64,000 nucleotides of DNA from an uncultured Alistipes sp. (GTDB lineage Bacteria; Bacteroidota; Bacteroidia; Bacteroidales; Rikenellaceae), in NCBI GenBank assembly GCA_949285535.1, contig CASDZP010000002.1, positions 36,054-100,053 of the forward strand. The letters are read 5' to 3'. Within the stretch, counting starts at the first letter, position 1; each line of letters starts with the position of its first letter. The notes beneath the pieces are model-generated. The model saw nothing but the letters and a program-made list of their open reading frames with translations. It ran no database searches and was not told the origin of the DNA. Shown piece by piece: positions 1 through 64,000 of the stretch. The translations under genes were made by a program, and so were the position numbers.

Positions 1-310
1 TTATGCGGCTCAACGAACGGTATGTTATAGTGATTTCGGCTCTTCCTTTGAGTCCGTTAGACAGAGACATGGGCTGTTTCAGTCTGACATGTAACTCGTT
101 GTCTTTTACGAAGAACTCGAATTTGTCAGCCATTGTGTCATATAAAGTGGCGCTGATATAAGGCTTTTCTCCTCTGACAAGTGTAGCCGTGATGTTTCCA
201 ACGATGTTGATGTCTTTGAATTCCGATATTTCGGTTTCCAAGAGACTTTGTGCCGACAATGTATTGCATAAAGCGGTCAGCGAGAGTAATAAAAGTGCTA
301 TTTTTCTCAT
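1..310 (-). CDS. GIN-domain (DUF2807) secreted protein, C-terminus cut by window edge
   Basis: The visible 103 residues begin with a signal peptide (MRKIALLLLSLTALCNTLSAQ) and continue into the start of a DUF2807 or 'head GIN' domain. The pattern F-K-D-I-N-I-V-G-N-I followed by alternating short strands and a 'F-F-V-K-D-N-E-L-H-V' strand fits the beta-helical repeats of that family. The family is exported and of unsettled function; many Bacteroidales carry several copies. The ATG at 310 lies about 20 bases after a TATATTTG promoter box at 338-331, which supports this start. The remainder lies left of the window, so family length cannot be checked. Confidence 0.75.
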   Translation of the reverse strand, partial: MRKIALLLLSLTALCNTLSAQSLLETEISEFKDINIVGNITATLVRGEKPYISATLYDTMADKFEFFVKDNELHVRLKQPMSLSNGLKGRAEITITYRSLSRI

Positions 311-330
311 AAAAACTCTTTTTATTCCTG

Positions 331-338
331 CAAATATA
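331..338 (-). promoter_or_regulatory. Promoter -7 box for the GIN-domain gene
   Basis: TATATTTG on the minus strand matches the Bacteroidetes -7 consensus TAnnTTTG, about 20 bases before the ATG at 310. No clear -33 element was identified. Confidence 0.5.
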
Positions 339-499
339 AGCATTTACAGACAAAAGATTCTTTTACGACACCTTAATTTTACACATTTCCATCAAAAATA
401 TTATTTTTCACTTTGGTTTTCTTTCAATCAATAATCTTTCGTCACAAACATATATCCATTTCTCTTTATTGACCTTGTCATATCGGCGCAAATACACGC

Positions 500-614
500 T
501 TAATATGCTGACTTTATGTGAGATAATGAGCCAACTGAATGTGATATGGATAAAAGGGGCTGTGCCCCCGAGTGACAAAGTAATGCCGTCGGCAGACCCG
601 TCAGAGACACCAGA
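500..614 (-). repeat. Terminator-associated snap-back element, copy A
   Basis: Copy A of a five-member dispersed repeat. Read away from the esterase gene it contains GACGGGTCTGCCGACGGC, an ACTTTGTCAC segment, the GC-rich mini-hairpin GGGGGCACAGCCCC, CCTTTTATCCATATCACATT and the outer GGCTCATTA block. Its inner edge at about 614 abuts an inverted copy of the 3' end of the esterase gene. Compared with copies B and C it lacks the second half of the TTTGTC/GACAAAG palindrome. It contains no gene of its own that I can support. Confidence 0.85.
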
Positions 615-835
615 CAGGAAGAGACCCTACATGATTTTCCCCGTGAAAGTGAAAGTCATGCCGACAAACAGGTAACTGTTCTTTAACAAGCCGTAAAGCA
701 AATAAAAAGAGTGTTGTACCTAAACAGGCACAACACTCTTTTTTATCTGTTTTACGGCTTGTTAAAGAACAGTTACCTGTTTGCCGTGCATGACTTTCAC
801 TTTCACGGGGAAAATCATGTAGGGGTCTCTTCCTG
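615..835. repeat. Long palindrome: inverted duplication of the esterase 3' end around its terminator
   Basis: Bases 615-720 are an inverted, slightly diverged copy of 727-835. The right arm contains the stop codon and about 74 coding bases of the esterase gene; the left arm is the snap-back copy. A few substitutions and one-base indels separate the arms (for example GAGACCCTAC against GAGACCCCTAC), so this duplication is older than those at copies C and E. The transcription terminator sits at the centre. Confidence 0.85.
704..744 (-). terminator. Intrinsic terminator of the esterase gene, centre of palindrome A
   Basis: GAGTGTTGT pairs with ACAACACTC around a short loop, with an A-run on one side and a T-run on the other, so it can act in both directions. 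Confidence 0.8.
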
Positions 836-1913
836 CGTCCACGTCCGCTTTTATTGATTTGAGAGAACGGGGAAGAACCTTTTTGTAAATCGTTTCGCCC
901 TGATACTGTATTGTTACAGGTTTGTCGAGGTCCATCATGTTGTCGTTCAAACCGAAAATTACAGAGGGAGAGTCCGCATAGATTATGTTTACGGTGTTGT
1001 TTTCGCCGTCATATTCGGCAACCACCTTGCAGTCTTCGTTTCTGCCGTTGGGAGAGGCATAGAGCCAATAGAAACTGTCTCTTATCACATCGTCCTGTAC
1101 CCATGAAACCTTGTTGGGATAGGGGTTACGGGTGAATTTAGGCATCCATGACATCGCTACCGAGTCCTGACGGTTCATCCAGTGACCGCATTCCTCATAT
1201 ATGTGAGAGTCAGAGATAAAACCGCCTTCGGCATTGTGAAGCGAGTCGAGACGCGCAATCCACTCGCGAGCCAGACCGTTACGGTTGTATGCCGCGTCTT
1301 TGCCACCCATAAAGATAGAGAACGGCAGGTTTCTCAGGTTCTCGATTTTTGCGTTGTTGGGGTGTCCTGCCATCATTGATGCAGCAGCCCAGTGGTCAGC
1401 CAGACGGGGAGCAAGCTGGAAAGTACCGTCACCGCCGGCAGAGTAACCCATAACATATACCTTATTGGGGTTTACATCCTCGTATATGCCTGCAAGCTGA
1501 ATGATTTTATCCACAAAGCCGTCCATATAGAACTGATGCCACATGTTCCATGTGTCGGTCGGAGAGCGGGGAACAAAATAGAGCCCTTCCTGGGGAGTGT
1601 AGAGCTTTTTCTGATTTTCCCACTGCTGGTCGTTGACCTCCGCGGGAGCTCCGCCACCACCGTGCATGGATATATAAAGAGCGCGACCGTCAGCAGGCTT
1701 TTCACCTACCACGCGGTATATGAACTTCATCTTGTAGTCACCGTTGGTGAGTTCACCCTCTTTCCATTCATGACCGTATTCGGCTTTTATTTTTGCTTCG
1801 CGCTCAGCCAAAAGCTCTGACGTAGCCTTCTCGGCTTCCTCTTTGCTCAACTTCTGAGCCTGAACAGATGTCAGCAACGCGAAACAGAAAAGTGATAAAA
1901 ACAACTTTTTCAT
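762..1913 (-). CDS. Secreted alpha/beta-hydrolase (esterase, PHB-depolymerase-like)
   Basis: A 383-residue protein with a signal peptide (MKKLFLSLFCFALLTSVQAQ), so exported. The fold is alpha/beta hydrolase: H-G-G-G-G near residue 84 fits the oxyanion-hole loop and G-Y-S-A-G-G-D-G carries the nucleophile serine; the later E-C-G-H-W segment offers the histidine. Similar Bacteroidales proteins are annotated as feruloyl-esterase or poly(3-hydroxybutyrate)-depolymerase-like, but the substrate cannot be read from the sequence. Its last 74 coding bases and stop codon are duplicated in inverted orientation downstream (615-720). Confidence 0.85.
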   Translation of the reverse strand: MKKLFLSLFCFALLTSVQAQKLSKEEAEKATSELLAEREAKIKAEYGHEWKEGELTNGDYKMKFIYRVVGEKPADGRALYISMHGGGGAPAEVNDQQWENQKKLYTPQEGLYFVPRSPTDTWNMWHQFYMDGFVDKIIQLAGIYEDVNPNKVYVMGYSAGGDGTFQLAPRLADHWAAASMMAGHPNNAKIENLRNLPFSIFMGGKDAAYNRNGLAREWIARLDSLHNAEGGFISDSHIYEECGHWMNRQDSVAMSWMPKFTRNPYPNKVSWVQDDVIRDSFYWLYASPNGRNEDCKVVAEYDGENNTVNIIYADSPSVIFGLNDNMMDLDKPVTIQYQGETIYKKVLPRSLKSIKADVDAGRDPYMIFPVKVKVMHGKQVTVL

Positions 1914-2123
1914 TTTCGGAGAATTGTTTTAATGTTTTTTATGTTTATTGTGCAAAATAAACTAAAATAAAAGGAATAAGCAAGAAAAAATGTGCCGATT
2001 GTTAGTGTGAATCCATGTTTTTGCCCGAAGTTTACGTTTGAGAACGACAGAAAGAGCGTGCAGGTTGTCCAATCAAGTGTAACAACCTTTTCAGAGGCGT
2101 TTCATTTTGTCGGATAAGAGTGT

Positions 2124-2131
2124 TATATTTG
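2124..2131 (+). promoter_or_regulatory. Promoter -7 box for the beta-propeller gene
   Basis: TATATTTG, matching TAnnTTTG, lies 26 bases before the ATG at 2157. An in-frame upstream TTG at 2139 would sit at the expected transcription start, so 2157 is the better start codon. Confidence 0.55.
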
Positions 2132-2156
2132 TGGATGTTTGAGAAAAATCAATGTA

Positions 2157-3044
2157 ATGAAGAAAGTAATTCTTGCTGTGCTTTTGACAGCCTCTTTTAT
2201 TAGTGTCAAAGCTCAAAAAACGTTTGATATTGTGAATGCGGGTACATTCTCGTCAAAAGAGAGCGGTATCGCGACAGATAAACGCAAAAATATTTACGGT
2301 AGCGGCTATAACGGTGATCCGAGTGCGATAGGACGTATAAACTTCAAGGGCAAACATTCTCTTTTCCATAAGTTCGGAGAGGGTAGCCGAGTGGCTGCCA
2401 TAGTGGTAGATGCCGAAGACGCAATGTATGTCGCCGATGCAGGGCATAAGAAAATATATATGAAAGGCCGCAAGGACGATACTTTCAGAGATATTGTCGA
2501 TTGTTCTCCGATTGACAGTATCTGTCAGATGGTAATTTCTCCGAAAAACGGCGTCTTTTATGTGGCGGACAGCGATTTTGAAGCCAATCGTTCTAAGATA
2601 TGGATGGTTGTACGTGACTCGGACGGAGGAGAGGTAGAGGTCGTGGCAAATGCACTTCCCGCTATCGGAGGACTTGAAATCAGCCCCGACGGTCGTCGTC
2701 TCTATGTAGGTGAGCGTGAAAACGGTGTGGTATGGATATATGATATTTTGGACAGCGGACGACTCGATAACAAAAGGGTTTTCAGAACGTTCCCGGGCAG
2801 TGGTATAGCCGGTATCACCAGCGACACATATGGTAACCTGTTTATCGCGAGAAAAGATATAGGCAGGATAATCGTTACAACCTCGGGTGGTGTCATACTC
2901 AAAGAGGTGACCACATTCGGCAAGAAACCAGCCGAAATGTCGGTCAACATGAACGATACCGTATGTTTCATATACATGCCCGACAGAAAGACAATAGAAT
3001 ACGTGCAGTTGGTTGATATATTCGGAGAACCTAAATACATGTAG
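2157..3044 (+). CDS. Secreted beta-propeller (SMP-30/NHL-like) protein
   Basis: A 295-residue exported protein with signal peptide MKKVILAVLLTASFISVKAQ. The body shows repeated propeller-blade signatures: G-I-A-T-D-K-R-K-N-I-Y, A-A-I-V-V-D-A-E-D-A-M-Y-V-A-D-A-G, G-L-E-I-S-P-D-G-R-R-L-Y-V and G-I-T-S-D-T-Y-G-N-L-F-I-A. This resembles the SMP-30/gluconolactonase/LRE superfamily, but I do not see enough to claim lactonase activity. It is a single gene, convergent with the next one and sharing a terminator with it. Confidence 0.7.
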   Translation: MKKVILAVLLTASFISVKAQKTFDIVNAGTFSSKESGIATDKRKNIYGSGYNGDPSAIGRINFKGKHSLFHKFGEGSRVAAIVVDAEDAMYVADAGHKKIYMKGRKDDTFRDIVDCSPIDSICQMVISPKNGVFYVADSDFEANRSKIWMVVRDSDGGEVEVVANALPAIGGLEISPDGRRLYVGERENGVVWIYDILDSGRLDNKRVFRTFPGSGIAGITSDTYGNLFIARKDIGRIIVTTSGGVILKEVTTFGKKPAEMSVNMNDTVCFIYMPDRKTIEYVQLVDIFGEPKYM

Positions 3045-3070
3045 CACATTGTCGGTTCGATAGAACAATA

Positions 3071-3104
3071 AAAAACTCCCCGCAACCGAGCGGGGAGTTT
3101 TTTT
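3071..3104. terminator. Bidirectional intrinsic terminator
   Basis: ACTCCCCGC pairs with GCGGGGAGT, flanked by A5 and T7, between two convergent genes. Confidence 0.85.
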
Positions 3105-3121
3105 ATGCTTTGTCAACAGAT

Positions 3122-4093
3122 TTATTTTCCGAAGGCTTCGTTTTGGTATTTTTCACGTTTTTTCAGGTAGAAAGGATAGTTTTTCAGATACTGAACTATC
3201 GCGTAAAACGGTGTGAGCCATACGAACAGAACACCCATGATTATTGAGAATATAGCCAAAGAGAACGTTTCGCCCAGTCTGAACTGTTCTTCGTTTATGT
3301 CTTTCTGCATCTCGGATATTCTGTTGTCTATATTCTCACGTTCCTTTTCAGAGGCATTCAGTCTGTCGTTTTTCAGTCTGTTGATGTTCTGATTGAGCAG
3401 GTCTATTCTTGCCTGATCGGTTTTCCTGTTCTCAAGATCGAACCACATACCCGCAAGTATCTGGAACATGTTTTTTGATGGAACTCCGTCAACGATAATC
3501 TTGCTTGCGGGGCGCATATAGGCATAATAAGAGAATGCACTTATAACGATGGCGGCTATTGACTGTATTATCTTCCAGCCGGCAGTGTCATTCGATAAAA
3601 ATACAACTAAAAACATCATTACCGCAAAAAGTACCACACGCGGGGTTGAACCGACAAAAATACGCTTTTCGTTATCTTTGTTTTTTGTGATGAATATCAT
3701 GTGTATCAGTCCCGCCAAAAATATTAATATCACCGTTATGGCAGTGAGCACATTCATGACTGACTCTTTTGTCTGAGTTGAGCTTGCCATCTCTTTTGCG
3801 TCAAACACTTCGGTGACTGTGACAGTCTGCCCGCCAGGATAGTCTATTGCACCCAAATCGACGTAACCTATTGTTCCGTCAGACAGCATGACACGTGCCC
3901 AATAGTTCTGTTTGTCCAAAGCAATCACGTTGACATCATCACCGACGGGTATTGTCGTTATGACAGGCTTGGACGCGTCGGGACTTTCATACACCGCGGC
4001 ATCGAATACCGTTCCGAATGTCTGTCCCCCTTCGGCAAATGTCGATAACGGCAGGAATAGGGAAATCAGAATCGCGAAAAGTAGCTTTTTCAT
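3122..4093 (-). CDS. SH3-domain membrane protein
   Basis: A 323-residue protein. It starts with a signal peptide (MKKLLFAILISLFLPLSTFA), then a bacterial SH3-like domain (about residues 25-85, ending D-G-T-I-G-Y-V-D-L). Hydrophobic segments follow near residues 115-135, 150-165 and 175-195, then a charged coiled-coil region of about 60 residues, and a last membrane segment near 275-300. The SH3 part is predicted to face the periplasm and may touch cell wall; the coiled coil may be cytoplasmic. Function is unknown. Confidence 0.7.
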   Translation of the reverse strand: MKKLLFAILISLFLPLSTFAEGGQTFGTVFDAAVYESPDASKPVITTIPVGDDVNVIALDKQNYWARVMLSDGTIGYVDLGAIDYPGGQTVTVTEVFDAKEMASSTQTKESVMNVLTAITVILIFLAGLIHMIFITKNKDNEKRIFVGSTPRVVLFAVMMFLVVFLSNDTAGWKIIQSIAAIVISAFSYYAYMRPASKIIVDGVPSKNMFQILAGMWFDLENRKTDQARIDLLNQNINRLKNDRLNASEKERENIDNRISEMQKDINEEQFRLGETFSLAIFSIIMGVLFVWLTPFYAIVQYLKNYPFYLKKREKYQNEAFGK

Positions 4094-4292
4094 GACATCT
4101 CTGTTTTATGGTTAGTAATCCGTAAATTGGTCAAGATTATATGTTGTTTTAATTGTTGTTGTAAATTTATGTAAAATAAGGTAAAAAACATACTTCTTAT
4201 TGTAATTTATTGTTTGTAGCTGTATTATAATTGTGTTTTTTTATATGTGCTGTTTGTGTGCGGTTGCGGTGGGACGATTACAGGCATAATAC

Positions 4293-4332
4293 AAAAAACG
4301 GCGTACCGAAATATACGGTACGCCGTTTTTTA
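4293..4332 (-). terminator. Intrinsic terminator after phosphoglucomutase
   Basis: AACGGCGTACCG pairs with CGGTACGCCGTT with A/T runs at both ends, 16 bases past the stop codon of the mutase gene. Confidence 0.85.
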
Positions 4333-4347
4333 GTGGTTGAATAATTT

Positions 4348-6072
4348 TTAGATTCCCAAATCTTTTTTGATAGCCTCTATTTTTGCTGTCGCAGCCTTGT
4401 CGGCGTCTTTTACAGAGCCGTTGAGAGGTTCGCGAACACCGAAATAGAATTTGATTTTGGGCTCCGTTCCTGAAGGACGTACAGAAACCTTGCTGCCGTC
4501 TTCCGTGAAGAACTGGAGAACGTTCGATTTCGGAAGGTCTATTGTCGAAACTTCTCCCGTTACCATGTTGCGAACCTGGCTTGTCTTGTAGTCTTTCAAA
4601 ACGACTACTTTAGAACCTCCGAGCGATGCGGGGGTTTTTTCGCGCATGTCGCTCATCATTTTCGCAATGGCTTCCGAGCCGTCTTTACCCTGTTTTACGA
4701 TATATACCATGCTTTCTTTATAGAAACCGTACTCCTGATATATCTTGTTGAGAAGCTGGTATAAAGACAAACCCTGTTCTTTCGCCCATGCAAATGTTTC
4801 GGCTATGAGCACAGAGGCAGAGACAGCGTCTTTGTCACGAACGAAATCGCCTGCCAAATAGCCGTAGCTTTCTTCGCCGCCGCCAATGTACTGTTTTTTG
4901 CCCTCGTTGTCGCGTATTATGCCCGCGATGAACTTGAAGCCGGTCAGAACATCATAGTATTCAACGCCGAACGATTTGGCAATATCCACAAACAATTCTG
5001 TCGTAACGATTGTTTTGACGATGAACTCTTTGCCTTTGAGCTTTCCGAGCTCTTTCCATCTGCGCAACAGATAGTATGTGAGCAAAGCACCTGTCTGATT
5101 ACCGTTGAGCAGTACCATTTCGCCCTCATCGTTGCGTACCGCTATACCTATTCGGTCGGCGTCGGGGTCAGTTGCGATAACCAAATCGGCTTTTATCTTT
5201 TCCGCACGTTCCAACGCCAATTTAAGCGCCGAAGCCTCTTCGGGGTTGGGTGATACCACTGTCGGGAAATTACCGTCTGGAGTAGCCTGTTCCTCAATTA
5301 CAGTAACATTGGTGAATCCGCACTCTTTCAATGCTCTCGGAACGAGTGTAATACCGGTACCGTGAATGGGAGTGTAAACAATAGACGCGTTTCCGTGTTT
5401 TTTAACCGCTTCGGGCGATAGGGTGAGCGAAGCCACCTTTTCGAGGTAAACCTTGTCGACATCTTCGCCTATCATGACGATTTTGCCTTCACCGCCTTTC
5501 CACTGCACCTGATCGACAGATTCAATCTTGTTGACTTCGTCGATAATGTTGGTGTCGTGGGGAGCGATTACCTGTGCGCCGTCATCCCAATATGCCTTGT
5601 AGCCGTTATACTCTTTGGGGTTGTGTGATGCCGTTATCACGACACCGCTCTGACAGCCCAAATGACGTATCGCGAACGAAAGTTCGGGAGTGGGACGCAA
5701 CGATTCGAACAGATATACGGTGAAACCGTTGGCAGCGAATATTTCAGCAGTGGTTTTGGCGAACAATTCGCTGTTGTTACGGCTGTCATGAGCTACTGCA
5801 ACGCTTATCGGTTTGCCCGCAAACTCTTTTTTAAGGTAGTTCGCAAGCCCCTGTGTAGCCATACCGACCGTATATATGTTCATTCGATTCGTTCCGACAC
5901 CCATTATACCGCGAAGACCGCCGGTTCCGAATTCGAGCGTCTGGTAGAACGCTTCGTTCAGCTCTTTGGGAGCGCTTTCCATCATTCTTTTAACTTCGTC
6001 CTTGGTTGCCTGGTCGAAGTTGCCGTCGAGCCATTTTTGAGCTCTTTCAAGTGTGCTTTTTTCTATCTCCAT
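4348..6072 (-). CDS. pgm: Phosphoglucomutase/phosphomannomutase
   Basis: A 574-residue alpha-D-phosphohexomutase that interconverts hexose 1-phosphates and 6-phosphates in the cytoplasm, feeding sugar-nucleotide synthesis and glycogen. All four family motifs are present: the phosphoserine loop T-A-S-H-N-P near residue 150, the metal loop D-P-D-A-D-R, the sugar-binding G-G-E-E-S-Y-G, and the phosphate-binding R-P-S-G-T-E-P near the C-terminus. The length fits the long PgcA-type branch. It has its own promoter box (6134-6127) and terminator. Confidence 0.93.
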   Translation of the reverse strand: MEIEKSTLERAQKWLDGNFDQATKDEVKRMMESAPKELNEAFYQTLEFGTGGLRGIMGVGTNRMNIYTVGMATQGLANYLKKEFAGKPISVAVAHDSRNNSELFAKTTAEIFAANGFTVYLFESLRPTPELSFAIRHLGCQSGVVITASHNPKEYNGYKAYWDDGAQVIAPHDTNIIDEVNKIESVDQVQWKGGEGKIVMIGEDVDKVYLEKVASLTLSPEAVKKHGNASIVYTPIHGTGITLVPRALKECGFTNVTVIEEQATPDGNFPTVVSPNPEEASALKLALERAEKIKADLVIATDPDADRIGIAVRNDEGEMVLLNGNQTGALLTYYLLRRWKELGKLKGKEFIVKTIVTTELFVDIAKSFGVEYYDVLTGFKFIAGIIRDNEGKKQYIGGGEESYGYLAGDFVRDKDAVSASVLIAETFAWAKEQGLSLYQLLNKIYQEYGFYKESMVYIVKQGKDGSEAIAKMMSDMREKTPASLGGSKVVVLKDYKTSQVRNMVTGEVSTIDLPKSNVLQFFTEDGSKVSVRPSGTEPKIKFYFGVREPLNGSVKDADKAATAKIEAIKKDLGI

Positions 6073-6126
6073 ATATTTATGTGTTTTTATTTTTCAAACA
6101 GTTTTGATTTCTTAAATCATTTTATA

Positions 6127-6134
6127 CAAATATA
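6127..6134 (-). promoter_or_regulatory. Promoter -7 box for pgm
   Basis: TATATTTG on the minus strand, 54 bases before the ATG at 6072. Confidence 0.5.
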
Positions 6135-6714
6135 GCTTTTTTTTCCGAGAATATCTTATTTCGGCTCTCTTTTTTTATCCCTTTTCCGACCTTGTTTCGG
6201 ATTGTGAAAATTTTGTCCGAAAGTAGGGTAGTCGACTCCGTTTTTTCTCCCTCTGTCCTTGTCTTGTTTTTGCATGACGCATGCCCGTGAAACAGCGGTC
6301 TCGGTTTGTTTTTTCGTGGAACAATATGAGTTAAAGTACTGTTTAATAGTGTCTTATCTCTAAAATTACTTGTTGATAACTTTTGTAATTGCATACTAAA
6401 AATTAGTATAAAAATTTTTAATCGTCTAAAATCGTGATATTGTTAGTGTTGTAATTTCGGATAAAAATTATGGATAAAAACAACCGAAAAATGATTTTTT
6501 TTTCACATTTTATTTTTCATATTTGCAGAGAAAACCAAACCAATCCACCTTACCATATCGAAGGCGAATTGCTCCTTTTTATTGTCAAAAAAACTTTTGT
6601 CGAAAAAGAGGAGGTGGCGATGATTCGGCTTTATCGGAAAGGTAGGTTCAGGGTGTTTAACTGAATGTCGCAACATCGAATTTAAAGGTTAATATATAGA
6701 TAATTGTACTAAAA
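6135..6714. other. Long AT-rich intergenic region upstream of dnaA
   Basis: No convincing gene is present; short open frames here are AT-rich and lack family features. Two DnaA-box-like 9-mers are visible, TGTTGATAA at 6371 and TATGGATAA at 6469, each one mismatch from TGTGGATAA. CATATTTG at 6518-6525 is one mismatch from the -7 consensus and could be a dnaA promoter, implying a leader of about 180 nt. Two imperfect boxes are too few to call an origin. Confidence 0.35.
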
Positions 6715-8094
6715 ATGCAGACGAATCAAAATAGTAAATGGCAGAATTGCCTCTTAACGATAAAAGAGCTTATCCCGCGAGATGAGTTCGTTAAGTGGTT
6801 TAAGCCTACTGTGGTTCACGCTTTCGACGGTGAGACACTCCGTTTGCGTGTTCCCAACAAAGATTTCGTCGATCACATCAACAATAACTATATCATGATG
6901 TTGCGTCCGATTCTCTATAACGAGTTCGGAGCCAACATAACGTTGAAATACGCCGTTCCCAATCCCGACGCTTCGGGTAGCGAAATGGCGCCTATCAAAA
7001 ACTTCCTCAACAGCAATAACACCCAGAACATAAAGAATCCCTTTGTGATACCTGGTGTCAAGAGGGTGGTTGTCGATCCTCAGCTCAATTTCGATTATAC
7101 GTTCGAAAACTTTGTAGAGGGCGACTGCAACCAGCTGGCGAGAACCGCAGGCATGAAGATAGCGGCGGAACCAGGAACAACCGCTTTCAACCCCATATTC
7201 ATATATGGTGATTCGGGTCTCGGTAAAACGCATCTTGCGCAGGCGATAGGCATAGAGGTGAAAAAACGTTTCCCCGACAAATATGTCCTCTATGTGAGTG
7301 CGCAGAAGTTTCAGGCGCAGTACACCAGCGCGATGCAGCGTAAGGAGATAAACGACTTCATACATTTCTACCAGATGATAGACGTGTTGATAGTCGATGA
7401 CATACAGGAGTTTTCAGGTAACAAGCCCGGTACTCAAAACACATTCTTCAATATATTCAACCACCTTCACCTCTCAAAGAAACAGCTGATTCTCACCTCG
7501 GACAAACCTCCCGTTGAGCTCAGCGACATTGAGGAGCGTCTCCTGACACGTTTCAAGTGGGGTCTCTCGGTCGAGCTTAAAACACCCGACTATCAGACAA
7601 AGGTCAAGATAATAAAGAATAAATGCAACCGTCTCGGGGTGGAGCTTTCGGACGAGATTGTCGATTTCCTCGCCGAGAACATAAAAGCCAATATACGTGA
7701 GATAGAGGGCGCGATTTCCGCTTTCATAGCCAACGCCACACTCCTGGGACGTCCCGCGACAATATCGCTCGCACGCGAGATATTGAAGGCGTACGTAAGT
7801 TTCCAGCAGAAAGAGATTACGGCGGAAGCCATTTGCGACATCGTCTATTCTTTTTATAACGTATCCAAAGAGGACTTCTATTCAAAGAAACGTACACGTG
7901 AGATTGTGCAGGCACGTCAGGTGTCGATGTATCTCTGTAAAAAGCATACGAACCTATCTCTCAAAAGTATAGGTGAGGCTTTGGCACGAGACCACGCCAC
8001 GGTGGTTCACGCAATCAAGACGGTGACAAACCTGCTCGAAATAGACAAGTCGTTGAGAGCTCATATCGAACAGATTGAAAAACAGATACGATAA
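6715..8094 (+). CDS. dnaA: Chromosomal replication initiator DnaA
   Basis: A 459-residue initiator that binds DnaA boxes and opens the replication origin. Domain I (W-Q-N-C-L at the N-terminus) is followed by the AAA+ core: Walker A G-D-S-G-L-G-K-T-H near residues 164-172 and Walker B V-L-I-V-D-D-I-Q. The C-terminal DNA-binding domain has the family signature A-R-D-H-A-T-V-V-H-A-I near residues 423-433. Length is normal for the family. It stands alone, without the dnaN/recF neighbours common in other phyla, as is usual in Bacteroidetes. Confidence 0.97.
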   Translation: MQTNQNSKWQNCLLTIKELIPRDEFVKWFKPTVVHAFDGETLRLRVPNKDFVDHINNNYIMMLRPILYNEFGANITLKYAVPNPDASGSEMAPIKNFLNSNNTQNIKNPFVIPGVKRVVVDPQLNFDYTFENFVEGDCNQLARTAGMKIAAEPGTTAFNPIFIYGDSGLGKTHLAQAIGIEVKKRFPDKYVLYVSAQKFQAQYTSAMQRKEINDFIHFYQMIDVLIVDDIQEFSGNKPGTQNTFFNIFNHLHLSKKQLILTSDKPPVELSDIEERLLTRFKWGLSVELKTPDYQTKVKIIKNKCNRLGVELSDEIVDFLAENIKANIREIEGAISAFIANATLLGRPATISLAREILKAYVSFQQKEITAEAICDIVYSFYNVSKEDFYSKKRTREIVQARQVSMYLCKKHTNLSLKSIGEALARDHATVVHAIKTVTNLLEIDKSLRAHIEQIEKQIR

Positions 8095-8098
8095 AAAT

Positions 8099-8133
8099 AA
8101 AACAGGAGAGGGTAGTCCCGCTCCTGTTTTTTT
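8099..8133 (+). terminator. Intrinsic terminator after dnaA
   Basis: AACAGGAG pairs with CTCCTGTT and is followed by a T-run; it also lies just beyond the end of the convergent DUF2148 gene. Confidence 0.85.
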
Positions 8134-8152
8134 ATTGTCTTGTTCTGTCTGT

Positions 8153-8689
8153 TTATCTGGTCGATTGTCTGTCGAAGAACGGACTTTTACCGGTACAGCT
8201 GATTGGTATGCCTATTATCTGGGTGCATTCGCGCATCACACCGAGACTTTTTACCGCTTCACCTATTGAATACATGACACGTGAATCGACACGTGAGTCT
8301 GCGGCGTATGACACGGCGGAGCCTATCGCTATACCGAGGTCTATGCTGTTGAACGAGCAGGGTACTTCGCTCAGTTCGCCTTTTGACGCGCAGGTGGCAA
8401 ATCCGCAATATCCGCAGTTTAGTCCGGCGGGTTTTATTTTCGCTCCGATAAGGATAACGGCTCCCGCCTGAAGAATATTTTCGGCGTCACGTATGAAAAA
8501 CATCTTCTGGAGCGGCTCGGCAAGCTCTTTCATCTTTTTTGAGAGGTGTCTTATGTCGTCACTTTCAAACATGGCTATCTGCAAGACATCCACGCCTTTA
8601 GATTTGGGAGCGGTACGTGCCGCAGCCATCATCCCGAGCGCGACATCATGAAGTCTGTCTGTGCGTACGATTTCTTCTCGAATAATCAT
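8153..8689 (-). CDS. DUF2148 ferredoxin-domain protein
   Basis: A 178-residue cytoplasmic protein of the DUF2148 'domain containing a ferredoxin' family. The C-G-Y-C-G-F-A-T-C cluster near residues 93-101 and a further cysteine (E-V-P-C-S-F) about 13 residues on are the likely iron-sulfur ligands. The family is widespread in anaerobes and probably redox-active, but no reaction is established. It is monocistronic, with a TATCTTTG promoter box at 8740-8733. Confidence 0.85.
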   Translation of the reverse strand: MIIREEIVRTDRLHDVALGMMAAARTAPKSKGVDVLQIAMFESDDIRHLSKKMKELAEPLQKMFFIRDAENILQAGAVILIGAKIKPAGLNCGYCGFATCASKGELSEVPCSFNSIDLGIAIGSAVSYAADSRVDSRVMYSIGEAVKSLGVMRECTQIIGIPISCTGKSPFFDRQSTR

Positions 8690-8732
8690 ATCTCGAACGT
8701 TTGATTATGTTAAATAGGAATGGTTCTTTATG

Positions 8733-8740
8733 ACAAAGAT
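8733..8740 (-). promoter_or_regulatory. Promoter -7 box for the DUF2148 gene
   Basis: TATCTTTG on the minus strand, 44 bases before the ATG at 8689. Confidence 0.5.
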
Positions 8741-8849
8741 ACTAAATATTTACCTATTTTTATAATAGTGGCGCAGAGTGTACTTTGTTTTTAAAATTTG
8801 CTTTAAAAAAACATTGTTCGGGTATTTACAAATAATGTTTTGTTTTATA

Positions 8850-9085
8850 AGATGCGGGATGGGTGACTATCTGTTGAACAGAAGAAAACAAGGTGATGTT
8901 GAACTTTTCAAGATACAGTATTGTATTTCTCTCGTTTTAATGATATCGGTTATGAGTCTATCTTTAATGAAGCGAAAAGCGACCATATTGAACAAGGTTA
9001 TGTGAATGCTATTAAAGAGAAATACAATTTGGAATATTTTTGCTACAATGACGATTCTTATAATAATATCTGGTCATATGTATAA
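8850..9085 (+). pseudogene. Decayed gene fragment of unknown family
   Basis: One frame from 8909 to a stop at 9083 encodes 58 residues with ordinary protein composition (for example Y-F-S-R-F-N-D-I-G-Y-E-S-I-F-N-E and E-K-Y-N-L-E-Y-F-C-Y-N-D-D). It has no credible start and a TGA only three codons upstream. Another frame just upstream gives G-M-G-D-Y-L-L-N-R-R-K-Q-G-D-V-E-L-F, suggesting a frameshift near 8905. A good terminator follows at 9123. The piece is much more AT-rich than its neighbours. I do not recognise the family. Confidence 0.35.
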
Positions 9086-9122
9086 CGCCTTGTTTGCCTA
9101 AGATAAAAATATGCCTTGTAAT

Positions 9123-9153
9123 GCGTCATGGAGCTCCGTGACGCTTATTTTTA
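9123..9153 (+). terminator. Intrinsic terminator after the decayed gene
   Basis: GCGTCA pairs with TGACGC around TGGAGCTCCG and is followed by TTATTTTTAT. Confidence 0.6.
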
Positions 9154-9302
9154 TATAAAAACACATTTGAATTATAATATACATTATGTTAAATAAAGTG
9201 TATTATAAAATACCTCCGCTCACATTCGCTCAAAATTTCGCTCGTTCGCGGGAAAAAGTCTTATATGTACAACGGGGAAATTTTACGGTTACCTAAAGCG
9301 CA

Positions 9303-9343
9303 AAAAATCAGCGTCTTTACTGATAAACGGTAAAAACGCTGAC
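9303..9343 (-). terminator. Intrinsic terminator after pfp
   Basis: TCAGCG and a TTTAC segment pair with GTAAA and CGCTGA; the A-run on the left becomes the T-run on the minus strand. Confidence 0.7.
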
Positions 9344-9382
9344 TTGAAGTTAAAGTTAAGGGATGCTCCCCTATCTTTTATC

Positions 9383-10603
9383 CTATTCCCATTCGAGAAT
9401 TTTCTTGAAGTCGAATTCTTCGGGATTGTCCACGTACTTCGATGCTTCGCGATAATCTTCGGGAGTTATGTAATGGAGGTTGTTTTCGTATATGATTTTA
9501 ACTTTGTCCGAATTGATGTCAACAAGACGCGGTTTAACTTTTCCGTTTTCGTCCGTTACATCCTTCAGATAAAGGGGTTCAGGTTTACCCTCACGGCTGA
9601 CAGTCACGACGCAACCTGTGATACCCTGTTTGAAGAGCGTATATACACCCAAACCGAGCTGTGTCGCGTATGAGAGGTCATATGCGATGGGACGGCAGCA
9701 ACGAAGCTCATACCCCATTTCGTTGGGACGGCTTTTTACCTTTATGCGCATTTCCTGTAATTTTTTCTGCACGAGAATGTTGAAAATGTGCGATTTGCTG
9801 ACGTTACCGAGTTCGGGATGACCGTGGTCGTCATATGTGAACTGCACACCCGTACCGATAATCTCCTCGTCATCCATGAAATGGAATACACCTTCGCTTA
9901 TGATGGCCACACCGTAAGGAATACCCATTATACGACGTTTCACCATTGACGAAATGACAAGACGTGTAATCTTATCGAATGTAATCGGCGTCTTGTTGAA
10001 CATTTCGGGGATGATAATCATCGGATAGTGGCATGCGGAACCGATACCGAAAGCGAGGTGACCCGCCTCACGACCCATTGCAGAGACAACGAACCAGTTG
10101 CCGCTGGTGCGCGCGTCCTCATAGAGTGTTGTGGCAAGTTTGACACCCTCCTCTTTCGCCGAGTTATAACCGAATGTCGGGTAACCTGCGGGCAAGGGAA
10201 GGTCGTTATCTATCGTTTTGGGTACGTGGATGTTGGCTACATTCAGGTTTCTCTCTTTGAGGTATTTAGAGAGACGGTTTGCGGTGGTTGCCGTGTCGTC
10301 GCCGCCGATTGTCACCAACAGTTTGACATTGTATTTTTCGAAAAAGTCGGGTTTAAACTCCTTGTCGGAAGGTTTATATCTGCTCATCACAAGCCATGAA
10401 CCTCCACGGGAATAGATGTTGTCGGCTATCTCGAAATTGAGGTATGTGAAATCGGGTTCATCGGCAAAAAGGCTTTTATAACCGCCGTTGAGACCGATTA
10501 CCGTATATCCGTTGCTTATGAATATTTTTGTAACGGAGCTTATGACCGTATTGATACCGGGAGCGGGACCTCCCGCGCACAAAATTGCAACAGCGTCTTT
10601 CAT
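9383..10603 (-). CDS. pfp: Pyrophosphate-type 6-phosphofructokinase
   Basis: A 406-residue phosphofructokinase phosphorylating fructose 6-phosphate in glycolysis. The nucleotide-site motif G-G-D-D-T (residues 100-104), where ATP-dependent enzymes have G-G-D-G-S, marks the pyrophosphate-dependent type, which also makes the step reversible. The catalytic loop P-K-T-I-D-N-D (128-134) and the M-G-R-E-A-G-H substrate segment are intact. It lies close to fructose-bisphosphate aldolase on the same strand, so two consecutive glycolytic steps are clustered. Donor specificity is inferred from the motif only. Confidence 0.92.
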   Translation of the reverse strand: MKDAVAILCAGGPAPGINTVISSVTKIFISNGYTVIGLNGGYKSLFADEPDFTYLNFEIADNIYSRGGSWLVMSRYKPSDKEFKPDFFEKYNVKLLVTIGGDDTATTANRLSKYLKERNLNVANIHVPKTIDNDLPLPAGYPTFGYNSAKEEGVKLATTLYEDARTSGNWFVVSAMGREAGHLAFGIGSACHYPMIIIPEMFNKTPITFDKITRLVISSMVKRRIMGIPYGVAIISEGVFHFMDDEEIIGTGVQFTYDDHGHPELGNVSKSHIFNILVQKKLQEMRIKVKSRPNEMGYELRCCRPIAYDLSYATQLGLGVYTLFKQGITGCVVTVSREGKPEPLYLKDVTDENGKVKPRLVDINSDKVKIIYENNLHYITPEDYREASKYVDNPEEFDFKKILEWE

Positions 10604-10675
10604 ATCTTGTCTTCTTTTGGTGATTCAATGTCCGTCGTATGCACTGCACGACGACCTGCATAAAAAGAAAATGTA

Positions 10676-10703
10676 TTAAAAAAGCCCCCGTTCGGGGGCT
10701 TTG
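10676..10703 (-). terminator. Intrinsic terminator after fba
   Basis: AAAGCCCCC pairs with GGGGGCTTT, six bases beyond the aldolase stop codon. Confidence 0.85.
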
Positions 10704-10709
10704 CTCAAA

Positions 10710-11786
10710 CTATTTGCCCAACACATTCATCGCATTGAGGTCTTTGTAAGAGATTTTCAAACGTTCTACGATTGATTCTTCTCCCTTACGCAACCAAGTG
10801 CGGGGGTCATAGTATTTCTTGTTGGGAGCGTCGGGACCTTCGGGGTTACCGAGCTGTGACTGGAGATAAGCCTCTTTTGAGAGGTAGTAGTTACGGATAC
10901 CGTTCCAGAACGCCCACTGCATATCGGTGTCGAGGTTCATCTTGATTACACCGTAGCTGATAGCTTCCTGAATTTTTTCAAGCTCTGAACCTGAACCGCC
11001 GTGGAACACGAAGTTTACGGGTTTGGCGCAGGTATTGTGTTTTTTGCTGATGTACTCCTGTGAGTTTTTGAGTATCTCGGGGCTCAAAACGACATTACCA
11101 GGTTTGTAAACGCCGTGAACGTTACCGAATGATGCGGCGATTGTGAAGTTGGGGCTGATTTTGCTCAACTCTGTGTAAGCGTAATCGACATCTTCGGGCT
11201 GTGTGTAGAGTTTTGAAGAGTCAACGTGTGAGTTGTCAACGCCGTCTTCTTCACCACCGGTGATACCGAGCTCGATTTCGAGTGTCATACCCATTTTGCT
11301 CATGCGAGTCAGGTATTTTTTGCATATCTCGATGTTCTCTTTCAAAGGTTCTTCAGAGAGGTCGAGCATGTGTGAGCTGAAGAGAGGTTTGCCTGTTTTT
11401 GCAAAGTGCTCTTCGCTCGCGTCGAGAAGACCATCGATCCAGGGAAGGAGTTTTTTTGCGGCATGGTCCGTGTGAAGGATAACGGGGATACCATAAGCGG
11501 CTGCAACGGTGTGAACATGGTGAGCGCACGCGATTGCACCCATTATAGAGGCTTTCTGACCGTCGTTAGAGATGCTTTTGCCTGCGAAGAACGAAGCACC
11601 GCCGTTAGAAAGCTGGATGATTACGGGGCTGTTCACAGCAGCAGCTGTTTCGAGAACGGCGTTTACGGTGTCAGTACCTGTAACGTTAACGGCAGGAATT
11701 GCAAAACCGTGTTCTTTCGCGTATGCGAAAAGCTCCTGAACGGTAGAGCCGGTTATTACGCCGGCAGGAAATTTAGAATGGCTCAT
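10710..11786 (-). CDS. fbaA: Class II fructose-bisphosphate aldolase
   Basis: A 358-residue zinc-dependent aldolase cleaving fructose 1,6-bisphosphate to two triose phosphates. The H-T-D-H motif (residues 105-108) supplies the catalytic aspartate and a zinc-binding histidine, as in the E. coli FbaA-like IIA branch; later G-G-S-G-S phosphate-binding and N-L-D-T-D segments are present. Length matches that branch. It has its own promoter box and a strong terminator, so it is probably transcribed separately from pfp. Confidence 0.95.
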   Translation of the reverse strand: MSHSKFPAGVITGSTVQELFAYAKEHGFAIPAVNVTGTDTVNAVLETAAAVNSPVIIQLSNGGASFFAGKSISNDGQKASIMGAIACAHHVHTVAAAYGIPVILHTDHAAKKLLPWIDGLLDASEEHFAKTGKPLFSSHMLDLSEEPLKENIEICKKYLTRMSKMGMTLEIELGITGGEEDGVDNSHVDSSKLYTQPEDVDYAYTELSKISPNFTIAASFGNVHGVYKPGNVVLSPEILKNSQEYISKKHNTCAKPVNFVFHGGSGSELEKIQEAISYGVIKMNLDTDMQWAFWNGIRNYYLSKEAYLQSQLGNPEGPDAPNKKYYDPRTWLRKGEESIVERLKISYKDLNAMNVLGK

Positions 11787-11842
11787 TTCTGATAATTATT
11801 TAAAAAAGTATTGTTTACTTCAAAAAGAATTGTTTCAACATC

Positions 11843-11850
11843 CAAATTTA
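11843..11850 (-). promoter_or_regulatory. Promoter -7 box for fbaA
   Basis: TAAATTTG on the minus strand, 57 bases before the ATG at 11786. Confidence 0.45.
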
Positions 11851-11914
11851 ATAAAAAATATCTAAAGAAGCACAAAAACGCCCTATTTTCTTGCGTATGT
11901 TACGTATTCTTTTA

Positions 11915-12991
11915 TCAGAATCCGTACTCTTTGCATTCAATTTTGCCCGAAAGCAGCAACATGGCGTTTTCAGCAAGGGCGTACATCTCGTCCTCGCCGC
12001 CGTATATGGTCACGGGAGCGATGAAAGAGACCTTCTTGCTTATCCTCTCGCACACATAGTCGCTGTATGCCACACCACCCGTCAATATTATGGCGTCAAC
12101 CTTTCCTTCACACACCACCGACATGGCACCTATCGCCTTTGCGATGTTGTATGTGAAAGCGTCGATTACTATACGGCTTTTGGCGTCGCCCGCAATGGCA
12201 TCTTCAACGGCTTTTTTCATATCTCCGTGTCCGAGGTGGGCTACCACTCCCCCACCGCCGCATATTATGCGTCTTATCTCCTTCTCGGTATAGTTACCCG
12301 AAAAGCACATGTCGGCGAGAGTTCCCGCCGCTATACCGCCGCTTCGGTCTATCGAGAAAGGTCCGTCGCCGATAAGGGCGTTATTGACATCCTCGACACG
12401 TCCTTTTATGTGAGCGCCGACAGAGACACCGCCGCCTATGTGCGCCACGATAAGGTTGAGTTTTTCATAGCTCGTGCCGTTCTCTTTGGCGTAGCGTCGT
12501 GCCACCGCTTTCTGGTTGAGAGCGTGAAATATGGAGTATCTCGGAGTGAGCGGATGTCCGCCGACGTGCGCCACGTCGCTCATCTCGTCCACAACCACGG
12601 GGTCGGCGATATAAGCCGGTATTCCGGCTTTTTCGGCAATGGCGTTGGCGAGTATTCCGCCGAGGTTGCAGGCGTGTTGCCCCATGATACCCATTTTCAG
12701 GTCGGCTATCATTGCCTCGTTGACGGGATATATACCCGACTCTATCGGTCTCAACAATCCTCCCCTACCCATTACCAGGCTCAAATCGCCGAGCGATATG
12801 CCTGCCTCGTCGAGGGCTTTGCATACGAGTTCGAGACGGAACTCAAACTGGTCGTTTATTGTGGCGAACTCTTTGAGTTCGAGAGCCGAATGACGGATTG
12901 TCTTTTCAAAAAAGGTATCCGTACCCTTTGTGACGGCAATTTTGGTGCTCGTCGAACCGGGGTTTATTATCAGAATTAACGGCTTTTCCAT
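11915..12991 (-). CDS. buk: Butyrate kinase
   Basis: A 358-residue ASKHA-fold acyl-phosphate kinase. It converts butyryl phosphate plus ADP to butyrate plus ATP, the last step of the phosphotransbutyrylase route. The N-terminal N-P-G-S-T-S-T-K-I phosphate loop, the H-I-G-G-G-V-S-V-G motif and the I-L-T-G-G-V-A segment match butyrate kinases rather than acetate kinase, and it is shorter than AckA (401 residues). It starts ten bases after ptb in the same operon. Some members also use branched acyl phosphates. Confidence 0.93.
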   Translation of the reverse strand: MEKPLILIINPGSTSTKIAVTKGTDTFFEKTIRHSALELKEFATINDQFEFRLELVCKALDEAGISLGDLSLVMGRGGLLRPIESGIYPVNEAMIADLKMGIMGQHACNLGGILANAIAEKAGIPAYIADPVVVDEMSDVAHVGGHPLTPRYSIFHALNQKAVARRYAKENGTSYEKLNLIVAHIGGGVSVGAHIKGRVEDVNNALIGDGPFSIDRSGGIAAGTLADMCFSGNYTEKEIRRIICGGGGVVAHLGHGDMKKAVEDAIAGDAKSRIVIDAFTYNIAKAIGAMSVVCEGKVDAIILTGGVAYSDYVCERISKKVSFIAPVTIYGGEDEMYALAENAMLLLSGKIECKEYGF

Positions 12992-13001
12992 AATTCGGTC
13001 G

Positions 13002-13907
13002 TTATGCCATCAGTGAGGCGAGTGCTATCGAATAGAGTTTTGTCGCCGCGCTGTCACCGCGTGAAGTGAGCACGCAGGGCACTTTGGCTCCAACAACGAT
13101 TGCCGCAATTTCCGCATGAGCGATTTTGGTACAGCATTTGAAAAAGACGTTCGCCGATTCGATATTCGGGAAGACGAGCGAATCCGCCTCTCCCGCGACT
13201 TCACTTTCGAGACCTTTGATTCGTGCCGATTCGGGGTCTATCGCCACATCGAGAGCGAGCGGTCCTTCCAGAACGGCACCTTTGGCAAGCTGACCGCGTC
13301 TGTTCATCATGGTCAGTATCGCCGCCTCCGCGCTCGACGGTATATTCGGCAACACTTGTTCGCTCGGCGCAATCAATGCCATGCGGGGCTTTTCTATGCC
13401 GAGACGTCTTGCCACATCGAAACAATATCCTACAATAGCTTTTTTGGTATTCAGGTCGGGAAGAGGTATGACCGCCACGTCGCTTACCACCAGCAATTTT
13501 TCATAGTGCGGCAGGTCTATCACCGACACATGGCTCAATATGCCTTTGGGCGGAACAAGTCCTGCCTCTTTTGAGAGAATGCCTCTCATATATTTGTCCG
13601 TCGAGAGCAGTCCTTTCATCAATATGTCGCCCTTACCCTGCGACACCATTTCGACCGCCTTGTTGATAGCGGATGTTTCGTCCTTGCAGTCAACCACCTC
13701 GAACATCGACTTATGGATGCCGAGCGAGTCGCATACATCAACGATGATTTCCACATCGCCAACAAGTGTAACTTTCGCTATACCCTCTCTTACGGCGTCG
13801 GCACACGCTTCTATTGTGTGAGCGTCGTTTGCCCATGCCGCAATCAGACGTTTTTTGGGCGCTCTCTCCTTCACATGAGTGAGAAGCTCGTTCAAATTTT
13901 TAATCAT
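13002..13907 (-). CDS. ptb: Phosphate butyryltransferase
   Basis: A 301-residue enzyme transferring the butyryl group from CoA to phosphate. It has the Pta/Ptb fold with features of the Ptb branch: M-K-G-L-L-S-T-D near residue 100, a central H-V-S-V-I-D-L-P segment, and the C-terminal F-P-N-I-E-S-A-N-V-F-F-K motif. It is first in the ptb-buk operon. The genes for making butyryl-CoA are not in this window, so use of the pathway for butyrate here is inferred. Confidence 0.92.
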   Translation of the reverse strand: MIKNLNELLTHVKERAPKKRLIAAWANDAHTIEACADAVREGIAKVTLVGDVEIIVDVCDSLGIHKSMFEVVDCKDETSAINKAVEMVSQGKGDILMKGLLSTDKYMRGILSKEAGLVPPKGILSHVSVIDLPHYEKLLVVSDVAVIPLPDLNTKKAIVGYCFDVARRLGIEKPRMALIAPSEQVLPNIPSSAEAAILTMMNRRGQLAKGAVLEGPLALDVAIDPESARIKGLESEVAGEADSLVFPNIESANVFFKCCTKIAHAEIAAIVVGAKVPCVLTSRGDSAATKLYSIALASLMA

Positions 13908-13939
13908 ACGGTTATCTTTTCGTGTTTTGCTATTAACGA

Positions 13940-13947
13940 CAAATATA
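13940..13947 (-). promoter_or_regulatory. Promoter -7 box for the ptb-buk operon
   Basis: TATATTTG on the minus strand, 32 bases before the ptb ATG. Confidence 0.55.
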
Positions 13948-14082
13948 TGAAAAATATGAAAGCTACAAATTTTTTGTCGTGTTACTTTATTCTTTTTGCG
14001 AAAAAAAGAACATTATTACCGACTTTTGGACAAGACAAATAGTATGCCGAGGTGAGGTTTAGAAACAGGGCAAAAACAAAAA

Positions 14083-14118
14083 AGAGAAACGGTATATCAC
14101 CGTTTCTCTTTTTTTTAT
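14083..14118 (-). terminator. Intrinsic terminator after ackA
   Basis: AAAGAGAAACGGT pairs with ACCGTTTCTCTTT with flanking A and T runs. It separates the pta-ackA operon from ptb-buk. Confidence 0.85.
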
Positions 14119-14157
14119 TCAAAGTTATAGTCGGAACTATAACATGGTGTCGATTTG

Positions 14158-15363
14158 TTAGAAAAGCAATCTGTAAGTGTCTGAAGCGATTACGAGCTCT
14201 TCGTTTGTTGTCGCAACCACCACTTTCACTTTCGAGTTTTCGGCTGATATCACAGCGTCGTTTCCGTAGGCTTTTTTGTTGGCTTCGTCATCAACCGTTA
14301 CACCCATGAATTCGAGTCCTTCGGTAGCGCCTTTACGCACGACAGCCGTATGCTCGCCGATTCCGCCGGTGAACACAATCATGTCAACGCCGCCCATTTC
14401 AGCCGCATAAGTACCGATAAATCGTTTGATGCGGTTGTTGAATATCTTGAGCGCGAGAGCCGCTTTTTCATTGCCGCTGTCAGCCGCCGCCATTACGTCA
14501 CGCATATCCGAACTTACTTCGCTCAAACCCTGCAACCCGCATTTCTTGTTTATGAAAGAGTTCATCTGATCAGCGGTAAGCTCTTCACGTTCGGCGATGA
14601 AAGTAAGGATGCTCGGGTCAATCGAACCGCATCGCGTACCCATCATAAGACCGTCAACGGGAGTGAAGCCCATTGATGTATCGAATGATTTTCCGTTTAC
14701 GATTGCGGTCACTGACGCGCCGTTACCGATATGGCAAGTGATTATTTTCGACTCATCAAGTTTCAGACCCGCCATTTTGCAGGCTTTTGCCGCCACATAC
14801 TTGTGACTTGTGCCGTGGAAACCGTATCTGCGGATTCGATACTGCTCATAGTATTTATAAGGTATCGGATAGATATAGTTTTCTTTGGGCATTGTCTGGT
14901 GGAACGATGTGTCGAACACCGTAACCTGCGGAACGTTCGGCATAAGGCTTTCGACTGCCTCTACCCCTTTCATGTTGGCGGGGTTGTGCAACGGTGCCAA
15001 CTCGAAACAGCTTTCGATCTGTTTTTTGACTTCTGGAGTTACGACAACGCTGTCAGAGAAATATTCGCCGCCGTGAGCCACCCTGTGACCTACCGCCTCG
15101 ATTTTCGAGAGAGAGTCGATTACGCCGTGTTCGGGATCGACTATCGCTTCGAGAATCATGTTTATCGCAACCGTATGGTCGGGAATCGGAGCTGTACGCT
15201 CAAACTCGCTTTTACCTGCGGGTTTGTGTTTCAATACGCCCTCGGGTAATCCGATACGCTCTACCACACCTTTTGCCAAAACATCGGCGTTACCTTCGCT
15301 CTTCATGTCGAGAACCTGATATTTGGCTGAAGAACTTCCGCAGTTGAGAACTAATATTATCAT
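14158..15363 (-). CDS. ackA: Acetate kinase
   Basis: A 401-residue ASKHA kinase making ATP and acetate from acetyl phosphate. Starting at the ATG at 15363 gives M-I-I-L-V-L-N-C-G-S-S-S, the standard AckA N-terminus; an in-frame TTG three codons earlier is less likely. Other motifs: H-R-V-A-H-G-G, Y-G-F-H-G-T-S-H, C-H-I-G-N-G-A-S, and the C-terminal F-T-G-G-I-G-E motif. Length fits the family. It follows pta by 49 bases in a two-gene operon. Confidence 0.96.
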   Translation of the reverse strand: MIILVLNCGSSSAKYQVLDMKSEGNADVLAKGVVERIGLPEGVLKHKPAGKSEFERTAPIPDHTVAINMILEAIVDPEHGVIDSLSKIEAVGHRVAHGGEYFSDSVVVTPEVKKQIESCFELAPLHNPANMKGVEAVESLMPNVPQVTVFDTSFHQTMPKENYIYPIPYKYYEQYRIRRYGFHGTSHKYVAAKACKMAGLKLDESKIITCHIGNGASVTAIVNGKSFDTSMGFTPVDGLMMGTRCGSIDPSILTFIAEREELTADQMNSFINKKCGLQGLSEVSSDMRDVMAAADSGNEKAALALKIFNNRIKRFIGTYAAEMGGVDMIVFTGGIGEHTAVVRKGATEGLEFMGVTVDDEANKKAYGNDAVISAENSKVKVVVATTNEELVIASDTYRLLF

Positions 15364-15412
15364 TATCTGCAATGAGTGTTTTAAGTGAAGAAGATTTATT
15401 CGTTACATGGGA

Positions 15413-16414
15413 CTATTTGAGACCCTGTGCCTGACAAGCGGTAATTGCGACCAGATTCACGATGTCGCTCACAGAGCATCCGCGAGAGAGGTCGTTGATA
15501 GGAGCCGCCATACCCTGCAAAACGGGACCGATAGCTTCCGCTTTTGCCATGCGCTGAACGAGTTTGTAGGCGATGTTGCCGACTTCGAGTGTCGGGAATA
15601 CCAATACATTGGCTCTACCAGCTGTTTTGCTGCCGGGAGCTTTTTTCGCGCCTATTTCGGGAATGATTGCCGCGTCAGCCTGGAGTTCACCCTCTATTTC
15701 GAGTGAGGGGTCCATCTGTTTTGCAAGAGCCGTAGCCTGAACGACTTTATCCACCATTTCATGTTTTGCTGAACCTTTGGTTGAGAAGCTGAGCATAGCG
15801 ATTCTCGGCTCCATGCCTGCGATTACACGTGTGGTGCGACCTGTTTCAACAGCTATCTGCGCGAGTTCTTCAGCTGTGGGGTTGGGGTGAACCGCGCAGT
15901 CGGCGAATACCATGAGTCCGTTGTCACCGAACTCTTTGGGAACCATCATCAGAAACGCGCCTGAAACCACGCTGACGCCCGGTTTGGTCTTCACATACTG
16001 GAAAGCGGGACGAAGAACGTCGCCTGTCGCGTTGTTGGCGCCCGCTACCTCACCGTCAGCGTCACCCGCCTTAATCATCATTACCGCGAGGTAAAGAGGG
16101 TCTTTTATGAGTTTTTCAGCCTGTTCGCGAGTCAGACCTTTTGCGGCTCTGAGCTGGAGCATAAGCTCAATGTAACGCTCTTTGTCGGGATTGTTCTCGG
16201 GGTCGATGACTTTTGCTTTAGCCACGTTGCTGAGCGAGAATTTAGCTGCTTGTGACGCTATTGTCGCGGGGTTACCGATAAGGATGATTTCGGCAAGCGA
16301 TTCGGCGATGCACTGGTCAGCGGCACGCAATGTTCTCTCCTCTTCCGCTTCGGGAAGAATGATTCGTTTCAGATCTTTGGCTGCGGCAGCCTTAATCTTT
16401 TCGATTAGTTCCAT
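15413..16414 (-). CDS. pta: Phosphate acetyltransferase
   Basis: A 333-residue short-form Pta that converts acetyl-CoA and phosphate to acetyl phosphate. It lacks the long N-terminal regulatory domains of E. coli Pta, as expected of the short form. Seen motifs include K-R-I-I-L-P-E-A-E-E-E-R-T, the substrate loop G-E-V-A-G-A, and the C-terminal N-V-L-V-F-P-T-L-E-V-G-N-I-A-Y-K. It is first in pta-ackA, the main acetate-forming, ATP-yielding route. Confidence 0.95.
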   Translation of the reverse strand: MELIEKIKAAAAKDLKRIILPEAEEERTLRAADQCIAESLAEIILIGNPATIASQAAKFSLSNVAKAKVIDPENNPDKERYIELMLQLRAAKGLTREQAEKLIKDPLYLAVMMIKAGDADGEVAGANNATGDVLRPAFQYVKTKPGVSVVSGAFLMMVPKEFGDNGLMVFADCAVHPNPTAEELAQIAVETGRTTRVIAGMEPRIAMLSFSTKGSAKHEMVDKVVQATALAKQMDPSLEIEGELQADAAIIPEIGAKKAPGSKTAGRANVLVFPTLEVGNIAYKLVQRMAKAEAIGPVLQGMAAPINDLSRGCSVSDIVNLVAITACQAQGLK

Positions 16415-16491
16415 TTTTATGTGTTTTTATTTTAATATGTTTCTATATATGTAAAAACAGGTGTTATCTGTCGGTTTTATGAAAAACCGAA

Positions 16492-16499
16492 CAAAGTTA
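16492..16499 (-). promoter_or_regulatory. Promoter -7 box for the pta-ackA operon
   Basis: TAACTTTG on the minus strand, 77 bases before the pta ATG. Confidence 0.5.
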
Positions 16500-16530
16500 A
16501 TAAAAAAACGGCCGCAACGGTTATGTTTTG

Positions 16531-16776
16531 TTATTTTATTTCGTTTTTATCGAATTCCGCCGCCAGCAATGCTTCTATTTTTGCCACATCCTCACCTTTG
16601 GCAAGGAGTTCGATACCGAAATCTGGAATCGTGCTGTTCGGGAAAAGAGACGCTGACTCCTCTCCTATGAGTTCGGTCTCGAAACCGTAAGAGTCGAGAA
16701 GTGATTTAACGATATGCGCTTCGTTGAGACGTGAGAACTTTCTTATTACGACGAATTTATTATCACTGGTAGTCAT
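16531..16776 (-). CDS. DUF2007 small protein
   Basis: An 81-residue protein of the DUF2007 'putative signal-transducing' family. It has one small alpha/beta domain, N-E-A-H-I-V-K-S-L-L-D-S-Y-G followed by an I-P-D-F-G-I-E-L-L strand and a helix. Proteins of this type resemble PII-like fold domains and are common in Bacteroidetes, but no ligand or role is established. It lies just upstream of pta-ackA on the same strand but outside its promoter. Confidence 0.75.
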   Translation of the reverse strand: MTTSDNKFVVIRKFSRLNEAHIVKSLLDSYGFETELIGEESASLFPNSTIPDFGIELLAKGEDVAKIEALLAAEFDKNEIK

Positions 16777-16971
16777 GACGGTAGATTTTGAGGTTAAACA
16801 AAAGGCAATATCGCCTTTACGATATAAAGATAAGTATTTTTTGTCAATTTTACAAACGATTTGTCAGATAGCCCGCTCTATTGCCGCCGATTGGAATATT
16901 GAAGACGCCGGTGTTGAAAATATTTTTAAAAAAGTGTCGCGGTATGCTTTTTTTAGGCACACTCTTTTTTG

Positions 16972-16979
16972 TATCTTTG
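16972..16979 (+). promoter_or_regulatory. Candidate promoter -7 box upstream of dnaE
   Basis: TATCTTTG matches TAnnTTTG. Transcription from here would give dnaE a leader of about 240 nt that contains the AATATCAC repeats. Confidence 0.4.
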
Positions 16980-17027
16980 CTGACGTCACGTATGCGGTAC
17001 ATAAAACATATAGTATTTAGTGTCAAT

Positions 17028-17129
17028 AATATCACTTTATGCAATATCACTTTATATAAGATATGCCATACGTATATTATAAGATTAATATCACTTATTA
17101 TAAGATTAATATCACTAAGATAATATCAC
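17028..17129 (+). repeat. Five AATATCAC repeats in the dnaE leader
   Basis: The 8-mer AATATCAC occurs at 17028, 17043, 17087, 17108 and 17122 (start-to-start distances 15, 44, 21, 14), usually within a longer AAGATTAATATCACTTA context. The region is AT-rich with no gene. The same 8-mer occurs once more near 22575 upstream of pyrD. These could be protein-binding sites or the leftovers of slippage; the sequence cannot tell. Confidence 0.5.
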
Positions 17130-17227
17130 AGATGTGAAAATATTATACCACAGTAGTGACATGTTTTAAGTGACGGTATTTGAAAATATCGGCACAAACG
17201 ATTTAAACGATACAAAAACAAACGCAA

Positions 17228-20200
17228 ATGCCACAGTTCGTACACTTACACGTACATACTCAATATTCGATTCTCGACGGAGCTTCCGACATAAAGGACA
17301 TAATCTGCCGTGCGAAAGAGTTGGGACAGCCTGCTTTGGCGATAACCGACCACGGTAATATGTTTGGCGTAAAGCTCTTTCACGAGACTGCCATGAAAGA
17401 GGGGATAAAACCGATTCTCGGCTCGGAGGTGTATGTGGCGGCGAACAGCCGTCATGACCATTCGGGCAAGGAGAACCTTTCGGGTTATCACCTTATTCTG
17501 TTGGCTAAAAATCTTGTCGGCTATCATAACCTCGCAAAACTCGCCTCGTATGCCTATACGGAGGGTTTTTACGGAAAACCTCGTGTCGATTTCGAGCTGC
17601 TCGAAAAATACAACGAGGGGATAATCTGTTGTTCCGCGTGTCTTGGCGGCCATATTCCGCAGGCGATTATGAAAGGTAACATCGAAGATGCGGAAGAGCA
17701 TGTGCGTCATTTCAAGAATATATACGGGGATGATTTCTATCTGGAGATGCAGCTGCATCCGTCAGGTGATCCGAGAATCGACCAGAATGTCTTTGAGAAT
17801 CAAAAGATTGTCAATGCCGAAATTTTGAAGCTGGCGGCAAAGTACAATGTAAAATATATCGTCAGCAATGACGTCCATTTCGTTCGTGCCGATGATGCGG
17901 AGGCGCACGATAACCTTATCTGCCTCAACACCCGCGCCGATTTGGACGACCCCAACCGAATGAGATATACCCGTCAGGAGTATCTGAAAAGCTATGAGGA
18001 GATGGCGGAGCTTTTCCCCGATCATCTTGAGGCGCTCGACGCAACCGTGGAGGTAGCCGATAAGGTTGAGACCTATTCGCTATCGCACAAGGCGTTCATG
18101 CCCAACTTTCCGTTGCCTGACGACTTCGTGATAGAACTTGACCAACTTAAAAAGGTATATAAAAACAGTTTTGCCACCACCGCCTCAACGGTTAAGGATG
18201 ATGAGGTCAAAGCACGTCTCGGCGCGGCTCTCGAAAAGATAAACGCCGCGATAGACGCCGCCTCTTCGATTGAGGATATTGACGCTCTTTCTAAAGAGGC
18301 GTTCATCGACAAGGAATTTGACGCCGAAGTAAAACTGACGACTTCAAAACAGTTTATCTATCTTCGTCACCTTACCTATGCAGGAGCGAAAGAGCGATGG
18401 GGCGATCCCCTACCCGACTCCACCCGTGAGCGTCTCGAATTCGAGCTCTCGACAATAGAGCGAATGGGTTTCCCCGGATACTTCCTTATTGTGTGGGACT
18501 TTATCAGGGCAGCCCGTCAAATGGGTGTGGCAGTAGGGCCTGGACGTGGTTCGGCGGCCGGTTCCGCCGTAGCATACTGCTTGACCATTACCAATATAGA
18601 CCCTATCAAGTATGACCTTCTGTTCGAGCGTTTCCTCAATCCCGAACGTATTTCGATGCCTGATGTCGATATTGACTTCGACGAGGACGGCCGTGAGGAG
18701 GTTATGAAATATGTGGTCGGTAAATACGGAGCCAAAAGGGTCGCGCATATCATCACTTTCGGTACAATGGCCGCCAAATTGGCAATCCGTGACGTGGCAC
18801 GAATACAGAAACTTCCGCTTCCCGAGGCGGACAGACTTGCCAAGATGGTGCCTGAGCGTCCGGGTATAAAGCTGAAAGACGCTTTCAAGGAGGTACCAGA
18901 GCTTAACGCCGAACGCGAGAGCACGAATCCTCTTGTCCGTACGACCCTAAATCTTGCCGAAAAGCTCGAAGGTGCGGTACGTCAGACGGGTGTGCATGCC
19001 TGCGGTATCATCATCGCCAAAGACGACCTCGAAAATTTCATCCCCATATCGGTAAACAAGGATGCTGCCCTCTTTGTGGTTCAATATGACGGTCATTTCG
19101 TCGAGGATGTGGGATTGCTGAAAATGGACTTTCTCGGTCTTAAGACTCTCTCCATAATAAAAGATGCGCTCGACAATATAGAGATGTCGCACGGCATAAG
19201 ATTGGAGATAGATAAAATTCCGCTCGACGACAGCGAGACGTTTGCCCTTTACAGCCGCGGAGACACAACGGGTCTGTTCCAGTTCGAGTCTCCAGGTATG
19301 AAAAAATATCTCCGAGAGCTTCAGCCCAACCGTTTTGAGGACCTCATAGCCATGAACGCCCTCTATCGTCCGGGACCCTTGGAGTACATACCCAACTTTA
19401 TTGCACGTAAACACGGACGTGAGCCGATTAGCTACGACCTCGCCGATATGGAGGAATACCTGCATGACACATACGGCGTTACGGTCTATCAGGAGCAGGT
19501 GATGCTTTTGTCGCAGAAGCTGGCTGGCTTCACCAAAGGTCAGGCGGACACCCTGCGTAAGGCTATGGGTAAGAAACAGCGTGCCGTCCTCGACAAGATG
19601 AAGGGTGACTTTATCGGCGGGGCGACAGAGCGCGGTCACGATCCCAAGGTGTGCGAGAAGATATGGACCGACTGGGAGGCGTTCGCGTCATACGCCTTCA
19701 ACAAGTCGCACGCGACATGCTACGCATACGTGTCATATCAGACAGCCTATCTGAAGGCTCACTACCCGGCAGAGTTCATGGCGGCGCTTTTGAGCCGTAA
19801 CCTTTCCGACATAAAGAAAATCAGCTTCTTTATGGATGAATGCCGACGTATAGGCGCGCCCGTGAAAGGCCCCGACGTAAACCGAAGTATGTCTCGTTTC
19901 TCTGTCGACAGCGAGGGTAATATTCGTTTCGGACTCGCCGCAATCAAAGGCGTGGGCGAGAGCGCGGTGATGAACATCATAGAGGAACGTAAGGCAAACG
20001 GACCGTATAAGGATTTGTTCGACTTTGTGGAGCGAATAAATATACAGTCGGTCAACCGCAAGACATTTGAGTCGTTGGCTTTGGCGGGAGCGTTCGATTC
20101 CATTTCTGGTTTCCATAGGAGCCGTTTCATCGGCGAAGACGGTAAAGAGAGCTATGTCGAGATGTTGCTCAAATACGGCAACATGTTCCAGACGAGCAAG

Positions 20201-20926
20201 AATCAGTCGGGCAACTCGCTTTTCGGCGACATAATGGAGTCTGTGGAGATTCAGAAGCCGCAACTTCCGCCCGGTGAGGAGTGGAGTCAGTTCAAGACGC
20301 TCGGCAAAGAGCGTGAACTGGTGGGTATTTATCTCTCCGCCCACCCTCTCGACAACCATAAGGTCATCATCGACAAGATGTGTACCAACAGTCTCGACCA
20401 GCTCACCAATACTGACCAGATGAAAGGTCGTGAGTTTGTGGTTGCGGGAATGGTTACTTCGGTTACTCACTCTACAACCAAGAAAGGCGACCCTTACGGA
20501 CGTTTCACGATTGAGGATTTTAACGGTTCATACGAGTTTGCCCTTTTCAGAAACGACTACGAGGCTTTCCGTCCGTTCATGTTCACAGACTATCAGCTTT
20601 TGATAAGAGGCAAGTTCATACAGCGATATGACGGTGCGGAGTTTACCCCGAAAATAACCTCGATAATGACTCTCCGCGAGGCTCACGAGAAATTGGTTAA
20701 AGAGGTTGTCGTGAACATAGACGTCACCGACGTTACACCCGAAACCGTATCGGAAATGAAGCGTCTTTTCGAGGATAACAAGGGTAACGCCAATCTCAAA
20801 CTAAAGGTTTTCGATACTTCGGCGGGAGTGGTTTTACCTATGGTTTCCAAAAACATAAAGGTCGATGTGACTCCGCAGTTGGCTGACTTTTTCGACAAAA
20901 TGGGATTCGGATACGAACTGCATTAA
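17228..20926 (+). CDS. dnaE: DNA polymerase III alpha subunit
   Basis: A 1232-residue replicative polymerase of the DnaE type. It starts with the PHP domain (H-L-H-V-H-T-Q-Y-S-I-L-D-G). The polymerase active-site aspartates lie in P-D-V-D-I-D-F-D near residues 478-485, after the G-P-G-R-G-S-A-A-G motif. The helix-hairpin-helix region A-I-K-G-V-G-E-S-A-V and a C-terminal OB-fold domain complete the enzyme. Length is normal for the phylum. It is monocistronic and preceded by an unusually repeat-rich leader. Confidence 0.97.
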   Translation: MPQFVHLHVHTQYSILDGASDIKDIICRAKELGQPALAITDHGNMFGVKLFHETAMKEGIKPILGSEVYVAANSRHDHSGKENLSGYHLILLAKNLVGYHNLAKLASYAYTEGFYGKPRVDFELLEKYNEGIICCSACLGGHIPQAIMKGNIEDAEEHVRHFKNIYGDDFYLEMQLHPSGDPRIDQNVFENQKIVNAEILKLAAKYNVKYIVSNDVHFVRADDAEAHDNLICLNTRADLDDPNRMRYTRQEYLKSYEEMAELFPDHLEALDATVEVADKVETYSLSHKAFMPNFPLPDDFVIELDQLKKVYKNSFATTASTVKDDEVKARLGAALEKINAAIDAASSIEDIDALSKEAFIDKEFDAEVKLTTSKQFIYLRHLTYAGAKERWGDPLPDSTRERLEFELSTIERMGFPGYFLIVWDFIRAARQMGVAVGPGRGSAAGSAVAYCLTITNIDPIKYDLLFERFLNPERISMPDVDIDFDEDGREEVMKYVVGKYGAKRVAHIITFGTMAAKLAIRDVARIQKLPLPEADRLAKMVPERPGIKLKDAFKEVPELNAERESTNPLVRTTLNLAEKLEGAVRQTGVHACGIIIAKDDLENFIPISVNKDAALFVVQYDGHFVEDVGLLKMDFLGLKTLSIIKDALDNIEMSHGIRLEIDKIPLDDSETFALYSRGDTTGLFQFESPGMKKYLRELQPNRFEDLIAMNALYRPGPLEYIPNFIARKHGREPISYDLADMEEYLHDTYGVTVYQEQVMLLSQKLAGFTKGQADTLRKAMGKKQRAVLDKMKGDFIGGATERGHDPKVCEKIWTDWEAFASYAFNKSHATCYAYVSYQTAYLKAHYPAEFMAALLSRNLSDIKKISFFMDECRRIGAPVKGPDVNRSMSRFSVDSEGNIRFGLAAIKGVGESAVMNIIEERKANGPYKDLFDFVERINIQSVNRKTFESLALAGAFDSISGFHRSRFIGEDGKESYVEMLLKYGNMFQTSKNQSGNSLFGDIMESVEIQKPQLPPGEEWSQFKTLGKERELVGIYLSAHPLDNHKVIIDKMCTNSLDQLTNTDQMKGREFVVAGMVTSVTHSTTKKGDPYGRFTIEDFNGSYEFALFRNDYEAFRPFMFTDYQLLIRGKFIQRYDGAEFTPKITSIMTLREAHEKLVKEVVVNIDVTDVTPETVSEMKRLFEDNKGNANLKLKVFDTSAGVVLPMVSKNIKVDVTPQLADFFDKMGFGYELH

Positions 20927-20997
20927 TTGTCGGTCGCCGCAATCGTTTGAGGTATAATGTTTTGAGACAAAACGGATAAAAAACAGTTGAAAATAGT

Positions 20998-21027
20998 TTT
21001 GTTTACACCTTTTTTGATATATCTTTA
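20998..21027 (+). promoter_or_regulatory. Promoter of trxA (-33 TTTG and -7 TATCTTTA)
   Basis: TTTG at 20998 and TATCTTTA at 21020 are separated by 18 bases, close to the Bacteroidetes arrangement. An AGGAG ribosome site precedes the trxA ATG. Confidence 0.5.
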
Positions 21028-21102
21028 CATTCAAAAGGGGACAAACAATTAACAGATTAAAGTAGTTTAAATCAAATATATAAAGTTTAAATTTTAGGAG
21101 TT

Positions 21103-21417
21103 ATGGCACTTGAAATCACTTCGCAGAACTACAAAGAGCTCATCGAATCGGGCAAACCTCTTGTAATCGACTTTTGGGCAGAATGGTGCGGTCCCTGCCG
21201 TATGGTGGCTCCCATCATCGACGAGTTGGCTCACGAGTTCGAAGGTAAAGTTTCGATTGGCAAATGTGATGTTGACAACAACGATGAAGTTTCTATCGAG
21301 TTCGGCGTTCGCAACATTCCCACCATTATCTTTATCAAAGGTGGTAAAGTGGTTGACAAACAGGTAGGCGCCACTACAAAAGCCGTGTTGACTGAAAAAA
21401 TCAACGCGCTTCTCTAA
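21103..21417 (+). CDS. trxA: Thioredoxin
   Basis: A 104-residue classical thioredoxin with the W-C-G-P-C redox active site (Cys29 and Cys32) and the cis-proline segment R-N-I-P-T. It reduces protein disulfides in the cytoplasm, accepting electrons from thioredoxin reductase. No signal peptide is present, so it is not one of the exported thioredoxin-like proteins common in Bacteroidetes. It has its own promoter and terminator. Confidence 0.97.
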   Translation: MALEITSQNYKELIESGKPLVIDFWAEWCGPCRMVAPIIDELAHEFEGKVSIGKCDVDNNDEVSIEFGVRNIPTIIFIKGGKVVDKQVGATTKAVLTEKINALL

Positions 21418-21441
21418 AAAAGTCCTACGAGAAGGTCTCCG

Positions 21442-21476
21442 ACGGCTTGATTGCGGGTCAATCAAGCCGTTTTTTA
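21442..21476 (+). terminator. Intrinsic terminator after trxA
   Basis: ACGGCTTGATT pairs with AATCAAGCCGT and is followed by T6. Confidence 0.85.
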
Positions 21477-21509
21477 ATCTTTTGACCTGAAAAACGATAC
21501 GGTTTTCTG

Positions 21510-22526
21510 ATGAAAATAGTCATAGACAAAAACATACCTTTTGTGGCGGGAGTGTTCGAGCCATACGCCGAGATACTCTATAAAAAAGGTGGCGACATCA
21601 CGGCGGAAGATGTGCGCGATGCCGACGCGCTTATGATAAGGACACGTACACGCTGTGACGAGAAGCTGCTCGACGGTAGCAATGTAAAAATGATTGCCAC
21701 CGCCACCATAGGTTTTGACCATATAGACATCGACTATTGCGCGCGACATGGTATAGAGGTGTCGCGTGCCGTCGGTTGCAACGCTTACGGCGTGGTGCAG
21801 TATGTCTGCGCCGCCCTATTGCACGAAGGTGTCATGCCGCCCGCAAAAATAGCTGTTGTGGGTGTGGGTGCCGTCGGAGGTGCGCTATCCGAGACGCTCA
21901 CCTCTTTCGGCTTTGAAGTTATGCCCGTGGACCCGCCGAGAGCCGAGCGTGAGGGTAAAGAGCATTTTTCTACACTTGAAGAGGCTTTGAGTCGTGCCGA
22001 TGTGGTAACTCTGCACGTTCCTTTGGAGAGAGGCGGCGACTACCCCACCATAGGAATGGCGGACAGCACGTTTTTCTGTATGATGAAAAAAGATGCGCTC
22101 TTTATAAATTCCTCTCGCGGCGAGGTTGTCGTTCAGAAGGCTTTGAATGAGGCTCTGAAAGAGAAAAAAATCGCTTCGGCTGTGATAGACGTATGGAACG
22201 GCGAGCCTGCGATAGACAAGGATACTCTGAAAATGGTATCGCTCGGAACACCGCATATCGCAGGATACTCTCTGCAAGGCAAGGCGGCGGGTAGCTCTAT
22301 GAGTGTCAGGGTGTTGGCTCGATATTTCGGTATCGACGACTTGAAAGGATGGTGGCCCGAAGAGGTTAAATCCGTTAGCCATGAACACAACCTTTCATGG
22401 CACGAGGTCTCTTTGATGATGAAGAATTTTTACGACATAGAGAAAGAGTCGGAGACGCTCAAGGCACACCCTGAAGAGTTTGAGAACCTAAGAAACGAAT
22501 ATCGTTACAGAGAGGAGTTTTTCTGA
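21510..22526 (+). CDS. pdxB: Erythronate-4-phosphate dehydrogenase
   Basis: A 338-residue D-2-hydroxyacid dehydrogenase of the PdxB branch, oxidising 4-phosphoerythronate in the DXP-dependent pyridoxal phosphate pathway. Diagnostic stretches are the N-terminal D-K-N-I-P-F, the A-T-I-G-F-D-H-I-D loop, G-C-N-A-Y-G-V-V-Q-Y, the NAD-binding G-V-G-A-V-G, and H-I-A-G-Y-S with the catalytic histidine. The C-terminal dimerisation domain is slightly short. PdxA and PdxJ are not in the window. Confidence 0.93.
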   Translation: MKIVIDKNIPFVAGVFEPYAEILYKKGGDITAEDVRDADALMIRTRTRCDEKLLDGSNVKMIATATIGFDHIDIDYCARHGIEVSRAVGCNAYGVVQYVCAALLHEGVMPPAKIAVVGVGAVGGALSETLTSFGFEVMPVDPPRAEREGKEHFSTLEEALSRADVVTLHVPLERGGDYPTIGMADSTFFCMMKKDALFINSSRGEVVVQKALNEALKEKKIASAVIDVWNGEPAIDKDTLKMVSLGTPHIAGYSLQGKAAGSSMSVRVLARYFGIDDLKGWWPEEVKSVSHEHNLSWHEVSLMMKNFYDIEKESETLKAHPEEFENLRNEYRYREEFF

Positions 22527-22696
22527 TTGTGCGGCAGTAGTGTCATGTGATACGGTTTCGGTCATATTACATCCTTATATAATATCACGATGTATGACAT
22601 CACGTAACAGGAGCTGATATGTCGGAACAAATGTGAAACTTTTGTGAAAATTATTCGTAAAAGATTCAGATTACTTTATAGTGTCGTATAAATGCG

Positions 22697-22704
22697 TATA
22701 TTTG
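22697..22704 (+). promoter_or_regulatory. Promoter -7 box for pyrD-cinA
   Basis: TATATTTG lies 22 bases before the ATG at 22726. It falls inside a longer frame beginning at a GTG at 22681, which argues for the ATG at 22726 as the real start. Confidence 0.6.
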
Positions 22705-22725
22705 CATAAAAGAAGCTGTAATAAG

Positions 22726-23781
22726 ATGTATAAACATTTGATTAGACCGTTGCTTTTCTGTCTCTCGGCGGAAAAGGCGCACAACGTCACCATGTTCATG
22801 TTGAGGGCGGCACGTTTCGTTCCCTTTTATCGCTCTATCTCAAAGGCGCTTTTCTCAATGGAGCATTCCGCTTTGGAGCGAGAGGTATTCGGCATGAAGT
22901 TCCCCAACCCGATAGGTTTGGCGGCGGGTCTTGACAAAAATGCCGTCGCATATAACGAACTTTCGGCTCTCGGATTCGGCTTTATCGAAGTTGGTACAAT
23001 TACCCCCAAACCGCAGCCTGGTAATCCGAAACCGAGACTGTTCCGTCTCATCGGAGACAGGGCCATAATTAATCGCATGGGTTTCAACAACAAAGGTGTC
23101 GAGGCGGCAATCAAAAATCTGAAACACAAGCATAAAACCATTGTAGGCGGAAATTTGGGCAAGAATACCCTTACGCCTAACGATAAAGCTCCTGCGGACT
23201 ATCTAAAACTGTTTCGTCTGCTCTATGAGCATGTCGATTATTTTGTCATAAACGTAAGCTGTCCCAATGTCGCCAATCTCGGCAAATTGCAGTCGAGTGA
23301 GGCGCTCAAAGAGATTGTGGACGGCGTGACCGATTTCCGCAGAGGACAGACGGCATATCGCCCCATTCTTCTGAAAATATCGCCCGATTTGAGTCACGAA
23401 CAGATTGACGACGCCATAAACGTGATGCGTGAATGCGGTCTCGACGGTATCGTCGCCACCAACACCACCATTTCGCGTGACGGACTTTCCACTCCGTCGG
23501 ATGTAGTCGCCTCAATAGGTAACGGCGGTTTAAGCGGTGCTCCCCTTACCAAACGGTCTCTGGAGATTGTTCGATATGTTCATGAGAAGACAGAGGGCAA
23601 ATATCCTATTATCGGTGTGGGCGGTATTCTTACCGAGGATGACGCCGTGAACATGATAAAGGCGGGCGCGTCGCTGATTCAGATATATTCGGGATTCATC
23701 TACAACGGTCCCGGATTCATCAAGCGCATTTGTCGCCGTCTTGTCGAGGAGTACGAGAAAGAAAACGGAGCAAAACAATGA
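22726..23781 (+). CDS. pyrD: Dihydroorotate dehydrogenase (quinone), class 2
   Basis: A 351-residue FMN enzyme oxidising dihydroorotate to orotate in pyrimidine synthesis, with quinone as acceptor. The N-terminal helical extension (Y-K-H-L-I-R-P-L-L-F and onward) that tethers class 2 enzymes to the membrane is present. Other motifs: N-P-I-G-L-A-A-G-L-D-K, the catalytic N-V-S-C-P-N (serine just before the cysteine), N-T-T-I and G-V-G-G-I. Its stop overlaps the cinA start by ATGA, so the two are translationally coupled. Confidence 0.95.
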   Translation: MYKHLIRPLLFCLSAEKAHNVTMFMLRAARFVPFYRSISKALFSMEHSALEREVFGMKFPNPIGLAAGLDKNAVAYNELSALGFGFIEVGTITPKPQPGNPKPRLFRLIGDRAIINRMGFNNKGVEAAIKNLKHKHKTIVGGNLGKNTLTPNDKAPADYLKLFRLLYEHVDYFVINVSCPNVANLGKLQSSEALKEIVDGVTDFRRGQTAYRPILLKISPDLSHEQIDDAINVMRECGLDGIVATNTTISRDGLSTPSDVVASIGNGGLSGAPLTKRSLEIVRYVHEKTEGKYPIIGVGGILTEDDAVNMIKAGASLIQIYSGFIYNGPGFIKRICRRLVEEYEKENGAKQ

Positions 23782-25037
23782 AAGCCAAAATTATAACTAT
23801 CGGCGATGAGATACTGATAGGCCAGATTGTCGATACCAATTCGGCATGGATGGCAACGGAGCTTAACAAAGCGGGTATCGCCGTGGATGAGATATTGTCG
23901 ATATCAGATGATGAGCGTACAATCATAGATACCCTCTCCGAATCGCTGGAGAGCCATAAGCTCACGTTGGTTACGGGCGGTCTCGGTCCGACAAAGGACG
24001 ACATAACCAAACGCGCGTTGTGCAAACTGTTCGACTGCGACATGAAAAACGATGTCCGAAGCTATGAGCATAACGAAAAGATGCTCACGGAAAGAGGTAT
24101 CGGATTTACGGAGCTTAACAAAGAGCAGTCTCTCGTTCCGAGCGTATGCCGAGTACTTTTTAACAGAAACGGTACCGCTCCGGGTATGCTTTTTGAACGT
24201 AACGGTCATTTCTTGGCGTCGATGCCGGGGGTACCTTATGAGATGAAGGCGATATTCTCCGAGGAGCTGTCACCTTTGTTTGCGGAGATGACAGAGGGCG
24301 GATGCGTGATGCACAGAACGATGATAACCACTGGTATCGCCGAGTCTATTCTCGCTCAAAAGATTGAGGCGTGGGAAAACGCTCTGCCCGAGGGAATAAA
24401 ATTGGCGTATCTTCCCAATCCCAACGGGGTGCGACTGCGTTTGAGCAGCTATACCCTACCCGCGGAACAGGCGTCCGCATATATAGAACAGGCTTTCGCC
24501 TCTCTCGGTGAGCTTATTCCCGAATATATAATAGGCTATGAGGATGCAACTGTCGAAAAGGTTGTCGCGGCGATGCTGACCGAAAGCGGACGTACCCTTT
24601 CGGTGGCGGAGTCATGCACAGGCGGACGCATATCGTCACGCTTTACGGCTATGGCTGGAGCGTCGGCGTACTATCTCGGCGGTGTCACCTCCTATTCCAA
24701 CGATGTGAAAGCGGAAGTGTTGGGTGTCAGTCGTGACGACCTTGAAAAATTCGGCGCTGTCAGCGAACCTGTGGCAAGAGCCATGGCGGAAGGAGTGAGA
24801 CGACTCACGGGAAGCGATTACGCTCTCTCGACGACGGGGATAGCGGGTCCGGACGGCGGAACAGCGGAAAAACCTGTCGGAACGGTTTGGATGGCTGTCG
24901 CCACTCCGCACGGTACTATTGCAGAAAAACGTGTTTTCAACGCTGAAAGAGCCGTGACTATAGAGCGTGCCTCCGCTTTTGTCATAGACATGTTGCGGAA
25001 AGAATTGTTGAATGAGAAAAACGGTTCCGAAAGATAG
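23778..25037 (+). CDS. cinA: CinA-family nicotinamide-nucleotide amidase / competence-damage protein
   Basis: A 419-residue two-domain CinA. The N-terminal domain (residues 1-170) is molybdopterin-binding-like, with I-G-D-E-I-L-I-G and V-T-G-G-L-G-P-T-K-D-D; it is linked to ADP-ribose pyrophosphatase activity in the family. The C-terminal domain (about 255-415) carries A-E-S-C-T-G-G and S-T-T-G-I-A-G-P, typical of nicotinamide mononucleotide deamidase. Together they recycle pyridine nucleotides. The ATG at 23778 overlaps the pyrD stop. Confidence 0.9.
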   Translation: MKAKIITIGDEILIGQIVDTNSAWMATELNKAGIAVDEILSISDDERTIIDTLSESLESHKLTLVTGGLGPTKDDITKRALCKLFDCDMKNDVRSYEHNEKMLTERGIGFTELNKEQSLVPSVCRVLFNRNGTAPGMLFERNGHFLASMPGVPYEMKAIFSEELSPLFAEMTEGGCVMHRTMITTGIAESILAQKIEAWENALPEGIKLAYLPNPNGVRLRLSSYTLPAEQASAYIEQAFASLGELIPEYIIGYEDATVEKVVAAMLTESGRTLSVAESCTGGRISSRFTAMAGASAYYLGGVTSYSNDVKAEVLGVSRDDLEKFGAVSEPVARAMAEGVRRLTGSDYALSTTGIAGPDGGTAEKPVGTVWMAVATPHGTIAEKRVFNAERAVTIERASAFVIDMLRKELLNEKNGSER

Positions 25038-25094
25038 AAATCGGAGAAAATAATCACAAAATAATGGTTTTATGCGATAAAAAAGCGTGAGACT

Positions 25095-25126
25095 ATTGTT
25101 TTTTTATGTGATAAACATTATCTTCG
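25095..25126 (+). promoter_or_regulatory. Candidate promoter of the rpmB operon
   Basis: ATTG at 25095 and TATCTTCG at 25119 are 20 bases apart; the -7 element has one mismatch from TAnnTTTG. The leader to rpmB would be about 105 nt. Confidence 0.35.
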
Positions 25127-25240
25127 CACCCGAGTTGAAGTGTATTTCGGTATGTCTCATGGTGTTAACTCATTGTTTGACCGATTGTTATACACATTCC
25201 GCTCGAAAAATTTTTAATTAATTAATAACGGTTTTTTCAG

Positions 25241-25474
25241 ATGAAAGTTTGTCAGATTACCGGTAAAACGGCTCAGGTGGGTCACAACGTGTCTCACTCG
25301 AACAAGAAGACCAAAAAAATCTTCAGCCCCAACTTGAAGGTGAAAAGATTTTATTGGGAAGAAGAAAACAGATGGATTACCCTCAAGGTTTCAGCCAAAG
25401 GTATCCGCACCATCAACAAAAAAGGTCTTGACGCGGCTCTCAGAGAAGCTTGCGCTCTCGGCATCATTTACTAA
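25241..25474 (+). CDS. rpmB: Large-subunit ribosomal protein L28
   Basis: A 77-residue ribosomal protein with the family opening M-K-V-C-Q-I-T-G-K and the basic middle N-K-K-T-K-K-I-F-S-P-N-L. It begins the compact rpmB-rpmG-DUF4295 operon typical of Bacteroidetes. Confidence 0.97.
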   Translation: MKVCQITGKTAQVGHNVSHSNKKTKKIFSPNLKVKRFYWEEENRWITLKVSAKGIRTINKKGLDAALREACALGIIY

Positions 25475-25494
25475 TTAAGTTTCAATAATCAGTT

Positions 25495-25677
25495 ATGGCA
25501 AAAAAAGGTAACAGAGTTCAGGTTATCTTGGAGTGTACTGAACACAAAGAGAGCGGTATGCCCGGTATGTCGAGGTATATCACAACCAAAAACAAGAAAA
25601 ACACTCCCGACAGAATGGAGCGTAAGAAATACAACCCCATCCTCAAGAGAGTAACAATTCACAGAGAGATTAAATAA
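25495..25677 (+). CDS. rpmG: Large-subunit ribosomal protein L33
   Basis: A 60-residue ribosomal protein beginning [16 protein letters not shown], with the family's [14 protein letters not shown]. Only one cysteine (Cys14) is seen, so this appears to be the form without the four-cysteine zinc site. Confidence 0.96.
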
Positions 25678-25685
25678 CACGAACC

Positions 25686-25841
25686 ATGGCAAAGAAAGTA
25701 GTCGCAACACTCAAAACGGGTACAGGTAAAAGCAGAACCAAATGCATCAAAATGGTTAAGTCTGAAAAGACAGGTGCTTACACTTTCAAAACCGAAGTTG
25801 TGCCCAACGAAGAGATAAAAGATTTCTTCAACCGTAAATAA
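25686..25841 (+). CDS. DUF4295 small basic protein
   Basis: A 51-residue basic protein, M-A-K-K-V-V-A-T-L-K-T-G-T-G followed by T-K-C-I-K-M-V-K-S-E-K-T-G. It follows rpmG by eight bases and precedes ftsY. The DUF4295 family is conserved at this locus in Bacteroidetes, and its size and charge suggest a ribosome-associated protein, though this is inference. Confidence 0.9.
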   Translation: MAKKVVATLKTGTGKSRTKCIKMVKSEKTGAYTFKTEVVPNEEIKDFFNRK

Positions 25842-25875
25842 TTTATGTTTTAAGCGGGTTTATGCCCCTTAATAC

Positions 25876-25906
25876 AAAAAGCGTCTTGTTTTACACAGAC
25901 GCTTTT
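25876..25906 (+). terminator. Terminator of the rpmB operon
   Basis: AAAAAGCGTC pairs with GACGCTTTTT, immediately before the ftsY promoter. Confidence 0.85.
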
Positions 25907-25908
25907 TG

Positions 25909-25916
25909 TATTTTTG
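25909..25916 (+). promoter_or_regulatory. Promoter -7 box for ftsY-rimO
   Basis: TATTTTTG begins three bases after the terminator stem, 34 bases before the ftsY ATG. Terminator and promoter are fused back to back. Confidence 0.55.
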
Positions 25917-25942
25917 TAGCGTACGTACATAAATTTTAGCGC

Positions 25943-26914
25943 ATGGGATTCTTCTCCATATTCAAAAAAAACGATACAGAGCAGAAAAACGAGGCTCTGG
26001 ATCTCGAAAAAGGACTCGCCAAGAGCAAAGAGTCCATCTTCTCAAAAATATCGCGAGCGGTCGCGGGTAAATCAAAGGTTGACGATGAGGTTTTGGACTC
26101 TCTCGAAGAGAGTCTCATCAGCTCGGATGTGGGTGTCGATACCACGGTCAAAATCATAGAACGCATCGAAAAAAGGGTGGCTAAAGACAAATACATGTCC
26201 ACCGACGAGCTTGACACAATCCTGCGTACGGAGATTGCGTCGCTTCTCTCTGAACGTGGCGACGGGTCGTCTATCGACGGTTATCACAAAATCGACGGCA
26301 TGCCTTATGTGGTTATGGTTGTCGGCGTAAACGGCGTGGGCAAGACCACAACCATAGGCAAGATTGCGGCACGACTGACCGCATCGGGTAAAAAGGTTTT
26401 TCTCGGCGCGGCGGATACATTCAGGGCTGCAGCGATAGACCAGCTCTGTGTATGGGGTGAGCGTGCGGGTGCCACGGTCATAAAACAGACAATGGGCGCC
26501 GACCCCGCGTCCGTGGCTTTCGATACGCTGAAATCGGCTGTCGCGCAGGGTGCCGATGTGGTTATCATCGATACGGCGGGACGTCTGCACAATAAGATTA
26601 ACCTCATGAACGAGTTGACGAAGATACGCAATGTCATGTCAAAAGTTGTGCCCGACGCTCCGCACGAAGTGTTGCTCGTTCTCGACGGCTCTACGGGACA
26701 GAACGCCATTGAACAGGCGCGTCAGTTCACCGAGGCGACAAAAGTTACCGCTTTGGCTGTCACCAAGCTCGACGGAACGGCAAAAGGCGGTGTGGTGATA
26801 GGTATAAGCGACCGTTTCTCTGTACCCGTACGCTTCATCGGTGTAGGCGAGGGAGTGGAACATCTTCAGGAATTCGACAGCAAACTGTTTGTCGATACGT
26901 TGTTTAAGAAATAG
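25943..26914 (+). CDS. ftsY: Signal recognition particle receptor FtsY
   Basis: A 323-residue SRP GTPase that docks SRP-ribosome complexes at the membrane. The acidic N-terminal region is short. The NG domain shows Walker A G-V-N-G-V-G-K-T-T-T near residues 126-135, D-T-A-G-R, T-K-L-D-G-T-A-K-G-G and the closing G-V-G-E-G. The rimO gene starts two bases after its stop. Confidence 0.96.
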   Translation: MGFFSIFKKNDTEQKNEALDLEKGLAKSKESIFSKISRAVAGKSKVDDEVLDSLEESLISSDVGVDTTVKIIERIEKRVAKDKYMSTDELDTILRTEIASLLSERGDGSSIDGYHKIDGMPYVVMVVGVNGVGKTTTIGKIAARLTASGKKVFLGAADTFRAAAIDQLCVWGERAGATVIKQTMGADPASVAFDTLKSAVAQGADVVIIDTAGRLHNKINLMNELTKIRNVMSKVVPDAPHEVLLVLDGSTGQNAIEQARQFTEATKVTALAVTKLDGTAKGGVVIGISDRFSVPVRFIGVGEGVEHLQEFDSKLFVDTLFKK

Positions 26915-26916
26915 TG

Positions 26917-28215
26917 ATGAAAAGCAAGAAAATAAATATAATAACGCTCGGATGCTCGAAAAACACCGTCGATTCGGAACGTCTGCTGGGGCATTTCGCG
27001 CTGGCGGGCTTCAGTGTCGTTCATGACGCAGACGCCGATGCGGCGGATACGGTGGTGATTAACACTTGCGGTTTTACGGCGGACGCTAAAGACGAGTCGA
27101 TAGAGATGATTTTGCGTATGGCTTATGCCAAACGTGAGGGAATCATAAAGAGACTCTATGTAGTCGGATGTCTATCGGAGCGTTACAGAGACGAATTGCG
27201 AGAGGAGCTTCCCGAAGTTGACGCCTTCTTCGGTGTGAACGACATGAGGCAGATAATCGAGGAGGTGTACGGCAAGACGGTGCCTTTGAGAACGGAACGA
27301 CGTCTCACTACCCCGCCCCATTATGCTTATCTGAAAATTTCGGAGGGATGTAACTGGGGGTGCGGTTACTGTGCGATACCCCTTATAAGGGGCAAACATG
27401 TCTCTGTTCCCATGGAAGAGCTGCTGGAAGAGGCGGAATCGCTTGCGGCAAAAGGCGTAAAGGAGCTTATGGTGATAGCGCAGGACACCACCTATTACGG
27501 TCTCGACCTTTACGGGGAGCGTAAGCTCGGAGAGCTGTTGCGAAAACTATGCCGTATAAACGGTATAGAGTGGATAAGACTTCACTATGCCTACCCCACT
27601 CATTTTCCCGAAGATGTGATTGAGGTTATGGCTTCGGAGCCGAAAATATGCAAATATCTCGACATACCATTTCAGCATATCTCTGACAGAATGCTCTCCT
27701 CTATGCGCAGAGGGCTCACCAAACAGCAGACTCTCGAACTGATAGACAAGTTGCGTGAGAAAGTGCCGGGTATCGTGTTAAGAACAACCCTTATTGTCGG
27801 TTATCCCGGCGAAAGCAAAGACGATTTCAACGAGTTGCTCGAATTTGTCGAGAAAGAGCGTTTTGACAGGCTCGGAGTGTTTACCTATTCTGAAGAAGAG
27901 GGAACATATTCTGCAAAGAACCTGAAAGACGACGTTTCTCCGAAAGAGAAAGAGCGCCGCAAGGACATTATAATGTCGGCACAGGAGCAGATAAGCCTTG
28001 AAAACAACCGTCAACGTCTTTTGAATACCCGACAGCGTGTAATAATAGACCGTAAAGAGGGTGACTTTTATGTAGGACGCACGGAATACGATTCTCCCGA
28101 GGTAGATCAGGAGATATTGATTTCTCACGACGGTAAATTGAATGTCGGTGATTTTTATACCGTTCTCATAGAAAAAGTTGACAGCTTCGACTGTTTCGCA
28201 AAAATAGCGGAATAG
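26917..28215 (+). CDS. rimO: Ribosomal protein S12 methylthiotransferase RimO
   Basis: A 432-residue radical-SAM enzyme that methylthiolates an aspartate of ribosomal protein S12. Its parts are the N-terminal UPF0004 domain (L-G-C-S-K-N-T-V-D-S-E, with the second iron-sulfur cluster cysteines), the radical-SAM C-x3-C-x2-C in G-C-N-W-G-C-G-Y-C near residues 145-152, and a C-terminal TRAM domain. The ATG at 26917 is preferred to the GTG overlapping the ftsY stop. Confidence 0.94.
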   Translation: MKSKKINIITLGCSKNTVDSERLLGHFALAGFSVVHDADADAADTVVINTCGFTADAKDESIEMILRMAYAKREGIIKRLYVVGCLSERYRDELREELPEVDAFFGVNDMRQIIEEVYGKTVPLRTERRLTTPPHYAYLKISEGCNWGCGYCAIPLIRGKHVSVPMEELLEEAESLAAKGVKELMVIAQDTTYYGLDLYGERKLGELLRKLCRINGIEWIRLHYAYPTHFPEDVIEVMASEPKICKYLDIPFQHISDRMLSSMRRGLTKQQTLELIDKLREKVPGIVLRTTLIVGYPGESKDDFNELLEFVEKERFDRLGVFTYSEEEGTYSAKNLKDDVSPKEKERRKDIIMSAQEQISLENNRQRLLNTRQRVIIDRKEGDFYVGRTEYDSPEVDQEILISHDGKLNVGDFYTVLIEKVDSFDCFAKIAE

Positions 28216-28267
28216 AAGCGGAAGATAAAAAAGTAGTGTAAAAATTTTCAAGTCCGCCTAAAAGTGT

Positions 28268-28275
28268 TAACTTTG
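28268..28275 (+). promoter_or_regulatory. Promoter -7 box for the zapA operon
   Basis: TAACTTTG matches TAnnTTTG, 30 bases before the ATG at 28305. Confidence 0.55.
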
Positions 28276-28304
28276 TGTGTGGATTATTATAATACGCTTG
28301 GTTT

Positions 28305-28598
28305 ATGGAAATCGAAAAGTTGGCCGAAAAGGTCGGCTTGCTGATAGAGCAAAACCGACGCCTCAAGGCGGATAACGAGAAATACGCCATTGAACGCGAG
28401 CGTTTTATAAAAGAAAAACAGGAGCAGGAGAAGAAGATTGCCGAACTCAAGGACCGACTTAACGCGGTGGAGTTGGCAGGAGGGTTGATTCTCAGCGAAA
28501 AGGGAGTCGCCCCTGCGCGCAAAAAACTGAACAGAATCTTGCGGGAGATAGACGTTATTCTTGCTCTTACATCCGAAACAATCGACAATAAACGATAA
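28305..28598 (+). CDS. Coiled-coil protein upstream of zapA
   Basis: A 97-residue protein whose first 60 residues form a continuous charged coiled coil (I-E-K-L-A-E-K-V-G-L-L-I-E-Q-N). It sits six bases before zapA under the same promoter, a conserved arrangement in Bacteroidetes. A partner or ZapB-like role in cell division is plausible from context, but no recognisable family domain proves it. Confidence 0.75.
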   Translation: MEIEKLAEKVGLLIEQNRRLKADNEKYAIERERFIKEKQEQEKKIAELKDRLNAVELAGGLILSEKGVAPARKKLNRILREIDVILALTSETIDNKR

Positions 28599-28604
28599 CC
28601 TGCC

Positions 28605-28907
28605 ATGAAAGACGACAGCAAGCTGAAAATCAGATTCAAGGTGGGTGACAGAGAATACTCGATGTCGGTCAGCAGAGACAATCCGACGGAGGAGTACAAT
28701 ATCAGAGAGGCGGCAAAGCGTGTGACCGAGAAATATTCGGCATATATGCTTAGGCAGGGTCTCGAACCGATAGATTGTTATGCGCTGCTTGCTTTGGAGA
28801 TGGCGATAAAAAACGTAGAGTCCGAAGCCAAGCCCGATTCGGAAAAAAATCTTGAGAGGAGACTCAAAGAGATTGAAACGGATATAGACGAAGCTCTGAA
28901 AGCGTGA
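28605..28907 (+). CDS. zapA: Cell division protein ZapA
   Basis: A 100-residue FtsZ-associated protein. The N-terminal domain K-I-R-F-K-V-G-D-R-E-Y-S-M-S-V and the R-E-A-A-K-R-V segment match ZapA, and the C-terminal half is a coiled coil used for dimerisation. It cross-links FtsZ filaments at the division ring. The 6S-like RNA and rny follow. Confidence 0.85.
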   Translation: MKDDSKLKIRFKVGDREYSMSVSRDNPTEEYNIREAAKRVTEKYSAYMLRQGLEPIDCYALLALEMAIKNVESEAKPDSEKNLERRLKEIETDIDEALKA

Positions 28908-28988
28908 CACCTATTTTTTAGTGGCGTTATGCTGTCGGAACGGCGAATTGATATCTTGGAAACGTTCTTTACATAGAAAGATACTCAT

Positions 28989-29180
28989 CCCGCATGGATC
29001 TTTAGTTTGCGAAACTTAACAACTATTTTTTATCGAGTTAAAACTCGGTTTATCAAAAACAGGCCTTAACCTCGCAAGAGGTTTCATCTTACGATGGACG
29101 TTGGACGTTTGCGATAGAACGGAAGCTCAAATCATGTCTTTTGAAGTTTTCGTCAACAATCAAGTCCATGTGGGTTTTTT
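28989..29180 (+). ncRNA. ssrS: 6S-like RNA (Bacteroidales-1 type) between zapA and rny
   Basis: The region folds as a long rod. CCCGCATGGATCTT at 28989-29002 pairs with AAGTCCATGTGGG at 29162-29174, and the helix continues inward, AGTTTGCGAAACTT (29004-29017) against the stretch around 29142-29158. The 3' strand is followed by T6, as in an intrinsic end. Local hairpins (GAGT...ACTC, ACCTC...GAGGT) fill the middle. A 190-nt rod at this locus matches the regulatory 6S RNA that binds RNA polymerase. The exact 5' end is uncertain; TATCTTGG at 28952 is an imperfect -7 box. Confidence 0.68.
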
Positions 29181-29260
29181 ATTGCAAAAAACAAAACAAT
29201 TAACCATAATATTAACAAACGCAGAGTCTTAATCTGCAATTTAACAACATAAAAGATACA

Positions 29261-30808
29261 ATGGGGACACCAACGATCACGATAGTGATAATAGCAATCG
29301 TTGCGGCGGCGGTAGCCGCTTTCCTCTCTGTCTTCATAACCTCAAAGGCGCTCAAGCGTCGTCGCGAACAGACGCTAAGAGAGGCCGAGAACGAGGGAGA
29401 GATGATAAAGAAAGAGAAGATTCTTCAGGCCAAAGAGCGCTTCCTTCAGCTCAAGGCGGAGCATGAAAAAACAGTAGTGGAGCGCAACAACAAGCTCTCA
29501 CAGGCGGAACAGCGCATAAAACAGCAGGAAGTAAACCTCCAGAAAAAAGAGGAACAGCTCAACCGTGCCACTGAAGAGGCGAATAATTCAAAACGTAAGT
29601 TTGACGCCCAGAGCGAAGTTCTCGAAAAACGCAAAGAGGAGTTTGAAAAGCTCCAGAAAGAGCAGATTCAGCGTCTCGAACAGGTCAGCAACATGACTTC
29701 GGAAGAGGCTAAGAACATACTTATCGACATGATGAAGTCGGAGGCGCAGAGTGAGGCGACCACTTATATAAACGACATCATCGACGAAGCTAAAATGACT
29801 GCCAACAAGGAGGCAAAACGAATCGTTATACAGACGATTCAGCGTGTAGCTACCGAGACGGCGATAGAGAACTCCGTTACGGTATTCAACATTGATTCCG
29901 ACGAGGTCAAAGGTCGAATCATCGGTCGTGAAGGTCGTAACATCCGCGCTCTTGAGGCTGCCACAGGCGTTGAGATTGTCGTTGACGACACTCCCGAAGC
30001 CATTATCCTTTCGGCGTTCGACCCCGTACGCAGGGAGATTGCTCGTCTGGCTCTTCATCAGCTTGTTACCGACGGTCGAATACATCCCGCGCGTATTGAG
30101 GAAGTTGTTGCCAAAGTACGCAAACAGATTGAGGATGAGATTGTCGAAGTGGGTAAACGTACCGCTATCGACCTCGGTATTCATGCACTTCATCCCGAAC
30201 TTATACGTCTTATCGGTAAGATGAAATACCGTTCTTCATACGGTCAGAACCTTTTGCAGCACTCGCGTGAGGTAGCCAACCTCTGCGGTGTAATGGCGGC
30301 GGAATTGGGTCTCAATCCCAAGCTCGCACGTCGTGCGGGTCTGTTGCATGACATCGGCAAGGTGCCCGATGATGAGCCCGAATTGCCGCACGCAATAATC
30401 GGTATGAAGTTTGCCGAGAAGTATAAGGAGAAACCTGAGGTATGCAATGCCATTGGCGCTCACCACGATGAGATAGAGATGACGTCTCTTATCGCCCCCA
30501 TTGTTCAGGTGTGCGACGCCATTTCAGGTGCGAGACCCGGCGCCCGTCGTGAGGTGGTTGAGAGCTACATCAAGCGTCTCAAGGAGATGGAAGAGCTTGC
30601 TCTATCCTATCCCGGTGTTCTCAAGACTTATGCCATACAGGCGGGTCGCGAGTTGAGGGTTATTGTCGGCAGCGAGAAGATAAGCGATGCCGAAGCGGAC
30701 ATTCTCTCTCACGACATTGCAAAGAAAATACAGGACGAAATGACCTATCCCGGTCAGGTAAAAATAACCGTGATACGCGAAACCCGTTCTATTTCGTATG
30801 CGAAATAA
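29261..30808 (+). CDS. rny: Ribonuclease Y
   Basis: A 515-residue membrane-anchored endoribonuclease that starts mRNA decay. It has an N-terminal transmembrane helix ([13 protein letters not shown]), a coiled coil to about residue 200, a KH RNA-binding domain ([11 protein letters not shown]) near 210-270, and an HD domain with L-L-H-D-I-G-K near residue 362. Its final codons and stop form one arm of a small palindrome (30795-30828), the first of three stacked palindromes leading into element copy B. Confidence 0.95.
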
Positions 30809-30913
30809 CCCCCATTATTTCGCATACGACGAAAGAAGGCTTGCAGAAAAATCTGCAAGCCTTCTTTCGTTTTAGAGGTGTTTTTTGTTATAAAAACACC
30901 TCTAAAACGAAAG
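30795..30913. repeat. Three stacked palindromes after rny
   Basis: First, CGTATGCGAAATAA (last codons and stop of rny) is inverted at 30815-30828. Second, CGAAAGAAGGCTTGCAG with its inverse at 30830-30869 is the terminator. Third, CTTTCGTTTTAGAGGTGTTT with its inverse spans 30864-30913 and ends at the inner edge of element copy B. Adjacent palindromes share arms. Confidence 0.8.
30830..30876 (+). terminator. Intrinsic terminator after rny
   Basis: A 17-bp stem (GAAGGCTTGCAG with its complement) followed by a short T-run. Confidence 0.8.
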
Positions 30914-30917
30914 ATAA

Positions 30918-31083
30918 GTCTCCGACGGGTCTGCCGACAGCCTCTCCGAGGGCGCTCCCGCGGGGGTCTGCCGACGGCGTTACTTTGTCACTCGACAAAG
31001 TAACCAAAACGAGGGGGCGCAGCCCCTTTTGACCATGTCATATTCAGTTGGCTCATTACCTTTGTAGAAGTCGGCATCTTAAG
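30918..31083 (+). repeat. Terminator-associated snap-back element, copy B (longest copy)
   Basis: It reads GTCTCCGACGGGTCTGCCGAC, then an extra GC-rich block containing GAGGGCGCTCCCGCGGGGG and a second GTCTGCCGACGGCGTTAC. Next come the palindrome ACTTTGTC/GACAAAGT, CCAAAACGAGG, the mini-hairpin GGGGCGCAGCCCC, TTTTGACCATGTCATATTCA and GGCTCATTACC, ending GAAGTCGGCATCTTAA. The extra block is shared with copy E only. Confidence 0.85.
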
Positions 31084-31349
31084 GGGTATTTGCTACTGAT
31101 AAAACTCTAAATTTTATGACTCGGAAACGGGAAAATGATTAAAATGATAAAAATATCACTGAAACCTAATTTTAATGGTATTTGATAAAATAAATAGCTG
31201 TTATATTAAATTTATTTTACAATAATAAGATACGTTATTTGTTAATTTACTTAAATTAGTACTAAAAATTATATAAAATACCTAGAATTACTCTTTTGGG
31301 ATGTTTTAACGCTTGCTTTTTTTGAAAAATTTACGTTTCAACGGATACG
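31084..31349. other. AT-rich intergenic stretch beyond element B
   Basis: Very AT-rich (long A and T runs) and without a supportable gene, promoter or RNA. It begins where similarity to the other element copies fades (GTATTTGC, shared with the outer side of copy A). Confidence 0.5.
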
Positions 31350-31380
31350 AAAAAAGGGGCGTAATCGCCCCTTAATTTTT
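31350..31380 (-). terminator. Intrinsic terminator after purE
   Basis: AAGGGGCG pairs with CGCCCCTT with A and T runs outside. Confidence 0.8.
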
Positions 31381-31398
31381 GTATGATTGAATCTTGTT

Positions 31399-31911
31399 TT
31401 AGTTCGTTTTGAACTTGAAAGAAACCTGCGCGAGTTCGGCGTTTGCCTGCTCGATTTTTTTAGCCATGCCCGCTTTGAACTCTACGATTTTTTCAAAGAG
31501 TTTTTTATCGCCGTTAGCCATTATCTGTGTGGCGAGTATTGCGGCGTTCTTGGCTCCGTCGAGAGCGACTGTCGCAACGGGTATTCCTGAAGGCATCTGG
31601 AGGATTGAGAGTATGCTGTCCCAACCGTCTATCGAGTTTGATGATTTGATGGGCACGCCTATGACGGGTAGCGGAGTCATGGCGGCGATGACACCGGGGA
31701 GGTGTGCCGCTCCGCCCGCACCAGCTATGATGACTTCAATGCCCCTCTTGTGAGCTTCAGAGGCGAAAGCCATAACTTTATCGGGGGTGCGGTGTGCCGA
31801 GAGAGCCATAACCTCGAACGGTATCTCCATCTCATCGAAAAATTTTGCAGCCTCGCTCATGATTTTGAGGTCGGAGGTACTGCCCATGATAATCGTTACT
31901 CTTGGTTTCAT
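31399..31911 (-). CDS. purE: N5-carboxyaminoimidazole ribonucleotide mutase PurE
   Basis: A 170-residue class I PurE that rearranges N5-CAIR to CAIR in purine synthesis. Conserved stretches are M-G-S-T-S-D-L, A-L-S-A-H-R-T-P, I-A-G-A-G-G-A-A-H-L-P-G and P-V-I-G-V-P. Single gene with its own TATCTTTG promoter (31978-31971) and terminator. It is divergent from hpt, another purine gene. Confidence 0.96.
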   Translation of the reverse strand: MKPRVTIIMGSTSDLKIMSEAAKFFDEMEIPFEVMALSAHRTPDKVMAFASEAHKRGIEVIIAGAGGAAHLPGVIAAMTPLPVIGVPIKSSNSIDGWDSILSILQMPSGIPVATVALDGAKNAAILATQIMANGDKKLFEKIVEFKAGMAKKIEQANAELAQVSFKFKTN

Positions 31912-31970
31912 CTTATTGTTATTTGAAAATTATTATTTACCTTAGCGAGCCCAAACGGGACAACACACCG

Positions 31971-31978
31971 CAAAGATA
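31971..31978 (-). promoter_or_regulatory. Promoter -7 box for purE
   Basis: TATCTTTG on the minus strand, 60 bases before the purE ATG. Confidence 0.5.
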
Positions 31979-31986
31979 CTAAAACT

Positions 31987-32532
31987 ATGGATAGAATAAA
32001 GCTCGGTGAACGTTATTTTTCGCCATATCTTTCGGCTGCGGAGATTGACTCTACAATCGACGCAATAGCCGCAAGGATAAACGCCGATTACGCCGACTCG
32101 AAATCGCTTCTTTTTTTGAGCGTGATGAACGGGGCGTTTATGTTTACCGCCGATTTGGTTCGTAAGATAACGGTTCCTTCGACCGTAAGTTTCATAAAGG
32201 TGTCGTCATACGAAGGGCTCTCCTCTCGTGGCGAGATAAGCATGAAACTGCCTTTGAGCTGTGACATAGAGGGGTGTGACGTGATTATTTTGGATGAAAT
32301 TGTAGAGACGGGACTCACTGTCGATTACCTGTTCGACTATCTCGAACCGAGAAATCCCGCATCGATAGCCGTAAGCACACTGCTTTATAAAAAAGGCATG
32401 CACAAGGGACGACACGAGATAAAATATCCGGGTATCGTGATGCAGGAGAATCTCTTTGTGGTCGGCTACGGACTCGACTATGACGAAAAGGGACGCACAT
32501 TGAAAGATATTTACATATTGTCGGAAGATTGA
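31987..32532 (+). CDS. hpt: Hypoxanthine phosphoribosyltransferase
   Basis: A 181-residue purine salvage enzyme that joins hypoxanthine or guanine to PRPP. The PRPP-binding motif appears as V-I-I-L-D-E-I-V-E-T-G-L-T, with E-I-V-E in place of the more usual E-D-I-I-D. The flexible loop S-S-Y-E-G-L-S-S and the C-terminal V-G-Y-G-L-D-Y-D-E metal/base segment are typical. queE follows by nine bases. Confidence 0.92.
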   Translation: MDRIKLGERYFSPYLSAAEIDSTIDAIAARINADYADSKSLLFLSVMNGAFMFTADLVRKITVPSTVSFIKVSSYEGLSSRGEISMKLPLSCDIEGCDVIILDEIVETGLTVDYLFDYLEPRNPASIAVSTLLYKKGMHKGRHEIKYPGIVMQENLFVVGYGLDYDEKGRTLKDIYILSED

Positions 32533-32541
32533 TTTGAGGCG

Positions 32542-33177
32542 ATGAAATTCAGCGATATATCAGAGCTTTTGGATGACGGCAGAAAATTGCCTGTCGTGGA
32601 GGATTTTTATACCGTTCAGGGTGAGGGTTTTCATTCGGGTCGTGCCGCCTATTTCATACGTCTGGGCGGTTGTGATGTCGGATGCAAGTGGTGCGACGCC
32701 CGTTATACATGGAATCACAAGGACTTTACGCCGACCGATGTGTCGTCGGTGGTAGCGCGCGTACTTAAATCGGGAGCCAAAACCGTTGTGATAACGGGTG
32801 GCGAGCCGTTGATATATCCGCTCGACTATCTCACTTCGTCATTGAAGCGTAACGGCATACGTGTTTTCCTCGAAACGTCGGGTTCGCACGTTTTCAGCGG
32901 CTCTTTCGACTGGGTGTGCCTCTCGCCCAAGATACAGAGGCCGCCTCTTGAACAGGGCTTTGCGCTTGCCAACGAGATGAAGGTGATTATCGCTTCCGAG
33001 AGTGACTTCAAGTGGGCGGAGGAGTGCGCCTTGCGTGTTGAGGAGAGCGCGCTACTCTATCTCCAGCCTGAATGGAGCGTTCGTGAAGAGATGTTGCCGC
33101 GTATCATTGAGTATGTGAAACGCAACCAGCAATGGGAAATATCTCTCCAGACGCATAAATACATGAATATTCTTTAA
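32542..33177 (+). CDS. queE: 7-carboxy-7-deazaguanine synthase QueE
   Basis: A 211-residue radical-SAM enzyme that contracts the ring of 6-carboxy-tetrahydropterin in queuosine synthesis. The iron-sulfur cysteines are C44, C48 and C51 in G-C-D-V-G-C-K-W-C. The segments Y-T-V-Q-G-E-G (N-terminus) and V-I-T-G-G-E-P-L are diagnostic. It probably shares a transcript with hpt; other queuosine genes are elsewhere. Confidence 0.94.
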   Translation: MKFSDISELLDDGRKLPVVEDFYTVQGEGFHSGRAAYFIRLGGCDVGCKWCDARYTWNHKDFTPTDVSSVVARVLKSGAKTVVITGGEPLIYPLDYLTSSLKRNGIRVFLETSGSHVFSGSFDWVCLSPKIQRPPLEQGFALANEMKVIIASESDFKWAEECALRVEESALLYLQPEWSVREEMLPRIIEYVKRNQQWEISLQTHKYMNIL

Positions 33178-33315
33178 TCGTTCGCAATATATTGACAAGC
33201 CGAACGTTATAATTTCGAGAAAAGTTACTCGGTTATTATATAATTGACTATCTTTGCATAAAGTCTTCGGTCTGTGATAAGCCCCGAGACGAAACCAAAC
33301 AAATAACAGCTTCCT

Positions 33316-34668
33316 ATGGAAAGAAGAGATGAGAGAGAGGCAATTTCAGGCTTCTTCAAAGATGAAAGAGACAGTTCCGGCCGTGAGGCACGAACAAACA
33401 GACGCCGTCCCGACGAGAGACCTTTCGACGGTGAACGCAGAAAATCATTCAATCCCAATTTCAACAGAGACAACAGCCTGCGCCGCCAGAGAAATTACGG
33501 CGAGGATGACCGTCGTACCTACTCGCGCAAGGGCGGTTATGACAACGAGGCGGAATCGGGAGAGGTACGTTTCAACGACCGTCGCAGAGGCGGATTCAGA
33601 GAATCGGAAGGCTCACGCACGTTCAACAGAAACGGCAACCGCTACAACAATAATCGTGACAACAACAGAGGCGGTTATCGCGGCAGAACCGAAGACAACG
33701 AACGCTCGTTCGATAGAGAAACTGAACGTGACAATTTCCGCGAGCGTCGTTTCGACCGTTCGCAGGATAGAGGCGGACGTTTCGAGAGAAGCGAAAGAGA
33801 GGGTTTTGGCAACCGTCGTCGTGGTAATGAGCGCAAGGATTACGGCAACAGACGTGAAGGTTCGTTCGGAGGTGACAAGAAACGCCGTCCGCGCATCACG
33901 AAGGAGGAATACACTCCCGAAGTTGCTTTTACTGCCGAGCCTTTGATTAACAGAGACATAAGATTGAACAGATATATAGCCATGTCGGGTATATGCTCTC
34001 GACGTGAGGCTGACTCTTACATAACTTCAGGTGCCATTTCGGTAAACGGTGTGGTTGTAACCGAGCTTGGAACAAAGATAAAGCCGGGCGACGAGGTTCG
34101 TTTCAACGACGAGGTGATACGTGGCGAGAAAAAGGTTTACATTGTCATGAACAAGCCCAAAGGGTTTGTGACTACTGTCGATGACCCCAATTCCAACGGT
34201 CACACGGTTATGGACATATTGGGAGACAAGGTACAGGAGCGTATCTACCCCGTAGGCCGTCTCGACAAACAGACAATGGGCGTATTGCTCTTCACCAATG
34301 ACGGTGACCTGACAAGAGAACTCACCCACCCCTCTTACGGCAAGAAAAAGATATATCATGTATTTTTGGACAAGAACATCACCGAGGAGGACATGGAGAA
34401 ACTCGCGTCTGGTGTTGAACTTGAAGACGGCATAGCTTTTGCCGACGAGATACACTATACAGGCACCTCAAAGAAAGAGATAGGCATCGAGATACACAAC
34501 GGACGTAACCGAATTGTACGCCGTATGCTTGAAAGTCTCGGTTACAAGGTGACCAAGCTCGACCGCGTTTACTTTGCGGGTCTCACCAAAAAAGGTCTCC
34601 AGAGAGGTTTTTGGAGATACCTTACGGAAAAAGAGGTGACTGCATTGAAAAGCGGAATGTACAAATAG
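33316..34668 (+). CDS. rluB: RsuA/RluB-type pseudouridine synthase with long Arg-rich N-terminal tail
   Basis: A 450-residue protein. Residues 1-210 are a low-complexity, probably disordered tail made of R, G, N, D and E (F-N-R-N-G-N-R-Y-N-N-N repeats). An S4 RNA-binding domain follows (R-L-N-R-Y-I-A-M-S-G-I-C-S-R-R-E-A-D), then the catalytic domain with P-V-G-R-L-D-K-Q-T, where the aspartate is the nucleophile. The family modifies 23S rRNA near the peptidyl centre. The tail is common in Bacteroidetes and may add non-specific RNA binding. Confidence 0.9.
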   Translation: MERRDEREAISGFFKDERDSSGREARTNRRRPDERPFDGERRKSFNPNFNRDNSLRRQRNYGEDDRRTYSRKGGYDNEAESGEVRFNDRRRGGFRESEGSRTFNRNGNRYNNNRDNNRGGYRGRTEDNERSFDRETERDNFRERRFDRSQDRGGRFERSEREGFGNRRRGNERKDYGNRREGSFGGDKKRRPRITKEEYTPEVAFTAEPLINRDIRLNRYIAMSGICSRREADSYITSGAISVNGVVVTELGTKIKPGDEVRFNDEVIRGEKKVYIVMNKPKGFVTTVDDPNSNGHTVMDILGDKVQERIYPVGRLDKQTMGVLLFTNDGDLTRELTHPSYGKKKIYHVFLDKNITEEDMEKLASGVELEDGIAFADEIHYTGTSKKEIGIEIHNGRNRIVRRMLESLGYKVTKLDRVYFAGLTKKGLQRGFWRYLTEKEVTALKSGMYK

Positions 34669-34687
34669 GAACTCAACTAATTGACAA

Positions 34688-34724
34688 TAAAAGAGAGCGA
34701 CCCGAAAAAGGCCGCTCTTTTATT
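34688..34724 (+). terminator. Intrinsic terminator after rluB
   Basis: AAAAGAGAGCG pairs imperfectly with GCTCTTTT and is followed by ATTTT. Confidence 0.6.
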
Positions 34725-34815
34725 TTAATCCGACAGGTTGATAATCGTACCCCGTCGTTTTATTTTCTTTCTATCAGTTAACCGTCTATTTATTTCCCTC
34801 ATATTCCATATTTCT

Positions 34816-34855
34816 TATTCTCTACCCTATTCTCTATTCTCTATTCTCTATTCTA
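34816..34855. repeat. Heptanucleotide TATTCTC tandem repeat
   Basis: TATTCTC occurs four times in tandem from 34828 (the last ends in A instead of C), with a further unit at 34816. It is pyrimidine-rich, noncoding and lies between rluB and the CDF gene; a likely slippage tract. Confidence 0.75.
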
Positions 34856-34927
34856 TATTTCATATTTCCACTCTACTCTTACCATTCTTATTTTATCATG
34901 TATAAAGAGGTAACTGAAATATGAAAA

Positions 34928-35836
34928 TTACTCTATTGGTTCAACATGTATCATGACATGTGTTTTTTCGCCGTATTTGTCACGAAGACTCTTCTCGATA
35001 TTGGAAATAAGGTTGTGTACGTCTTCCAGTCGTGTATCCTTATCCATGCAGACGGCAAATTCCATTGCGTAATAGTCGCCTATTTTTCTGGTACAAAGGT
35101 CGTGCATGTTTGATACGCCCTCGAAACTGTAAACTATTGTTTCGATTTCTTTCTCCACCTCGTCGGACAGCGATTTTTCGAGCAGTTCGTCGAGGGAGGG
35201 TTTAATCAGAGAAACGGCTGTCTTCATGATAAAGAAGCTGACAAGCACACCCGCCACGGGGTCGAGGACGCTCCATTTGTCGCCGAGAATGATTGCGCCG
35301 CCGATACCTATCGCAGTGGCTATTGAAGAGAAAGCGTCGCTACGGTGATGCCATGCGTTGGCGATAACGGCGTCAGATTTGAGTTTGCGACCGTAGAAGA
35401 CCGTATATCTGTATAGCAGTTCTTTAAAAAGTATCGACACGAGTGCGCCTATAAGGGCTATTTTACCAGGACTTGGCAGAATACCGCCTTGTGCGACCGT
35501 AATTATCGCCCTGATACCGTTATACGCAATACCGATACCCACAAACAACAGCGTCACACCGATCATCAATGTGGCGAGGGTCTCGAACTTGCCGTGTCCG
35601 TAATCGTGTCTGGCGTCACGTGGTTTTCCCGATATACGGACAAAGACAATGACAATCACGTCGGTGACGAAATCGGAGAACGAGTGTACCGCGTCTGCTA
35701 TCATTGCCGAGCTTCGCCCCAAGATACCAGCCGTGAATTTGAATAATATGAGAACAAAGTTTACGATTCCCCCGATATAGGTTACTTTATAAATCTGTTT
35801 TTCTCTATCGGTCGATTCTCTTCTCTCTGTCACCAT
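34928..35836 (-). CDS. Cation diffusion facilitator family transporter
   Basis: A 302-residue inner-membrane exporter of divalent metals, driven by proton exchange. Six transmembrane segments are visible. The metal-site motifs are in A-D-A-V-H-S-F-S-D (TM2) and N-A-W-H-H-R-S-D-A (TM5), the H-x3-D pattern of zinc or broad-range CDF proteins. The C-terminal 90 residues form the cytoplasmic ferredoxin-like dimer domain. Metal specificity cannot be fixed; FieF-like is the closest general type. Confidence 0.9.
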   Translation of the reverse strand: MVTERRESTDREKQIYKVTYIGGIVNFVLILFKFTAGILGRSSAMIADAVHSFSDFVTDVIVIVFVRISGKPRDARHDYGHGKFETLATLMIGVTLLFVGIGIAYNGIRAIITVAQGGILPSPGKIALIGALVSILFKELLYRYTVFYGRKLKSDAVIANAWHHRSDAFSSIATAIGIGGAIILGDKWSVLDPVAGVLVSFFIMKTAVSLIKPSLDELLEKSLSDEVEKEIETIVYSFEGVSNMHDLCTRKIGDYYAMEFAVCMDKDTRLEDVHNLISNIEKSLRDKYGEKTHVMIHVEPIE

Positions 35837-35872
35837 GATTTTTATATTTATGGACTTTATTTTAATTGTCTG

Positions 35873-37048
35873 TTAGAATCCGCGCAAGTCGTATGCGTTT
35901 TTGAGCTGTTCAAGAGCGGTTTTGAGTACAGATAACGGACATCCGACATTCAGTCTCATGAATCCCTCACCCTCTTCGCCATAGTCACTACCCGAATTAA
36001 GTCCGAGATATGCCTCATTGACAAAGAAGTCAACCAACCGTTCCTGCGACAGACCGAGTTCGCGGCAGTCGAGCCACAACAGGAATGTCGCTTCAGGTTT
36101 TATGCACTTTATTTTGGGCATCTTTTCACTGAGTGTGTCGCACACAAAGTCTATGTTTGATTCAAGATAGCTCAAAAGGTTGTCTAACCACTCGTCACCG
36201 TTGTTATAGGCGGCTCTGAGGGCTACGGCACCGAAAATGTTACCCTGACCGACATGGTTACGGTCGAGACGCTGTGAATAGAAGTCGTGCAGTCGGTTGT
36301 CGGGTATTATCGCGACGGCGGTCGATAGTCCCGCCATGTTGAAAGTCTTGCTCGGAGCTATGAATGTGTGCGTTATCGACGCCACCTCTTCCGATAGCGA
36401 TGCTATGTGTGTATGTTTGTTGCCGTAAAGCGTGAGGTCTGAATGTATCTCGTCAGAGACGATTGAGACGCCGTGTTTGAGACACAAAGCCGCTATTCTG
36501 GTCAGTTCTCTGCGTGTGAAGACACGTCCTGTCGGGTTATGGGGGTTACACAGAACCATGACTTTGACCTGCGACAGCTTCTCGTCGAGGTCGTCGAAGT
36601 CGATGACCCAGTGGTCATCCTCAAGTTTGAGAGGATTGGTCACCACGCGTCTGCCGCACGCCCTTATCACACGTGCGAAAGGCGGATAGACGGGCGGCTG
36701 TATCAGTACGCCGTCGCCTTCTTCCGTTTGGGTCTCTATGGCATAAGAGACACCGCACATGACGCTGGGCGAGAAGTCTATCCATTCACGCTCGATTGTC
36801 CAGCCGTTTCGGCGTCTGACCCACCCTATTATGGAGTCTTTATAGTAGTCGCAACGGTAAGAGTATCCGAGCACGGGATGTTCGGCACGCTCTTTTATCG
36901 CGTTCATGACAAAATCAGGGGTGCGGAAGTCGGTGTCGGCGACCCACAGGGGTATGATGTCGTCGCGGCCGAACAACTCTTTGAGGCAGTCGTATTTTTC
37001 GCTTTTACTGCCGCGTCTGTCTATTATTTCGTCAAAATCGTATCTCAC
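35873..37048 (-). CDS. MalY/PatB-family PLP-dependent C-S lyase
   Basis: A 391-residue fold-type I PLP enzyme of the MalY/PatB branch; relatives cleave cystathionine or other C-S compounds and some act as aminotransferases. Visible features are P-L-W-V-A-D-T-D-F, P-H-N-P-T-G-R, S-D-E-I-H-S-D and the PLP lysine in S-K-T-F-N-M-A-G-L. The start is GTG at 37048; an in-frame stop lies upstream and no ATG is available. Its promoter box (37084-37077) is back to back with that of the deoxyhypusine-synthase-like gene. Confidence 0.9.
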   Translation of the reverse strand: MRYDFDEIIDRRGSKSEKYDCLKELFGRDDIIPLWVADTDFRTPDFVMNAIKERAEHPVLGYSYRCDYYKDSIIGWVRRRNGWTIEREWIDFSPSVMCGVSYAIETQTEEGDGVLIQPPVYPPFARVIRACGRRVVTNPLKLEDDHWVIDFDDLDEKLSQVKVMVLCNPHNPTGRVFTRRELTRIAALCLKHGVSIVSDEIHSDLTLYGNKHTHIASLSEEVASITHTFIAPSKTFNMAGLSTAVAIIPDNRLHDFYSQRLDRNHVGQGNIFGAVALRAAYNNGDEWLDNLLSYLESNIDFVCDTLSEKMPKIKCIKPEATFLLWLDCRELGLSQERLVDFFVNEAYLGLNSGSDYGEEGEGFMRLNVGCPLSVLKTALEQLKNAYDLRGF

Positions 37049-37076
37049 GTGAGTAGCTTTTTGTTATAGTTTAACG

Positions 37077-37084
37077 CAAAGGTA
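37077..37084 (-). promoter_or_regulatory. Promoter -7 box for the MalY/PatB gene
   Basis: TACCTTTG on the minus strand, 29 bases before the GTG start. Confidence 0.55.
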
Positions 37085-37126
37085 CTTATTTTGGCAAATA
37101 AATTTTCTTATCACGAGAAAAAAAAA

Positions 37127-37134
37127 TACCTTTG
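37127..37134 (+). promoter_or_regulatory. Promoter -7 box for the deoxyhypusine-synthase-like gene
   Basis: TACCTTTG, the same 8-mer as the opposing promoter, 44 bases before the ATG at 37178. Confidence 0.55.
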
Positions 37135-37177
37135 TGTCGGTTAAACGGAACGTGTAACTTTTTAAAACATAAAAAAG

Positions 37178-38152
37178 ATGAATAGAGGTCCTATCTCTCA
37201 GTTTATCACACACCACTATCGTCACTTCAACGCTGCGACGCTGGTGGATGCGGCTGTTGCCTATGACAAACATCTGTCTGAAGGCGGCAAGATGATGATT
37301 ACAATGGGCGGCGCGATGAGTACCGCCGAGCTCGGTATTTCACTCGCCGAGATGATTCGTCAGGACAAAGTGCAGATTATCTGCTGCACGGGTGCCAACC
37401 TCGAAGAGGATTTGATGAATCTTGTGGCGCACTCGCACTACAAACGTGTTCCCCACTACCGTGACCTCACTCCCGAACAGGAGCGTGAACTTCTCGACAA
37501 CCACCTCAACCGTGTCACCGACACATGTATTCCCGAAGAAGAGGCGTTTAGACGTCTTCAGGGTCACATGGAGAAGATTTGGAAAGCGGCGGACGCAAAA
37601 GGCGAACGTTATCTTCCCTATGAGTTCATGTACCAGCTCATCCGCAGCGGTGAACTCGAGCAGTATTACGAGATAGATCCCAAAAACAGCTGGATGTTGG
37701 CGGCTTGCGAGAAGAACATCCCCATCATCGTTCCCGGCTGGGAAGACAGCACCATGGGTAACATCTTCACCTCATACGTGATAAAAGGCGAGCTCAAAGC
37801 CTCTACCGTGAAAGGCGGTATTGAGACCATGATATTCCTTACTGAATGGTATCGTGCCAATTCAGGCGGCAAGGGTGTAGGTTTCTTCCAGATAGGCGGT
37901 GGTATATCAGGTGACTTCCCCATTTGCGTTGTTCCGATGATGTATCAGGACCTCGAATGGGAAGGTGTTCCCTTCTGGGCTTACTTCTGCCAGATATCAG
38001 ACTCTACAACCTCTTACGGCTCATATTCAGGTGCCGTTCCCAACGAGAAAATAACATGGGGCAAACTCGACGTCGATACTCCCAAATTCATCATCGAATC
38101 GGATGCCACTATCGTCGCTCCCCTCGTTTTCGCATATATACTCGGTTGGTAA
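37178..38152 (+). CDS. Deoxyhypusine-synthase-like protein
   Basis: A 324-residue member of the deoxyhypusine synthase family, NAD-dependent spermidine-cleaving enzymes. N-terminal G-G-K-M-M-I-T-M-G-G-A-M-S-T-A-E, the E-D-S-T-M-G-N segment, and S-G-A-V-P-N-E-K-I-T-W-G-K near the C-terminus are present; the W-G-K lysine corresponds to the catalytic lysine of the eukaryotic enzyme. Bacteria lack eIF5A, so a polyamine role such as homospermidine-type synthesis is the usual inference. The last 75 coding bases are duplicated in inverted orientation downstream. Confidence 0.88.
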   Translation: MNRGPISQFITHHYRHFNAATLVDAAVAYDKHLSEGGKMMITMGGAMSTAELGISLAEMIRQDKVQIICCTGANLEEDLMNLVAHSHYKRVPHYRDLTPEQERELLDNHLNRVTDTCIPEEEAFRRLQGHMEKIWKAADAKGERYLPYEFMYQLIRSGELEQYYEIDPKNSWMLAACEKNIPIIVPGWEDSTMGNIFTSYVIKGELKASTVKGGIETMIFLTEWYRANSGGKGVGFFQIGGGISGDFPICVVPMMYQDLEWEGVPFWAYFCQISDSTTSYGSYSGAVPNEKITWGKLDVDTPKFIIESDATIVAPLVFAYILGW

Positions 38153-38352
38153 GATAACGGATTAAGGTCATATTTCGACTACAACATTACGCAAAAAGTC
38201 CGATAAACCTTTTAAAAAGTTTATCGGACTTTTTACGTAATGAATGTAGTCAGATATATGACCTTAATCCGTTATCTTACCAACCGAGTATATATGCGAA
38301 AACGAGGGGAGCGACGATAGTGGCATCCGATTCGATGATGAATTTGGGAGTA
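38078..38352. repeat. 275-bp palindrome: inverted duplication of the DHS-like gene's 3' end
   Basis: The left arm (38078-38200) contains the last 75 coding bases and the stop codon; the right arm (about 38232-38352) is its reverse complement. The coding part of the two arms is identical as far as I can read it, while the noncoding part near the centre differs at a few bases. The terminator is the centre and the right arm ends two bases before element copy C. Confidence 0.92.
38192..38236. terminator. Intrinsic terminator, centre of palindrome C
   Basis: AAAAAGTCCGATAAAC pairs with GTTTATCGGACTTTTT around TTTTAAAAA. Confidence 0.85.
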
Positions 38353-38354
38353 AT

Positions 38355-38490
38355 GTCTCCGACGGGTCTGCCGACGGCGTTACTTTGTCCCTCGACAAAG
38401 TAACCAAAACGAGGGGGCACAGCCCCTTTTGTCCATGTCACATTCATCTGGCTCATTATCTTCTTGGAAGTCATCATCTAACCGTTTATA
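38355..38490 (+). repeat. Terminator-associated snap-back element, copy C
   Basis: A clean example: GTCTCCGACGGGTCTGCCGAC, GGCGTTACTTTGTC, GACAAAGTAACC, the mini-hairpin GGGGGCACAGCCCC, TTTTGTCCATGTCACATTCA and GGCTCATTATC, ending GAAGTCATCATCTAACCG. It lacks the second GC block of copies B and E. Confidence 0.87.
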
Positions 38491-38774
38491 TCCTCCCGCT
38501 CACCGCCTTATACTTCCTCAATCGTAACGCATTACACTTCCTGATGCAATAGATGACGAAAACAAAAACAAGTATAAAATGTAGAATTAGTACACTAATC
38601 AACTTGTTAATAATGACGAAAAAAGAAGAAGAGGTAACGGAGTACACTAATCAACCTGTCAACTGTAAACAATGAAAAGGGAAAGAGGAAAAGAAGAAAA
38701 TGGGAAAAAGAAAGAAAAGGCACGGGGTACGTAATTCCGTTTGTCTTATAAAAGATAAAAAGTATATGTATAAA
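38491..38774. other. Intergenic stretch beyond element C with a short direct repeat
   Basis: No gene is supportable. AGTACACTAATCAAC occurs at 38589 and 38641, 52 bases apart, each followed by a TTGT- or CTGTC-like segment. The rest is purine-rich (long GA runs on the plus strand). Confidence 0.5.
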
Positions 38775-38812
38775 AAACGCCCTGTATATCCATTGATATA
38801 CAGGGCAAAGCA
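38775..38812 (-). terminator. Intrinsic terminator of the 38839-41565 gene cluster
   Basis: GCCCTGTATATC pairs with GATATACAGGGC; the A-run on the left is the minus-strand T-run. Confidence 0.85.
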
Positions 38813-38838
38813 GTTTTAATCGTGACTCTTGAGTGTGA

Positions 38839-39480
38839 CTATTCAAAAACTATACGACCGAAAAATTCAAGTTTGTGAAAGTTCGGTTTTTCATTCTCTA
38901 TCGGAGACCAAGAGAGATAATGAGGTGTTTTTAGTTCATCGCCACACTTGTAAAAATTGGCTCTTGCCTCAATACCCGAAAGATTGGTTATCGAGTCTTT
39001 GAAAAAGGCTGTTTTGGGTATTGTGAGAGTCAGTTGCCACTCTTTGTCGCACTCTCTTTCGGCAAAAGGAGCTTCTCCGAGAGACGGGTATCGCTTGACT
39101 GACGAAAGTATGTCTGATGTAGCCGAAAACTTGTCGTTACCCGGTACTCGATACCCTATAAGAAGACGTCCAGCCGCATTGGTTTCGATATTGTAATAGC
39201 CTTTACCGTTGAATGTTACGAAAAATTCCACGCATGAATCGCACCATACCTTGCCGTTATCGGTTTCGGCGACCGCCGCGACTGTTGCCTCGTCAACCCG
39301 ATAGCGTATATGGATGTTCTCTCCGTCATGAAGAATGGAGAAATTGACATTCGGGCTGTACGAATAAAGCGCGGGCCAATTATTGGTGTCGATTGCGTGT
39401 CTCTCCGCCGACTCCAATGCTTCCGAAAGCTGTGTAAAGTTTTCGGGAGAAGTGATTTTGGCTATTTTAAGCGTTTTCAT
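38839..39480 (-). CDS. CBM9-like carbohydrate-binding domain protein
   Basis: A 213-residue protein without a signal peptide, made of one CBM9-like or DOMON-type beta-sandwich. Typical segments are H-I-R-Y-R-V-D-E, W-C-D-S-C-V-E-F-F-V, Y-Y-N-I-E-T-N and the C-terminal H-Y-L-S-W-S-P-I. The ATG at 39480 is preferred to an upstream GTG that would overlap the kinase gene stop. It is the last gene of a cluster with an NahK-like kinase, which suggests a sugar-related role. Confidence 0.65.
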   Translation of the reverse strand: MKTLKIAKITSPENFTQLSEALESAERHAIDTNNWPALYSYSPNVNFSILHDGENIHIRYRVDEATVAAVAETDNGKVWCDSCVEFFVTFNGKGYYNIETNAAGRLLIGYRVPGNDKFSATSDILSSVKRYPSLGEAPFAERECDKEWQLTLTIPKTAFFKDSITNLSGIEARANFYKCGDELKTPHYLSWSPIENEKPNFHKLEFFGRIVFE

Positions 39481-39493
39481 CTGAATAAACGTT

Positions 39494-40579
39494 TTAACCA
39501 CGAATCAGCTCGGCGATACATTCTCTCATCTGCGCCTCTTTACGCTCCATATCCTCAAGGAGTTTGTATTGGGCGTGTGTGCGCACGAGATTATGTTCGG
39601 GGTATTTGATTCTGTAATAGGTGTCGCCGTCGATATAGTCCATCAGGAAGCGAAGCACCTGCTCGAATGTTATGAAAAGAGCCGAAAAGGCGAGATTGTC
39701 AATTTCATCGCTGTTGAGGAAATCCTTTGTCTCCGAGAGATACCCTTCCGAATACGCCTTGAACATTGGGAGACTGAGGCTAACACGTTCGAGGTCTTTG
39801 TCGTCCTCTTCGCCGCTGTTGGCGTATGAGCGTATCGAGTCGCCGAAATCGTTGAGCGCGGTTGCCGACAGAACGGTGTCAAGGTCTATTACGCACAATA
39901 CCTCACCGCTCTGGTCGAACAGGATATTGCTTATCTTGGTGTCGTTGTGAGTCACGCGTTTAGGTATGGCGCCGCTCTCTATGAGTTCCCAGAATTTCAT
40001 CATCCTCTCCCGACGTGACTCAATCCACTCTATCTCTTTCGACAGCGAGGCTACACGACCCGCTTTGTCCGCCTTCACCGCCGCATCCCATTGCTCGAAA
40101 CGGAAACGCATGTTATGGAATCCGGGCAAAATGTCGGCGAGAGGCTCTTTGAAGTCGGCGAGCATACGCTGAAACAGACCTATTCCCTTGCCGCCCTGAC
40201 GAGCGAGTTCGGGAGTGTCTGCGGCTGTGAAAGAGCATGTATCCTCTATAAAGAGAGACATTGCCCAATATTCGCCGTCGTCGAGCAGATAGTTTTTCCC
40301 ATCTTTTGTCTCTATGACGGTCATTGCCTGACGGTCGGGATCACCTCCCGTGGCGGCGAGTTTCGATTTGATATGAGCGCAGACGCGACAGATGTTATCC
40401 ATCATCGCGGGGATGTCGGTGAAGATGTTTTTATTCTTGCGCTGGAGGATATATCGTTTGCTTCCCTTGGTCTCTACGATGAAGGTGTCATTGATGAAAC
40501 CCTCGCCGAGAGGACGTACCGACACTACTTCGGCATCGGTACGGAAAGAGGATGCAATGTTTTTCAGCTTCTGTCCCAT
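39494..40579 (-). CDS. APH-family kinase, N-acetylhexosamine 1-kinase-like
   Basis: A 361-residue kinase of the aminoglycoside-phosphotransferase fold. The catalytic H-N-D-T-K-I-S-N-I-L-F-D and the metal motif V-I-D-L-D-T-V match N-acetylhexosamine 1-kinase (NahK) and its relatives; G-E-G-F-I-N-D-T-F is the nucleotide loop. NahK phosphorylates GlcNAc or GalNAc at C1 for salvage, but other sugar substrates are possible. It begins eight bases after the DHOD-like gene. Confidence 0.8.
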   Translation of the reverse strand: MGQKLKNIASSFRTDAEVVSVRPLGEGFINDTFIVETKGSKRYILQRKNKNIFTDIPAMMDNICRVCAHIKSKLAATGGDPDRQAMTVIETKDGKNYLLDDGEYWAMSLFIEDTCSFTAADTPELARQGGKGIGLFQRMLADFKEPLADILPGFHNMRFRFEQWDAAVKADKAGRVASLSKEIEWIESRRERMMKFWELIESGAIPKRVTHNDTKISNILFDQSGEVLCVIDLDTVLSATALNDFGDSIRSYANSGEEDDKDLERVSLSLPMFKAYSEGYLSETKDFLNSDEIDNLAFSALFITFEQVLRFLMDYIDGDTYYRIKYPEHNLVRTHAQYKLLEDMERKEAQMRECIAELIRG

Positions 40580-40587
40580 CGGTTCGC

Positions 40588-41565
40588 TTATTCGAATGAA
40601 GAAAAATATTTCATGAACTGGGCACGCTCATAGCCTGTCGCCTCGCTTGAGGGTTTGTGCGACATTTTGCCTTTGAAACTTGAAATGGTCTCGTAACCGT
40701 TACGCTCCATCCATTTTTTGAGGAAGTCGAGCATATAGACGATTATCTGGCTTCCGCCTTTGTATATGGCAGAGCATACGCACGCCACCGATGCGCCCGC
40801 GAGCAACGCTTTGACTACCGCTTCGCCGCTTTCGATACCCGTAGAACCTGCTATATCGACATGGGGAACGGCGCCCGAACTTTTGGCAATCCAACGGAGA
40901 AGCGTTCGCATCTCGGTGTGGTTGCTCAATATTTCGGTCGAGCCTATCGACATCTTTTCGATGTTGATGTCGGGTTCCCACATTCTGTTGAACAATACAA
41001 CCGCTTTCGCGCCTCTGTTGTAAAGTTCTTTGACCATATACAGAGGATTGGTGAATCTGTTGGGCAGTTTCACGGCAACGGGGATTTTTACGGCGGCTAT
41101 GACATCGGCGGCTACTTTTAGGTATTTATCCTCCAGTGAAGCCGAGCTTTCGTCCGCAGTCTCAGGCATATAGAAGAGGTTGAGTTCTATCGCGTCAGCA
41201 CCCGCGTTCTCCATGCTCGACGCATATTTTATCCAACCCTCGCTGCTTTTTGCATTGATGCTGGCGATAACGGGGATAGAGAGACGCTCTTTAGCCTCTT
41301 TTATAAGGTTGAGATGTTTTTCGAGGTTGTTGTGCTTGATATAGGTATTCAGATAGTCGGCAGCTTCGGGGTAATCTTCCAATGATACCGCCGCAGACAC
41401 CTCTCCCGAAATCTGCTCTTCGAATATTGATTTGAGGACGACGGCGCCTGCTCCTGCCGCCTCATATTTGAGCATGCTGTCAACCGAAGAGGTCAGACCT
41501 GAACTGCTTACGACAATCGGGCTTTTGAGTTTAAGCCCCATATAGGTTGTTTCTGTTGAAATCAT
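40588..41565 (-). CDS. Dihydroorotate dehydrogenase-like flavoprotein
   Basis: A 325-residue TIM-barrel FMN protein related to class 1 dihydroorotate dehydrogenases: L-K-S-P-I-V-V-S-S-S-G-L, I-P-V-I-A-S-I-N, A-I-E-L-N and V-K-L-P-N-R-F-T-N. It differs from true PyrD at the catalytic segment: the stretch after I-E-L-N is L-F-Y-M-P rather than the cysteine-containing C-P-N. A proper class 2 PyrD is present at 22726, so this paralogue probably has another reaction. Confidence 0.8.
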   Translation of the reverse strand: MISTETTYMGLKLKSPIVVSSSGLTSSVDSMLKYEAAGAGAVVLKSIFEEQISGEVSAAVSLEDYPEAADYLNTYIKHNNLEKHLNLIKEAKERLSIPVIASINAKSSEGWIKYASSMENAGADAIELNLFYMPETADESSASLEDKYLKVAADVIAAVKIPVAVKLPNRFTNPLYMVKELYNRGAKAVVLFNRMWEPDINIEKMSIGSTEILSNHTEMRTLLRWIAKSSGAVPHVDIAGSTGIESGEAVVKALLAGASVACVCSAIYKGGSQIIVYMLDFLKKWMERNGYETISSFKGKMSHKPSSEATGYERAQFMKYFSSFE

Positions 41566-41618
41566 TGTTTTGGTTTTTTATTTTGTTGTTTTTATTTTGT
41601 TTATTGTCATTGTTTTGG

Positions 41619-42272
41619 TTATCGGCTGCCGAAAATGGAGCTTCCGATTCTCACTAGGGTGCTTCCCTCCTCTATCGCTATCCGATAGTCGCCCGACATA
41701 CCCATGCTTACGGTGTCGAACTGCGGCAGAGCCTCGTTTTTGAGTTTGTCGAACACCTCACGTATGCGTCTGAACTCGGCTCTTATCCGCTTTGTGTCGT
41801 CGGTGAATGTAGCCATGCCCATTACGCCACGCAGAGAGACGTTTTTCAGTTTGGCGGCTTCTCCCGATAACACGTAATCGAGAAGTTCGTCACACTCCCA
41901 GCCGTGTTTGCTCTGTTCCTGCGCCACGTGCAACTCGAAAAGCACGTCTATGACACGCGAGCACTTCTCCGCCTGACGGTCTATCGCCTCAAGGAGACGG
42001 GCGGAATCGACGGAATGTATCAGGGAGACGTACGGGGCGATATATTTTATCTTGTTGGTCTGCAACGAGCCTATGAAGTGCCACTCGATGTCGTCGGGCA
42101 GTATCGGTTGTTTGACGTTGAGCTCCTGTATTCGGTTTTCGCCGAAAGCGCGTTGCCCGCAACGATAGGCCTCCTCGATGTCAGAGGCTGGAAATGTTTT
42201 GGAGACCGCCACCAGCTTCACGCCGTTTGGAAGGGTGGCTTTTATCTCGTTTATATTTTGTTCTATCGTCAT
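41619..42272 (-). CDS. YggS-family pyridoxal-phosphate homeostasis protein
   Basis: A 217-residue PLP-binding alanine-racemase-like barrel without a catalytic second domain. The PLP lysine is in V-A-V-S-K-T-F; F-G-E-N-R-I-Q-E-L and W-H-F-I-G-S-L-Q-T-N-K are diagnostic, as is the C-terminal S-M-G-M-S-G-D. The family buffers PLP and affects amino-acid metabolism. It lies upstream of the DHOD-like gene with a 53-base gap. Confidence 0.92.
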   Translation of the reverse strand: MTIEQNINEIKATLPNGVKLVAVSKTFPASDIEEAYRCGQRAFGENRIQELNVKQPILPDDIEWHFIGSLQTNKIKYIAPYVSLIHSVDSARLLEAIDRQAEKCSRVIDVLFELHVAQEQSKHGWECDELLDYVLSGEAAKLKNVSLRGVMGMATFTDDTKRIRAEFRRIREVFDKLKNEALPQFDTVSMGMSGDYRIAIEEGSTLVRIGSSIFGSR

Positions 42273-42279
42273 AAATTAT

Positions 42280-42287
42280 TAACTTTG
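42280..42287 (+). promoter_or_regulatory. Candidate promoter -7 box for the C69 dipeptidase
   Basis: TAACTTTG matches TAnnTTTG, 90 bases before the ATG at 42378. Confidence 0.4.
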
Positions 42288-42377
42288 TTTTTGTCGTGTT
42301 GACGTGCGATAACAAGCGCGTCACCGCCCTAATATGGTATAAAAGTACACAATATTTTTTAAACATCAAATCTAACG

Positions 42378-44066
42378 ATGAGAAAAAAACTCCTTTTAGC
42401 AGCGGTGGCACTCGCCGCCATTCTGTCGGCTCCGTCGATAGCGGATGCCTGCACCAACGTCATCGTGACCAAAGGCGCGTCGAAAGACGGCTCGGTTATG
42501 GTGACCTATTCTGCAGACTCTCACGTTCTCTACGGTGAGCTCTACCACACGCCCGCGGCGGATCACGCGCCCGGCACAATGCTCAAGATTTACGAGTGGG
42601 ACACCGGAAAGTATCTCGGTGAGATACCTCAGATTGCGCACACCTATTCGACTGTGGGTAACATGAACGAGCATCAGCTCATCATCACGGAGACCACATT
42701 CGGCGGTCTGTCACAGCTCTACGACAAAGACGGTATCATGGACTACGGTTCGCTCATATACGTGACGCTCCAGCGTGCCAAGACCGCGCGTGAGGCGATT
42801 AAGGTTATGACCGACCTTGTGGCGGAATACGGATACGCCTCTTCAGGCGAATCGTTCACCATCGCCGACAAGAACGAGGCGTGGATTATGGAGCTTATCG
42901 GCAAGGGCAGCAAGATTGTTGACGGCAAGAACGTGAACAAAGGTGCCGTATGGGTGGCTGTCCGCATACCCGACGGTTACATCAGCTCTCACGCCAATCA
43001 GGCACGCATCCGTCAGTTCCCCCTCAATGACCCCGAAAACTGCATTTACAGTCCCGATGTAATATCTTTCGCCAAGAAAGAGGGTCTCTATAAAGGTAAA
43101 GACGCCGACTTCAGCTTTGCCGACACATACAATCCCTTTGACTTCAGCGGCATGCGTGGTTGCGAGGCTCGTGTATGGAGCGTCTTCAGACATTTTGCGG
43201 AAGGTATGGACAAATATACCGACTACGCTATGGGTCACAACCCCGAAAACCGTATGCCTCTCTATGTGAAACCCGTTGAGAAAGTGTCTGTCAAGGCGTT
43301 GGCTGACATCATGCGTGACCACTACGAGGATACTCCTCTCGACATGAGAAACGACATAGGCGCGGGCGGTCATCACCTCCCCTATCGTTGGAGACCCATG
43401 ACTTTCACTTATGACGGCGTGGAATACACCAACGAACGTGCCATTGCCACACAGCAGACAGGTTTCTGGCTTTTGGGTCAGGCCCGCAGCTGGCTTCCCG
43501 ACGAGATAGGCGGTATTCTCTGGTTCGGTGTGGATGACGCGGCTACCTCTTGCCTCACTCCCGTTTACAGCAGTTCAACGGCTGTTCCCGAATGTTTCAA
43601 GGTTGGTAACGGTAATCTCATCACCTACTCTCCCACAGCGGCGTTCTGGGCATTCAGCCGTGTAGCGAACCACGCTTATCTGCGTTACGACCTCGTAAGC
43701 AAGGATATAAAGAAGGTTATCGACAGACGCGAGAATCAGGCAATCGCCGAGATACCCGCGATAGACAAGGCGGCGGAAGAGATTTTCAAGACATCTCCCG
43801 AAGCGGCTCGCGCTTTCCTTACCAACTATTCTATTGACAAGGCTCAGTCTATGTTTGACGAGTGGGTTGCTCTCGACAACTATCTGCTTGTAAAATATAT
43901 TGACGGTAACGTCAAGAAAGAGGGTCCTAACGGTTTCCTATGTAACGAATACGACTCTACACGTGCCGCCAATCCCGACCAGCCCGGTTACAGCGAAAAA
44001 TGGAAAAAAGCCGTAGCCGAAGACGCTGGCGAGACACTCAAAGTAGTGCCCGTAAAAAAGAAATAA
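42378..44066 (+). CDS. C69-family dipeptidase (exported)
   Basis: A 562-residue Ntn-hydrolase of peptidase family C69. The signal sequence (M-R-K-K-L-L-L-A-A-V-A-L-A-A-I-L) ends I-A-D-A just before the cysteine that begins C-T-N-V-I-V-T-K-G-A-S. In C69 enzymes this cysteine becomes the N-terminal nucleophile after processing, so export cleavage could also activate the enzyme. The S-A-D-S-H segment and the E-T-T-F-G-G loop fit the family. It releases dipeptides from peptides outside the cytoplasm. Its 3' end is duplicated in inverted orientation. Confidence 0.9.
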   Translation: MRKKLLLAAVALAAILSAPSIADACTNVIVTKGASKDGSVMVTYSADSHVLYGELYHTPAADHAPGTMLKIYEWDTGKYLGEIPQIAHTYSTVGNMNEHQLIITETTFGGLSQLYDKDGIMDYGSLIYVTLQRAKTAREAIKVMTDLVAEYGYASSGESFTIADKNEAWIMELIGKGSKIVDGKNVNKGAVWVAVRIPDGYISSHANQARIRQFPLNDPENCIYSPDVISFAKKEGLYKGKDADFSFADTYNPFDFSGMRGCEARVWSVFRHFAEGMDKYTDYAMGHNPENRMPLYVKPVEKVSVKALADIMRDHYEDTPLDMRNDIGAGGHHLPYRWRPMTFTYDGVEYTNERAIATQQTGFWLLGQARSWLPDEIGGILWFGVDDAATSCLTPVYSSSTAVPECFKVGNGNLITYSPTAAFWAFSRVANHAYLRYDLVSKDIKKVIDRRENQAIAEIPAIDKAAEEIFKTSPEAARAFLTNYSIDKAQSMFDEWVALDNYLLVKYIDGNVKKEGPNGFLCNEYDSTRAANPDQPGYSEKWKKAVAEDAGETLKVVPVKKK

Positions 44067-44171
44067 GCGCATTAACCTGATAATAAAAAGGTCTCGGACA
44101 AATACATCCGAGACCTTTTTTTATCGGTTGATACGCTTGTTTCTTTTTACGGGCACTACTTTGAGTGTCTC
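44031..44171. repeat. Palindrome D: inverted duplication of the C69 gene's 3' end
   Basis: GAGACACTCAAAGTAGTGCC at 44031 is repeated in inverse at the right end, with the stop codon region between. The arms have diverged by several substitutions and indels (AAAAAAGAAATAAGCGC against AAAAAGAAACAAGCG). A terminator forms the centre. Confidence 0.85.
44085..44122 (+). terminator. Intrinsic terminator, centre of palindrome D
   Basis: AAAAAGGTCTCGGA pairs with TCCGAGACCTTTTT and is followed by TT. Confidence 0.85.
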
Positions 44172-44188
44172 TCTTGCGTTCTTTTATT

Positions 44189-44276
44189 GTTACTTTGTCA
44201 CTCGACAGGGGCATAGCCCCTTTTGACCATGTCACACTCATTTGGTTCATTGTCTTGAGGGAAGTCGGCGGCTTGG
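44189..44276 (+). repeat. Terminator-associated snap-back element, copy D (5'-truncated)
   Basis: It begins inside the consensus, at GTTACTTTGTCACTCGAC, and lacks the GTCTGCCGAC block. The mini-hairpin is reduced to AGGGGCATAGCCCC. TTTTGACCATGTCACACTCA, GGTTCATTG and GAAGTCGGCGGC follow. Its outer edge stops 14 bases before the end of the convergent fic gene. It is the most diverged copy. Confidence 0.8.
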
Positions 44277-44289
44277 GTGCGCCTCTGCT

Positions 44290-45444
44290 CTACCCGATTA
44301 TGTCGCAGAGCTGTTTGAAGAGATAGACACGGTTTTTCTTCTGACCTGTTGTCTCGGTGAGGATACCCGCCTTTACAAAATCGCCGATAAGGGCGTTCAC
44401 CGTGGGCATGGTTATTCCGAGACTCTCCTTTACTTCGGGCGCGCTGACCGCCACACGCTCGAATATCAGTTTCAAGAGGTCTCGCCCACCTATATTTCGG
44501 CGCGGCGACATCTCCTCAACCGATTGGGTGAGCTCGTGGAGCATTTTCTGCATGGCGATTGTCTTTTGCAGGCTCTCGTGTGCGCTCTCCGCCAGACCCA
44601 CAGAGACGAATTTGAGCCACTGCGACATGTTTCCGCTCTCACGGGCGATGTTGAGACGGTCGAAATAGACACGTCTGTGCGATTCGATATAGTTGCCGAG
44701 GAATACGGCGGGAAACGAGACGATGTTTTCGGATACGAGCATAAGCGTGGTCATCAGTCTGACGATACGTCCGTTGTAATCGGCGAACGGGTGTATGCTC
44801 AGGAACTGCAGGTGCGCCATAGCCACCCTGACAAACGGGTTGAGCAGTTCTTTGTCGGACTGTATGAATTCGTCGAGATTCGACATGAGCTGTTGAATCT
44901 CGTCGGGATGCGGCGGCACATACTCGGCGTCCTGAAGCGTCGCACCACCAACGGGCATGTGCTCAACTCGGAACATACCGGGAATCAGGTTGACGCCTTT
45001 TGACGAGCCCATAAGGTGTTTGTGAACCTCACGCAACGCTCTCACGGAGAGTTTTCGGTTGTTGCTCGATGTTATTATCTTTGTCGCCTCATAGAGGCTC
45101 TCGACATATCGGCGGGTCTCCTCTCTTCGTGTTCTGCGGCGTGGTGTCAGCTCATTGTCGGGCATGTGGTAGTCGGCGAACGACAGCTCTCCCCCCTCCG
45201 AACGGAGCCACGAGAGAGCCTCTTTGACCCACAGGTGACGGACATAGCTGTCGGCATCGGCAAGGTTGCTCAGATATCCGTCCAGACGGCCGCAATGCAA
45301 TGAAGCGTCTGCGAGCAGCATCGCCGCCTCCACATTGTCAACCTCCACATTTTCGGTCAGACGCGCGGGTATGTAATATCTGAACTTATATTGTTCGACC
45401 CAGCGTCCCGTCTGATATTCCGATATGGTGCGTTTTGTACTCAT
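44290..45444 (-). CDS. Fic-family protein with variant active-site motif
   Basis: A 384-residue protein with the N-terminal helical domain common in stand-alone Fic proteins, a central Fic domain, and a C-terminal winged-helix part (about 310-384, E-S-L-G-I-T-M-P-T-V-N-A-L). The Fic motif near residue 218 reads H-P-F-A-D-Y-N-G-R, with Y where most AMP-transferring Fic enzymes have G. The N-terminal H-C-G-R-L-D-G sits where many carry the inhibitory S-x-x-x-E-G helix. It likely modifies a protein with a nucleotide; the target is unknown. Confidence 0.85.
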   Translation of the reverse strand: MSTKRTISEYQTGRWVEQYKFRYYIPARLTENVEVDNVEAAMLLADASLHCGRLDGYLSNLADADSYVRHLWVKEALSWLRSEGGELSFADYHMPDNELTPRRRTRREETRRYVESLYEATKIITSSNNRKLSVRALREVHKHLMGSSKGVNLIPGMFRVEHMPVGGATLQDAEYVPPHPDEIQQLMSNLDEFIQSDKELLNPFVRVAMAHLQFLSIHPFADYNGRIVRLMTTLMLVSENIVSFPAVFLGNYIESHRRVYFDRLNIARESGNMSQWLKFVSVGLAESAHESLQKTIAMQKMLHELTQSVEEMSPRRNIGGRDLLKLIFERVAVSAPEVKESLGITMPTVNALIGDFVKAGILTETTGQKKNRVYLFKQLCDIIG

Positions 45445-45457
45445 TTTTCAAAAACGG

Positions 45458-46564
45458 TTATTGACGGTGTTTTTTCTCTGCGGCACGTTTCAGTATGGAA
45501 CGCACTCTGTCACAAAAAGCCGCCGTTGTATATTTGACCGATTCGGTTCGGTTGTTTTTTTTGTACACATCCATTTTGACTGCGCACTCCATTATGCTTG
45601 TGGCTATGGAGTAAGGGCTTCGGTGGTCGCAGGCGGTGCCGTTGATTTTATCTTTGAATATGTCGCCTATTCCGCCGACCGTCGGGTCTGTCACGACGGC
45701 GCAACCTGCGGCGTAAGCCTCCAGTATCACGATACCCTGTCCCTCGTTCTTCGACGGCAACACCAATATGTCGCTCTCTTTGAGTAACGAGCGTTTCTTC
45801 TCTCCCCGAACGACCCCTTCATAGCGTACGCGTTCGGGAGATGCGGCGCATACTCTTTCGAGAGCCTCACGCACACGCTCGTTCTCTATTGCGCCCGCAA
45901 GAGCGAGTGTATAGGAGTCGTCGAGTTTCTCAAAGGCGTCTAACATCTCCATTATGCCTTTCGCCTCCATAAGGTTGCTAAGAAAGAGGATTCGTTTCGT
46001 CTCCGAGGTCGTTAATTTAGCGTTAAACTCCTCGTCAGAGAGAAAGAGTGTGTCATCGACGCCGTTTGCGCAGACGCTCACCCTCCACGGGTCGGCAATC
46101 CGCTTTGCCTGATTCGCCAGCTTGTCGCCCAAGACTATCAGTGATGCGGCATGGTTGACCATATAACGCATGAGAGCCTTTTTGAAGCGGGTCTCACGCA
46201 TATAGTTGTCGAGAAGGGTCGCCGCGTGCGTATGCAGCACGTACGGTGTGCGTCTGACTATTGCCGTCACTATATAGGGGAAGAAACGCATCATCGTACG
46301 GAATGACACGCCGCTGCTTATGTATATGACATCATAGCCATGAAGCCACAAAGCCGCCCAATCGCGACAGAGTATGCGCACAATCTGCGCCAGTCTGCGC
46401 GGCGACCAGACGGGAGGTAGCTTGTCGCCGACAAACTCTCGGTCTATCGTCGAGTCGATAATTCTCACATTGTCCGTCTTCGCCAGCGCCTCGAACGCCA
46501 TTTTGTCGGCGAGACTCTGCCCGTGAAGCGGGGGCGGCAACGGACCTATCGCAAGTATCTTCAT
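45458..46564 (-). CDS. Family 4 glycosyltransferase
   Basis: A 368-residue GT-B glycosyltransferase. It begins M-K-I-L-A-I-G-P-L-P-P-P-L-H-G-Q-S, the N-terminal acceptor domain loop. In the C-terminal domain the segments R-I-L-F-L-S-N-L-M-E-A-K-G and S-K-N-E-G-Q-G-I-V-I-L-E-A-Y-A-A-G belong to the GT4 (RfaB/WcaI-like) group. The start at 46564 is chosen because a TATATTTG box at 46605-46598 lies between it and an upstream in-frame ATG. It stands alone, so its glycan is unknown. Confidence 0.85.
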   Translation of the reverse strand: MKILAIGPLPPPLHGQSLADKMAFEALAKTDNVRIIDSTIDREFVGDKLPPVWSPRRLAQIVRILCRDWAALWLHGYDVIYISSGVSFRTMMRFFPYIVTAIVRRTPYVLHTHAATLLDNYMRETRFKKALMRYMVNHAASLIVLGDKLANQAKRIADPWRVSVCANGVDDTLFLSDEEFNAKLTTSETKRILFLSNLMEAKGIMEMLDAFEKLDDSYTLALAGAIENERVREALERVCAASPERVRYEGVVRGEKKRSLLKESDILVLPSKNEGQGIVILEAYAAGCAVVTDPTVGGIGDIFKDKINGTACDHRSPYSIATSIMECAVKMDVYKKNNRTESVKYTTAAFCDRVRSILKRAAEKKHRQ

Positions 46565-46597
46565 TCGGTTGATGTCGGTAAATTTTGTTTTGAATAA

Positions 46598-46605
46598 CAA
46601 ATATA
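46598..46605 (-). promoter_or_regulatory. Promoter -7 box for the glycosyltransferase
   Basis: TATATTTG on the minus strand, 34 bases before the ATG at 46564. Confidence 0.5.
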
Positions 46606-46639
46606 ATGATTTTCGGTTTAAAAACATCGTGTTTTAAAC

Positions 46640-46676
46640 AAGAAACAGCCCGCATCACCATTCATGCGGGCTGTCG
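46640..46676 (-). terminator. Possible terminator of the surface-protein operon
   Basis: ACAGCCCGCAT pairs with ATGCGGGCTGT about 105 bases past the last gene of the operon; only a weak T-rich tail follows on the minus strand. Confidence 0.5.
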
Positions 46677-46782
46677 AAGACAATCATTCGTTGTTTTACT
46701 TCAATAGATGCAATTCGTCCGTTGCCATTTTTCGGATATAATCGTTACCGTTGGTTGCGGAACCGTAATCCCGCCCGACGGT

Positions 46783-48633
46783 TTACTGTTTCTTTTTCAA
46801 TACGGGCAGACCGTCGGCGCCGATTTCATACCTGCACTCCGCACTTACACCCTGCAAGGCGGTGTTCATCTGTTCGACGGCACCTGCCCAGTTGCCGTCC
46901 GTCACCTCCGTGGCTTCGCCGTTGTCGTTTCCGATGCCTGTTTCGGGAGTGTCGCTCCAGTAACAAGCTGTCACGGTGCCGAAATTCGCACCTATCACGC
47001 CGCCGACATCATTGTTGCCTAAGACATTACCTGTGGCGTGGTAGCAGGCGGTCATGTTGCCATCGAAGTCTCCCACCACGCCCCCTACGTTATCACCCCC
47101 CGTGACATCTCCTGTGGCGATACAGGCAGTAATGGCGGGAACGTCATTATTGACATACGTGCTTTGCCCCGCCACGCCGCCGACTTGGTCGTTCCCGTTA
47201 ACATTTCCCGTGGCGGTGCAGGCGATCACGGTGCTACCGTCGCTATTGTCTCCAACCACGCCGCCGACTCTATCGTTTCCATTAACATATCCTGAGGAGG
47301 TGCAGTCGGTCACGGTGCAAAAAAAGTAGTTGATTCCCACCACGCCGCCGACATTGTCGTTTCCGAAAATATCTCCCGCGACGGTACAGTTGGTCACGGA
47401 GCTGCGATAGACGTTGAATCCTACCACACCGCCGACATAGCCGCTTCCGGAAACATCTCCAGTGACGGTACAGTTGGTCACGGCACTATTATAATTATAT
47501 CCCACCACGCCGCCGACATAGTTGCGACCTGTTATATTCACATTCTCCAGCGTCAAATTCTTCACCGTGCCACCGCCAAGATATCCAATCAGCCCCACAC
47601 AGTCTGTTTCGGGCTGATTGACGGTCAGCCCCGTAATAGTATGGTTACCACCGTCGAACGTGCCATTGTATCTGTAGTTGCTTGGGTCACCTATCAGCAC
47701 CCACTCCTTACCCGTCATGTCGATGTCTCTTGTCAGGATACAGTTTAAGGAAAGATCTTTCTGTGCGGCTTCGTTCCATGCCAACAGACCTCTGGCGCTA
47801 TAAACCTCATAGGTCCTACCGTCAGAAGACAGGTTATACCCCTTGTCATAATTAAGCGTGATGTTGTTGAGCTTGCCCGCCACGGGAATAATGCCTTTGG
47901 ACAGGTTGCGTTCCTCGCTGCCGTTAGCCAGCAGCCTTGTGATTTCGTAACCCGGCACCACGTTCGCCTCCCAACAGGTAACGGAGACGCCGTTCTCGAT
48001 GTATTCGCACTTCTTCATCTCTATCCAGCCATCTTGCGAGCCTTGTCCGACCCTGCCTTTTTCGTAGGTACACTGTGTACAGGTATATAGTTGGAGTCTC
48101 TGCACTTTGCCAAGTGCCTCGTCCGAAGGCGTGACGCGCACCTTCGCCAGAGCGTGGGTGAAGTTCAGGGTGACGTAGGTCCGATAGTCTCCAGTGCCGG
48201 TACCGTTCAACAGATAGACAAGTCTTTGGCTCTGGTCACCAAGGTCGATAGTGCCGTCCGTAGCGGGATACCAGGCATTGACGTTGCGTGTGTTTTGGTC
48301 GCTCCAGTACAGAGGTGTCTCGGCGGTGACGGAGCCGTCGTCCTGCACGGTATAGATGCCGAGCTGCGGATTGCCGTCCATCTGTACGGCGAAAGAGTCG
48401 CCTTTGTCAAAAAGGCTACCCATACCGTCCTTATTCTCGCTGATACGAGTCTGAGGTGCGCCCCAGGGCTGCGCCTCGCCGCCCTCCACGCCAAGGGTGA
48501 TACCGTCTATCACCAACGGGTATTGACCTTCGGGCAGACGACCACCGTCCGTCAGTCCGTCTTTCGTGCAGGAAACCGATGCAGACAGTGCAACTGCCGT
48601 GAGAAGTACATGGATGAAATATCTTCTTTTCAT
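46783..48633 (-). CDS. Fimbrillin-like lipoprotein with GLUG-repeat stalk
   Basis: A 616-residue predicted lipoprotein: signal peptide with lipobox S-A-S-V-S-C. The N-terminal 270 residues resemble fimbrillin/Mfa1-like domains (P-L-Y-W-S-D-Q-N-T-R-N-V-N-A-W-Y-P, L-N-F-T-H-A-L-A-K-V-R-V). From about residue 320 come six or more GLUG-type repeats of about 25-30 residues built on V-G-G-V-V-G-x-N followed by T-x-C-T-x-x-G-x-V. Such repeats form beta-helical adhesive stalks. It is the last gene of the fimbria-like operon. Confidence 0.85.
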   Translation of the reverse strand: MKRRYFIHVLLTAVALSASVSCTKDGLTDGGRLPEGQYPLVIDGITLGVEGGEAQPWGAPQTRISENKDGMGSLFDKGDSFAVQMDGNPQLGIYTVQDDGSVTAETPLYWSDQNTRNVNAWYPATDGTIDLGDQSQRLVYLLNGTGTGDYRTYVTLNFTHALAKVRVTPSDEALGKVQRLQLYTCTQCTYEKGRVGQGSQDGWIEMKKCEYIENGVSVTCWEANVVPGYEITRLLANGSEERNLSKGIIPVAGKLNNITLNYDKGYNLSSDGRTYEVYSARGLLAWNEAAQKDLSLNCILTRDIDMTGKEWVLIGDPSNYRYNGTFDGGNHTITGLTVNQPETDCVGLIGYLGGGTVKNLTLENVNITGRNYVGGVVGYNYNSAVTNCTVTGDVSGSGYVGGVVGFNVYRSSVTNCTVAGDIFGNDNVGGVVGINYFFCTVTDCTSSGYVNGNDRVGGVVGDNSDGSTVIACTATGNVNGNDQVGGVAGQSTYVNNDVPAITACIATGDVTGGDNVGGVVGDFDGNMTACYHATGNVLGNNDVGGVIGANFGTVTACYWSDTPETGIGNDNGEATEVTDGNWAGAVEQMNTALQGVSAECRYEIGADGLPVLKKKQ

Positions 48634-48719
48634 ATAGAGTCGTTTTTTGTTTATTTCCGTTTCGTGTCGCCTCCCGCAAAAGCGTATCGCTCCATTTATA
48701 CGGATGACGATGTGTGTGG

Positions 48720-49598
48720 CTACAGCGTGGCGCTTGCAGAATTAGAGGAATCAGCCGTCCACTCGATGAAAGGAGTGGTTATTTCGAGTTTAGGTTTGTT
48801 GAGCTTTACAGTATAGATGTAGTTATAGCCTGCGGAGAAACTATTTCGCACAGGCGCAGAAGGAAGAGGCAACTCGGCATCGTATTTCTTGCCGTTGTAA
48901 GAGACGACTATTCCAAGATAATCGGTCACCTCCTGCGGTAGAATGATAAGCCGCGAAACGGTGGAGCCGTCGAGACGCATGGTAACGTCTTCGGCAACGG
49001 CATTACCGTCAGTCCGCGCCATTCCTGTGGCGGTATCGAATGTCCCTTTATGAACAAGACCGACTAACGTATAATCGGTGGGCTTGACAACGGTAAAATC
49101 TTCTTCGTCACCCGCAATGAAATTAATGCAAATGCGGCTCATGCAGTGACGGAAAGCATGCCCGTCGGTGAATTTCACTATCGGGCTGTGAACGCTGCCC
49201 TCGGCTCCCGTGGCAAAGAGAAAATCTATGGAGGACTGATTCCGTTGCGCCTCGGTGTCGGTCGTGACAGTGAGAATGCCTCCCGCCTCATTGTACGGAT
49301 AATAGGCGTTGAAAGTATGGGTATTAGCGTCGGGAAAATAGACAGACGCACCCTCTTCCCGAAATTTTCCGCCGTTATTGACAAAAGGTATGTTGGTGTA
49401 CCCCGCGCCGCTGATGCCTATACGGTCGCCCTCATCCCACGTGTCGCCATCTTCTCCGCTTACGCGGGCGGTCACACCGCCACCTATGTCGCAAACGAAC
49501 TCGGCGGCTACGGGGTCGCCTTTACGACCGTCATCGTGTTTGCCACAGGCGGACAACACAATGGTAAGAGCGATAAGTGCTATGTATCTCGTTTTCAT
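48720..49598 (-). CDS. Fimbrillin family lipoprotein
   Basis: A 292-residue predicted lipoprotein with lipobox V-L-S-A-C. It shows the fimbrillin-family pattern: W-D-E-G-D-R-I-G-I-S-G, F-N-A-Y-Y-P-Y-N-E, F-R-H-C-M-S-R-I and a C-terminal region ending E-W-T-A-D-S-S. It resembles minor or tip pilins rather than the bulk subunit. It lies between the DUF5119 gene and the GLUG-repeat gene, 12 bases downstream of the former, so all are probably co-transcribed. Confidence 0.82.
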   Translation of the reverse strand: MKTRYIALIALTIVLSACGKHDDGRKGDPVAAEFVCDIGGGVTARVSGEDGDTWDEGDRIGISGAGYTNIPFVNNGGKFREEGASVYFPDANTHTFNAYYPYNEAGGILTVTTDTEAQRNQSSIDFLFATGAEGSVHSPIVKFTDGHAFRHCMSRICINFIAGDEEDFTVVKPTDYTLVGLVHKGTFDTATGMARTDGNAVAEDVTMRLDGSTVSRLIILPQEVTDYLGIVVSYNGKKYDAELPLPSAPVRNSFSAGYNYIYTVKLNKPKLEITTPFIEWTADSSNSASATL

Positions 49599-49610
49599 GG
49601 CTTCTGTTTT

Positions 49611-50461
49611 TTACAAAACGGCTTCCACCTCTCCGTTGTCCGTATCTTCCCAACCGATGATTTCGGCATTGCCTGTCTCCATGCCGACAGGTGTCTCAAG
49701 CGTTCCGAGAACTCGGTAGGTGGTGGTCATGTCGCCGTTAAAATTCTTCAACGCCTCGGTCAAATCAGTTTCGGTGTATTGTGTGCGCCCTCCGTCAACA
49801 AAGACAACGTCAAGAGATAACTTCTGCGACACACCCATGGTGCCCAACAGTCGGAGGTCGGCTGTCAGTTTATTGTTCTCACGACCGAATGAGAATACGG
49901 TTGAACACGGGTCTCCGATGGTCTGCTCCGTAGCCATATCAAACGCACCCGCGACACCGTCGAGTGTGGCTGTGACTGACTGTATAAGCTCCGGACGGCC
50001 ATGCGTCACCTCCAGCTCGATATGCAGGTCCCGTACACGCTGAACGGGAACGGGTGTGACACGCAGCGTGTCGTCGGCGACAATGGCGACCTCCTGACTG
50101 ACGGTCGAAGATAGTCGGGCACGGGGTTCATTGGCGCCCTGTTCGCACGGCTTTTATTCGTCACGTCTCCTATGCGGGCAACAAAACCGTCGAAAACAAA
50201 ACCGTCAGCACGATTGTGCAATATGATGGTATGGTTACCTGCCGGCAACATATCGGGGCACACAAACGGCACACTGACAAGCTCGTACGACCTCTCGTTG
50301 ATTTTAACCACATGACTCTCCCCGACAAGTTCTTCGGGAAGGTGGATGACAAGTGCTCCCTTGTCGGGATGAGGCGTGTTATATATAGTGTCCTTCACGC
50401 ATGACGGTAGCAGCATTAAAACCGCAAGCCCAAACAATCGTGTATATAGTTCTTTTTTCAT
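49611..50461 (-). pseudogene. DUF5119 (FimB/Mfa2-like) lipoprotein, frameshifted
   Basis: The N-terminal part is a signal peptide with lipobox L-P-S-C followed by N-T-P-H-P-D-K-G-A-L-V, typical of DUF5119 pilus anchor-like proteins. The frame is good to about P-V-P-D-Y-L near 50115, then becomes nonsense. A frame resuming S-S-T-V-S-Q-E-V-A-I-V-A-D-D-T continues without a gap to the natural end at 49611. The whole span is 851 bp, one base short of a multiple of three, consistent with a single-base loss. Without it the product would be about 284 residues. It may be a real mutation, a phase-variation state or a sequence error. Confidence 0.75.
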
Positions 50462-50482
50462 TTATTATTTCCTCCCACGACT

Positions 50483-51565
50483 TTAAAATATTTTCCAAAC
50501 GAGAGTGACACCCGTATTGACAGGTCCGACCCAGTTCTTCTTCTCGGAACTGCTGCGTACGCGTACCCCTTCAATGACTTCATATTTGTCGATGTCCGCG
50601 TTCAGATAACCGAGACCGATATTGAAATCGAGAGACAGCTTTTTATTAAGGTCGAGAATGTAACCGCCCGTCACTCCACCGCCGAACAGGTTGCCCTGTC
50701 TGCCGAGGTCGGACAGTTTGTAATTGAATTGACCCGCTTTGAACATCACTCCGACATACCAGTCACTCTCCTTACCGAGATAACGGCGAACTTCGGGCGC
50801 AACCTCCCACAGAGCATAACGACGCTCCTTGTTCTTCCAACTCCATGATGTCCATGAGCCGTTGACCGTGACGCCCCACAACCTGTTGATACGCCATTCG
50901 ACTCCCAAATCGGGTGTAAGAGTTGCCCAACGCAGCAGGTTGGCGCGAACGCTGAAACTATATTTTTCCCAGTCCGCAGATTCAGACTGACTGTCGGGTT
51001 CGGATTTCTGTTGCGCAACAGGTTCTGTTTCCTCTTCGGCAGGCTGAAGCGCCTCTTCACAACGCTCCTCCGCAGATTGCTCCTCTTCCGTACATTTTTG
51101 AGTCGCAAGAGTGTCAGCATCGGAAACGACAGGTTCAGATACGTGAACAGAGAGCGTGTCGGCGGGAATAGTGATGCGGACGATGACAAAATCACCGTCA
51201 GTAGCATGATTGCGTGTCACGAAACACACCTCTTTTATTCCGACACGGGTGATAAGCTCCGATTTGACCCGATTGGAACGAACCTTTGCCGTGGCAAGAT
51301 TTGCCGCCTCGCTGTCGAGTGAATTGCAGTAGCCGTCAACATACAGAGGCAGTTTGCCGTCCATAATGTCGGACTTGTTGCTTTTCACACACTCCAACAA
51401 ACGCATAAGTTCGTTGCCGTTACCCTCCCCTGGTACATAGAATATATCTTTCCGCGGCATGAAGCGAAAAGTATAGGTAGTGTCTTCTCTCTCCTGTGAA
51501 AAGGCAGTGAACGCCGATGTCGCAAAAAACAAAGAGATAACAAAAAATAAGATTCTTCTATACAT
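50483..51565 (-). CDS. DUF3575 outer-membrane-type protein
   Basis: A 360-residue exported protein (M-Y-R-R-I-L-F-F-V-I-S-L-F-F-A-T-S-A-F start; the upstream GTG is ignored). Residues 25-125 look like an OmpA-like or related alpha/beta domain (Y-V-D-G-Y-C-N-S-L-D-S). An acidic linker rich in E, P and S covers about 140-185. The C-terminal DUF3575 domain is a predicted beta-barrel (L-R-W-A-T-L-T-P-D-L-G-V-E-W-R). In Bacteroidales this family accompanies fimbrillin genes. It is first in the operon. Confidence 0.83.
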   Translation of the reverse strand: MYRRILFFVISLFFATSAFTAFSQEREDTTYTFRFMPRKDIFYVPGEGNGNELMRLLECVKSNKSDIMDGKLPLYVDGYCNSLDSEAANLATAKVRSNRVKSELITRVGIKEVCFVTRNHATDGDFVIVRITIPADTLSVHVSEPVVSDADTLATQKCTEEEQSAEERCEEALQPAEEETEPVAQQKSEPDSQSESADWEKYSFSVRANLLRWATLTPDLGVEWRINRLWGVTVNGSWTSWSWKNKERRYALWEVAPEVRRYLGKESDWYVGVMFKAGQFNYKLSDLGRQGNLFGGGVTGGYILDLNKKLSLDFNIGLGYLNADIDKYEVIEGVRVRSSSEKKNWVGPVNTGVTLVWKIF

Positions 51566-51680
51566 ATTTAATGTGTTTTTATTCTTTTTCAATATTTTCA
51601 ACACATAAAATAAGCAAAAAGAATCTAAATGTATATGCCAATTCCGATAAAAAAACGGACAATTGTCAGAATCACACTTT

Positions 51681-51738
51681 TTTGTCGTTTAGACTATTTT
51701 ATTTTGTCGTTTAGGATATTTTTTTGCTGTTTAGACTA
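51681..51738. promoter_or_regulatory. Three direct repeats, likely regulator-binding sites
   Basis: TTTGTCGTTTAGACTA at 51681, TTTGTCGTTTAGGATA at 51703 and TTTGCTGTTTAGACTA at 51723 are spaced 22 and 20 bases, about two helical turns, so all three face the same side of the helix. They lie between the AraC gene and the DUF3575 operon; TACATTTA at 51633-51626 could be the controlled -7 box. AraC proteins commonly bind such direct repeats. Confidence 0.6.
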
Positions 51739-51760
51739 TCTCAATTATCCAAATATACGG

Positions 51761-52897
51761 CTATTTAATCTCTGTTTTTCTCCATTTTGCAGGAGAACAA
51801 TCCGTTTTTTCCTTGAACAATCTGATAAAATGACTCGCCGACTGAAACCCTGACCGCTCGGATATGTCGGCGATTGTCAGTTCGGGATGCCCGACAAGAA
51901 TACGTTTCGCGTAATTTATGCGCAGGTCGGTTATCCAGTCGCGGAACGTCATGTTATAAGTGGATTTGATATAGGACGAAATATAGGTGCGGTTGGTATG
52001 AAGTATCTCAGCCAACTCTTTTATGGTAAGCCCCGAACGTACATAACCGTCTGCCTCTATCCACGATTTTATCTTCAATTCAATCTCCGTACGGGAAACA
52101 GTAGTGTCGTTTACATGAGGTTCGTCATCTACGTGGTCTTCATTGCTCATGTCGCACAGAATATCACGCTCCGAAGTGATTTCACTCTCCATGGCATTCT
52201 CAACCTGCTCATAAAACAGCATATAATTCTGATAACACAGATAAAGATAGATATAGAAAGGAATTGAGAATAGTATCCATATAAAGACATAATCGTCGGG
52301 CAGAAAAGTGAGAAGACCGCAGCCGACCCCGAATATCAACGCCCAATAGGTGAAAACAGACATCCATTTGATATACGCGCCTATGTCATCCGAATGGGTG
52401 TCGTTAAAAATCCTGACAGCCCTGCGGTATGCCAATATGAGTCTGCGAGCCAGAAAAAGACCGTAGAACACCAGCCACGCCGCCATGACGAATAACGCCG
52501 TTTCCTGTATCGGTCCCTTCGGCAAAACCAACAACACGACTCCCGAAAGAATTGAAAAGATTATCCAAAGGGCTATGTGTATCCTTAACCTGCGTTTTGT
52601 GATGTAAAAACGGTCCAATAAGGTTGTCAACGCCGAGCTGAACAGCCAATAACAGAGAAAATAGGTCGATAGATTCATCGTGATAGCCGCATCGGCACTC
52701 CTGAACCTTATCTCAAAAAAGAAATGAACCGAATAGTTGGCAGCCAATAACAATATTGCCAACCCCATGATTCGACGCGACCTGACATAATTATTATATA
52801 TGGCTTTGTTCGGTGTAGGCGAGAACAACAAAGAAAAGCCGAAAAACAACATCAACGGCAACGCGATGCAAAGAGAGTAACTATATATGGATTCCAT
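51761..52897 (-). CDS. Membrane-anchored AraC-family regulator
   Basis: A 378-residue protein. The N-terminal 230 residues contain about six or seven transmembrane helices; the C-terminal 100 residues are an AraC DNA-binding domain with two helix-turn-helix units (L-T-I-K-E-L-A-E-I-L-H-T-N-R-T-Y-I-S and L-T-I-A-D-I-S-E-R-S-G-F-Q-S-A-S-H-F). This design senses signals at the membrane. It is directly upstream of the fimbria-like operon and is probably its activator; a separate promoter box is at 52927-52920. Confidence 0.88.
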   Translation of the reverse strand: MESIYSYSLCIALPLMLFFGFSLLFSPTPNKAIYNNYVRSRRIMGLAILLLAANYSVHFFFEIRFRSADAAITMNLSTYFLCYWLFSSALTTLLDRFYITKRRLRIHIALWIIFSILSGVVLLVLPKGPIQETALFVMAAWLVFYGLFLARRLILAYRRAVRIFNDTHSDDIGAYIKWMSVFTYWALIFGVGCGLLTFLPDDYVFIWILFSIPFYIYLYLCYQNYMLFYEQVENAMESEITSERDILCDMSNEDHVDDEPHVNDTTVSRTEIELKIKSWIEADGYVRSGLTIKELAEILHTNRTYISSYIKSTYNMTFRDWITDLRINYAKRILVGHPELTIADISERSGFQSASHFIRLFKEKTDCSPAKWRKTEIK

Positions 52898-52919
52898 GAT
52901 GTCTCATGCTTAATCCTTA

Positions 52920-52927
52920 CAAATTTA
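52920..52927 (-). promoter_or_regulatory. Promoter -7 box for the AraC gene
   Basis: TAAATTTG on the minus strand, 23 bases before the ATG at 52897. Confidence 0.45.
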
Positions 52928-53109
52928 TAAAATTATCGGCTCTGTTATTCGTTTTCAAACTGATTTTCAGAAATAAATCTCATAAAAAACAATTCCGACA
53001 GTTGTTTTTTTATCTGTCTATCTGTCACCAAACAATACCCACCCATATAATTTCATACACCAACGGCTAAAACAGCGTCCACCATACTTTTACCCTACCA
53101 TGCAAAAAT

Positions 53110-53156
53110 AAAACGTCCGATGAAAATTCGATAAATTTCAAATTTTCATCGGACGT
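53110..53156 (-). terminator. Intrinsic terminator after the NagB fusion gene
   Basis: ACGTCCGATGAAAAT pairs with ATTTTCATCGGACGT. The T-run on the minus strand is short. Confidence 0.7.
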
Positions 53157-53181
53157 CAGTCCTGAGCAATTATTTTATGCC

Positions 53182-55122
53182 CTATTTGAAGATGTCATAT
53201 CTTACGAACACCTCTATCGCCTCATATTCCGCCATACCGAGCTTGTTGTATTCACGGGCGGTTGCCTGTGTACGGTCTTCGGCACGCTGCCAGAATTCAC
53301 GTTTGTCGTCACCGGGGAACGGAACGATGTCTTTCTGTGAGAGGTGTCTATATATGGCGTGACGTTTTCTGATAACCTCGTCGGGGCTCAAGGGCACTGC
53401 CATATCGACCATGTCAAGCTCCCATTCCTGCCATGCGCCGCGATAGAGCCACAAACGGCAGTCTTTCAACCATTCGTCAGACTGAATCTGTTTGATTGCG
53501 CCCAATACGGCTTCGATGCAGACACGGTGTGTACCGTGGGGGTCTGAAAGGTCACCTGCGGCATATATCTGATGCGGTTTGATGTCACGCAACAGCTTGA
53601 TGATGATGTCTATATCCTCCTGACCGACACCGTTTTTCTTCACGGTACCAGTCTCATAGAACGGAAGATTGAGGAAGTGAACATGAGTGTTCTCGTCAAG
53701 ACCGATGAAACGGTCAGCCGCACGAGCCTCGCCACGACGTATCGCGCCTTTGAGTTTCAAAAGCTCTTTCGGCTCTCTGTCGCCTTTTTTCTTGCTGTCT
53801 ATGAGCTGTTTTACACGGTCGTATTCGTCACCGAGACCGCACTGACGGGCTGTGTCGAGAATCTGGAGCACTACGTCGTCATGAACGGCGATGTTACCCG
53901 ATGTCTCGTATGCCACATGAACGTCATGTCCCTGGTCTGAGAGGCGGATGAACGTACCACCCATTGAGATTACGTCGTCATCAGGGTGCGGGCTGAATAT
54001 GAGCACTCGTTTTGGATAGGGAGTGCTTCTTTCGGGACGAGTCGAGTCGTCGGCATTGGGTTTACCGCCCGGCCAGCCCGTGATAGTGTGCTGAAGCTCG
54101 TTGAACACACGGATATTTACCGTATAGTAGTCACCCACCTCGTCGAGAAGCTGACCCAGCGAGTTGTCGATGTAATCCTGATAGGTAAGTTTGAGAATGG
54201 GTTTGTTAACCTGACCGCAAAGCCAAATTACAGCCTTGCGGATGAATTTGTCCGTCCATTCGCAGGTACCAACAAGCCACGGTTTTTTGAAACGTGTCAG
54301 TTCCACCGCAACGTCTTCAGACACCACAAACTCAACGTTGGGATGTCTCTGCATGAAGCTGGCGGGAACAGAGGGGTCAATCGGACCTTCCACAACACGT
54401 TCGAGAGCTTTCGATTTCTCTTCGCTCCATGCGAACATGATAACCTGACGGGCGTTCATGATTGTAGAGATACCGAGTGTAATGGCTCTCTGCGGAACAT
54501 TGTCGCCGAGGTTCAAATCCTCTGAGAGACCTTTGCGTGTCTTGTTGCTGAGCGCGACAAGACGTGTTTTAGTGTTCGCGAAAGTACCGGGTTCGTTGAA
54601 TCCGACCTGACCGTCAGTACCGATACCGAGAAGCATGAGATCGATACCTCCCGCTTCGTTTATCTTCTCCTCGTAAGAGCGGCAGTAAGCCGAAACCTCC
54701 TCTATATCGACATTACCAGAGAGCAGATGTATGTTCTGCGGGTCTATATCGACATTTTTGAGCAACACCTCACGCATTGAAAGACTGCGGCTGTGAGTCT
54801 CGTCTCCGCTTATGGGATAAAACTCGTCAAGGCTGAAAACAATCACGTTTTTAAAGCTCAACGACTCCTCTTTATGCATTCTGAGAAGTTCATGATACAC
54901 TCCGACGGGTGATTTGCCCGTAGAGAGGCCGAGAACGAATTTTTCGCCTTTGAGCGCCTTCTCCTGAATGGCTTTTGCCACCTGACGGGCTACATAATGC
55001 GCTCCGCCTTCGGCTGTCGGGCAGACGAGCGTGGGAATCTGTTCGTAACGGGTTATGATGTCAATAGGTTCGACCCCGTGTTTGAGACCGCCGCCTGCTA
55101 CAAGTTTGTAATTTGAACTCAT
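53182..55122 (-). CDS. nagB: Glucosamine-6-phosphate deaminase fused to PIG-L/LmbE deacetylase-like domain
   Basis: A 646-residue fusion. Residues 20-290 are a NagB-type isomerase domain (L-G-L-S-T-G-K-S-P-V-G-V-Y, F-S-L-D-E-F-Y-P-I, G-I-G-T-D-G-Q-V-G-F-N-E-P-G), which turns glucosamine 6-phosphate into fructose 6-phosphate and ammonia. From about residue 365 a PIG-L fold follows, with the zinc motif P-H-P-D-D-D-V and a later D-P-H-G-T-H. The fused domain could supply N-deacetylation, but that is inference. The same fusion is common in Bacteroidetes. It follows ddl by 21 bases. Confidence 0.9.
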   Translation of the reverse strand: MSSNYKLVAGGGLKHGVEPIDIITRYEQIPTLVCPTAEGGAHYVARQVAKAIQEKALKGEKFVLGLSTGKSPVGVYHELLRMHKEESLSFKNVIVFSLDEFYPISGDETHSRSLSMREVLLKNVDIDPQNIHLLSGNVDIEEVSAYCRSYEEKINEAGGIDLMLLGIGTDGQVGFNEPGTFANTKTRLVALSNKTRKGLSEDLNLGDNVPQRAITLGISTIMNARQVIMFAWSEEKSKALERVVEGPIDPSVPASFMQRHPNVEFVVSEDVAVELTRFKKPWLVGTCEWTDKFIRKAVIWLCGQVNKPILKLTYQDYIDNSLGQLLDEVGDYYTVNIRVFNELQHTITGWPGGKPNADDSTRPERSTPYPKRVLIFSPHPDDDVISMGGTFIRLSDQGHDVHVAYETSGNIAVHDDVVLQILDTARQCGLGDEYDRVKQLIDSKKKGDREPKELLKLKGAIRRGEARAADRFIGLDENTHVHFLNLPFYETGTVKKNGVGQEDIDIIIKLLRDIKPHQIYAAGDLSDPHGTHRVCIEAVLGAIKQIQSDEWLKDCRLWLYRGAWQEWELDMVDMAVPLSPDEVIRKRHAIYRHLSQKDIVPFPGDDKREFWQRAEDRTQATAREYNKLGMAEYEAIEVFVRYDIFK

Positions 55123-55143
55123 GACTTTTATGTTTTGATTTAT

Positions 55144-56124
55144 CTATTTCGTTTCGTCTATTATCATGTTGAAAAGCTCTTTCGCCTCTACCCCCATCGC
55201 TTTTGCCTGTTGCGGGATAAGGCTTGTCGGCGACATTCCCGGAACGGTGTTTATCTCGATGAAATAGGGAACATCGTCTCTCACGATAAAGTCTATCCTG
55301 ACAAGCGAACGCAACCCAAGCTCCTCATAAATCTCCTGCATGCTCTCGTAGAGTCTCACGAGCGCCTTTTCAGATATGCGGGCGGGCGTTATCTCCTGAA
55401 CCTTACCCTCATATTTAGCCTCATAGTCGAAAAACTCGCTTTCGGGAACTATCTCGGTCGGAGGGAAAAGCATATACTCGCCTCCCCTGCGCATGATACC
55501 GCAACTGAGCTCCGTACCACCGATAAACTCCTCGATAAGAACCTCACTGCTCTCCTCAAAAGATTTATTTATCGCGGGCACAAGCTCCTCTGCGCTGTTA
55601 ATCTTATATACACCGAAACTGCTGCCTGAACGCGCCGCTTTCACAAACAGCGGAAGTGAGAGTTTTTCGATTATAGCCTCCGCGTCTATCTCATCGCCCT
55701 TGTTGACTCTGACATCTTTTGCCATAGCCACGTGCCTGCACGCCGAAAGAGCACGTTTGCTCAATATCTTATCGAATGTAACGGCACTCGCCGTAGGTGA
55801 ACATGTGGAATAAGGCACTCTCATAAGCTCAAAATAGGACTGCAACAGACCATTTTCGCCGGGTGTGCCGTGTATCATTATCAACGCGTAATTGAACACC
55901 ACTTTTCTGCCGTCCGAGAGGGTTATCGAAAAGTCGTTCTTATCGACGTTTACTTTTCTGCCTCCGTCATCGAAGAGCCAATCTTTACCTTTAACCGTGA
56001 TGCTATAAGCCTCATATCGTTCTTTGTCGAGAACCGATTCGACAAAAGCGCCGCTTTTCAGTGACACGCCGAACTCGGGCGAATCGCCGCCAACGAGTAT
56101 CGCAACGTTAAGTTTCGGTGTCAT
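55144..56124 (-). CDS. ddl: D-alanine--D-alanine ligase
   Basis: A 326-residue ATP-grasp ligase making the D-Ala-D-Ala of peptidoglycan. Landmarks are G-G-D-S-P-E at the N-terminus, the I-M-I-H-G-T-P-G-E-N-G substrate loop, V-K-A-A-R-S-G-S-S-F-G-V and the metal-binding I-E-I-N-T-V-P-G-M. It is probably co-transcribed with the amino-sugar deaminase downstream, both serving wall-precursor metabolism. Confidence 0.94.
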   Translation of the reverse strand: MTPKLNVAILVGGDSPEFGVSLKSGAFVESVLDKERYEAYSITVKGKDWLFDDGGRKVNVDKNDFSITLSDGRKVVFNYALIMIHGTPGENGLLQSYFELMRVPYSTCSPTASAVTFDKILSKRALSACRHVAMAKDVRVNKGDEIDAEAIIEKLSLPLFVKAARSGSSFGVYKINSAEELVPAINKSFEESSEVLIEEFIGGTELSCGIMRRGGEYMLFPPTEIVPESEFFDYEAKYEGKVQEITPARISEKALVRLYESMQEIYEELGLRSLVRIDFIVRDDVPYFIEINTVPGMSPTSLIPQQAKAMGVEAKELFNMIIDETK

Positions 56125-56186
56125 CTTGTAATTACTTTTCTGTTTTTTCTAAAATATCCCAAATAAATATTCACTACAAATATCGT

Positions 56187-56194
56187 CAAATATA
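56187..56194 (-). promoter_or_regulatory. Promoter -7 box for ddl
   Basis: TATATTTG on the minus strand, 62 bases before the ddl ATG. Confidence 0.5.
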
Positions 56195-56247
56195 AGCGAA
56201 AAAACAACAAAAAAACGTTAATATTGCACAACAAAAAACAATGAAAA

Positions 56248-57183
56248 ATGAAAAGTAACAGAATAACAGCCGTTTTAGGCATAGACAAACCGATTATATC
56301 GGGAGGAATGGTCTGGTGCAGCGGTCACAGGCTCGCTTCGAGCGTTTCGGAATGCGGAGGTCTGGGGCTTATCGGCGCAGGGTCGATGCACCCCGAAACT
56401 CTCGAAGAGCATATCGTAAAGTGCAAGGCTGAGACGTCTGCTCCTTTCGGCGTAAACCTGCCGATGTTCTACCCTCAACTCGACGAGGTGGTCTCGATAA
56501 TAATAAAACACAAGGTTCCCGTTGTCTTCACCTCGGCAGGTAACCCAGCTTTATTGACACCACGATTCAAAGAGGCGGGCATCAAGGTGGTACATGTCGT
56601 CTCAAGCACTAAATTCGCCATCAAAGCGGAGGCGGCGGGTGTTGACGCCATTGTCGCGGAGGGATTCGAGGCAGGCGGTCACAACGGTAAGGACGAGACC
56701 ACGACAATGGTACTGATACCGGCGGTATGCAAGGCGGTTAAGATACCCGTTATTGCGGCTGGAGGCATTGCCACAGGCGCACAGGTTGTCGCCGCCATGG
56801 CGTTGGGTGCGGAAGGTGTACAGATAGGAACACGTTTCGCTCTGTCTAAAGAGTCGTCGGCTTCCGAGGAGTTCAAAAACAGATGTCGTGCCCTCGCGGA
56901 AGGCGGAACAATGCTTACGCTCAAAAACATGGGCAACATAAGAATGGTCAAAAACGACCTTTACGAGCGTATAGCCGCCGCAATAGACCGTGGCGCGTCA
57001 CAAGAGGAACTTAAAGAGATTGTGGGCGCGAAAAAATCCAAATTAGGCATCTTTGAGGGTAACCTCACCGAGGGCATGCTCGAAATAGGTCAGTGCGCCA
57101 CGCTCATTGAAAAAGCCGAGAGCGTCGAAGATATATTCAAGGATATCGAAACAGAATACAACGAAGTATTGAAAAGATTGTAA
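56248..57183 (+). CDS. Nitronate monooxygenase / FabK-like flavoprotein
   Basis: A 311-residue FMN-dependent TIM-barrel of the 2-nitropropane dioxygenase superfamily. Seen are P-I-I-S-G-G-M-V-W, F-G-V-N-L-P-M-F, the G-F-E-A-G-G-H-N-G flavin loop with the proposed catalytic histidine, I-A-A-G-G-I-A-T and G-V-Q-I-G-T-R-F. The same fold includes the enoyl-ACP reductase FabK, and sequence alone does not separate the two here. It is monocistronic. Confidence 0.85.
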   Translation: MKSNRITAVLGIDKPIISGGMVWCSGHRLASSVSECGGLGLIGAGSMHPETLEEHIVKCKAETSAPFGVNLPMFYPQLDEVVSIIIKHKVPVVFTSAGNPALLTPRFKEAGIKVVHVVSSTKFAIKAEAAGVDAIVAEGFEAGGHNGKDETTTMVLIPAVCKAVKIPVIAAGGIATGAQVVAAMALGAEGVQIGTRFALSKESSASEEFKNRCRALAEGGTMLTLKNMGNIRMVKNDLYERIAAAIDRGASQEELKEIVGAKKSKLGIFEGNLTEGMLEIGQCATLIEKAESVEDIFKDIETEYNEVLKRL

Positions 57184-57202
57184 AGTCTTTTTAACATAAA
57201 AG

Positions 57203-57236
57203 AAAAAGCGACTAACCGAAGTTTAGTCGCTTTTTT
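57203..57236 (+). terminator. Intrinsic terminator after the nitronate monooxygenase gene
   Basis: AAAAAGCGACTAA pairs with TTAGTCGCTTTTT; it also lies directly past the 3' end of tRNA-Glu. Confidence 0.85.
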
Positions 57237-57244
57237 ATTTTTAG

Positions 57245-57316
57245 TAGTCCGTAGGGGAATCGAACCCCTGTTGCAAGAATGAAAATCTTGAGTCCTAACC
57301 CCTAGACGAACGGACC
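57245..57316 (-). tRNA. tRNA-Glu (anticodon TTC)
   Basis: A full cloverleaf on the minus strand. The acceptor stem is GGTCCGT with ACGGACT, the D arm carries GTCTAGGGGTTAGGAC, the anticodon stem CAAGA/TCTTG encloses TTTTCAT with anticodon TTC, and the T arm is AGGGGTTCGATTCCCCT. CCA is not encoded. A TATCTTTG promoter box lies 21 bases upstream. Confidence 0.96.
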
Positions 57317-57336
57317 ATCTTGCCTTGTTTGCGGTG

Positions 57337-57344
57337 CAAAGATA
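57337..57344 (-). promoter_or_regulatory. Promoter -7 box for tRNA-Glu
   Basis: TATCTTTG on the minus strand, 21 bases before the tRNA 5' end. Confidence 0.6.
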
Positions 57345-57650
57345 TGAATAAATTTTTATTATGCAAAAAAGAGTCGCATTTTTATTAAACCTCGACAAAA
57401 CAACAAACTACAAAACACTATCACACAACACCTTACAATTAGCAATTTTATTATTACTATTTGTCCTTCCAATTATTAATTATTAATTATGAATTATTAG
57501 TTATTAGTTATTAGTTATTAATTATGATTTAATAATTATCAACCAATGGTCAATAGTTTCAAAAAGCTAATTATCAGCCGTATTTTTATTATTACGGTCT
57601 CATGTTATTTTAACTAATTAACCAATCGCAAACAAGACGACACATAAGGC
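57345..57650. other. AT-rich spacer with heptamer repeats between tRNA-Glu and element E
   Basis: No gene is supportable. Around 57460-57535 the sequence is built from ATTAATT and TTATTAG units, the latter about four times in tandem. Probably slippage-prone noncoding DNA. Confidence 0.6.
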
Positions 57651-57787
57651 TATAAACGGTTAGATTCCGACTTCGTAAAAGGTAATGAGCCAAATGAGTA
57701 TGACATGGTCAAAAGGGGCTGTGCCCCCGAGGGACAAAGTAACGCCGTCGGCAGACCCCCGCGGGAGCGCCCTCGGAGAATTCCGTT
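57651..57787 (-). repeat. Terminator-associated snap-back element, copy E
   Basis: Read away from the pseudouridine synthase gene: CTCCGAGGGCGCTCCCGCGG, GTCTGCCGACGGCGTTAC, TTTGTCCCTC, the mini-hairpin GGGGGCACAGCCCC, TTTTGACCATGTCATACTCA, GGCTCATTACC and GAAGTCGGAATCTAACCG. It carries the GC block of copy B but lacks GACAAAGTAACC, as does copy A. Confidence 0.87.
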
Positions 57788-57922
57788 CCGCCTTGTTTGA
57801 AAGCCTTTTCAGATAGAATCAGACCTGTAAAACAAGAGGTTTATAAAAATATAGCTCATATTTTTATAAACCTCTTGTTTTACAGGTCTGATTCTATCTG
57901 AAAAGGCTTTCAAACAAGGCGG
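57788..57922. repeat. Perfect 135-bp palindrome over the 3' end of the RluA-type gene
   Basis: Each arm is about 65 bases and I see no mismatch between them; only a few central bases (AGCTC) are unpaired. The right arm includes the stop codon and last 29 coding bases of the pseudouridine synthase. The centre has the AT-rich stem TATAAAAATAT, the likely termination structure. Confidence 0.93.
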
Positions 57923-58823
57923 GTACGCCTGTGTCGAAGGAGAGTTCGCGGCCTGTTACGGGGTGGATGAAGCGGAGGATGCGGGCGTGGAGGGCGACGC
58001 GACCTATCGGAGAGGGAATGCCTCCGTAACGCTTGTCGCCGATGATAGGCGAACCGCACTCTTTCATGTGTACCCTTATCTGATTCTTTTTGCCCGTTTC
58101 GAGGGAACATTCGACCATGGAATAACGGTCATTGCTCTTGATGCGCTCAAAATCGGTTATGGCAAGTTCACCTTCTTCGGGGTCATTTGTTGTGTAAACC
58201 TGAAAGGCTTTGTTTTGAGCGAGATATGACTCTATGCGACCATGTTCTTTTTTGAGAGGAGGACTTACAACGGCGGTGTATTTGCGCTCCAATACACACT
58301 CTTCCCAGTTTTTCTGGAGCTTGTGCTGTACCTCCATGCTTTTGGCAAACAACATCAAGCCCGATGTTTCCCTGTCGAGACGATGAACAATGAAGATTCG
58401 AGCAGAACGATCTTTTGATTTCAGATATTCACTCAAAATATAATAGGCGGTCTTTACCCTTTCGCGGTCTGTCGCCATCGACAACAAACCGTTGCGCTTG
58501 TCAACCACGAGCAGATAGTCGTCTTCATAGACTATGCGCAACATTCTGTTGACAAAAGGCTTTTCGACATGCCCCTGCACTATCTCAACTACGTCACCCT
58601 CTTTTAACTGCGTGTCGAAACGGGTGACGGGAACTCCGTTCACGCTTACCTGACGATGCGCGAGGTAACTTTTGACCGTGGTGCGGCTTTTACCCTTGCA
58701 TACGGAGAGAAGAAACGGCATCAGAGTGTCGGGGGTCTTGACGTCGAAGACTAATTTTTTATTTTTGTTGTCAGAGGCGGAGGCGTGTCGTCCCGTGACA
58801 TCTTTTTCGGGTCTGTTTTTCAA
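57894..58823 (-). CDS. RluA-family pseudouridine synthase
   Basis: A 309-residue rRNA/tRNA modification enzyme. An S4-like RNA-binding domain (V-K-S-Y-L-A-H-R-Q-V-S-V-N-G, about 50-95) precedes the catalytic domain with H-R-L-D-R-E-T-S-G near residue 145, whose aspartate is the nucleophile. The C-terminal I-R-V-H-M-K and H-A-R-I-L-R-F segments are typical. The start is TTG at 58823; an in-frame stop lies just upstream and no ATG is available. The 3' end is one arm of palindrome E. Confidence 0.9.
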   Translation of the reverse strand: MKNRPEKDVTGRHASASDNKNKKLVFDVKTPDTLMPFLLSVCKGKSRTTVKSYLAHRQVSVNGVPVTRFDTQLKEGDVVEIVQGHVEKPFVNRMLRIVYEDDYLLVVDKRNGLLSMATDRERVKTAYYILSEYLKSKDRSARIFIVHRLDRETSGLMLFAKSMEVQHKLQKNWEECVLERKYTAVVSPPLKKEHGRIESYLAQNKAFQVYTTNDPEEGELAITDFERIKSNDRYSMVECSLETGKKNQIRVHMKECGSPIIGDKRYGGIPSPIGRVALHARILRFIHPVTGRELSFDTGVPALFESLFR

Positions 58824-58873
58824 AACGGAAATGTATTTTACTTATTCTTTAAACTGACGCGTATAAAATGCGT

Positions 58874-60061
58874 TTATTCCTCATAAAGAAAGTATTTAGC
58901 CCTGAGAGTTTTGAATTTTTCGACATCGTCCTTCCAGCGAGCCTCTATCTGTGAAGCCGAATAACCGCTTTTTATCATCTCTCTGACATAATCGACGCCG
59001 ATAAGTCGTTCAAAAGCATTGTTAAAAAACTTGTCGCCGAGTTTCAGGTCATTATATGCGTCTATCACATATTCGAGGTTTATGCCCATACCTAGAAGTC
59101 CGTCAAGGGGGATGTTATCCAGACGTACCCCATAACAGAGTTTGTCTTTGCACGGCGGGTTGAGCGCGTAACTTCTGCTTTTAGGCGTAAAAGTGAAGTT
59201 TCTGTTTTTCATGGCGGGATGACCGTATATCTTAAACGGCATATCGGTACCACGCCCCACGCTCACGGGTGTCGATTCGAAATAACACAATGACGGATAG
59301 AGATATATGCTCGTCATGTCGGGCAGATTGGGTGACGGGGGAATCGGTACATTATAGAGGGTGTTGTGGTCATACCCTTTCACGCGAATGACGCTCACCA
59401 GAGAGATGTCGCCGTCTTTCACCCACCCCTCGCCTATCGCCATGCAGGCAAGTTCTCCGAGTGTCATGCCGTGAACGACAGGCACGGGATAGACACCGAC
59501 AAACGAACGGTGCTTCATGTCGAGTATAGGACCGTCAACATAGAATCCGTTGGGATTCGGGCGGTCGAGTATCACTACTTCGGTATGTGTACGCGCCGCC
59601 GCCTCAAGCAGATAATGAAGCGTCGAGAGGTATGTATAATACCTCAATCCCACATCCTGAAGGTCGAAAACAACGACGTCGAGTTTGTTCAGTATCGAGT
59701 CCGCGGGAGCTTTTGTACGTCCATAAAGCGATATGACAGGCAGTCCGCTTTTGGGGTCATATCCGTCCGCCACCTGCTCACCCGCCGACACATCGCCACG
59801 GAATCCGTGTTCAGGGGCAAAAATATAACGGATATCGATGCCACGCGAAAGAAGCGTATCAACAAGATGCACACCTTTGCACATTCCGCTTCTGTTGGTC
59901 AATATACCCACACGACGCCCTTCGAGCAAAGGAATATACTCTTCCGTACGCTCGGCACCGCATACAATGTCGTCACCGTAATGAAGCGCCCCGTGTTCGG
60001 CGCAGAAAGCAACCGTCGTCGAGCAGACGAGAGCCGCCAAAAGTGTAAAAAATCGTTTCAT
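58874..60061 (-). CDS. NamZ-like exo-beta-N-acetylmuramidase (DUF1343)
   Basis: A 395-residue exported protein (signal peptide M-K-R-F-F-T-L-L-A-A-L-V-C-S-T-T-V-A-F) of the DUF1343 family, whose characterised members remove MurNAc from the non-reducing end of wall fragments. Diagnostic stretches are G-I-L-T-N-R-S-G, F-A-P-E-H-G-F-R-G, L-D-R-P-N-P-N-G and V-S-V-G-R-G-T-D. It lies 50 bases upstream of the pseudouridine synthase. Confidence 0.88.
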   Translation of the reverse strand: MKRFFTLLAALVCSTTVAFCAEHGALHYGDDIVCGAERTEEYIPLLEGRRVGILTNRSGMCKGVHLVDTLLSRGIDIRYIFAPEHGFRGDVSAGEQVADGYDPKSGLPVISLYGRTKAPADSILNKLDVVVFDLQDVGLRYYTYLSTLHYLLEAAARTHTEVVILDRPNPNGFYVDGPILDMKHRSFVGVYPVPVVHGMTLGELACMAIGEGWVKDGDISLVSVIRVKGYDHNTLYNVPIPPSPNLPDMTSIYLYPSLCYFESTPVSVGRGTDMPFKIYGHPAMKNRNFTFTPKSRSYALNPPCKDKLCYGVRLDNIPLDGLLGMGINLEYVIDAYNDLKLGDKFFNNAFERLIGVDYVREMIKSGYSASQIEARWKDDVEKFKTLRAKYFLYEE

Positions 60062-60121
60062 GCCGTAAAGGTAATAAAAACAGATTAAGAATAGGACTTT
60101 GCGTGCGACGAAAAATTTTCA

Positions 60122-60129
60122 TATTTTTG
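60122..60129 (+). promoter_or_regulatory. Promoter -7 box for the nitroreductase lipoprotein
   Basis: TATTTTTG matches TAnnTTTG, 67 bases before the ATG at 60196. Confidence 0.45.
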
Positions 60130-60195
60130 TTATGATGACTTTCCGATAAAAGTTATCGTAATTTCACACACGGTAAATCATTAAAACACACAAAA

Positions 60196-60837
60196 ATGAG
60201 AAGTTTTCATAATTTGCTGATGGCAGTCGGCGCAACCATATTGTGCGGCTGTTCAAGTGGTACGGACAACGGCAGCAATAGCGCGACGGCAACCGCCGAT
60301 TCTTTAAACAATGAAGTGATAGAAACAATTATGGCGCGTCGCAGCATCCGCGTTTACAAACCGCAGGCTGTCGAGCAGGAGAAGCTGAAACGCCTCGTCG
60401 AATGCGGTGTTTACGCTCCCAACGGCATGGCTCTCGAATCATGGGAGGTCAGAGTCGTTGAAGACCCGAAATTCATCGCCCGCATGGACTCGCTCTATCA
60501 GGACTACTCTAAAAAGAACGGTATGCCCGAACGTCACGCTACCTATGGCGCACCCGTGATAATGTTCGTGGCGTACGACAAAAACTACTCTCTGTCACAG
60601 GTCGATTGCGGTCTTTTCGGCGGTAACGTAATGTTGGCGGCTCAATCACTCGGGCTCGGCACATGCTGTCTCGGCGGAATATGCCGTTTCCTCACCCTGC
60701 CCGAGGCATCAGAACTTTATAAACAGCTTGAGCTGCCCGACACTCATAATTTGTTGTTTGCGATAGCGATAGGTTACCCCGATCAGGCACCCGAAGCCAA
60801 ACCGCGCAACATGAACAAGATAAAATGGATTAAATAA
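60196..60837 (+). CDS. Nitroreductase-family lipoprotein
   Basis: A 213-residue FMN-dependent nitroreductase-fold protein with an unusual lipoprotein signal (lipobox T-I-L-C-G-C, then an S/T/N-rich linker). The domain shows M-A-R-R-S-I-R-V-Y (FMN phosphate), A-P-N-G-M-A-L-E-S-W, and G-L-G-T-C-C-L-G-G with two adjacent cysteines. If the lipobox is used, the enzyme sits on the outside of the inner membrane or in the outer membrane, away from cytoplasmic NAD(P)H, so its electron source is unclear. Confidence 0.85.
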   Translation: MRSFHNLLMAVGATILCGCSSGTDNGSNSATATADSLNNEVIETIMARRSIRVYKPQAVEQEKLKRLVECGVYAPNGMALESWEVRVVEDPKFIARMDSLYQDYSKKNGMPERHATYGAPVIMFVAYDKNYSLSQVDCGLFGGNVMLAAQSLGLGTCCLGGICRFLTLPEASELYKQLELPDTHNLLFAIAIGYPDQAPEAKPRNMNKIKWIK

Positions 60838-60886
60838 CGTTCATTCAACGTGATAACGTAACCTTTAAATGACGTAAAATATAAAA

Positions 60887-60923
60887 TAAAAAAGAGCCCG
60901 ATGATGAATCGGGCTCTTTTTTA
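60887..60923. terminator. Bidirectional intrinsic terminator
   Basis: AAAAGAGCCCGAT pairs with ATCGGGCTCTTTT between the convergent nitroreductase and small lipoprotein genes. Confidence 0.85.
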
Positions 60924-60940
60924 TTACGGTAAATGACAAA

Positions 60941-61321
60941 TTAGTTTTTATAAGTGTAAATTACCGTCTCGGTGGTCACGTTCTGCACCTCGAACGTGAA
61001 AGACGAATTCCACTGATTGCCTTTCAATGCCTCTTCTGCCTGCTGGCAATCATAAATCACGTCTCTGTCACACTCTTCCGTGTTACCTGAAAGGAAAAAT
61101 GTGTTTTCGGTAACACCCAATTTCTCCTTGAACACTTTTTCAATTTTTGCCATATCGACAATCGCATCCATGTCGCTGCTTGAATATTGAGTGAAGCCCA
61201 TGTTGTAAGCATTCATGGTCTCCTCTTCCTTGTCGCATGATGTAACGGCAAGCAACATGAATGAACATGCGAAGACAAACAACAATCTGCCGAATGACGA
61301 AACTAATTTTGTGATTTTCAT
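60941..61321 (-). CDS. Small lipoprotein of unknown function
   Basis: A 126-residue predicted lipoprotein: lipobox L-A-V-T-S-C-D after a long hydrophobic signal. The mature part is acidic (D-K-E-E-E-T-M-N) with three further cysteines, two of them in E-E-C-D-R-D-V-I-Y-D-C-Q. The ATG at 61321 is used instead of the earlier TTG. I do not recognise a family. It is 40 bases upstream of the end of the beta-mannosidase gene's downstream flank and may share that transcript. Confidence 0.7.
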   Translation of the reverse strand: MKITKLVSSFGRLLFVFACSFMLLAVTSCDKEEETMNAYNMGFTQYSSSDMDAIVDMAKIEKVFKEKLGVTENTFFLSGNTEECDRDVIYDCQQAEEALKGNQWNSSFTFEVQNVTTETVIYTYKN

Positions 61322-61361
61322 TTTTGTCAAATCCTATTTTATTGTTTTTAATTTACAGATT

Positions 61362-64000
61362 TTATTTTGTCATCCCCAAAGAGTCGGGCGTATGAGTCTT
61401 TTTATATTTCGCGATGATGTCGTTAAGGTTTGTGGTTTTATAATCGACAGTCGAATTATTGTTCACAAAGTGTAAATCGACACTCTTAACCTCACCCGGC
61501 AACATATCGAAATAAGCGTCAGAAGCGTTGTCTATCTGCTCCTGCTTGGTTTCAAGCAATACGGCTTTAACAACATTTCCCGCCTTCAAAGTGACCGTCT
61601 GTCTGTCATTGCCCTTCTCTATCGAAACAATTTCAATATCGGCTTCGGGCCAATCTATATCTTTATACGGCAGGAAGAAGAAGAGTTTTCTGCACGGCTC
61701 GTCCTCAATAACACCGTCACACACCAGAACAACCTTTTTGGGGTCTGCTCCGTTGAGTACCGTGTCGATTGCCTCGTCGAAAAGTTTTATTGAAGCATTG
61801 GCGGGAATCTCACACTTGTGCTCGCTTGTCGAGAGAGTGTCTCCGTCGAGAGTCATGAGCGTGAGACGATACTCACCTTTACGGCTTTCGAGTCTGTCGT
61901 TGAGACCCCAAAGCTCTACGCGTCCGCTTGCCTCCTCCTTGTCGAACGAGAAGATTGTCGGAGCGAAGCTCTCTTTTGCGAAATACTGCAACGCCTTGTA
62001 ACCGAACGGATAGTCCATGCTCGACCATGAAGTCACGGGCCAGCAGTCGTTTATCTGCCAATAGATGCTACCCATTGTGAAGGGTCTGTTCTGACGGTGT
62101 CCCTCCATAGCGATTCTGATACCGTCCGCCTGAACGAGCTGTGCCAGATAGACATATGTTGCCACATCGTCAGTAATTACCGGTACTTCACGTTCCATAT
62201 ACTGACGTATCACACGATAGCCTTTCGGATTTTTCTGATGTACGGCAAAAGCATCGTCTTTGGGTTCTTTATAGAGTGACGAGTCGGTGAGCGGCTCGTA
62301 ATAGAAGCTGTAAGTATAATTCAAATCCTCGTCGGTGAGCCATTTGCGCCATGTCTGATAGTTGGCTGGCGACTGATGACCGTATTCGTTAGAGAAACGA
62401 CCGGGTTTCTCCTTGTAAACAGAGAAAGGCTCTTCGCCATGGAATACGCCCCAATAGTGTACATCACCCCATGTCTGCGAACGGGGGTCGCCCCAGCCGA
62501 AGAGAGGTGAAGAGGGATGATAGGCACGTGTCGTGTCCTCCTGCGCCAATACTCCGGGGATTACCGTATCGAAGAAGAGGTCGTCGATACCTTTACGTAT
62601 ATCGGCAAGTTCCTGTTCCGTCCACGGATAGTTCACCTTATCCTCCTTGTAACCCCATCTGTGCCAAGCCTCGTCGATTTCATTGTTACCGCACCATATA
62701 GCCAAAGAGGGATGGTTTCTCAAACGGCGTATGTTCTGACGGGCTTCGAGGCGGACGCTGTTATAGAAAGTCTCGTCCCACGGATAGAACGCGCAGGCAA
62801 ACGGGAAATCCTGCCATACGAGTATGCCGAGGCTGTCGCAGGCATTGTAGAAATCGTCGCTCTCATAGATACCGCCACCCCATATTCTCAACATATTCAT
62901 GTTGGATTCGCGGGCAATCTCAACCATACGGCGATATCTTTCGGCAGTCACTTCGGGGAGGAATACATCCTGCGGTATAAGGTTTGCGCCTTTCATAAAG
63001 AGAGGCTCACCGTTGACCTCGAAGAGGAAGCTCTCACCGATAGAGTCGCGCTCTCTTACGAGCTTAACGGTTCTGACACCTATCTTTGTACTCTCTTCCC
63101 ATGCCTTATGACCGTTCACATCGAGAGTCGCTGTTACGGGATAAAGTTTGGGGAGTCCCTTACCCATTCCGTTTGGCCACCAATATTCGGGATTATTTAT
63201 CACGAAAGGTACTTCCGCCTTATTCTCGCCTTTCTTCAAGGATACGTTTATCGTTCCGTAAACACCGCCTTTTTCGTCGGTTATCGTCATGGTACCCGAG
63301 CAGTCGTTGAGGCTGTTTATTGTCACCACGGCAACAAAATCAGCTTTTTCGGGTGACTGAGACTTCTGGATGTAGTGGATGTTGTCCACCACCGCGTCGT
63401 TATAAGACTCCAGATATACGGGTTTCCATATACCCGCGGTCACAAAACGGGGTCCCCAGTCCCAACCGTAGTGATACTGCGCCTTACGGGTGAAAACGCT
63501 TGTCTTGTAATCCACACCCTTGTCATTGTCGGCAGGGAGTTTCGGATATTTCTTCGCAAACTCAATACCCTCCTTATAGGCTGACAAAAAGCGAACTCTC
63601 AACTCGTTGGCACCCTCTTTTACGATACCCTTCACGGGAACCCGCCACTCTACGAACATATTGTCCGCCTCAAGAATGAGCGAATCGTTCAGATATACTT
63701 CGGCGTAAGTATCCAGACCCTTGAAGTCAATGACAAGCTGGTTTGCAGACAGCTGTGCGTCTGTCGGCACGAAAGTCGTCTTATAGTCCCACTGTTCGTT
63801 CTCTATCCACTGCAACTTGCTCTCGTTTGTGGAATAATAAGGGTCCTCGATAAGTTTATTCGCCAAAAGGTCGGTATGCACCACCCCGGGAACGGTGGCG
63901 GGATACCATTCGTCGCTTCCGACGCGGCTGAACTGCCACCCTTTGTCTATCTCCACTCGGGAGTAATCGGTGTCCTTAACGCCCTGACATGATGCCAAAG
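61362..64000 (-). CDS. GH2 beta-mannosidase, exported lipoprotein, N-terminus cut by window edge
   Basis: The visible 879 residues begin L-A-S-C-Q, the end of a lipoprotein signal whose start lies to the right of the window. The protein is a complete glycoside hydrolase family 2 enzyme: an N-terminal jelly roll (G-W-Q-F-S-R-V), Ig-like domain, TIM barrel with acid/base glutamate in W-C-G-N-N-E-I-D, and a nucleophile candidate in F-S-N-E-Y-G-H-Q-S. The barrel stretch W-G-G-G-I-Y-E is typical of beta-mannosidases. It likely trims mannose from N-glycans or mannans at the cell surface. Confidence 0.9.
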   Translation of the reverse strand, partial: LASCQGVKDTDYSRVEIDKGWQFSRVGSDEWYPATVPGVVHTDLLANKLIEDPYYSTNESKLQWIENEQWDYKTTFVPTDAQLSANQLVIDFKGLDTYAEVYLNDSLILEADNMFVEWRVPVKGIVKEGANELRVRFLSAYKEGIEFAKKYPKLPADNDKGVDYKTSVFTRKAQYHYGWDWGPRFVTAGIWKPVYLESYNDAVVDNIHYIQKSQSPEKADFVAVVTINSLNDCSGTMTITDEKGGVYGTINVSLKKGENKAEVPFVINNPEYWWPNGMGKGLPKLYPVTATLDVNGHKAWEESTKIGVRTVKLVRERDSIGESFLFEVNGEPLFMKGANLIPQDVFLPEVTAERYRRMVEIARESNMNMLRIWGGGIYESDDFYNACDSLGILVWQDFPFACAFYPWDETFYNSVRLEARQNIRRLRNHPSLAIWCGNNEIDEAWHRWGYKEDKVNYPWTEQELADIRKGIDDLFFDTVIPGVLAQEDTTRAYHPSSPLFGWGDPRSQTWGDVHYWGVFHGEEPFSVYKEKPGRFSNEYGHQSPANYQTWRKWLTDEDLNYTYSFYYEPLTDSSLYKEPKDDAFAVHQKNPKGYRVIRQYMEREVPVITDDVATYVYLAQLVQADGIRIAMEGHRQNRPFTMGSIYWQINDCWPVTSWSSMDYPFGYKALQYFAKESFAPTIFSFDKEEASGRVELWGLNDRLESRKGEYRLTLMTLDGDTLSTSEHKCEIPANASIKLFDEAIDTVLNGADPKKVVLVCDGVIEDEPCRKLFFFLPYKDIDWPEADIEIVSIEKGNDRQTVTLKAGNVVKAVLLETKQEQIDNASDAYFDMLPGEVKSVDLHFVNNNSTVDYKTTNLNDIIAKYKKTHTPDSLGMTK

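Follow-up and report, generated by a model that had tools for sequence, protein, structure and literature searches.

Why does a dispersed repeat lie, each time it occurs in this 64 kb stretch of DNA (hereafter the window), next to a palindrome built from its own neighbour's sequence? A sequence-only reading of the window had noticed five such repeats, copies A to E, and had proposed that a mobile or template-switching process starts at terminator hairpins, copies the host gene back and then joins the element. We followed this proposal through the genome to which the window belongs (G000, a fragmented assembly, 88% complete) and through three congeners (G001 to G003), one of which, G003 (CAMWRR01, an uncultured Rikenellaceae bacterium), is a metagenome assembly, 82% complete. 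The element-linked palindrome was confirmed as a real and genome-wide feature. As to its origin, the palindromes may have arisen when DNA synthesis folded back (a template switch) beside a repeat that was already in place, at its inner edge, which is rich in hairpins; to this reading we assign a probability of about 0.45.

Element copies and palindromes in the window

All five window copies were found to adjoin a palindrome built from their own flank (5/5), as had been claimed, and on the gene strand the order is identical in each of them: gene end, loop, inverted copy, element (Table 1). In a gap-free scan of the whole window, seven strong local palindromes were detected, six of which lie at the five element copies. 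In agreement with the sequence-only reading, the left arms of copies A, C, D and E reach into the coding sequence. By gapped self-alignment, the palindrome of copy A has 107 pairs with 4 mismatches. The arms of copy C are 100 nt each and 99% complementary, and their coding parts are identical as expected, the 97 innermost pairs from 38077, including all 76 coding bases, being free of mismatches. Copy B differs in the way described, since it carries its palindromes in series, one at the stop codon, then the terminator, and then a separate one over the terminator tail. A suspected sixth copy at 21435 turned out to be an ordinary terminator. Elsewhere in the window, 84-nt tandem-like repeats were observed at 46991-47548, within a long minus-strand ORF (46783-48633).

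Table 1. Genes, palindromes and element parts at the five copies in the window
Feature	Position	Strand	Remarks
Element copy A	505..606	-	Tail, terminator-like hairpin 2 (556-569), shortened hairpin 1, modules
Copy A, element-side arm	615..721	-	Inverted copy of the gene 3' end; gapped self-alignment
Copy A, arm behind and inside gene A	726..835	-	74 coding nt
Gene A	762..1913	-	Esterase/PHB depolymerase models, weak, below cut-off
Gene B, ribonuclease Y	29261..30808	+	NCBIfam TIGR03319, 657 bits
Copy B, stop-codon palindrome	30794..30829	+	15-nt arms
Copy B, terminator hairpin	30830..30869	+	
Copy B, second palindrome over terminator tail, near element	30863..30914	+	23-nt arms
Element copy B	30918..31080	+	Mini-hairpin modules 30918-30978, hairpin 1 30979-31004, hairpin 2 31013-31026, tail
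Gene C, deoxyhypusine synthase-like	37178..38152	+	Below cut-offs
Copy C, left arm	38077..38176	+	76 coding nt including stop codon, then 3' UTR
Copy C, centre including terminator hairpin	38177..38252	+	
Copy C, right arm	38253..38352	+	Inverted copy
Element copy C	38355..38490	+	Modules 38355-38378, hairpin 1 38379-38404, hairpin 2 38413-38426, tail
Gene D, C69-family dipeptidase-like	42378..44066	+	Below cut-off
Copy D, palindrome	44023..44179	+	73 pairs, 6 mismatches, 44 coding nt in left arm
Element copy D	44188..44274	+	No modules, hairpin 1 truncated
Gene E, RluA-family pseudouridine synthase	57894..58823	-	NCBIfam TIGR00005, 196 bits
Copy E, palindrome	57788..57922	-	65 pairs, 0 mismatches, 5-nt loop, 29 coding nt in left arm
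Element copy E	57664..57785	-	

Alignment of 87 copies on their core gave a consensus element of about 125 nt. It consists, in this order, of GTCTGCCGACGGC, hairpin 1 (GTTACTTTGTC-CCTC-GACAAAGTAAC), hairpin 2, which is terminator-like (GGGGGC-ACA-GCCCC-TTTT), and a tail. The outer end of the element is fairly constant, with the tail stopping near ..GCCT, and inward of the core there is a variable array of mini-hairpins of 9-10 nt (modules) with the form xyz-TCC-z'y'x', followed by G-rich bases; the loop is also found as TCCC, TGCC and other variants, and the stems include GTC, CTC, CGC, CAC, TGC and TAC. As regards MITEs, which have terminal inverted repeats and target-site duplications, no terminal inverted repeat was seen by eye in the alignment of the 87 copies. 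The hairpin-1 pattern had 126 matches in G000 and 19 in G003, and it was present in no other genome of the 268 searched in the family. As several contigs of G000 and G003 terminate inside or beside the element, these copy numbers are probably lower bounds. G000 thus holds some 126 dispersed copies of this hairpin-rich repeat, and most of those surveyed are fused on one side to an inverted copy of their own flank. Its 97-base core had no match among plasmid and phage records, the hairpin-1 pattern had none in viral contigs, and Rfam held no family for the element of copy C (best E 2.9). Among the matches listed, a similar hairpin (GTTACTT..AAGTAACC, then A-rich) occurs singly in a Clostridia bacterium (L213:4053-4080), and one was also found in 1 of 79 other genomes of the phylum that were searched (L232, G284).

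Palindromes across the genome and in relatives

The pattern noticed in five copies proved to be general when the element was searched for genome-wide, with most copies bearing an inverted copy of their flank. In a first set, selected by module sequence (89 copies, 83 of them measurable), the arms were 18-148 nt long (median 76) and the inner loop was 0-10 nt in all 83, most commonly 5-7; in nine of the 83 the paired bases number less than 28, and these could be ordinary terminators. To remove the selection on modules, we collected the copies again by hairpin 1 alone, which yielded 102 distinct copies in G000, 94 of which were flanked on the inner side by 300 nt or more, and used a gapped palindrome score. 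Scores of at least 30 were obtained for 76 of these 94 inner flanks, of at least 25 for 81 and of at least 20 for 87 (median 64), whereas none of the 94 mononucleotide-shuffled flanks reached 15, so that chance, already dismissed by the earlier reading, does not account for the palindromes. As for the outer flanks (n=95), 11 scored at least 15, one at least 20 and none at least 25. It was shown directly that the palindrome is one-sided, lying in the inner flank, and that it is independent of gene orientation. In a subset of 18 measurable copies, those with their longest flank in sequence added later, 17 scored at least 30. Thirteen inner flanks scored below 25; in two or three cases the palindrome escaped the seed rule (L060 and L053 are palindromic on inspection), and L030 has no palindrome. 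Of the 75 palindromes scoring at least 30 in 477 kb of overlapping sequence, mostly taken round elements, 73 adjoin the element on the proper side. By eye, a decayed hairpin-1-like stretch lies near one of the two element-free exceptions (L088:5671).

When the 102 copies were classed mechanically by open reading frame, 66 were assigned to gene 3' ends, 24 to the 5' side and 3 to neither, and the flank was too short in 9; gene 3' ends therefore make up 66 of the 90 classed copies, in classes that are mechanical and have known errors (e.g. L018-, L028 and L052). The claim that the element always lies past the 3' end of a gene did not hold: in seven cases that were checked the inner neighbour points away, and the arms repeat its upstream region or N-terminal codons. 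Arms with coding bases were found at a SIR2 gene (L083) and an acyl-ACP thioesterase gene (L027), and mainly upstream sequence is copied at the genes for LGT (L047), a thioredoxin-like protein (L253, identified by eye), a Na+/H+ antiporter (L039), an M20 peptidase (L031) and a class-III aminotransferase (L034). Such arms can include the start codon and N-terminal codons. One arm spans the 3' end of tmRNA (L086), and the element stands behind two tRNA genes (L052, L073), where the arms start at or beyond the tRNA end.

Nor is the terminator generally the centre of the palindrome, as had been supposed: in L012, L143, L254, L256 and L257 the fold centre lies within about 9 bases of the stop codon, and in window copy B and several other copies the turn lies downstream of the terminator. 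At L254 (C7:1-2800) the centre falls within the final codons of a gene that looks, by eye, excinuclease-like, and the fold thus takes in the host stop codon. We give no count of terminator centres, because 45 of 89 palindromes were not assigned to a class by the automatic terminator caller. Of the 8 copies with the centre called downstream of a terminator, one of them misassigned, 4 have arms that stop 5-9 nt into the 3' stem of the terminator, which is suggestive, and only that, of copying blocked at the folded terminator.

Palindromes present without the element in related strains would make the association coincidental, as the sequence-only reading had pointed out. In about 625 kb from eight relatives that lack this form of the element, none scoring at least 25 was detected by a seeded scan stricter than the G000 survey (it recovered 3 of the 5 window copies, missing A and B), and an unseeded, gap-free scan of the same relatives likewise gave none of at least 25. 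In G003, 11 of the 17 copies with flank have a palindrome of at least 25 and 6 do not. We then compared G000 genes carrying the element with G001-G003 sequence in 28 rows, in which some low-identity pairs are doubtful orthologues, some G001 and G002 rows hold a related element, the selection of G003 stretches partly favoured those with elements, and the relatives are distant. Five rows have the element, all from G003, and their palindromes (scores 25-47) consist of the sequence that G003 itself has at these loci, the two that score 25 containing no coding bases; all 23 rows without this element form show short hairpins only, scoring at most 18. Five genes, among them that for ribonuclease Y, have the element in G000 as well as in G003, and in each case the palindrome is of the respective species' sequence. 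The orthologous arms differ in extent and terminator, and the element hairpins keep their pairing between the species, as judged by eye.

A related 3' element was found in two congeners, with 13 core-motif matches in 200 kb of G001 and 6 in 57 kb of G002, and the stretches holding it have no palindrome of at least 20. A resident element alone is therefore not enough. The related element has units like GCGGGAACTGCCGTTTTGTTT and then GCCTCCGGCGGCCCTTCCGGGGGAGGGGTCACGGACCCCGTTTTGA, which lie behind stop codons or terminators where read (L176, L177, L191 and other stretches).

Origin of the inverted copies

Under the fold-back synthesis that we favour, replication would stall or break at the mini-hairpin array on the inner edge of the element, and the single-stranded flank would fold at some short inverted repeat (the centres lie about 35-210 nt from the core on its inner side); the fold centre would often be the gene's terminator because this is the nearest strong hairpin. 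DNA polymerase would then copy the flank back over 18-162 nt and synthesis would rejoin within the module array, leaving flank, tight loop, inverted flank and element as the product. Priming by a 3' end that has folded agrees with the short loops and with the many centres that are hairpins. Copying back joined to the element, as first proposed, is supported for most G000 copies; an obligatory start at terminator hairpins is not.

At the junctions of the 73 copies with arms of at least 28, the first module varies (22 GTCTCCGAC, 14 GTCTGCCGAC, 8 GTCTCCCGAC, 7 CTCTCCGAG and others), which fits rejoining anywhere in a resident array. Thirteen of these junctions overlap by at least 1 nt, two abut and 58 contain filler; between arm and first module the filler exceeds 10 nt in 29 of the 73, and we found no rule for it in these copies. 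Microhomology at the junctions was discarded, as there was no consistent overlap (13/73 only). Against a resident element, the arms often begin a few bases from the module array, as insertion with a defined end would also give.

The main rival couples the fold-back to insertion, element and palindrome arriving together: a broken 3' end would fold on a short hairpin, copy its flank back and switch to an element donor, the inverted flank being a by-product each time an element inserts. The strong coupling of palindrome and element in G000, the fairly constant outer end near ..GCCT and the closeness of the arms to the element are all consistent with it, and excerpts of two studies describe yeast and human fold-back inversions that precede secondary rearrangements or adjoin translocations (PMC7467729, PMC3907307). 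However, the 6 of 17 G003 copies without a palindrome of at least 25 and the heterogeneous first module argue against this explanation, as do the element genes common to two species, whose arms are different. In addition, no recombinase of the tested kinds was found, one reverse transcriptase aside, and the divergence of arms and elements is uncorrelated (rho -0.06, p 0.65, n=56). We consider insertion-coupled copying somewhat less likely than fold-back at a resident element. Nor do the same G003 copies, or the related element of G001, which has no palindromes, lend support to the mobile process of the earlier reading. As arm divergence ranges from 0 to 15% (8 of 56 long arms are mismatch-free) and is unrelated to that of the element, formation or renewal of the palindromes seems to be spread over time. 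A bolder suggestion, which we make tentatively and at less than even odds, is that these repeats are a new class of dispersed bacterial element that takes its left end from its surroundings, copies being installed or renewed by backward copying of neighbouring DNA; if so, this would be the source of the dozens of fold-back palindromes that are anchored to elements and extend into coding sequence, and host 3' or 5' ends would be mirror-duplicated as part of the element's life cycle.

Alternatively, the palindromes could be ancient and functional, long 3' hairpins being selected for bidirectional termination or mRNA stability and kept perfect through correction by template switching; hairpin and element would then belong to a single 3' module. 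The occurrence at the same genes in two species, the pairing kept in the element hairpins and a slight excess of arm mismatches at third codon positions (55/924 vs 37/904 and 36/919) would suit such selection. This account is nonetheless improbable, as it does not explain how arms that copy coding sequence came about, and it is at odds with the different extent and terminator of orthologous arms, with the 5'-side cases and with the lack of such palindromes in the G001 and G002 stretches.

We also considered an RNA-level process, in which a reverse transcriptase would extend the folded 3' end of a terminated transcript, copy this RNA back and jump to element RNA, the product then recombining into the gene. 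The preponderance of gene 3' ends among the classed inner flanks, the arm spanning the tmRNA 3' end and the single reverse transcriptase of G000 point in this direction. Set against them are the centres at stop codons, the lack of a detected reverse transcriptase in G003 (82% complete) and the arms copying the upstream side or N-terminal codons, which are not transcript 3' ends on that strand. Because some arms copy the 5' region of a gene that points away, transcript ends cannot serve as primer in general, and mRNA 3'-end priming was ruled out as a general account. Arm mismatches (289 of 6135 paired bases) also speak against this process, being mostly transitions and least frequent at A (74/2009 A positions vs 77/1162 C); they appear to be ordinary divergence of both arms after copying rather than adenine changes of the DGR type. 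Altogether, we regard an RNA-level origin as very improbable. Finally, snap-back chimeras from assembly or amplification might be suspected from the metagenome origin of G003, the fragmented and 88% complete G000 and the contigs ending in or near the element, but coupling to one repeat on one side, accumulated mismatches in the arms and recovery from two separate assemblies make such an artefact hardly credible.

Known systems and candidate enzymes

In the open-access literature, searched by title and the start of the abstract, we found no paper describing this element or the palindrome coupling, and, as the sequence-only reading had anticipated, our searches revealed no named element with this property. 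In the fold-back inversions of yeast and human, according to excerpts of the two studies, a hairpin in a single-stranded end primes the copying of its own flank and secondary rearrangements follow, with two sequential hairpins in two cases (PMC7467729, PMC3907307). Those inversions are large and found singly, whereas here the arms are 18-162 nt long and occur at dozens of loci, with the same repeat and on the same side. Template-switch mutations are usually short, and they are scattered, in contrast to the present arms, which are tied to one repeat and reach up to 162 paired bases. An excerpt on replication template switching describes four switch points and quasipalindrome correction, one event making a perfect inverted copy beside its source or mending a stem (PMC8794818). 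The reverse-complement copy beside its source, separated by a short loop, is what we found in all 83 measured copies. Most inferences of fold-back synthesis or template switching come from individual rearrangements; here there are about 80 examples of different ages in one genome and, because they are tied to a defined sequence, the fold trigger, the copy-back length and the rejoining could be measured from sequence. If the copies were made by fold-back synthesis, as is likely, this genome would be a rare natural record of that replication error.

To our knowledge, REPs do not carry an inverted copy of their flank. REP or palindromic extragenic repeats are 20-40 bp palindromes in the excerpted account (PMC3733652). 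Like them, the present element is dispersed, extragenic and hairpin-forming, but it is longer than such a palindromic unit and composed of several small hairpins, with 126 hairpin-1 matches. In contrast to the REP/RAYT pairing, no Y1 (RAYT-type, TnpA-REP) transposase was found: this enzyme, which had been suggested as a partner, gave no PF01797 match in G000-G003 (82-88% complete genomes). Group IIC introns prefer intrinsic terminators, and we know of no such flank copy in them. They also differ from the present case in their enzyme, as no group II reverse transcriptase scored above cut-off; the RVT_1 hit of G000 reached 89.5 bits against the group II model (cut-off 300). A reverse transcriptase, the other suggested partner, is thus present once in G000 and was not found in G003. 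The G000 gene (L118:1150-2520, minus strand) is the only RVT_1 reverse transcriptase found in that genome and lies beside an AP endonuclease gene; an RVT_1 hit of the same length occurs in G002, where the element core was not found. DGR enzymes cause adenine mutagenesis, and a DGR product was rejected because the arms have no adenine bias.

Long near-perfect palindromes are expected to be poorly tolerated in bacteria with SbcCD. Homologues of SbcD and SbcC are open frames in G000-G003, SbcC scoring below cut-off in all genomes of the set. As all four members of the genus have them, the difference between the species is not accounted for by a lost palindrome nuclease, and G000 keeps dozens of long near-perfect palindromes despite these homologues.

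An autonomous partner in the outer flank was discarded as well, since the only family present in more than three flanks consists of Fib_succ_major paralogues and includes no recombinase. By blastn, and again speaking against DGR mutagenesis, the 3.3-kb reverse transcriptase locus L118 had no match in eight loci with neighbours of the Fib_succ_major type. In 15 outer flanks we observed paralogous genes ending in ..VRCV.. or similar and convergent with the element (L034, L035, L039, L045, L050, L051, L052, L065, L066 (two), L067, L075, L087, L089 and L091). A Fib_succ_major domain (PF09603) was detected in L091, the one that was scanned. In their variable C-terminus these paralogues resemble DGR targets, and several of them are followed by a recurring hairpin like GAGCGATGAC..GTCATCGCTC.
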